From a virus, in IMG/VR virus record IMGVR_UViG_3300006736_000091, positions 1 through 24,222 of that record: 24,222 bases of DNA; one strand, 5' to 3'. How positions within the stretch are numbered: position 1 is the first letter of the stretch; each line of letters opens with the position of its first letter. The notes beneath the pieces are model-generated. The model was not told the origin of the DNA. It did not search any database and worked only from the letters and a program-made list of their open reading frames with translations. Position numbers and translations under genes: made by a program. Of this stretch, positions 1 to 24,222 are shown piece by piece.

Positions 1-1
1 G

Positions 2-49
2 GCTTTTGTGAATTTCTGCGAAATTGAGATTCGGGGATCGCGCGGTTAA
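2..49 (+). CDS. possible 3' end of an upstream gene (partial)
   Basis: One frame is open from the left edge to a TAA at 47-49 and would encode about 15 residues ending in RGSRG. Nothing in it identifies a family. It may be the tail of a gene lying outside the window, or chance. Bases 50-87 show only the ribosome-binding region of the next gene. Confidence 0.2.
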   Translation, partial: AFVNFCEIEIRGSRG

Positions 50-87
50 GAAGATACATCTAAAAATATGTTGAAAAAGGTGAAAAC

Positions 88-351
88 ATGGATGAACGTG
101 TGGAATATTTCTTCTCACTCCTTGATTTGAATATGGTATCAGGCTTATCGCCGATGCATGCATTTGCAGATGCCCTTGAACATTATCATGATGTATTCTA
201 TGGAAATGATAATATTCCGGAAACCGGAGAAATAGAACCAGGACCAGAAAAACCAGGCAAAAGCTACCTGGGCGATGATTGGACATACGATCCGGAAACC
301 AGGATACATTCAAAAAGGATTTCGGCAGAAGTGGTGATCCGAACTCTATGA
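88..351 (+). CDS. small acidic hypothetical protein upstream of terminase
   Basis: This is an 87-residue protein of no family I recognise. The first ~45 residues look helical (HAFADALEHYHDVFY). The middle is rich in Pro, Glu and Gly, and there is no signal peptide or membrane segment. The ATG at 88 has an AAGGTGA-type ribosome-binding site six bases upstream. The stop overlaps the start of the terS fragment as ATGA (348-351). The complete terS copy is joined to its own upstream gene (PAPS reductase) by the same kind of overlap. That suggests this gene was once the normal upstream neighbour of a terS gene in one parent phage. Its role is unknown. Confidence 0.6.
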   Translation: MDERVEYFFSLLDLNMVSGLSPMHAFADALEHYHDVFYGNDNIPETGEIEPGPEKPGKSYLGDDWTYDPETRIHSKRISAEVVIRTL

Positions 352-404
352 GGGGCCGCAAGCCAAAACCAACAGCCTTGAAAGCACTGGCCGGGAACCC
401 GGGA
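348..404 (+). repeat. 57-bp direct repeat, copy 1 (5' end of terS)
   Basis: This stretch is identical base for base to 2126-2182. It begins exactly at the ATG and covers the first 19 codons of a terminase small subunit gene. The base before the ATG differs (T here, A in copy 2), and identity collapses immediately after the repeat. The two copies lie 1,778 bp apart and bracket the methyltransferase remnant, the ParB-like gene and the PAPS-reductase-like gene. Confidence 0.95.
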
Positions 405-473
405 TGCCGGCCACTGAATGACCGGGAACCGAAGATGGAAATAGCAGCACCACCGCGGCCGGATCCACCATGA
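348..473 (+). pseudogene. 5' fragment of terminase small subunit (truncated duplicate)
   Basis: This ORF encodes 41 residues. The first 19 are identical to the N-terminus of the complete small terminase starting at 2126. Of the next 20, ten are identical (shared R, LND, EP, E, PP, P positions), so it is a related but different terS allele and not a fresh copy. The frame ends at a TGA (471-473), where the DNA has already changed into the end of a methyltransferase gene in another frame. The DNA-binding core and the rest of the ~170-residue family are missing, so it cannot act as a terminase. A 41-residue peptide could still be made, because the ATG overlaps the stop of the gene at 88. Confidence 0.85.
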
Positions 474-592
474 TCGGATGCGAAAAAACAGGGAGGAAAT
501 GTCGAGGGATAGAACTCGATCCCCATTATTGCGATGTTGCAGTAAATCGGTGGGAACGATACACCGGATTAAAAGGAATAATCGAGAAATGA
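461..592 (+). pseudogene. C-terminal remnant of a DNA methyltransferase
   Basis: The frame through 461-592 reads GSTMIGCEKTGRKCRGIELD and continues PHYCDVAVNRWERYTG to a TGA at 590-592. This matches the conserved end of N4/N6-type DNA methyltransferases of phages and restriction systems. There, a Gly-Ser/Thr loop after the DPF motif is followed by the SAM-pocket segment with GIELDPxYCDV and the terminal RWExxTG. Everything upstream, including the catalytic (D/N/S)PP(Y/F) motif, is absent and replaced by terS sequence, so the enzyme is dead. The stop overlaps the ParB-like start as ATGA (589-592), so the intact ancestor probably sat directly upstream of that gene in one operon. Confidence 0.75.
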
Positions 593-1257
593 TTATTGAA
601 GAAATAAAGATAACTGAATTGAAACCAGCCGAATACAACCCGCGAAAGATAACAGCGGAAGATCTTGAAAAACTGGTGAAAGGTATCACAGAATTCGGCC
701 TGGTCCAATCGATAGTTATCAATAAAGACAATACTATCATCGGCGGCCATCAGAGAGTTCAGGCGGCAAAAATTGCCGGCCTGGAAAAGGTACCATGTTT
801 CAGGGTAGATTTGACCAAAGATAAAGAAAAAGCGCTGAATATCGCACTGAACAAGATCAGCGGCCAATGGGACCAGTTTATGCTTGACGGATTATTGATA
901 AACATCGAAGCCAGGGACTTGACAGGCTTCGATGATAACGAAATTCAAAAATCATTGGATCGGTGCGACAGTAACGAATTGAAAAACAAGATCCTGACCG
1001 AAGAAGAATACCAGCAATCAATAAACCTGGGAGAAAAGATAATCGGCCAGGTGAAAAAACGGGTAAACGAAATCACAAAAAACCATCCGGCCGAACTGAA
1101 CAAAGCATTGATGGTAATAATCAACAAAGGCGGCGGCAGCGAATTGATATTCCTGGTAGATCCGAACCTGAAAGATATCGTCAGTGAGCTGAAACGGTAT
1201 GCTGAATCTGGGATAACGTCACCGCTGGAAAGGATGTCAGAATCCATTTGGAAATAA
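589..1257 (+). CDS. ParB/sulfiredoxin-fold domain protein
   Basis: This is a 222-residue protein. Its N-terminal ~90 residues are a ParB/sulfiredoxin-fold domain: YNPRK at 16-20, then a helix (LEKLVKGITEFGLVQ), then the signature GGHQRVQAAK at 52-61, which corresponds to the nucleotide/phosphate-binding GGHxRxxAA motif. The C-terminal half (~110-222) is charged and helical, and I do not recognise it. The reading frame extends back to an ATG at 478, but that stretch is the methyltransferase remnant read in the wrong frame. The ATG at 589 has AAAAGGA upstream and overlaps the remnant stop, so I chose it. The 3' end overlaps the PAPS-reductase-like gene by 10 bp. Pairing with that family resembles IbrB/IbrA of E. 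coli and similar phage pairs. Nucleotide hydrolysis, DNA binding and regulation are all possible and unproven. Confidence 0.85.
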   Translation: MIIEEIKITELKPAEYNPRKITAEDLEKLVKGITEFGLVQSIVINKDNTIIGGHQRVQAAKIAGLEKVPCFRVDLTKDKEKALNIALNKISGQWDQFMLDGLLINIEARDLTGFDDNEIQKSLDRCDSNELKNKILTEEEYQQSINLGEKIIGQVKKRVNEITKNHPAELNKALMVIINKGGGSELIFLVDPNLKDIVSELKRYAESGITSPLERMSESIWK

Positions 1258-2129
1258 CGATCAATCTTATAAACGACACACTGGCCAATTATGAAAAACC
1301 GGTTATATCTTTTTCAGGCGGCACGGATTCGATGGTGTTGCTTGATATTATATACAAAAAAACAACACACCGGCCGGAAGTGGTATTTGTTGATTCTCAG
1401 ATGGAATACAGCAGCACTATTAAATTTGTAAAAAAGGTCTGCGGTGAATATAGCGCACCTTTACATATAACTAAAGCTAAACGGACACCTGTTGAACAAT
1501 GGGCGAAACAGGGCTGGCCGCTGTTGGGGAAACTGGCCGCCAGGAAATGGATGCAACGCCACCGGGGCCATGGGTACGGTATAAAACTGGATGTGTCGAG
1601 CTGTTGCCGAAACATGAAGATATCACCAGGCCGGAAGAAAACAAAGGCTATCGGCGGGGATCTGCAAATAACCGGCCAGCGCGGCGGGATGGATGATCAG
1701 CTCCGAGGACTGCGGGCCATCAAAGACGGATCAGTCAAATACTTGAAAACCGACAAGATGACGATATTCAACCCGCTGCTGGGCTGGACTGACCTAATGG
1801 TTCGAAGATACACAAAATCAAATAATCTTCCGGTACATCCCAGGAAGAAAATGGGCGCCATAACTATCGGGTGTCTATATTGCGGCGGCGGCGCACAATT
1901 CACAAACTCAGGATATAGAATACTGAGAATCAATGCGCCGGACCTGTTTCGAAAATATATAGTTGATTACAAAGCCGGGGAGGCTGTTTTATGTGTCAAG
2001 TATAATAGACCTTTACATTTAATTCAGGCTACGGTTGACAGCCTGGGCGGTCTGGCCAGGCTATTTGATACAAGACCGTGGATATTTGATTTCCTGGAAA
2101 TGCCACCGAGAAGAGGATATGATAAATGA
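1248..2129 (+). CDS. PAPS/APS reductase-like PP-loop protein (DndC/IbrA-like superfamily)
   Basis: This 293-residue protein belongs to the adenosine-nucleotide alpha-hydrolase (PP-loop) fold. The PP-loop SFSGGTDS is at residues 21-28. A Cys pair (C119, C120, followed by RNMK) and a later GCLYC (C209, C212) give the CC...CxxC pattern that binds a [4Fe-4S] cluster in APS reductases and DndC-type proteins. The cluster and the ATP site therefore both look intact. The likely start is a TTG at 1248 with GGAAAGGA upstream. No ATG lies in frame near the N-terminus, and the start overlaps the ParB-like gene. The stop overlaps terS as ATGA, so both cassette genes are translated just ahead of the terminase. 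The reaction is unknown: sulfur transfer to DNA or RNA, or a regulatory role as for IbrA, are options. A plain sulfate-assimilation role seems less likely in this setting. Confidence 0.88.
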   Translation: MEITINLINDTLANYEKPVISFSGGTDSMVLLDIIYKKTTHRPEVVFVDSQMEYSSTIKFVKKVCGEYSAPLHITKAKRTPVEQWAKQGWPLLGKLAARKWMQRHRGHGYGIKLDVSSCCRNMKISPGRKKTKAIGGDLQITGQRGGMDDQLRGLRAIKDGSVKYLKTDKMTIFNPLLGWTDLMVRRYTKSNNLPVHPRKKMGAITIGCLYCGGGAQFTNSGYRILRINAPDLFRKYIVDYKAGEAVLCVKYNRPLHLIQATVDSLGGLARLFDTRPWIFDFLEMPPRRGYDK

Positions 2130-2182
2130 GGGGCCGCAAGCCAAAACCAACAGCCTTGAAAGCACTGGCCGGGAACCCGGGA
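2126..2182 (+). repeat. 57-bp direct repeat, copy 2 (5' end of terS)
   Basis: This is the second perfect copy of 348-404, forming codons 1-19 of the intact small terminase gene. It is in direct orientation and could support homologous deletion of the intervening cassette. That loss would leave a single terS joined to the gene at 88. Confidence 0.95.
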
Positions 2183-2635
2183 CAAAGACGGCTAAACGAC
2201 CAGGAACCGGAAATAGAAGTAAAACAACCACCATGCCCAAATGACCTGAGCGAAGATGCACGGGCGATCTGGGATCAAACAGCGCCGATTCTAATTTCGA
2301 TGAAGGTATTGACGGAGGCCGATTGGGCGAACCTAGCCATCTTCTCAATTGCCATGGCCAGGCTGCTGAACGCCGATAAGATGAACAGAAAACTTGCTCG
2401 AGCGGTGAACATAACGCTTGCGGATGGAACATCTGAAGATGTTGTTTTCGAGGGAGTAATACGAACAAAGAACGGGAACCTCCAGGTATCACCATTTGAT
2501 TCGATGTTACGTGCTTATATGCAAATAGTGAACCGGGTGGCCGGCGATCTGGGTATGTCACCATCAATGCGGAGCAGACTTAGAACGGGATTCGTTAATG
2601 GCAAAGAAACCGAAAAAGACAAATTCTTCAAATAA
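2126..2635 (+). CDS. terS: terminase small subunit (P27-like family)
   Basis: This 169-residue protein is the DNA-recognition part of the packaging motor, and it hands concatemeric phage DNA to TerL. The N-terminus (RGRKPKPTALKALAGNPG) is the hallmark of P27-type small terminases. It is followed by a Pro-rich linker and helices around AIWDQTAPIL and LTEADWANLAIFSIAMARLL. The C-terminal segment (SMLRAYMQIVNRVAGDLGMSPSMRSRLR) matches the usual family ending. The length is normal. The ATG overlaps the PAPS-reductase-like stop and is preceded by AGAGGA. The 3' end overlaps terL by 38 bp. Its first 57 bp are duplicated upstream in a truncated copy. Confidence 0.93.
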   Translation: MRGRKPKPTALKALAGNPGQRRLNDQEPEIEVKQPPCPNDLSEDARAIWDQTAPILISMKVLTEADWANLAIFSIAMARLLNADKMNRKLARAVNITLADGTSEDVVFEGVIRTKNGNLQVSPFDSMLRAYMQIVNRVAGDLGMSPSMRSRLRTGFVNGKETEKDKFFK

Positions 2636-4193
2636 AGAATTCTATTATGATAAGCCGGCTGCACAAAAGGCAATAGCCTTTTTCCCAACGTTCCTAACAC
2701 ACATGAAAGGGAAACTGGCAAACAAACCATTTCACCTGTTGCCTTGGCAGGCCGATGAAATCATAAAACCGCTATTCGGCTGGAAACGCCGGGAAGATGA
2801 TTCACGGAAGTACCGCACCTGTTATGTGGAGATCCCCAGAAAAAACGGGAAATCTACACTGGCCGCCGGTGTTGCTCTTTATATGTTGTTCTGCGATAAG
2901 GAACCTGGTGCAGAAATATATTCATGCGCCGCCAGCCGGGACCAGGCATCGATCATCTTCAAAATAGCGAAATGGATGGTTGACCATTCGCCGGAGTTAA
3001 GATCAAGGTGCGAAGTATTCCAGAAAGCCATCATTATTCCTGAAACCGGCAGCGTATACAAAGCTATCAGCTCGGACGCTTTCAGCAAACACGGAGAAAA
3101 TGCGCACGGAATCATATTCGACGAGCTCCACGTTCAGCCAAATCGTGAGCTTTGGGACGTCATGACAACATCCGTCGGATCCAGGGTGCAACCAATAACG
3201 CTGGCCCTGACTACCGCCGGATATGATAAGACATCATTATGCTGGGAACAACACGAACACGCCAGGCAGATCATCGAAGGCCGGATCGCAGATCCGGAAT
3301 TCCTGCCGGTAATCTATGGTATGGCGCCGGAAGAAAAATGGAGATCAAAACGGACCTGGCGCCGGGTGAATCCTTCACTTGGAAAAACAGTACCGATGCG
3401 GTTTCTGGAATCGGAATACAGGAAAGCGAAACAGATGCCGGCGTATCAGAACACCTTCAGGCGCCTGTACCTGAACGAATGGACATCACAGGAAAGCCGG
3501 TGGCTCGATATGGAAAAATGGGATGCTTGCGGCCGGCGGTTCCTGCTGAAAAAACTACTCGGCCGAATTTGCTATGGCGGTCTGGACATAGCCAGCACTA
3601 TTGATATAGGGGCTTTTGTACTGGTCTTCCCCATGGATGATGGATGCTTTAACGTAATAGCCAAATTCTGGATACCAGGTGAAGGTGTTGTAGCAAAAGA
3701 AAAACGGGATCGGGTACCGTACAGAAAATGGATAAAACAAGGATATCTGACCGCGACACCGGGCGATGCGATAGATTATGAAGCTATCAGCGAAGAAATT
3801 CATGATCTGGAAGAAATATACAATATCAAAGAAATCGGGTTTGACCGGTGGGGCGCGATCCAGTTGGCCCAGGAGCTACAGGCCGATGGGTTCACCATGG
3901 TACCGATAACACAGAAGTTTTCAGGTATGTCGGCACCGATGAAAGAAGTAGGCTCGAAGATTATTTCCGGCCATCTGAGACACCGGAAAAACCCAATACT
4001 CGATTGGATGGCAGATAATTTGCAAGCGAAACAGAATTCTGACGGAGATCTGCAGCCGGACAAGAAGAAATCTAGGATGAAAATAGATGGTATGGTGGCC
4101 ATGATCATGGCCATGGATCGCGCCATAAGAAATATCGGCACCGATGAGGAAGAAGAATCAACTTATGAAACGGGCGGTGTATTTTTCGTATGA
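2598..4193 (+). CDS. terL: terminase large subunit (ATPase/nuclease packaging motor)
   Basis: This 531-residue protein is the ATP-driven DNA translocase and headful/cos nuclease that docks on the portal. Visible motifs in order are LLPWQ near 47-51, Walker A RKNGKST at 81-87, Walker B IIFDE at 172-176, and the coupling motif TTAGYD at 205-210. The C-terminal RNase H-like nuclease has candidate metal ligands D330 (GGLDIA), D416 (IGFDRW) and D497 (KIDGMVA). The length fits the HK97/YmfN-type terminases. The start at 2598 keeps the typical N-terminal helix before LLPWQ. The stop overlaps the next small gene as ATGA. Confidence 0.96.
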   Translation: MAKKPKKTNSSNKEFYYDKPAAQKAIAFFPTFLTHMKGKLANKPFHLLPWQADEIIKPLFGWKRREDDSRKYRTCYVEIPRKNGKSTLAAGVALYMLFCDKEPGAEIYSCAASRDQASIIFKIAKWMVDHSPELRSRCEVFQKAIIIPETGSVYKAISSDAFSKHGENAHGIIFDELHVQPNRELWDVMTTSVGSRVQPITLALTTAGYDKTSLCWEQHEHARQIIEGRIADPEFLPVIYGMAPEEKWRSKRTWRRVNPSLGKTVPMRFLESEYRKAKQMPAYQNTFRRLYLNEWTSQESRWLDMEKWDACGRRFLLKKLLGRICYGGLDIASTIDIGAFVLVFPMDDGCFNVIAKFWIPGEGVVAKEKRDRVPYRKWIKQGYLTATPGDAIDYEAISEEIHDLEEIYNIKEIGFDRWGAIQLAQELQADGFTMVPITQKFSGMSAPMKEVGSKIISGHLRHRKNPILDWMADNLQAKQNSDGDLQPDKKKSRMKIDGMVAMIMAMDRAIRNIGTDEEEESTYETGGVFFV

Positions 4194-4342
4194 ATAAAAA
4201 AACTTTTGATTTCTGGGATCAACTTATTCTGACCGGCGTCGCGGTAGTAGGATATGGTCTATACTTGATCTTCATCCCTGCCTGTATCATCTGGGCCGGG
4301 CTGTTTTTAATTATCACAGGGTACATTTTTGGATCTCAATAG
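4190..4342 (+). CDS. 50-residue two-helix membrane protein
   Basis: The gene starts at an ATG overlapping the terL stop (ATGA) and ends at TAG 4340-4342. The protein starts MNKKTFDFWD. It then has two hydrophobic stretches, roughly residues 11-29 and 31-47, joined by a Pro at residue 30, which predicts a helical hairpin in the inner membrane. Tight coupling to terL suggests co-expression with packaging. I do not recognise the family. Small membrane proteins sit between terL and portal in other phages without known function. Confidence 0.65.
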   Translation: MNKKTFDFWDQLILTGVAVVGYGLYLIFIPACIIWAGLFLIITGYIFGSQ

Positions 4343-4356
4343 TACATTTTTTGTAC
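4342..4356 (+). promoter_or_regulatory. GTACA-T5-TGTAC inverted repeat, possible operator
   Basis: Perfect 5-bp arms GTACA (4342-4346) and TGTAC (4352-4356) flank five T residues. A further GTACATTTTT copy lies at 4321-4330 inside the small membrane gene, so the motif is repeated 21 bp apart. It lies just upstream of the possible -35 element at 4364. An operator is possible, and AT-rich chance is not excluded. Confidence 0.3.
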
Positions 4357-4363
4357 AAACCTG

Positions 4364-4392
4364 TTGACGTAACTCCCCCGAGGGTGTATTCT
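4364..4392 (+). promoter_or_regulatory. possible sigma70-type promoter before the portal gene
   Basis: TTGACG (4364-4369, 5/6 to consensus) is separated by 17 bp from TATTCT (4387-4392, 4/6). Transcription would start near 4399 and produce a leader for the head genes. The spacer contains the left arm of the hairpin at 4372-4429, so a regulator binding the repeat would block the promoter. Confidence 0.35.
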
Positions 4393-4429
4393 TTTATAGA
4401 ATAGTATAAAAAAGGTTCCTCGGGGGAGT
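4372..4429 (+). promoter_or_regulatory. nested inverted repeat overlapping the portal ribosome-binding site
   Basis: The arms ACTCCCCCGAGG (4372-4383) and CCTCGGGGGAGT (4418-4429) are perfectly complementary over 12 bp. Inside the loop is a second palindrome, TATTCT (4387-4392) and AGAATA (4398-4403). The right arm contains GGGGGAG, the only strong Shine-Dalgarno sequence ahead of the portal coding frame. If transcribed whole, the stem would bury it. There is no T-run after the stem, so a classical terminator is unlikely. A translational switch or a DNA operator are the better readings. Confidence 0.55.
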
Positions 4430-4435
4430 AACCAT

Positions 4436-6061
4436 ATCGGCATCTACGCTACAGCTCTGAAACGATCAACATTAGCCAATCCGAGTGAATGGCTAGTCAA
4501 TATGATCTCCGGTGGCAGTAAAACGTCCACCGGTCTTTCTGTAACATCTTCCAACGCTCTACAAGCAACCGCAGTTTGGGCATGCGTCAGGTTCATATCT
4601 GAAACGATAGCAACACTCCCCCTGTTCACCTATCGGCGGCTATCCCCCCGAGGTAAAACCAAAGCCAGAGAACACCGGTTATTTTCTCTTCTTCATGATG
4701 CTCCGAACCCGGAAATGGATGCAGTGTGCTTTAAAGGTACACTGCAAGGCCATTTATGTCTACGCGGGAACGCTTATGCACATAAAGTGTTTAACCGCGG
4801 CGGTGAATTGATAGAACTCTGGCCGCTGCGTCCGGATCGGATGGAAATCGAGCGGGTAAACGGCAGGATAGTATATTTCTATACTGTTCCCGGTACCGGT
4901 GTCAGGCATGCTCTATCACAACGGTTCATCTGGCATATAAAGGGATGGGGCTATAATGGGCTGCTTGGATATTCACCTATTTCCTTTTGCCGGGAATCCA
5001 TCGGCCTGGCCCTGGCAACGGAAAAATATGGGTCTTCATTTTTCGGTAATGGCGCCCGGCCAGGCGGATACCTGAAATATCCACAAAAACTAAGCCCAAC
5101 AGCAAAAGAAAATATCAAAGATTCGTTTGAAACTGAGCATAAGGGGCTTGATGTCGCTATGCGGATGGCGGTACTGGAAGAAGGCATGGAATGGGTCCAG
5201 GTAGGTATTTCTCCTGACGATTCCCAATTTCTGCAAACCCGTGGATTCCAGACAGAAGAAATTTCACGAATATTTAACGTAAAACCGCATAAAATCAATG
5301 ATCTATCGAAAGCTACTTTCAGTAACATTGAACAACAAAACATTGAAAGCACTATCGATACTATCCGGCCCTGGGCTGTCCGGTGGGAACTGTCAGCAAA
5401 CCAGCAACTACTTGGTAACGATCCGGAACTGTTCACAGAATTTCTGATAGATGCCCTGATGCGCGGTGATCAGGAAAGCCGGTACAAGGCATACTCCGTC
5501 GGCCGCCAGTGGGGCTGGCTATCAGCCGATGATGTCAGGGAACTGGAGAACCAGAACCCGCTACCTGATGATCAAGGTAATATATATATGGTTCCTTTGA
5601 ACATGGTTCCGGCTACTCAGATCGAAATCGTCATTGATCAGCGATCAGAAATAAGAAAACGTATGTTTGATGTATTTCGGCCCATATTCCGGCAAGCATA
5701 TGAACGAATACTTGCCCGGGAACGTGCCGATATACTCCGGGCAGCCGAAAAGAAGCAAGGTGAAGAATTAACTACGTATGTTGATAAATTCTATACAAAT
5801 CACCATTTATACATGCGAAAACAGCTAAATGCACCCATTGACACGTTCATTAGGGAATATGAGCGATCATTCAGCACAAAACGTAAAGAAATCATGTTTA
5901 TTGAACCAATAAACAGCTATGTAGCTAGTATTGCTTGTGATTTATCGGGTATTGATGATCTGGAAAGCTGTTTTGATACTAGGCAGATAAAAGAAAACAT
6001 TGAAATCAGGGTGAACGAATGGATGGAACAACTCTGGAGGGAGTTGGAAACAGATGCCTGA
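4436..6061 (+). CDS. portal protein (HK97-like), start codon non-standard or uncertain
   Basis: This is the dodecameric ring at the capsid vertex through which DNA passes. The body is a clear phage portal: ALQATAVWACVRFISETIATLPL, then the clip and stem region with RPWAVRWE. An extra ~130-residue helical C-terminal part is rich in charged residues. The first ATG is at 4502 (519 aa). The frame is coding-like further upstream, with LANPSEWLV matching the conserved NPxEWL segment that precedes the Gly-rich loop in this family. That stretch (4400-4501) has no ATG, GTG or TTG. I place the start at ATC 4436, seven bases after GGGGGAG, giving 541 residues. The ATG at 4502 has no convincing ribosome-binding site. 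The 3' end overlaps the protease gene by 8 bp. Confidence 0.93.
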   Translation: MGIYATALKRSTLANPSEWLVNMISGGSKTSTGLSVTSSNALQATAVWACVRFISETIATLPLFTYRRLSPRGKTKAREHRLFSLLHDAPNPEMDAVCFKGTLQGHLCLRGNAYAHKVFNRGGELIELWPLRPDRMEIERVNGRIVYFYTVPGTGVRHALSQRFIWHIKGWGYNGLLGYSPISFCRESIGLALATEKYGSSFFGNGARPGGYLKYPQKLSPTAKENIKDSFETEHKGLDVAMRMAVLEEGMEWVQVGISPDDSQFLQTRGFQTEEISRIFNVKPHKINDLSKATFSNIEQQNIESTIDTIRPWAVRWELSANQQLLGNDPELFTEFLIDALMRGDQESRYKAYSVGRQWGWLSADDVRELENQNPLPDDQGNIYMVPLNMVPATQIEIVIDQRSEIRKRMFDVFRPIFRQAYERILARERADILRAAEKKQGEELTTYVDKFYTNHHLYMRKQLNAPIDTFIREYERSFSTKRKEIMFIEPINSYVASIACDLSGIDDLESCFDTRQIKENIEIRVNEWMEQLWRELETDA

Positions 6062-6674
6062 AATAGAACGACGGTATATACCTTTGACGGAAATTGAAAT
6101 AAGGGCCAACGATGATGGCACCAGGACGTTGATCGGCTACGCAGCGGTATTCAACACTGACAGCCAGCCGTTATGGGGCGGCCTTATAGAACGGATCAGG
6201 CCCGGGGCATTCCGGAAAACACTGAAAGACGATACCCGGGACGTTATATGCGCCAGGGACCACAACCCGGCGATGATCCTGGGCAGGAAATCAGCAGGTA
6301 CGGTACTTCTTAAAGAAGATAAAACGGGGCTGCGATACGAATGCCCACTTCCCGGAACCAGCTATTCAAACGATCTGGAGATATCGTTAAAGCGTGGGGA
6401 TGTATTTGGATCCAGTTTCGCTTTCACACCAGAAAAAGAAGAATGGTCAGGGACGCCGGAAGAACCGCGCCGGGAAGTAATACAAGCAAGATTATTTGAT
6501 GTCGGGCCGGTGACGAACCCGGCTTATCTGGATTCTACTGCACAGGTGCGCACGCGATCCATAGAGGCCGGCATTGCCGGTTTGAAACCCGAGGAACAGG
6601 AAGAAGATGAACGGCAGGTGCCAATCTCTATCATCCTGGCTAAAAGGAAGTTGGAACTCAAAGAAAAGGAATAA
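6054..6674 (+). CDS. HK97-family prohead maturation protease
   Basis: This is a 206-residue serine protease of the U35/HK97 type. It is packaged in the prohead and cleaves the capsid delta domain. The typical order is visible: a start with a GYAAVFN strand (28-34), then IRPGAF, the catalytic His at 70 (RDHNP) and the catalytic Ser near 121 (GSSFAF, the mSFGF motif). The segment DVGPVTNPAY ahead of the tail is the usual family ending. The Glu/Lys-rich C-terminal ~45 residues are a normal extension. The start at 6054 is preceded by GGAGGGAG and lies inside the end of the portal gene. Confidence 0.94.
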   Translation: MPEIERRYIPLTEIEIRANDDGTRTLIGYAAVFNTDSQPLWGGLIERIRPGAFRKTLKDDTRDVICARDHNPAMILGRKSAGTVLLKEDKTGLRYECPLPGTSYSNDLEISLKRGDVFGSSFAFTPEKEEWSGTPEEPRREVIQARLFDVGPVTNPAYLDSTAQVRTRSIEAGIAGLKPEEQEEDERQVPISIILAKRKLELKEKE

Positions 6675-6688
6675 TGGAGGTAAATACA

Positions 6689-7909
6689 ATGAAGGATGCC
6701 ATAGCACTTAGGCAGGAAAGGCAGAAGGTAATCAACGAAGCAAAGGCGCTGGTTGCCCGGGCAGAGGAAGAAAATCGGGATTTGAGCGATCAGGAAAAAG
6801 AATCGTACGATCGGATGGATGCCGATATTGATAAGTTTCTGGTAAGAATCAACCGGATCGAGCGGATGGAGTCTCTGGAACGCGATCTGAAAGAGCCCAT
6901 CGGTGATTCCCTGAAACCCGATACAGGCGATTTGCCGACAGGTGACGAAGCCCGGACCACCGCAGAACTACGCGGTTATGAAAATTTCCTTCAGAATGGG
7001 AAATCCGCCATGAATCAGGAATTCAGGGCGCTGCAGGCCGACGCTGATATTTATGGTGGTTTCGTGGCCACTCCCCCCGAAGTATCAATGCAGATAATCA
7101 AAGCCGTAGACAACGCACTGTTCTTCCGGCAGTTGGCTACTACTTTCCAGGTACCGAAAGCGGAATCCCTGGGCGCGCCGGCTCTTGATAACGATCCGGC
7201 AGATAGCACCTGGACCGCAGAGATAGGATCAGCCAGCGAAGATTCAACCATGAGTTTCGGGAAACGCGAACTGAAACCGCATCCACTGCGGAAACTCCTG
7301 AAGGTATCCGAAACGCTGATCAGGAAAGGCGCCATCGATGTGGTGTCTTTCGTTACCAGCCGCCTGGCCTATAAAACGGCTGTTCCCCAAGAAAACGCTT
7401 TCATGAACGGTACTGGATCCGGCCAGCCGCTGGGTATCTTCGCGGCATCCAGCTCCGGTATCAGCACCGGCCGGGACGTTTCAACCGGCAACACCACCAC
7501 CAGTATCGCGTTTGATGGTCTGATCGAAGCGAAGTACTCTATCAAAACGCAGTACTGGATGGATCTTTCCTGGATATTCCACCGGGATGCCGGTAAACAG
7601 ATCAGGAAACTGAAAGACGGCGAAGGCCGGTACATCTGGGAATCAAGCGTCAAAGCCAACGAACCTGACACCATCCTCGGCCGGCCGGTTTATCTCAGCG
7701 AATACGCGCCCAATACATTTACTACGGGTCTGTATGTCGGCTGTCTCGGTGCCTTCTCCAATTACTGGATAGCCGATGCTCTGAACATCCAGATCAAGCG
7801 CCTGGACGAACTCTACGCCCGCACAAACCAGATCGGGTTCATCGTAAGTGCCGAAACCGATGGTTTACCCGTCCTTGAAGAAGCATTCGCCAGGATCACG
7901 CTGGCTTAA
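6689..7909 (+). CDS. major capsid protein (HK97 fold)
   Basis: This 406-residue protein forms the icosahedral shell. Residues ~1-95 form a charged coiled-coil delta domain that acts as an internal scaffold and is normally removed by the neighbouring protease. The capsid fold begins around the GGFVATPPEVSMQII segment and continues through FFRQLATTFQVPKAES and the E-loop region (STWTAEIGSASEDS). The ending VLEEAFARITLA is typical. An in-frame ATG at 6674 overlaps the protease stop. The ATG at 6689 has GGAGG eight bases upstream and is preferred. Confidence 0.95.
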   Translation: MKDAIALRQERQKVINEAKALVARAEEENRDLSDQEKESYDRMDADIDKFLVRINRIERMESLERDLKEPIGDSLKPDTGDLPTGDEARTTAELRGYENFLQNGKSAMNQEFRALQADADIYGGFVATPPEVSMQIIKAVDNALFFRQLATTFQVPKAESLGAPALDNDPADSTWTAEIGSASEDSTMSFGKRELKPHPLRKLLKVSETLIRKGAIDVVSFVTSRLAYKTAVPQENAFMNGTGSGQPLGIFAASSSGISTGRDVSTGNTTTSIAFDGLIEAKYSIKTQYWMDLSWIFHRDAGKQIRKLKDGEGRYIWESSVKANEPDTILGRPVYLSEYAPNTFTTGLYVGCLGAFSNYWIADALNIQIKRLDELYARTNQIGFIVSAETDGLPVLEEAFARITLA

Positions 7910-7940
7910 CTTTATCAAAGCGAAACGGAGGTAAAAAACA

Positions 7941-8363
7941 ATGAATCTTGGAAAAAATGTGAAGGTGACGAAAGTGATTGATTATGCCGGCGCTGGAACC
8001 GGGACCACCAACGGGACCGAAATCGACATGGAAGGTTTTGACGGCGTGCTGTTCATAGGAGCCGCTATCGGTACCTACAATGCGGGAAACTATCTGAAAC
8101 TGCAGCAGGATACCGCCACCGGTATGGGATCGGCAGCCGACCTCACTGGTACAAAAATCACTCCTGGGGATAGCGGAGATGCGGTAGCAGTTGACCTGTA
8201 CCGCCCACTCGAACAGTTTGTGCGTATCGTGGCTGTTCTGGGTGCATCTTCTACACTTGGAGATTGCTATGCGATCCAGTACTGTGCATCAAAAGCACCT
8301 ACCAGCCACGCATCGACTATCGATACTGAAACCCACATCAGCCCGGCTGAAGGTACTGCTTAG
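7941..8363 (+). CDS. probable head decoration/structural protein
   Basis: This 140-residue protein is encoded directly after the capsid gene with a perfect GGAGG. It has a beta-rich pattern: MEGFDGVLFIGAAIGTYN, then LYRPLEQFVRIVAVLG, then YAIQYCA, ending THISPAEGTA. Small proteins with the same layout (a DM-G-DGVLF-like strand, RP-E-YVR, and the HVSPAEGTA tail) commonly follow the capsid gene in siphoviruses and are annotated as hypothetical or structural. A role in stabilising the capsid is inferred from position. There is no signal peptide. Confidence 0.7.
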   Translation: MNLGKNVKVTKVIDYAGAGTGTTNGTEIDMEGFDGVLFIGAAIGTYNAGNYLKLQQDTATGMGSAADLTGTKITPGDSGDAVAVDLYRPLEQFVRIVAVLGASSTLGDCYAIQYCASKAPTSHASTIDTETHISPAEGTA

Positions 8364-8385
8364 AGGCTGATCTAACATGAAAAGG

Positions 8386-8432
8386 GCTATGTCAACCTGG
8401 GGGCCGGCTAAAACCGGTTCCCGGGCCATAGC
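8386..8432 (+). promoter_or_regulatory. long interrupted hairpin ahead of the 301-aa fibre gene
   Basis: Outer arms GCTATG (8386-8391) and CATAGC (8427-8432) enclose CCTGGG/CCCGGG and GGCCGG/CCGGTT stems (two G-T pairs in the innermost) around a CTAAAA loop. The stem ends four bases before the AAAGGAG ribosome-binding site of the gene at 8451. It lacks a T-run. A 19-codon ORF (8377-8436) runs through the whole stem, so translation of it could melt the hairpin. It may be an mRNA processing, stability or attenuation element. Confidence 0.45.
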
Positions 8433-8450
8433 ATGAAAGGAGCCTGAAAA

Positions 8451-9356
8451 ATGAACGAAAGACATAACAGAATATTGGGCATAGCTCTGGTGTTGCTTCT
8501 TATGTGCGCCGGTGGTGTAATCGCTCAGTATTCTATTCTGAATTATAGGGAACAGGGAGGATCCAGAACCGTTATCGGTGGTTCGCTGGATGTGGTAGAC
8601 GGCGGTGATCTCGATGTTGAATCCGGCGGTTCCTTTAAAATCGCCGGCACTGAGGTTTTGGCGTCCGGGACTCCGTTGCTTGTTGCTAATGGTGGTACCG
8701 GGTTGGCTTCAGGGACATCTGGCGGCGTCCTGGCGTATACTGCTTCTGGGACATTGGCATCATCGGCTGCGTTGGATGATAATGGTGTTATCATTGGCGG
8801 CGGTGCCGGGGCGGTCCCTGAATCGATCACGGCCGGAACAGCTAATCAAGCCCTGATGGGTTCTTCCGGCGCTCCATCTTTTAGGGCGCTGACTGATGCA
8901 GATATCCCTGACGCTGTTACTGTAAGCGGTGGTACGATTGAAAATACCGTTATCGGAGCATCGACGCCAGCCGCAGCCGATTTCACTACCGTTGATGCCA
9001 CTGGTGCTGTCACTGGTGGAAGTTTGACCGATGGGACTGCAACTTTTTCATCTGGGACTTTGACCGGCGCCGTTGCCGGTACCTTCTCCGGATCAGTGAA
9101 AGTTGAATCAAGTGGTTATGTAGTTGATACCGGTGTTTCAACAACGCAATCCGAATATGTTCAACGCGGCACATATACGCTTTCCGGCGGGACTGTTGAA
9201 GTAAGTATCCCCCTGAACTATTCAACGGCCTGGACAATAATCGCCCAATCTAGGACGGCAAATGCCGCCTATGTCTCGGCTGATACCACGGGCGCCACTT
9301 TCGAAATGACCGGTACCGGAAGCGATGCCGGTGTCTGGTACGCAAAAGGTTATTAG
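8451..9356 (+). CDS. signal-peptide-bearing fibre-like structural protein
   Basis: This 301-residue protein begins with a basic stretch and a hydrophobic core (residues ~8-24), ending in a likely signal-peptidase site after GGVIA. The mature part is Gly/Ser/Thr/Ala-rich. It carries fibre-type motifs: LLVANGGTGLASGTSGGVL, LTDADIP, and VIGASTPAAADFTT followed by GAVTGGSLTDGTA repeats, the beta-helical phage fibre style. The C-terminal ~70 residues (YTLSGGTVEVSIPL to WYAKGY) look like a compact beta domain. A clear AAAGGAG lies eight bases before the start. It sits inside the head module rather than after the tail-tip genes. A secretion signal on a virion protein is unusual. Capsid-surface fibre or exported protein are both possible. 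Confidence 0.75.
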   Translation: MNERHNRILGIALVLLLMCAGGVIAQYSILNYREQGGSRTVIGGSLDVVDGGDLDVESGGSFKIAGTEVLASGTPLLVANGGTGLASGTSGGVLAYTASGTLASSAALDDNGVIIGGGAGAVPESITAGTANQALMGSSGAPSFRALTDADIPDAVTVSGGTIENTVIGASTPAAADFTTVDATGAVTGGSLTDGTATFSSGTLTGAVAGTFSGSVKVESSGYVVDTGVSTTQSEYVQRGTYTLSGGTVEVSIPLNYSTAWTIIAQSRTANAAYVSADTTGATFEMTGTGSDAGVWYAKGY

Positions 9357-9367
9357 CATTCATTACA

Positions 9368-9396
9368 ACTCCCCCGCCTGATAATGGCGGGGGAGT
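9368..9396 (+). terminator. strong GC-rich hairpin; terminator-like but without a T-run
   Basis: Perfect 11-bp arms ACTCCCCCGCC (9368-9378) and GGCGGGGGAGT (9386-9396) flank the loop TGATAAT, twelve bases after the stop at 9356. No T tract follows on either strand, so it may stop RNA decay or mark a processing site rather than terminate by itself. The outer nine bases of the arms (ACTCCCCCG) are the same as in the hairpin before the portal gene. Confidence 0.4.
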
Positions 9397-9417
9397 GGAC
9401 CGGGGCTGCTAAAACAC

Positions 9418-9492
9418 ATGGGAGAACGAATAGGGATAGAGATTGTTGGTTTGATCAGTTTTCTATTCTTTCTATCATATGTTTTACTCTAA
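9418..9492 (+). CDS. possible 24-residue single-pass membrane peptide
   Basis: A short frame encodes MGERIGIEIV followed by a hydrophobic stretch ending SYVLL, enough for one membrane helix. The ribosome-binding site is weak. It fills most of the gap between the hairpin and the next gene, but at this size it may be chance. Confidence 0.25.
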   Translation: MGERIGIEIVGLISFLFFLSYVLL

Positions 9493-9510
9493 AATTGGGA
9501 GGTTTTTAAC

Positions 9511-9885
9511 ATGGCTGGAAGCGTAGTAATAACACAACCGAAACCGGAAAGCAGATTTCAAAAAATTGTTATGGTATGGACTTCAGCAGCCGGTGGCGCC
9601 GCAGATGGTACCACCAGCTCCGGATTTGATGGCGCCATAGACAGGATAATCGTCGATCATGGCACTGGCGGTACGGCAGCGGATACGGGATATTCGGTGG
9701 TTCTGAATGATGAAGATGGATATGATCTCCTGGACGGCGGCGGCGCATCTATCGTAACGGCTAACGGAACGCTGCAATTCCAGGGCAACAAAGGGTTATC
9801 AGGAATAGCGAACAGCACTATCACTATCGGCGTAACATCTGCCGGAAACGCTAATTCTGGTACAGTAACAATATACGTAAGGTAG
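9511..9885 (+). CDS. small beta-rich phage structural protein
   Basis: This 124-residue protein has no signal peptide and is preceded by TTGGGAGG. It has alternating strands (KIVMVWTSAAGGAA, DRIIVDHGTGGTAA, YSVVLNDEDGYDLLDGGG) and a C-terminal VTSAGNANSGTVTIYVR. The VxxDEDGxDxL-GGGA core and the final A-GNA-GTVxIY strand recur in small proteins found beside fibre or capsid genes in many tailed phages, which are probably virion components. The exact role is unknown. It lies between the two signal-peptide-bearing fibre genes, 7 bp before the second. Confidence 0.65.
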   Translation: MAGSVVITQPKPESRFQKIVMVWTSAAGGAADGTTSSGFDGAIDRIIVDHGTGGTAADTGYSVVLNDEDGYDLLDGGGASIVTANGTLQFQGNKGLSGIANSTITIGVTSAGNANSGTVTIYVR

Positions 9886-9892
9886 GTGCGAC

Positions 9893-12868
9893 ATGAAAAG
9901 GTATATTAGATTACCTATTATCATAGCACTGATATTGATTCTCGGCGGTTCAAGCGCCTGGGCTACCAGTATGCGTCGGCCAGCTTCCGATTATCTTTAT
10001 TACTATGGTTCTACCAGTATTTTTCGGGTAGGCGGCGGCGCTACTCCATTTACCCGCGTATTCGATGATATCGAAGCCTATTACGGCACCGATGATGATT
10101 ATAATATCCGGTTTAACAGCGCCACGGATAAACTGGTGATCACCGGGGATACCGTTTCCATCGGTGGGACGCTCGAGGTTTCGAGCATTCTTTCCGTTAC
10201 TGGGAATCTGACTATTGGATCAGGTGAGGCCGGCATTGATTACGTTCTGACATTCGATGGAGAAACAAACGATGGTGCAATCACCTGGATGGAAGATGAA
10301 GATAGATTTGATATATCCTGTGATGTCCAGATCATCGACGGTGGCCTGGATATGGGAGGCAATTTAATTATAAACCCGGGGAATCTTTCTGTAACAGATG
10401 CCAGCGGCGGTGAATTTGGAATTAATGGCGGTGATGTTACCACTAAACTCGGGACATCAGATGCTTTAAGTAGTTTTATAATCACTGATAGTAATAGTAA
10501 TGGCATATTTACAGTATTGGGGAATGGACATGCTACCGGTATTTCATTTGAGGCAACAGAAGCCAGCGATGATGCTATCTGGGCCAGAAATGGTGGTTTC
10601 ACCACGGGTCAAAATGGCGCTGATGGGAAAGTAACATTGTATTCTGAGCAAGGCGGGACAGATTATAGTGTGACATTAAACCCCAACGCATCGATGACTT
10701 CCACCGCTGATTTCTTCTTCCCGGCTGATGAACCGGCAGCTACTTATTTGTTGAACATGACGGCTGTTGGTGTTATTGGATTCGATACAAATAATTATCT
10801 CAAAGAAGTAATAACCGACTCTGGAATAGTATCGGTGGCAGTAAATGGAATAACTATCGAAGGGGCTGGTATCGCGACTACTTCTGGTGCCGGTGATACC
10901 GTAACGATCACGGTTACAGAGGCCGATACGCTAACATCGATAACCGGGCGCGGTGCATCAACTGCCACGCTGTCAACTTTTACGGGGGGATTAACACTTG
11001 GCGCTGATGATGATACCAGCAACATGATATTGCATTCAGCCAGCACAATTCAAATGTATGATGATTCCGATGATACCAGCGTTACTATCGGGCCGGTGAC
11101 AGATGGAACAACCACGCTCGGAGTCACCGGCACAATTCAGGCTACCAGTTTTTCTGGTCCGCTGACCGGCAATGTCACTGGTAATGCTGATACCTGCACT
11201 ACGGCCAGCGCCGGAGATAGTGCAACGGCTTTCTTCTCTTCCGGCTCGATAGAGCATGAATATGGTGGTCTGGAAGCAGATGTCAATGCCTATAATGGTC
11301 TAATCAGGATAGCTAGTGGATCAACTACCAATGTTACTAATCTTTCTGGATTGAATACAGCACTGGGATCATCTATCGCCGATGGTGCCCATATATCCAA
11401 TTATCTGGCCGATGATGCCAGCGACATTACTACAGGTACATTGACTGCCGATAGTTTTGAACTTGGCAATGGTGATTATATTGGTATAGATGGAAGTAAC
11501 GAGCGACTTAATTTCGCTACTGCCGGGAATATCAACGCCAATGGTGCAAATTTTAGAATCGGTGAAACCGCCACAGATAATGTTGTACCGGATTTCCAGA
11601 TCATAGCAGACGCTGACTCCGATGGTGGCCAGACCACCAGCGAAACATTTCAATGGAAATTAACCGCTGATTCTGATCCGACTATGGCAGTATGGCACGC
11701 CACTCAAACCCAGGGATCAGGCTATCAATTTGATGCGTTTGTAACGGCTACCGGATTTAATGGAAACCTGACCGGGAACGCTGATACCGTGACCACTAAC
11801 GCTAATTTGACCGGCCCAATAACATCAAGCGGGAATGCAACAACTATTGCGGCACAAACAGGATCCGGAACAACTTTTGTGGTACAGGATACACCGACTC
11901 TCACAACTCCCGAAATCGGAGCCGCAACCGGCACATCACTGGCACTCACAACCGGCAACCTTGATATGGGATCAGCAACGGTTGACGCCGGTGATTTTAC
12001 ATTGCAAATGGGTGGCCAGACTAACGATGGTAAAACTACGCTTGCTTGTTCGTCAGACGCCAACGCTGATTTTTCTGTCACTACCACCGAGGGCGATATT
12101 AGGTTTGATGCTATTGGGGGAACGGTAGAAATAACCATACTAGAAACAGGCTTAATCGGGATTAATCAACCCAGCCCGCTATATCCACTTTCAGTCAATG
12201 GAAACTCAAACCAGGATTTAGAATTTTTGCTTCATCTTAGAAAACCAGTCGGGCCTGGTGGGACAGTTGGAATACTCTTGGGATGCGGCGGTGCCGGATC
12301 GACAGGCACAGCCGCGCTTGTTCAAGAACACATCGATGGCTGGCAAGATGGCGATGTGCATATATTAAATCGAGCGGCTGGGAATGATAACCTCATGCCA
12401 ACGCTTGCGCATAAACAACTGACCGTAAGCCAAGATGGCGAAATATACTTATGGAACATCGATGGGGCGGCCCTGGGCGGTAACGTCGTAGCTGCACATT
12501 ACGATACAGTGACGAAAGAACTATTCTATGATTCATCGTCAGCCAGGTATAAGTCAAATATCAAACCCGGCCAGGCGCCTGAATTCCTTTATGATCTGGA
12601 ATACCGGACATTTGAACCGAAAGACCGGCCAGGCGTTAAGGGCCATGGATTCATCGCCGAAGAAGTGATCCAGGTAGCTCCCGATTTCGTGGCCACCAGG
12701 GATGGGCTACCGGAATCGGTAAACTATTCTATGATGATCGCACCCATGATCCATGAAATGCAGTCAATGCGGAAAGAACTGGACCACCAGAAGATAATAA
12801 ACAGTATCGCATCGGCGCTGTTTGTGATTCTGTTTGCGGTGGCTTTCAGGAAGAAAAAAGCACATTAG
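9893..12868 (+). CDS. 991-aa fibre with signal peptide, S74 chaperone domain and C-terminal TM
   Basis: Residues 1-~24 form a signal peptide (RLPIIIALILILGG) with a likely cut after SAWA. The long middle is a Gly/Thr/Asp-rich repetitive fibre with recurring LTGNVTGNAD / LTGNADTVTT, ITGRGAS and TPEIGAATG motifs. From ~880 it carries an intramolecular chaperone of the endosialidase (peptidase S74) type. It contains SSARYK, with a plausible S882/K887 dyad spaced as in known members, and EYRTFEPKD and HGFIAEEV follow. This domain normally trimerises the fibre and then cuts itself off. The end (~965-991) is a hydrophobic helix followed by RKKKAH, a membrane-type tail that the released domain would carry. 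It starts 7 bp after the preceding stop, with AGGTAGGTG upstream. Confidence 0.85.
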   Translation: MKRYIRLPIIIALILILGGSSAWATSMRRPASDYLYYYGSTSIFRVGGGATPFTRVFDDIEAYYGTDDDYNIRFNSATDKLVITGDTVSIGGTLEVSSILSVTGNLTIGSGEAGIDYVLTFDGETNDGAITWMEDEDRFDISCDVQIIDGGLDMGGNLIINPGNLSVTDASGGEFGINGGDVTTKLGTSDALSSFIITDSNSNGIFTVLGNGHATGISFEATEASDDAIWARNGGFTTGQNGADGKVTLYSEQGGTDYSVTLNPNASMTSTADFFFPADEPAATYLLNMTAVGVIGFDTNNYLKEVITDSGIVSVAVNGITIEGAGIATTSGAGDTVTITVTEADTLTSITGRGASTATLSTFTGGLTLGADDDTSNMILHSASTIQMYDDSDDTSVTIGPVTDGTTTLGVTGTIQATSFSGPLTGNVTGNADTCTTASAGDSATAFFSSGSIEHEYGGLEADVNAYNGLIRIASGSTTNVTNLSGLNTALGSSIADGAHISNYLADDASDITTGTLTADSFELGNGDYIGIDGSNERLNFATAGNINANGANFRIGETATDNVVPDFQIIADADSDGGQTTSETFQWKLTADSDPTMAVWHATQTQGSGYQFDAFVTATGFNGNLTGNADTVTTNANLTGPITSSGNATTIAAQTGSGTTFVVQDTPTLTTPEIGAATGTSLALTTGNLDMGSATVDAGDFTLQMGGQTNDGKTTLACSSDANADFSVTTTEGDIRFDAIGGTVEITILETGLIGINQPSPLYPLSVNGNSNQDLEFLLHLRKPVGPGGTVGILLGCGGAGSTGTAALVQEHIDGWQDGDVHILNRAAGNDNLMPTLAHKQLTVSQDGEIYLWNIDGAALGGNVVAAHYDTVTKELFYDSSSARYKSNIKPGQAPEFLYDLEYRTFEPKDRPGVKGHGFIAEEVIQVAPDFVATRDGLPESVNYSMMIAPMIHEMQSMRKELDHQKIINSIASALFVILFAVAFRKKKAH

Positions 12869-12889
12869 AAAGGAAAGGGGGCTAGAACG

Positions 12890-13132
12890 ATGTATATCAA
12901 GATGAAATCAACAGCAGCCGGCCCGGGGTTCATGTATCTATCCGGGAAAAGTTATGATGTACCGGATAAACTGGCAAAAGCATTCATCAATGCCAAGTCT
13001 GCATTTGAAACAGAAGAACCAGCCGCTGCTGAGATCGAAACAGCGGAAATGAAACCTGATACCAGTAAAGCAGTTAAACCGGCACCAGAGAAGAAACAAC
13101 GGAAACCCAGGAAAAGGAAACCGAAGAAGTGA
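12890..13132 (+). CDS. small structural protein with very basic C-terminus
   Basis: This 80-residue protein is preceded by AAAGGAAAGGGGG. The N-terminal ~40 residues (STAAGPGFMYLSGKSYDV followed by LAKAFINAKSAFE) match small proteins commonly encoded just before the head-tail connector in siphoviruses, in which a short beta domain is followed by a low-complexity tail. The middle is Glu/Ala-rich, and the last ~18 residues are almost all Lys, Arg, Gln and Pro. The function is unknown. The stop overlaps the next gene's GTG start. Confidence 0.65.
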   Translation: MYIKMKSTAAGPGFMYLSGKSYDVPDKLAKAFINAKSAFETEEPAAAEIETAEMKPDTSKAVKPAPEKKQRKPRKRKPKK

Positions 13133-13719
13133 TCAACCAGGTTTACAAAATCAGTGTAGCACCGTCGGTGGAGCCGATGTCACTAGCTGATGCTAAAACG
13201 CATTTGCGTGTTGACGCATCGGATGATGATGATTATATCACTGCACTGATCAAAGCAGTCAGGCTTCACGCTGAACGTATCACTGGCAGGGGGTTTATCA
13301 CGCAGACATGGGAGATGCGGCGCGATACCTTCCCGGCAAGCAATTCTATAAAACTGCGGTATGCTCCGTTACAGTCAATCACCAGCCTGATCTATAAAGA
13401 TTCAGATGGTACTGATAACACCTGGGCATCCAGTAACTACGTGGTTGACACTTATCGGGAACCTGGGCTAATCATCCTCGAGGATGGAGTAAGTTGGCCC
13501 TCAGATACACTTTATGAAACGGGCGGTGTCAGGGTATTGTATGTTCTCGGGTATGGTGACGCGGCCAGCGACCTGGATGAAGATCTGATCCATGTGATGA
13601 AACTTCATCTTACGGTATTGTTTGAATGCCGGGCGCCGATATCGGAAATAAAACTGCAGCCGGTCCCGCTGGGATATCATGCGCTGCTGGAACAATTCAG
13701 GATACACGAATCATGGTAG
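13129..13719 (+). CDS. head-tail connector protein (HK97 gp6-like)
   Basis: This 196-residue protein attaches under the portal to complete the head. The opening VEPMSLADAKTHLRVDASDDDDYITALIKAVRLHAERITGR is the characteristic gp6-like helical start. It continues with a strand-rich middle (TFPASNSIKLRYAPLQSITSL) and a C-terminal helix (LIHVMKLHLTVLFE). The start is a GTG at 13129 overlapping the previous stop (GTGA). The 3' end overlaps the next gene by 7 bp. Confidence 0.9.
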   Translation: MINQVYKISVAPSVEPMSLADAKTHLRVDASDDDDYITALIKAVRLHAERITGRGFITQTWEMRRDTFPASNSIKLRYAPLQSITSLIYKDSDGTDNTWASSNYVVDTYREPGLIILEDGVSWPSDTLYETGGVRVLYVLGYGDAASDLDEDLIHVMKLHLTVLFECRAPISEIKLQPVPLGYHALLEQFRIHESW

Positions 13720-14045
13720 CGTGTCGGGATCCGGGAAAACTGAATAAACGGGTAACGATCCAGGTATCAACGGAACCACAGGATACAACTGGTGAACCGA
13801 TCCCGGACTGGTCAAATGTCGCGACCGTTTGGGCTTCTGTTGAACCGATAGGGGGGAATGAATTTTTTGAAGCCGGGTATTGGGCATCAGAAGTTAGCCA
13901 CCGGATAACAATGAGATATAGAAGCGGGGTAACAACAAAACACCGAATACTTTATGATTCCCGGGCTTTTAACATCAAACGGCCCAGGAACATTGAAGAA
14001 GCAAATGTTTGGCTAGAATTATTCTGTGTTGAAAAGATCGACTGA
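13713..14045 (+). CDS. head-tail joining protein (SPP1 gp16/adaptor-like)
   Basis: This 110-residue protein closes the head-tail interface. Its pattern is a start with PGKLNKRVTIQ, then DWSNVATVWASVEPIGGNEFFEAG, then HRITMRYRSGVTTKHRI and a C-terminal strand. This is the standard phage head-tail joining fold. The reading frame extends upstream to an ATG at 13626. That part lies inside the connector gene and does not fit the family, so I chose the ATG at 13713. The stop shares one base with the next ATG. Confidence 0.88.
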   Translation: MVACRDPGKLNKRVTIQVSTEPQDTTGEPIPDWSNVATVWASVEPIGGNEFFEAGYWASEVSHRITMRYRSGVTTKHRILYDSRAFNIKRPRNIEEANVWLELFCVEKID

Positions 14046-14578
14046 TGCCAGGGAAATCAAAGGCGCTGGTAGTCTATGGGAAGATCAAGACACGGATCGA
14101 CATGGAAACAGCGAAGAACCAGGCAAAACGTGATCTGAATGCGTTGGTAAGGAACCTGAAGCCACTGGCCCGGGCATTCGGTGGCGTAACGGTAAAAGGG
14201 AAAGATAAGACATTCCGGAACCTTGACCGGTTAGCTGGCCGGGAAGCAAGGAAGGCACAGAGGAATGCGACCAGGGCGGCCGGGAAAGTAGTACAGAAAG
14301 CAGCAAAGGATCTGGTACCGGTCAGGACCGGGCTTTTGAAGAAGGAAATCAAGGTAAGAAAGCAGCCGGGCAGGATGCCTGATAGATTCAGTTACATCGT
14401 GCGGGTGGGGGCAAGCAAAAAGGCCTTTTATGGCAGATTTGTGGAACGAGGCAGGAAAGGCCGGAAGATGCGGATAAAACCGTTCATAGCGCCGGCCATG
14501 GATAACAATGAAACGATAGCGATGAACACGGCGATAAAAAGTTTCTGGATGAAATTGAAAGGGCTTATGCGGAAATGA
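14045..14578 (+). CDS. HK97 gp10-like tail/head completion protein
   Basis: This 177-residue protein is rich in Lys and Arg. The family core is visible: helix ARKAQRNATRAAGKVVQKAA, then DLVPVRTGLLKKEI (the PVRTGxL signature), VRVGASKKAFYGRFVERG, and RIKPFIAPAMD. It helps complete the neck or tail joining. The N-terminal ~70 residues are basic and longer than usual. It overlaps both neighbours by 1-4 bp. Confidence 0.9.
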   Translation: MPGKSKALVVYGKIKTRIDMETAKNQAKRDLNALVRNLKPLARAFGGVTVKGKDKTFRNLDRLAGREARKAQRNATRAAGKVVQKAAKDLVPVRTGLLKKEIKVRKQPGRMPDRFSYIVRVGASKKAFYGRFVERGRKGRKMRIKPFIAPAMDNNETIAMNTAIKSFWMKLKGLMRK

Positions 14579-14976
14579 GTATCCTGGAAGAAGGCTTATT
14601 CACGTATCTATCAACGCATACCGGTGTATCGGCGTTGGTTGATGAAAGGATATACCCGTATAAGCTACCACAGAATCCGACATTCCCGGCAATAAAGTAC
14701 CGGCAATTATCGAATACTGATTTCCGGTCCCATGGTGGATCGTCTGGCCTGAACCGGAAACGGATGGAACTGTTCTGTTACGCAGCAGAATACCTGGCCG
14801 CGAAACAACTGGCTGATGCTCTGAGGTTGGCTTTAAACAATTTCAGCGGTTCGATGGGTACGGTACAGACACCGGCGGTATTCAGACAGAATACTGATGA
14901 TGAATACGATGAAGAAGAAAAAGTTTATTTCGTGATAGTGGACTATTTTATATATCATGTTGAGGCGGTGAGCTAA
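14575..14976 (+). CDS. tail completion/terminator protein (DUF3168-like)
   Basis: This 133-residue protein starts with EEGLFTYLSTHTGVSALVDERIYP and has KLPQNPTFPAIKYRQ, the typical opening of DUF3168 tail terminator proteins. The central FCYAAEYLAAKQLADALRLAL helix and an ending VIVDYFIYHVE fit too. It caps the head-proximal end of the tail tube. The start overlaps the gp10-like stop (ATGA). Confidence 0.87.
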   Translation: MSILEEGLFTYLSTHTGVSALVDERIYPYKLPQNPTFPAIKYRQLSNTDFRSHGGSSGLNRKRMELFCYAAEYLAAKQLADALRLALNNFSGSMGTVQTPAVFRQNTDDEYDEEEKVYFVIVDYFIYHVEAVS

Positions 14977-15225
14977 ATGGCGGCTGAAGATGAACATATC
15001 AGTGTTGGAAGTTGGAAAGGGTTGCAGAATTATGAATGCACGTTATGTGGATTCGCTTCACTGGACAAATTAACGACTATCGGCCATATCAAGATGCAGC
15101 ATTATGGTAAACCCAGGCCAGTCATGAAACCAGAGTTGATGGTGTTGGAAGTAGTAGAGTTGGCGGCCCCAAAAAAAACAGTGAAAAAGAAGAAAAAAAC
15201 AAAGAAAGGACGGAATAAAAAATGA
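14977..15225 (+). CDS. C2H2 zinc-finger-like small protein with Lys-rich tail
   Basis: This 82-residue protein starts directly after the previous stop. Residues 19-42 fit a classic C2H2 finger. Y19 leads to C21 and C24 (CTLC), twelve residues follow, and then H37 and H42 (HIKMQH). This gives C-x2-C-x12-H-x4-H with hydrophobic residues between. After a linker (~46-63) the last ~17 residues are mostly Lys. Such a layout suggests zinc-stabilised binding of nucleic acid or protein. The place in the operon, between tail terminator and tail tube, suggests a virion or assembly role. I do not recognise a named family. Confidence 0.7.
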   Translation: MAAEDEHISVGSWKGLQNYECTLCGFASLDKLTTIGHIKMQHYGKPRPVMKPELMVLEVVELAAPKKTVKKKKKTKKGRNKK

Positions 15226-15569
15226 CTACAGCTTTGACTAAAACAACTGCACCGGATAGTTATGCTTCTGCAACCGTGGCTGTAACGGAGAACGCAGCCG
15301 ACACCGGATCACAGAATCATTATGTATCCACGGGGAAAGAGTTGATCATTTTCCGGAACTCAAACGCGACCACGGCCTATACGATAACGATCACTTCCCA
15401 AACTGATGATTATGGGCGCCTGGGCCACATTACCACGGAAGCAATAGGGTCCGGTATTATGAAGGTGTTCGGGCCGGTAAAAAACCCAGGTTGGCGTAAT
15501 TCATCCGGGAACGTACTCTGTGAAGCCAGTAACGCAAACGTTTTGATCAGCGTGATAACCGTACCATAA
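15222..15569 (+). CDS. small beta-rich virion protein
   Basis: This 115-residue protein has its start overlapping the zinc-finger gene stop (ATGA). It has strand-rich segments (GKELIIFRNSNATTAYTITITS, IMKVFGPVKNPGW, VLISVITVP). The pattern of a GKE-hydrophobic strand followed by RNSxAT and FGP..GW occurs in small structural proteins near the tail tube or capsid of siphoviruses. Tail or head decoration is likely. No membrane or signal segment is present. Confidence 0.6.
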   Translation: MTTALTKTTAPDSYASATVAVTENAADTGSQNHYVSTGKELIIFRNSNATTAYTITITSQTDDYGRLGHITTEAIGSGIMKVFGPVKNPGWRNSSGNVLCEASNANVLISVITVP

Positions 15570-15598
15570 GCAACAATTTATAGAAAGGAGTTATGGCC

Positions 15599-16033
15599 AT
15601 GAGTAACAGTGCAATTCATGCATTCGGTACCGCCTTAAAGATTGGTGATGGTGGCGGCCCCGAATCGTTTACAGCTATCGCGGAAGTGTTGGATATCACC
15701 GGTCCCGGGGTTAGTATGTCGAATCCCGAATCAACCAGCCATGATAATTCCAATGCATTCCGAACCTTCATGGGCGGGCTGCTGGATGGCGGGGAAATGA
15801 CCTGTGATATCAATTTCCTGCCGGCCAACGCCACGCATGATGAAAACACCGGTTTGATCAAAGACCAGAACGACAGAACGCTGCGCAACTTTGAGCTTCA
15901 GATGGTGGATGGCGGAAGCCATAAATGGAGTTTTGCGGCGTATGTGTCGGGCCTGGACTTCACCAGCCCGCTTGACGATCCCTATAGGGCTAGTCTGCGG
16001 CTCAAAATCAGCGGCAAACCGACGCTTTCATAG
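15599..16033 (+). CDS. major tail tube protein
   Basis: This 144-residue protein polymerises into the tail tube. The sequence has the TTP pattern: ALKIGDGGGPESFTAIAEVLDITGPGVS, then MSNPESTSHDNSNAFRTFMGGLLDGGEMTCDINF, and a C-terminal DDPYRASLRLKISGKPTL. An in-frame ATG at 15593 is only two bases after AAAGGAG. The ATG at 15599 has the proper eight-base spacing and is preferred. It stands before the chaperone pair, as in lambda-like tails. Confidence 0.9.
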   Translation: MSNSAIHAFGTALKIGDGGGPESFTAIAEVLDITGPGVSMSNPESTSHDNSNAFRTFMGGLLDGGEMTCDINFLPANATHDENTGLIKDQNDRTLRNFELQMVDGGSHKWSFAAYVSGLDFTSPLDDPYRASLRLKISGKPTLS

Positions 16034-16067
16034 CAGTTAGTGACACAATAAGAAGGGGGCGAAGCAA

Positions 16068-16421
16068 ATGGGCGAAGCAGTAAAAAGTATCCCGATCACG
16101 TTGGATAAAGATCGGGCAGTCAGATTATCAATGAACGCCTTGATCACCGCAGAGGCAAAGGTAATGGATATAACAGGCCGCGGTGATGGTATTATCGGCC
16201 TGATGTTGTCCGACACTTGCCCGCTGACGGTAGTGATAGCGCTACTTTGGGCGGGCCTTTTACATGAAGAACCGGATCTGGCTTTCAACAAAGTAGCTGA
16301 AATGGTGTCCCTGGATGAAATAAGTAGCGTAAAAACCGTGTTGAACCTGGCTATGGTAAAACATCTGGTCAGGGAGAAACCAGCAGACCCTTTACAGGAA
16401 AAGCCGGTAGTAGTCAATTAA
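16068..16421 (+). CDS. tail assembly chaperone, G-like product
   Basis: This 117-residue protein starts after AAGGGGG. It begins IPITLDKDRAVRLSMNALITAEA and has helices typical of tail assembly chaperones that bind the tape measure protein. Its last codons read LQEKPVVVN then TAA. A long frame shifted by -1 continues beyond the stop with chaperone-T-like sequence. This gene is therefore the short product of a G/GT frameshift pair. Confidence 0.85.
   Translation: MGEAVKSIPITLDKDRAVRLSMNALITAEAKVMDITGRGDGIIGLMLSDTCPLTVVIALLWAGLLHEEPDLAFNKVAEMVSLDEISSVKTVLNLAMVKHLVREKPADPLQEKPVVVN
16397..16403 (+). promoter_or_regulatory. candidate -1 ribosomal slippery site (G GAA AAG)
   Basis: In the zero frame the codons are CAG GAA AAG CCG, 16 bases before the TAA at 16419. 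Slipping back one base places the two tRNAs on GGA AAA. Lys re-pairs perfectly, and Glu makes one G-U pair. The site is close to the lambda G GGA AAG heptamer but not identical. It is the best candidate in the usable window (16328-16421). GCCGG (16403-16407) can pair with CTGGC (16423-16427) to form a possible downstream stem. Confidence 0.5.
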
Positions 16422-16762
16422 GCTGGCTGGAAATATGGAGTTATTGCCGATTTGATCTGGAACTGACAGAAAAAGATTTATGGCAACTGACTCCTATCGA
16501 AATCGATGCGCTGACATCGAGACATATTGACCGGAAACGGTATGAAGAACTGAAGAACGGTATTCTGGCCAGCTACCTGGCCGCTATATCGCAGATGTTC
16601 GCTAAACGGCCGAAACATTGTAAACCGACTGATTTTGTGTTCAGCGGCGGGAAAGTGAATGATGTAGAAGCAGATCCGGAGAAGAAAGCGAAAAGCCTCT
16701 GGAGTAAGATCGAAACCATTAATATGCTGATGGGTGGTGAAGATAAACGGGTACCCGGGTAG
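16403..16762 (+). CDS. T-part of the frameshifted tail assembly chaperone (GT-like)
   Basis: This frame is open from 16328 to TAG 16760-16762. It lies in the -1 frame relative to the G-like gene and has no start codon near its beginning. It reads LSWLEIWSYCRFDLELT, then DLWQLTPIEIDALT, HIDRKRYEELKNGILASYLAAI and a tail ending DKRVPG. With a slip at 16397-16403 the full product has 112 G residues plus 119 T residues, 231 in total. This is how lambda makes gpGT, which loads tube protein onto the tape measure. Location directly before the tape measure gene fits. The 300-bp span would otherwise be empty. Confidence 0.82.
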   Translation, partial: AGSSQLSWLEIWSYCRFDLELTEKDLWQLTPIEIDALTSRHIDRKRYEELKNGILASYLAAISQMFAKRPKHCKPTDFVFSGGKVNDVEADPEKKAKSLWSKIETINMLMGGEDKRVPG

Positions 16763-18837
16763 GTAGTTTCTTTATTGATTTAACCGGGAAAAGTGGATCC
16801 CTGAAAGCTGTTCTGAGGGATACTAACCGGTCTGTCAGCCGGCTAACAAAAGGTATCGGCGGTCTGACCAGGAACATGCTATCATTCGGTGGCGCCATCC
16901 TGGGTGTTCAAGGTTTAACGGTTGCGTTCGGCAGTCTGAAAAACAGTATCATTTCAACCAATGCCCAGCTCGAGAAATCAACACTTCAATTTGAAACGCT
17001 GTTCCGCGATTTCGGTGAAGCTGAAAAACAGGTGAAAGGGTTATTTGAAACAGCAGCCAGAACACCATTCAAGGTGGGACCGCTGATCGAAGCATCGAGG
17101 TTATTGACTCTGTTCATCCCACAAGCCGGTAGGACAGAGAAGATGTTGACGCTGGTAGGCGATGCTGCGGCCGCTGCCGGCCAGGATGTATCAAGCGTTG
17201 CCATGTGGTTTGGCCGGGCTTATAACGCAATGAAAAATGACCGGCCGGTGGGCCGCGCCATGATGCGGTTGATGCAGATGGGTATCGTCACCGCAGAAGC
17301 CCGAAATCAGATCGAGCAATTGACGAAAGTTCAAGGCGGTGGTGAAAAGAGCCTGGCCGTCCTGACGAACGAATTTGAACGGTTCGCCGGATCCATGGAA
17401 CGGATGTCAAAAACCTGGGACGGTCTGACCAGCACCATGCAGGATAATATAGCGCTCATATCAGCCGAAGGATTTGAACCACTATTTCTGGCGGCAAAAG
17501 GCAGTATCGGTGCCGTTATCGATCTTCTCAGAGAAAACCGGGATGAACTCGTTCAGTGGGGAAACGATGCAAGCAGCAGTATCCTAGAATTTGCTGAAGT
17601 TGCCGCTCTGGGGACGGCCATGACTCTTGATACCCTTGAACCGGTTATCAGTGGCATAAAAAGAACCGTTGGCACTATATGGGATGCCTATACCAAACTG
17701 CCGGCCTGGGCTAAACCACTCGGTATATTGGGCGCTGTTATGCTCGGCCCGAAGGGACTGGCGATACTTGCGGCCGTTGGTGGTGCTTCATCGGCAATAG
17801 GTAAACTCGTTGGCGAAATGGAATCAGAAGTTGCCAAACCGACGCAAAGAATGAAAACATTAGGTGAAGGATCAAGACGGTTCTTTGTACCGCGTCTGCC
17901 TGGACAATCGCCAGCAAATCCACCACCCGCAATAGCACTACCGGAACCGCAAAGTCTGACTGAACGTGTTCAAAGGATACTGGACCGGATCAGGGCAAAG
18001 GTAGCGGAACCGCGGCCCGCCGGCCCGGCACCAGGCGCCACCACTCCACCTGGACTTGATGATTTTATCGGAAAAACAAAACAATCCGTAAAACTTCAAG
18101 AAGCCCATGTCAAGGCACTGGAAGATTTAAGAACGGTTGCTGGTAAAATATACGAAAATACCAGGACACCACAAGAAGAATACAATGCCCGGATAGCCCA
18201 GGCTAATGAATTATTACGGCGCGGGTTACTTGATCAGGATACTTATGCCCGGGAAGTGAACAAAGCAGCGGAAGCACTCGAGAACGCCCAGAAAAAGATA
18301 GTCAGTTTACAAGACAAGATGGATGAACTGAAACAGGCTATGAAAGGCTGGGGCCGGGAAGTGGAAGATGTATTTGTTCAGGCATTCAAAACTGGAAAAT
18401 TCAGTTTCAGCGCCCTGGCTGATAGCGTGATTTCCGATCTGATCAGGATGGGTGTGCAAAAATCAATTACCGGTAAAGGCGGGCTACTCGGAAGCCTGTT
18501 CGGATTCAAGACTGGCGGTATCATAAAACACGGGTTGACTGCTTTTGCTCATGGGGGAATAGTAAACACTCCCCGGCTTTTCCCGATGGCTAACGGTGCC
18601 ACTGGTGTTGTAGGTGAAGCTGGTGCCGAGGCCGTGGTGCCGCTTCCGGACGGCAGATCGATCCCGGTAAGTATGCAAGGCGGCCAGGCGGCACCGATAA
18701 CATATAATATATTTGCATGGGATTCTGAATCATTAGCTAGTTTCGTCAGACGGAACGCCGGGGTATTCAATAACACGACTCAGGCCGGGATATCAGCGAA
18801 CAAACCGATCAGGCAAAGTATCAGGGGGGCAAGATAA
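16747..18837 (+). CDS. tape measure protein, start codon non-standard or uncertain
   Basis: This protein sets tail length and lines the tube. Starting at the first ATG (16876) it has 653 residues. The upstream in-frame stretch also looks real: FFIDLTGKSGSLKAVLRDTN followed by RSVSRLTKGIGG resembles the usual tape measure opening. From the TAA at 16744 to 16875 there is no ATG, GTG or TTG. GGTGGTGA (16733-16740) lies six bases before an ACG at 16747, which I give as a tentative start (696 aa). Internal parts are a TP901-type helical core with LETSTLQFETLF-like sequence, a central hydrophobic stretch (PAWAKPLGILGAVMLG), coiled coil (~440-510), and the C-terminal GVVGEAGAEAVVPLPDGR motif. At about 0.15 nm per residue the tail would be near 100 nm. 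Confidence 0.9.
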   Translation, partial: TGTRVGSFFIDLTGKSGSLKAVLRDTNRSVSRLTKGIGGLTRNMLSFGGAILGVQGLTVAFGSLKNSIISTNAQLEKSTLQFETLFRDFGEAEKQVKGLFETAARTPFKVGPLIEASRLLTLFIPQAGRTEKMLTLVGDAAAAAGQDVSSVAMWFGRAYNAMKNDRPVGRAMMRLMQMGIVTAEARNQIEQLTKVQGGGEKSLAVLTNEFERFAGSMERMSKTWDGLTSTMQDNIALISAEGFEPLFLAAKGSIGAVIDLLRENRDELVQWGNDASSSILEFAEVAALGTAMTLDTLEPVISGIKRTVGTIWDAYTKLPAWAKPLGILGAVMLGPKGLAILAAVGGASSAIGKLVGEMESEVAKPTQRMKTLGEGSRRFFVPRLPGQSPANPPPAIALPEPQSLTERVQRILDRIRAKVAEPRPAGPAPGATTPPGLDDFIGKTKQSVKLQEAHVKALEDLRTVAGKIYENTRTPQEEYNARIAQANELLRRGLLDQDTYAREVNKAAEALENAQKKIVSLQDKMDELKQAMKGWGREVEDVFVQAFKTGKFSFSALADSVISDLIRMGVQKSITGKGGLLGSLFGFKTGGIIKHGLTAFAHGGIVNTPRLFPMANGATGVVGEAGAEAVVPLPDGRSIPVSMQGGQAAPITYNIFAWDSESLASFVRRNAGVFNNTTQAGISANKPIRQSIRGAR

Positions 18838-19400
18838 TGGCAACGTGGCCGACGGCTTTAAGCCCGCAATATGTAACACCTTATCAGGTAGGCTCCCAGG
18901 ACGCTACCGTGATCGAGGATTTTGGCGGCCCTGAACAACGGTATTATCACGCTATCCGGATCGCAGGGACAGCAGAAGGTGGTACAGGTGATACTGATCT
19001 GGTTGACACGGGCGCTTTCGCTGGATACACATCAGCCGGGCTGCAGTTATGCCGGATATCGGTTATTGCCCAGGATTCTTATTACGCTATTTCCAGTAAA
19101 ACCGATGATGATAACCTGGTGATATCGCTTATCTATGGTGATGGCGGATTCACGAATACAGATCCATACCGAATAATGTTGATGAAACTTGGGTTCACAC
19201 TCCATTTCAACGCACTTTCAGCAGCCGAACACGCGGCAATGCGGGCCTGGTGGATGTTTCATGGGAAATTTGAAACTTTCACCTGGACTGATCGAATAGA
19301 GAATGAAGGTTATACTGTCAGGTTTAACGCTGAACCGACATTCCTATATAAAGAGCCTGGGATATTCGGCGCCACGGTAGAATTTATCGAGGTTATCTGA
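18837..19400 (+). CDS. minor tail protein (distal tail, gpM-like)
   Basis: This 187-residue protein directly follows the tape measure, sharing one base with its stop and preceded by AGGGGGG. The C-terminal half (LGFTLHFNALSAAEHAAMRAWWMF, then KFETFTWTDRIENEGYTVRF) has the pattern of gpM/distal-tail proteins: a short helix followed by FxWTD and beta strands. The N-terminal half (~25-105) contains a Gly/Asp-rich block not typical of lambda gpM. Assignment is by sequence style plus order before the L- and K-like genes. Confidence 0.72.
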   Translation: MATWPTALSPQYVTPYQVGSQDATVIEDFGGPEQRYYHAIRIAGTAEGGTGDTDLVDTGAFAGYTSAGLQLCRISVIAQDSYYAISSKTDDDNLVISLIYGDGGFTNTDPYRIMLMKLGFTLHFNALSAAEHAAMRAWWMFHGKFETFTWTDRIENEGYTVRFNAEPTFLYKEPGIFGATVEFIEVI

Positions 19401-20266
19401 TGGCCAAATCAATGGATGCGGCGGTGGTGACAGAAGTAGCGAAAGATGCCTTACAGCCGATTATGCTTCTCACTATGGCCCTTACAAACGGAACGAACTT
19501 ACGTTTCGCTTTACATCAGGCTGATATCGTTTTTGATGGAGATACATACGAAAAAACCGGCGGCGAGATCGGCGAGATATCAGAATCGTCTACCATGGAA
19601 ATAGGCGAATTGACAATAACATTACCGAATGTTACCAGGGTTTTTTCAGCCTATGTTGCAGCATTGAATCCAACAGAACTGAGGGGGGCTACATGCACAG
19701 TTATCAGGGTATTCGGTGGATTACTGGATGATGCCACCGCTTTTGAAGATATCTGGGAAGGTATACTTGATAGCTGGTCGCTGAACGGCCGGAAATTTGA
19801 ATGTGTTATAAAAGATTGGATCATGACGCTGTTCGATGAAATTCCCAATAGACGATGCGGCCGCGCCTGCCCGTGGAATTTTGGCGGCACCTATTGCACG
19901 CTTACAGCTAACGCCGGTGGTGGGGCAGGTCAATATGATCAACAGACAGCCCAAACGGCTGATGCGGGATCCACTAAAACCAGGCTAGTTGACGCAGCCA
20001 GGAATGAAGCTGATGATTATTGGCAATTTGGGCCAGTGACATTCACGACCGGAGATAATGCGGGATTGACTCGATATGCCGATACTTCTGATCAGGCAAG
20101 CACATATATTAATTTTGCAGTAGGGTTCCCATCCACGATATCGGCTGGTGATATTTATACCTGCAGCCAACGATGCGACCATACACCGAATACATGCCAT
20201 GATGTTTTTGACAATATGTTGAATTACGGGGGGAACCTCAGTGTACCGCGGAAAAGTTACAGATGA
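19400..20266 (+). CDS. minor tail protein, gpL-like with two Cys clusters
   Basis: This 288-residue protein starts with an N-terminal domain (LLTMALTNGTNLRFALHQADI, then GDTYEKTGGEIGEIS) typical of DUF2163/gpL-type tail-tip proteins. The C-terminal part has two cysteine clusters, C153/C157/C166 and C255/C259/C266, with NFGG after the first and YGGNLSVPRK at the end. In lambda gpL, cysteines of this domain hold an iron-sulfur cluster at the tail tip. Here one of the same type is plausible. The extra residues between the clusters (~170-250) are Gly/Asp/Thr-rich. Confidence 0.82.
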   Translation: MAKSMDAAVVTEVAKDALQPIMLLTMALTNGTNLRFALHQADIVFDGDTYEKTGGEIGEISESSTMEIGELTITLPNVTRVFSAYVAALNPTELRGATCTVIRVFGGLLDDATAFEDIWEGILDSWSLNGRKFECVIKDWIMTLFDEIPNRRCGRACPWNFGGTYCTLTANAGGGAGQYDQQTAQTADAGSTKTRLVDAARNEADDYWQFGPVTFTTGDNAGLTRYADTSDQASTYINFAVGFPSTISAGDIYTCSQRCDHTPNTCHDVFDNMLNYGGNLSVPRKSYR

Positions 20267-20663
20267 TAGTTTGATCGGGATTCCATACCATCCAGGCGGC
20301 CGGGATGTGTCCGGCCTGGACTGTATCGGGCTTCTATACATCACTTATGAAAAACTATTCAAAACCCATCTGCCAGAATATGATATCGAGGGAATGACCG
20401 ATAAGTGGTTCACCGATAAAATAACTTTTTGGGGCGATCTGGCTGTCCACTTCAATCTGTTCACCAAACCGAGTACCCGTGGCGATATCCTTATACTGAA
20501 AATACCCGGAGCGCCGAAACCGCATTTTGGTGTATGGCTCGATGAAAGCAACTATTTTTTACATATCCATGAAGGCATTTCTGTAACAAAAACACATTAT
20601 ACCAGACCATGGGACCGGTTTACTTTGACCGTGTTAAGACCGAAAGTGAAAACAGATGGGTGA
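20241..20663 (+). CDS. NlpC/P60 cell-wall peptidase, tail tip (gpK-like)
   Basis: This 140-residue protein is a cysteine peptidase that would open peptidoglycan during DNA entry. GIPYHPGGRDVSGLDCIGLL contains the catalytic C28, and H94 lies in PKPHFGVWLD, the NlpC/P60 order. H107 or H109 may be the third polar residue. DIEGMTDKWF and the RGDIL strand also fit. The start is a GTG at 20241 with GGGGGG upstream, inside the end of the L-like gene. Only the peptidase part of lambda gpK is present, with no N-terminal Mov34/JAB domain. The 3' end overlaps the next gene by 8 bp. Confidence 0.85.
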   Translation: MYRGKVTDDSLIGIPYHPGGRDVSGLDCIGLLYITYEKLFKTHLPEYDIEGMTDKWFTDKITFWGDLAVHFNLFTKPSTRGDILILKIPGAPKPHFGVWLDESNYFLHIHEGISVTKTHYTRPWDRFTLTVLRPKVKTDG

Positions 20664-23600
20664 AGATCTAAAAAAAGTTGGCGGTTATCTCATCACCGGG
20701 GCGCTGGTGTTCGTTGGTGCCGGTGGTGCTGCCGCTGGTTCTAAAGCGTGGCTTCTTGGTGGTGCTGCCGCGGGGTATTCGGCCTATTCCGGATACCAGG
20801 CTGAAAAGAAGATGGACGCTCTGAGGGCCAGTACCAGAAGCCCACAACAGCGATGGGGTCAACGGTTTAACCAGGCTAGTGAAGAAGTAGTCAAACCGAT
20901 CTGGCTGGGAAAAGGCAAAAGCTGGCCTAACATGACCTGGAACCGGGTATCCCCGGACGGCCAGACGATGGATGCTATCTATGAAATCGGTGAAGGTGAA
21001 GTCAACTCCATATCTGATGTCAGGGTTGACGGTAAAACATTGACCAGCCTTCCCGGGTGTACTTTTACCGCTTATCTTGGGACAAGTTCACAAACGCTCG
21101 ATAGCCGCGTCACCGGTGATACGGTAATAAATGCGGCAGAAGATACCACAGACTGGACCGGGACTTCATTATCACAGGCTACCAGGGCAAAACAAGGAGA
21201 ACATTCTGTTAGAGACACTATTGCAACGCCGGTAGCAACAACAGCCTACCAAACAAGGTATAGTTCTGTTCCTGATCTGGGTGCCCAAACAACGGCTAAA
21301 TTTTGGTTTTATTGTAACCGTGCAAACGGAGCATTCACTACTCCCAGATTTGAGATAGAAGATTCCGGCGGTAATATATCATATTGGGATTTGACTTTCT
21401 CGGCTAATACCTGGACTCAAATGACAATAACGCTCGATACTCCGGATGGTAATAACGGTAGCGATGCCAATCTATCTGATATCAGTTTTATCGGCACAAA
21501 CTTGATCGCCGCTGATACCACTACTTTTTCAGTTTGGATCGATTACGTCACCGCCCAGGGACCGGCAGTAGCTGTTACCGGGGGAATGCGGCATATTGCA
21601 TACCTGGCAGTAACGCTGACGCTATCAGACCAGATCAGCCAGGAACCAACAGTGACTTGTATTGTCCAGGGGATAGAATGCAAATATTGGAATGGTGCGG
21701 CCTGGGTGACTGATACCGGGTGGACACATAGCCAGAATCCGGCAAACCAGATCACCGAAATGTATCTAAGAGATAAAGAGATCGGCGGCGTCGGCCTGGC
21801 TGAAACGAAGTTGGATGGTGCCAGCTTTAAAGAATGTGCGGATTATTTTGACGGAGTAGTTGATGGTCAAGCCCGGTGGACTTATAACCGGCCACTCGAC
21901 GAACGCCGGCCGGCAGTTGATTGGATAGCCGATATTCTGGCAGTCTGTAAAGGTGTCATTATTCGCGGTGCTGACGGAAAACTGTATATGCGATGCGAAA
22001 AGACAGCGGCCAGCGATCAAACCTTTATTTTAAGCGACACAATCACCGAACAGAACAACATCAACCCCGGATCCTGGGGGATGCAGTCAAATCCACTAAG
22101 CGGCGAATACAACAGTATCAGAATCGGCTATATTTCTCCTTCACACGGGTACACGATTCAATATGTAGAAGATAATGACGATTCAGATATAGCCACAAAC
22201 GGTATGCGGCAACAGACCTATGATAAACCGGGAATCAACAGTTACAAGCAAGCAGCCCGGGATGCCTGGTTCACCCGGGAAGAAATGAAAAGCGCCGGTA
22301 GGCTCATTACCTGGTCCACCGGGATACTGGCGACAGCCCGGGAACCTTACGATAGGGTTAATATGACACACCTTGAACCGGGTTGGGAAGATTACCCGAT
22401 CAGGATATTGAATATTAGCCGGACCGGTGAACACATGTCGTTTCTGGGAAAACCTTATATATCTGATCTCCATGGAGATAATCCTGGTCAAAGTGAACCG
22501 ACGAGCTGGTCAAGCACTCTTCCGGATCCGCTTGACGAACCGCCAAACATAAACGATCTGACATTGACCGAAGATTCCAAACTATTAAAAGGATCCAGCA
22601 CATACATTCCGGTAATAGATCTCACCTGGAACGCACCAAACGGTTATTTTCTGCCATTGAAATATCATATTTGGGTTAAACCTTCTGGCGGTACTTATGA
22701 AATCGTGAACACGGTAACGAACCTATTCTATACAATTGATCTGAGGGCCACCACGGGAACAACGGAATATTTCGTAAAAATACAGCCATCCAATTATCAG
22801 GATATAGCGCCGCCGCTAACCGGTTGCCCGGAAGAAAGCATAGTTGTTGCCGGAAAGGATACGGCACCGGAAGATATTGTATTCGATTCCGGCACCAGCG
22901 CATTTGACCGTGAATTGCGGGTTGAATGGGCGCCGGTTTCAGATGGCGATCTGGCATTCTATGAAATCAGGGATGAAGATCAGAATTGGGGACTTGATAC
23001 CTACAATATCAGTGCTTCTAATGATATCATGGTACTGACATCTGATCTTGGCGGTCCACAGAGTATAGATGTTCCTGATGGCGATTACACACCGACGGCG
23101 CTGGCTACTGCACTCGAGGCGGCCATGAATGCTAACGCTACGCTTACCGGGACCGGTACAATAACATTTGTTGTCACCTGGGACACATCTACCCGGAAAT
23201 ACACGCTTGATGCCGGTGGCGGGCACACCATCGATTATACGAATGCTGGATCAGATGCCGGGGCTACGTTTGGGTTCACTGCGGATACCGTAGCTGCCCA
23301 AACTATAACTAGTGATACAAAAGTTGATTCTCATCGGGTATTCCAGGGAAAAGCGACAGAATACGTTGTCACCGATCCCCCGAGCGATACCACGGCATAC
23401 ACTTTTTACGGGAAAGCACAGGACACTTCAGATAATTGGTCAGATAATTCCGATTCGATCACGTTGACTAATACCGTACCGGCGAACGTGGCCGCGATCA
23501 GCACAGTGGCTTTATATCGAGCGGTAAACTTCTCATGGGCCAGGAACACTGAAAAAGATCTGGACGGCTACACGTACCGCACGAAAGTCACAGCCGGCGG

Positions 23601-24222
23601 TTCATTCTCGGCATTCTCCGACCTGAAAGCCAATAGCGTCACCCGGGAACTGACTGACGCCGAAGTGGTGGCCAGCGGCGCGACAGCGGCCATCTATATC
23701 GAAGTGAAAGCGGTTGACATCTATTCCCAGGAAAGCGCGACGGCAACGGCTGCAAACCTGAACGCTGAAGATTCCACAACCATTGTGACTGAAAACGTCC
23801 TGGCTAAAGACGCCAGCGGGCTGTTATTGAAAGATAAAGATGGTGTGCTCGGTGTTCATGTTGACGATGGTGGAAATGTTGGGATCGGTGGTGTTGCTTC
23901 TGGTTCTTATGGGTTAAACTTATACGATGGCTTGGCACTACCTATTGATAAAAACATATTTTTAGGCGGAAAAGCATTTGTTCGATTGGATGATCCGGCC
24001 AACGATATATTTTTTGGTACAGGTACAGGTGGTGATTATCATTTTTATGGGAATGGTATGGCGGGCTATGGCAATATATATGTAGGAGACATGAACGTCA
24101 CCGGTGATTTAGATGTTACTGGTGATTTAGATGTTACTGGTGATCTACAGGTTGGCGGAGTTATAAATGGAAATTTAGAAATATTAGGGGCGTGGGATGC
24201 TGGTGTTCCTTGGGCGGTAACA
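20656..24222 (+). CDS. large tail-tip/host-specificity protein (gpJ-like), 3' end outside the window
   Basis: The frame is open from ATG 20656 to the window edge (1,189 residues so far). Residues ~8-45 are a Gly/Ala-rich hydrophobic segment like the gpI-type glycine zipper, so the I and J roles may be fused. A J-type core follows. It is split by an insert at ~150-300 that looks like a carbohydrate-binding jelly roll (TDWTGTSLSQATRAKQGEHS to WIDYVTAQG). After ~640 come fibronectin-III-like modules (VIDLTWNAP, LRVEWAPVSDGDLAFYEIRD, VNFSWARNTEKDLDGYTYRT). A separate module is inserted at ~795-885 (SIDVPDGDYTPTALATALEA). From ~1035 it turns into fibre sequence with GDLDVT repeats. It likely forms the central fibre that touches the host receptor. 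Confidence 0.85.
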   Translation, partial: MGEDLKKVGGYLITGALVFVGAGGAAAGSKAWLLGGAAAGYSAYSGYQAEKKMDALRASTRSPQQRWGQRFNQASEEVVKPIWLGKGKSWPNMTWNRVSPDGQTMDAIYEIGEGEVNSISDVRVDGKTLTSLPGCTFTAYLGTSSQTLDSRVTGDTVINAAEDTTDWTGTSLSQATRAKQGEHSVRDTIATPVATTAYQTRYSSVPDLGAQTTAKFWFYCNRANGAFTTPRFEIEDSGGNISYWDLTFSANTWTQMTITLDTPDGNNGSDANLSDISFIGTNLIAADTTTFSVWIDYVTAQGPAVAVTGGMRHIAYLAVTLTLSDQISQEPTVTCIVQGIECKYWNGAAWVTDTGWTHSQNPANQITEMYLRDKEIGGVGLAETKLDGASFKECADYFDGVVDGQARWTYNRPLDERRPAVDWIADILAVCKGVIIRGADGKLYMRCEKTAASDQTFILSDTITEQNNINPGSWGMQSNPLSGEYNSIRIGYISPSHGYTIQYVEDNDDSDIATNGMRQQTYDKPGINSYKQAARDAWFTREEMKSAGRLITWSTGILATAREPYDRVNMTHLEPGWEDYPIRILNISRTGEHMSFLGKPYISDLHGDNPGQSEPTSWSSTLPDPLDEPPNINDLTLTEDSKLLKGSSTYIPVIDLTWNAPNGYFLPLKYHIWVKPSGGTYEIVNTVTNLFYTIDLRATTGTTEYFVKIQPSNYQDIAPPLTGCPEESIVVAGKDTAPEDIVFDSGTSAFDRELRVEWAPVSDGDLAFYEIRDEDQNWGLDTYNISASNDIMVLTSDLGGPQSIDVPDGDYTPTALATALEAAMNANATLTGTGTITFVVTWDTSTRKYTLDAGGGHTIDYTNAGSDAGATFGFTADTVAAQTITSDTKVDSHRVFQGKATEYVVTDPPSDTTAYTFYGKAQDTSDNWSDNSDSITLTNTVPANVAAISTVALYRAVNFSWARNTEKDLDGYTYRTKVTAGGSFSAFSDLKANSVTRELTDAEVVASGATAAIYIEVKAVDIYSQESATATAANLNAEDSTTIVTENVLAKDASGLLLKDKDGVLGVHVDDGGNVGIGGVASGSYGLNLYDGLALPIDKNIFLGGKAFVRLDDPANDIFFGTGTGGDYHFYGNGMAGYGNIYVGDMNVTGDLDVTGDLDVTGDLQVGGVINGNLEILGAWDAGVPWAVT
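24085..24156 (+). repeat. 18-bp tandem repeat encoding GDLDVT
   Basis: Two perfect units GGTGATTTAGATGTTACT (24103-24120 and 24121-24138) are flanked by degraded units at 24085-24102 and 24139-24156. In the protein they read GDMNVT, GDLDVT, GDLDVT, GDLQVG. Hexapeptides of this kind stack as rungs of a beta-helical fibre. The two identical units suggest recent expansion or slippage. Confidence 0.9.

What the first reader, a model, noticed from the sequence alone, without database searches (positions are those of the whole stretch)
348..2182. ParB/PAPS-reductase cassette bracketed by perfect 57-bp copies of the terS 5' end
Seen: 348-404 equals 2126-2182 exactly, both starting at the ATG. The upstream copy then diverges to about half identity at the protein level and is truncated. 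Each copy overlaps its own upstream gene as ATGA. Inference: two terS alleles from related phages recombined at their conserved start, placing an accessory cassette into the packaging operon while keeping one working terS. The conserved terS start may act as a repeated landing spot for accessory genes. The direct repeats could also allow precise loss of the cassette.
Basis: partly seen in the sequence, partly recalled or inferred. Interest (0 to 1): 0.7.

Follow-up and report, generated by a model that had tools for sequence, protein, structure and literature searches.

The report
Phage gene module flanked by packaging-gene fragments
A recent recombination left a two-gene phage module (probably DNA-modifying) between two identical copies of the start of a DNA-packaging gene, together with the cut-off tail of a methyltransferase gene that shows where the pieces were joined.

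Summary
In detail: 348-404 equals 2126-2182 exactly (57 bp), both from the ATG of a terS, and conservation does not explain it. Only one other IMG/VR contig has the peptide RKPKPTALKALAGNPG, and its head DNA matches just 40/57. After 57 bp the two copies are different alleles (37/63 nt identical).

It missed a scar: the terS fragment runs directly into the last ~40 codons of a DNA methyltransferase (470-592), then ParB, PAPS reductase and terS. Relative L018 carries the intact order [ParB-methyltransferase]-ParB-PAPSred-terS-terL, so PAPSred-terS adjacency also occurs elsewhere, and the terS'|methyltransferase joint is the new one.

ParB-PAPSred is a recurring phage module, found beside terminase genes in most of about 20 contigs, before or after terS. 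In L047 it is bracketed by a 70-bp, 93% repeat of the other (3') end of a probable terS: a mirror-image case.

Best reading: a [methyltransferase tail-ParB-PAPSred-terS' head] segment was closed on itself, and homologous exchange at the terS head put it before a resident terS. The joint rests on a single contig. ParB plus an Fe-S PP-loop enzyme suggests DNA modification (inferred).

The parts
88..351 (+). 87-aa orphan ORF; its stop overlaps the first terS head (ATGA)
   Evidence: no Pfam/PHROG match, no IMG/VR relative
348..404 (+). left copy of the exact 57-bp terS head repeat
348..473 (+). terS fragment of 41 codons (allele 1), lacks the Terminase_4 domain
   Evidence: phrog_83 E 1.9e-8
446..592 (+). 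3' end of a DNA methyltransferase gene (ORF 470-592); the joint with terS lies within about 446-470
   Evidence: phrog_498 E 8.9e-13; alignments to relatives
589..1257 (+). ParB-like gene with a conserved C-terminal domain shared with module relatives
   Evidence: PF02195 E 5.6e-12; alignments
1248..2129 (+). PAPS-reductase-like PP-loop gene with CC...CxxC
   Evidence: PF01507 E 7e-24; alignment of 8; fold search
2126..2182 (+). right copy of the exact 57-bp repeat, start of the intact terS
2126..2635 (+). complete terS (allele 2, P27-like)
   Evidence: PF05119 E 1.6e-13, phrog_83 E 2.2e-35
2598..4193 (+). terL
   Evidence: PF20441, PF03354, phrog_9

Best explanation
The segment is a recent recombination product between two related phages. 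The donor carried [ParB-]methyltransferase - ParB - PAPSred - terS', the order still intact in L018. A piece running from the 3' end of its methyltransferase gene through ParB and PAPSred into codon ~41 of terS' was closed on itself (as a circle or a tandem-repeat joint) by an illegitimate join of terS' to the methyltransferase tail around 446-470, where both reading frames run through the same ~20 bases. Homologous exchange at the terS head then put this piece in front of the resident terS. This gives gene88 - terS head - terS'|methyltransferase tail - ParB - PAPSred - terS head - resident terS body - terL, with the 57 bp duplicated. SHOWN: the repeat, the two alleles, the methyltransferase tail, the intact order in L018, the mirror-image case in L047. 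INFERRED: the circle or tandem intermediate, the order of events, recency. The stops of gene 88, the terS fragment, the methyltransferase tail and PAPSred all sit in ATGA overlaps with the next start, so the two remnants may be kept as a translated leader that carries ribosomes to ParB (inferred). The module's own job is most likely a phage DNA modification made before packaging: a ParB-fold NTPase plus an Fe-S PP-loop enzyme that activates its substrate with ATP (inferred, about 0.45).
For: Exact 57-bp repeat with diverged tails. At amino-acid-identical head positions relatives share 29 of 105 codons with the window, while terS1 and terS2 share all 18 (about 1e-10 if independent). A degenerate scan for the head peptide found one other contig in IMG/VR, with 40/57 nt identity. 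Methyltransferase tail joined to the terS fragment. L018 has the order [ParB-MTase]-ParB-PAPSred-terS-terL; L014 has PAPSred-terS in ATGA overlap. L042, with methyltransferase and terS homologous to L018's, has the module on the other side of terS. L047 has ParB-PAPSred-small bracketed by a 70-nt, 93% repeat of the 3' end of the gene before it, a probable terS. Module chemistry: invariant SGG-DS and CC/CxxC in 8 homologues, Cys aligned with APS reductase 2goy, BrxP best PADLOC hit. Phage Rad52-like recombinases work on short, diverged homology (PMC3945230).
Against: One contig only; the same phage in another assembly (L028) starts inside terL and does not cover the joint. The left parent cannot be traced because gene 88 has no relatives and the contig starts 347 bp before the repeat. 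A plain illegitimate crossover followed by gene conversion of the 57 bp gives the same product. Exact identity of the two heads still requires that donor and resident heads matched or were homogenised. PMC3945230 argues that illegitimate recombination is rare in phage evolution. No relative shows an intermediate such as a tandem copy. There is no direct evidence for the module's biochemical activity.
Confidence: 0.6

Rival explanations
1. Two-parent illegitimate crossover: a phage with gene88-terS' was joined at terS' codon ~38 to the methyltransferase of a phage with MTase-ParB-PAPSred-terS. Later gene conversion between the two terS heads made 57 bp identical.
For: Needs one joint and one conversion; the left boundary of identity is exactly where homology ends, as for a conversion tract; right-hand order as in L018.
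Against: Needs a separate conversion event to explain the exact 57 bp; does not account for a similar terS-end bracket in L047.
Confidence: 0.25
2. Site-specific or transposition-like insertion: the module is a mobile element that targets terS edges, and the repeats are attachment sites or long target duplications.
For: Module found before or after terS in different phages, and terS-end repeats on both sides in the window and in L047.
Against: No integrase, transposase or HNH gene between the repeats; no terminal inverted repeats at its ends; the repeats differ in length, in end of terS and in terS family; most relatives have none; methyltransferase remnant between the repeats is not an element end.
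Confidence: 0.06
3. Assembly or amplification chimera.
For: Single contig, exact repeat, no second assembly covers it.
Against: A 57-bp graph error would give gene88-terS or PAPSred-terS', not a terS'|methyltransferase joint, and the joint has no long repeat an assembler could follow. PAPSred-terS adjacency occurs in L018 and L014.
Confidence: 0.06
4. The 57 bp is kept identical by selection as a functional site, for example a packaging (pac) or translation-initiation element.
For: In several phages pac lies in terS (general knowledge); both copies sit at a coupled start.
Against: The head is not conserved at DNA level in relatives (24-41 of 57); RNA folds are no stronger than shuffled sequence (z +1.0 and +1.4).
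Confidence: 0.03

Closest known systems
Mosaic recombination of tailed phages by relaxed homologous or illegitimate exchange (De Paepe et al. 2014, PMC3945230)
   Same: Joint of unrelated gene pieces, exchange at short homology, order of late genes kept, redundant gene fragments left behind.
   Different: Here the product keeps an exact 57-bp direct repeat and a double scar (terS head joined to methyltransferase tail), and a mirror-image arrangement occurs in another phage.
Phage ParB-methyltransferase fusion genes upstream of terS (PHROG 498; e.g. Streptococcus and Lachnospiraceae phages)
   Same: Same neighbourhood and homologous methyltransferase tail and ParB domain.
   Different: In the window the methyltransferase is reduced to its tail, and a separate ParB with its own C-terminal domain is paired with a PAPSred-like enzyme.
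BrxP (type 4 BREX), DndC/SspD phosphorothioation enzymes
   Same: PAPS-reductase-type PP-loop domain; BrxP is the best PADLOC match (E 8e-16); DndB is a ParB-superfamily protein (PMC12839542).
   Different: Only the PP-loop domain matches (about 200 of 779 residues of BrxP); partner genes of those systems were not seen next to the module.
IbrA/IbrB pairs reported in phages and prophages (PMC4490671, PMC4541368)
   Same: A ParB-like protein paired with a PAPS-reductase-like protein in phage genomes.
   Different: Here the pair sits in the terminase operon; no DUF3440 match in the window protein; no direct sequence comparison with IbrA was made.
Assimilatory APS/PAPS reductase (CysH)
   Same: Fold by Foldseek (7rge, 6vpu, 2goy); Fe-S cysteines CC/CxxC aligned with 2goy.
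   Different: No conserved cysteine after 212, scores far below the NCBIfam cut-offs (70.7 vs 154 bits), phage context.

Membership tests
Terminase small subunit, P27-like (phrog_83) | full-length match including the Terminase_4 domain | tested here: met
   gene 2126-2635: PF05119 E 1.6e-13, phrog_83 E 2.2e-35; the fragment 348-473 has only the head
DNA methyltransferase of the ParB-MTase type (phrog_498) | 470-592 is the C-terminal end of such a gene | tested here: met
   E 9e-13 to positions 393-429; aligns with the methyltransferase tails of more than ten relatives
DNA methyltransferase of the ParB-MTase type (phrog_498) | complete catalytic gene | tested here: not met
   only about 45 C-terminal codons remain in the window
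Assimilatory APS reductase (CysH) | PP-loop and CC...CxxC Fe-S ligands | tested here: met
   invariant S23, G24, G25, D27, S28, C119, C120, C209, C212 in 8 sequences; aligned to 2goy 137-231
Assimilatory APS reductase (CysH) | C-terminal redox cysteine; score above family cut-off | tested here: not met
   no conserved Cys after 212; NF002537 70.7 bits vs cut-off 154
BREX type 4 BrxP | full BrxP domain architecture | tested here: not met
   only positions 117-318 of 779 match
BREX type 4 / Dnd phosphorothioation systems | partner genes (PglZ, DndD, DndE, desulfurase) | not tested
   no dedicated scan of all window proteins; none recognised among the neighbours examined
IbrA/IbrB | DUF3440 region in the PAPSred protein (own knowledge) | tested here: not met
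   Pfam scan at E up to 1 gave no DUF3440
IbrA/IbrB | ParB-like partner gene adjacent | tested here: met
   589-1257, PF02195 E 5.6e-12
Integrative element or transposon | own recombinase and terminal repeats of its kind | tested here: not met
   no such gene in 405-2125; no inverted repeat at its ends
DNA-modification system | modified DNA made by the ParB-PAPSred pair | not testable with these tools
   needs mass spectrometry of DNA

The most novel reading that the evidence does not exclude
ParB-PAPSred (often with a third ~95-residue gene of no known family) is an undescribed phage DNA-modification module that spreads between terminase regions of unrelated phages by recombination through terS ends, leaving 57-70 bp terS-derived direct repeats that allow its precise loss.
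Probability: 0.27. Interest if true: 0.72.

Novelty: new variant of a known kind. Interest (0 to 1): 0.5.

Why it matters
It is a recombination joint caught with both scars readable, so it shows how accessory genes can enter an essential packaging operon without breaking it. The gene orders in about 20 relatives make the question of how this module moves around terS testable, and they point to a ParB plus Fe-S PP-loop enzyme pair whose chemistry on phage DNA is unknown.

Tried and rejected
Conservation of the terS head as the cause of identity: rejected by the head-peptide scan and codon comparison. Simple tandem duplication within one phage as sole cause: rejected because the tails are only 59% identical. 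A 57-bp assembly-graph error: cannot make the terS'|methyltransferase joint. RNA structure at the repeat: nothing above shuffles.

Searches that led nowhere: the terS protein and gene 88 found no relatives in IMG/VR by direct search. The PAPSred protein has only distant matches (below 28% identity) in sequenced phages and plasmids. The ParB model was too weak to use (pLDDT 60.6), and the PAPSred model is only moderate (69.7).

No paper describing this ParB-PAPSred-terminase arrangement was found in the searches made; that library holds open-licence papers only, so this is weak evidence of novelty. That IbrA carries DUF3440 and that APS reductase has a C-terminal redox cysteine are from general knowledge. 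An early worry that the terS fragment is part of a longer conserved gene was checked: in every relative the head belongs to a full terS, and none has a terS-methyltransferase fusion.

Full report
What is there. The window is a whole 24,222-bp linear IMG/VR contig. From 88 it reads: an 87-aa orphan ORF, a terS fragment (348-473), a 40-codon ORF (470-592), ParB (589-1257), a PAPS-reductase-like gene (1248-2129), a complete terS (2126-2635) and terL (2598-4193), then portal and other head and tail genes. The exact 57-bp repeat 348-404 / 2126-2182 is confirmed and cannot be extended. The longest chance repeat in 60 simulated sequences was 16 nt.

The missed scar. ORF 470-592 (MIGCEKTGRKCRGIELDPHYCDVAVNRWERYTG...) is the C-terminal end of a DNA methyltransferase: phrog_498 positions 393-429, E 9e-13. 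Read back to 446 in the same frame it gives AAGSTMIGCEKTG, matching the motif that in relatives reads SGSTLIACE. The terS frame reads through the same bases as PPRPDPP and stops at 471-473. So the terS fragment is joined out of frame to a methyltransferase tail, with the exact point ambiguous over about 20 bases. The starts at 348, 470, 589 and 2126 all lie in ATGA overlaps.

Why the repeat is not conservation. Relatives of this terS have 24-41 of 57 identical head bases. The peptide RKPKPTALKALAGNPG occurs on only one other IMG/VR contig (L037), and there the DNA matches 40/57. At head positions with the same residue, eight relatives share 29 of 105 codons with the window, while the two window copies share all 18. 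After base 57 the two copies are ordinary different alleles, 37/63 nt identical. A recent exchange or conversion of the head is therefore required. Both remnants are still open and match their families, which also points to a recent event (inference).

Which joint is new. L018 (IMGVR_UViG_3300028883_000991) has [ParB-methyltransferase 4029-5339] - ParB (58% to the window's) - PAPSred (68%) - terS (phrog_83, 6896-7366) - an HNH-like ORF - terL. Methyltransferase-tail/ParB and PAPSred/terS are thus natural neighbours, and L014 also has PAPSred directly before a terS. The unnatural joint is terS'|methyltransferase.

The module in relatives. L018: MTase-ParB-PAPSred-terS-terL. L042: MTase-terS-ParB-PAPSred-small-terL, with MTase and terS homologous to L018's. 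L013, L038, L039, L043: ParB-PAPSred-(small)-[ParB-MTase]-terS-terL; L040 the same without a recognised terS. L019, L020: terS-ParB-PAPSred-small-terL. L048: [ParB-MTase]-PAPSred-terL; L049 and L051 also have the ParB-MTase directly before PAPSred. TerL and TerS belong to several families. The module has only distant matches in sequenced phages and plasmids.

A mirror-image case. In L047, ParB-PAPSred-small (5300 to about 7166) is bracketed by a 70-nt, 93% repeat (5213-5282 / 7165-7234). The left copy is the 3' end of the preceding gene; the right copy is a 23-codon remnant straight after the small gene. That preceding gene is a probable terS, by position and by a weak phrog_57 match (E 0.0027). 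In L013 a 113-nt, 80% copy of the terS HTH lies in an endonuclease VII-like gene upstream of the module. Of 20 loci tested, the window and L047 have clear terS-end brackets; most have none.

Mechanism. I favour closure of a donor segment [methyltransferase tail-ParB-PAPSred-terS' head] by an illegitimate joint, as a circle or tandem repeat, then homologous exchange at the terS head with a resident gene88-terS-terL phage. It accounts in one scheme for the permuted order (terS head before methyltransferase tail), the exact repeat and the different tails. A two-parent illegitimate crossover with later gene conversion is the main rival and gives the same product. Phage Rad52-like recombinases tolerate short and diverged homology, and the same paper argues that illegitimate events are rare (PMC3945230).

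Function of the module. The PAPSred-like protein keeps the PP-loop and four cysteines (119, 120, 209, 212) in all eight homologues aligned. These align with the Fe-S region of APS reductase 2goy, and Foldseek ranks APS/PAPS reductases first (model confidence moderate). It lacks a conserved cysteine beyond 212 and scores below all CysH cut-offs. BrxP is its best PADLOC match. ParB-superfamily proteins act in the Dnd and Dpd DNA-modification systems (PMC12839542). A DNA modification made at packaging is the likeliest job (about 0.45, inferred).

Limits. The joint rests on one contig; the same phage in another assembly (L028) starts inside terL. The left parent is unknown. No cassette-free relative was found, so precise excision remains untested.

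Noticed in passing
L012 1637-1945, L013 3510-3794, L015 6879-7175, L019 3472-3744, L020 6873-7154, L042 6248-6553, L047 6896-7166: A conserved third gene of about 95 residues follows PAPSred, in most loci with an ATGA-type overlap; the L012 and L020 copies match no PHROG family, and the L012 copy no Pfam, NCBIfam or PADLOC family. It is absent from the window.
   Followed up: partly
window 4163-4180 and 13512-13529: Exact 18-nt repeat between the 3' end of terL and a downstream connector-like gene; the longest chance repeat in 60 simulations was 16 nt.
   Followed up: partly
window 24103-24126 and 24121-24144: 24-nt exact overlapping repeat (18-bp period) in the last gene near the contig end.
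   Followed up: no
L018 7381-7875: HNH-like ORF lies between terS and terL; identified from sequence appearance only.
   Followed up: no
L047 7250-7620: GC-rich low-complexity, tandem-looking stretch directly after the terS 3' remnant.
   Followed up: no
L013 589-1308 and 5380-6066: An endonuclease VII/HNH-like gene contains a copy of the HTH of the local terS (113 nt, 80% identical), as if a nuclease gene had captured part of terS.
   Followed up: partly
L048 4011-6268, L049 4400-6819, L051 2618-4833: A variant in which the ParB-methyltransferase fusion sits directly before a longer PAPSred, without a separate ParB.
   Followed up: partly
L028: Contig IMGVR_UViG_3300025082_000165 is 100% identical to the window phage over terL (from residue 302) and the portal, but starts after the region of interest.
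   Followed up: yes
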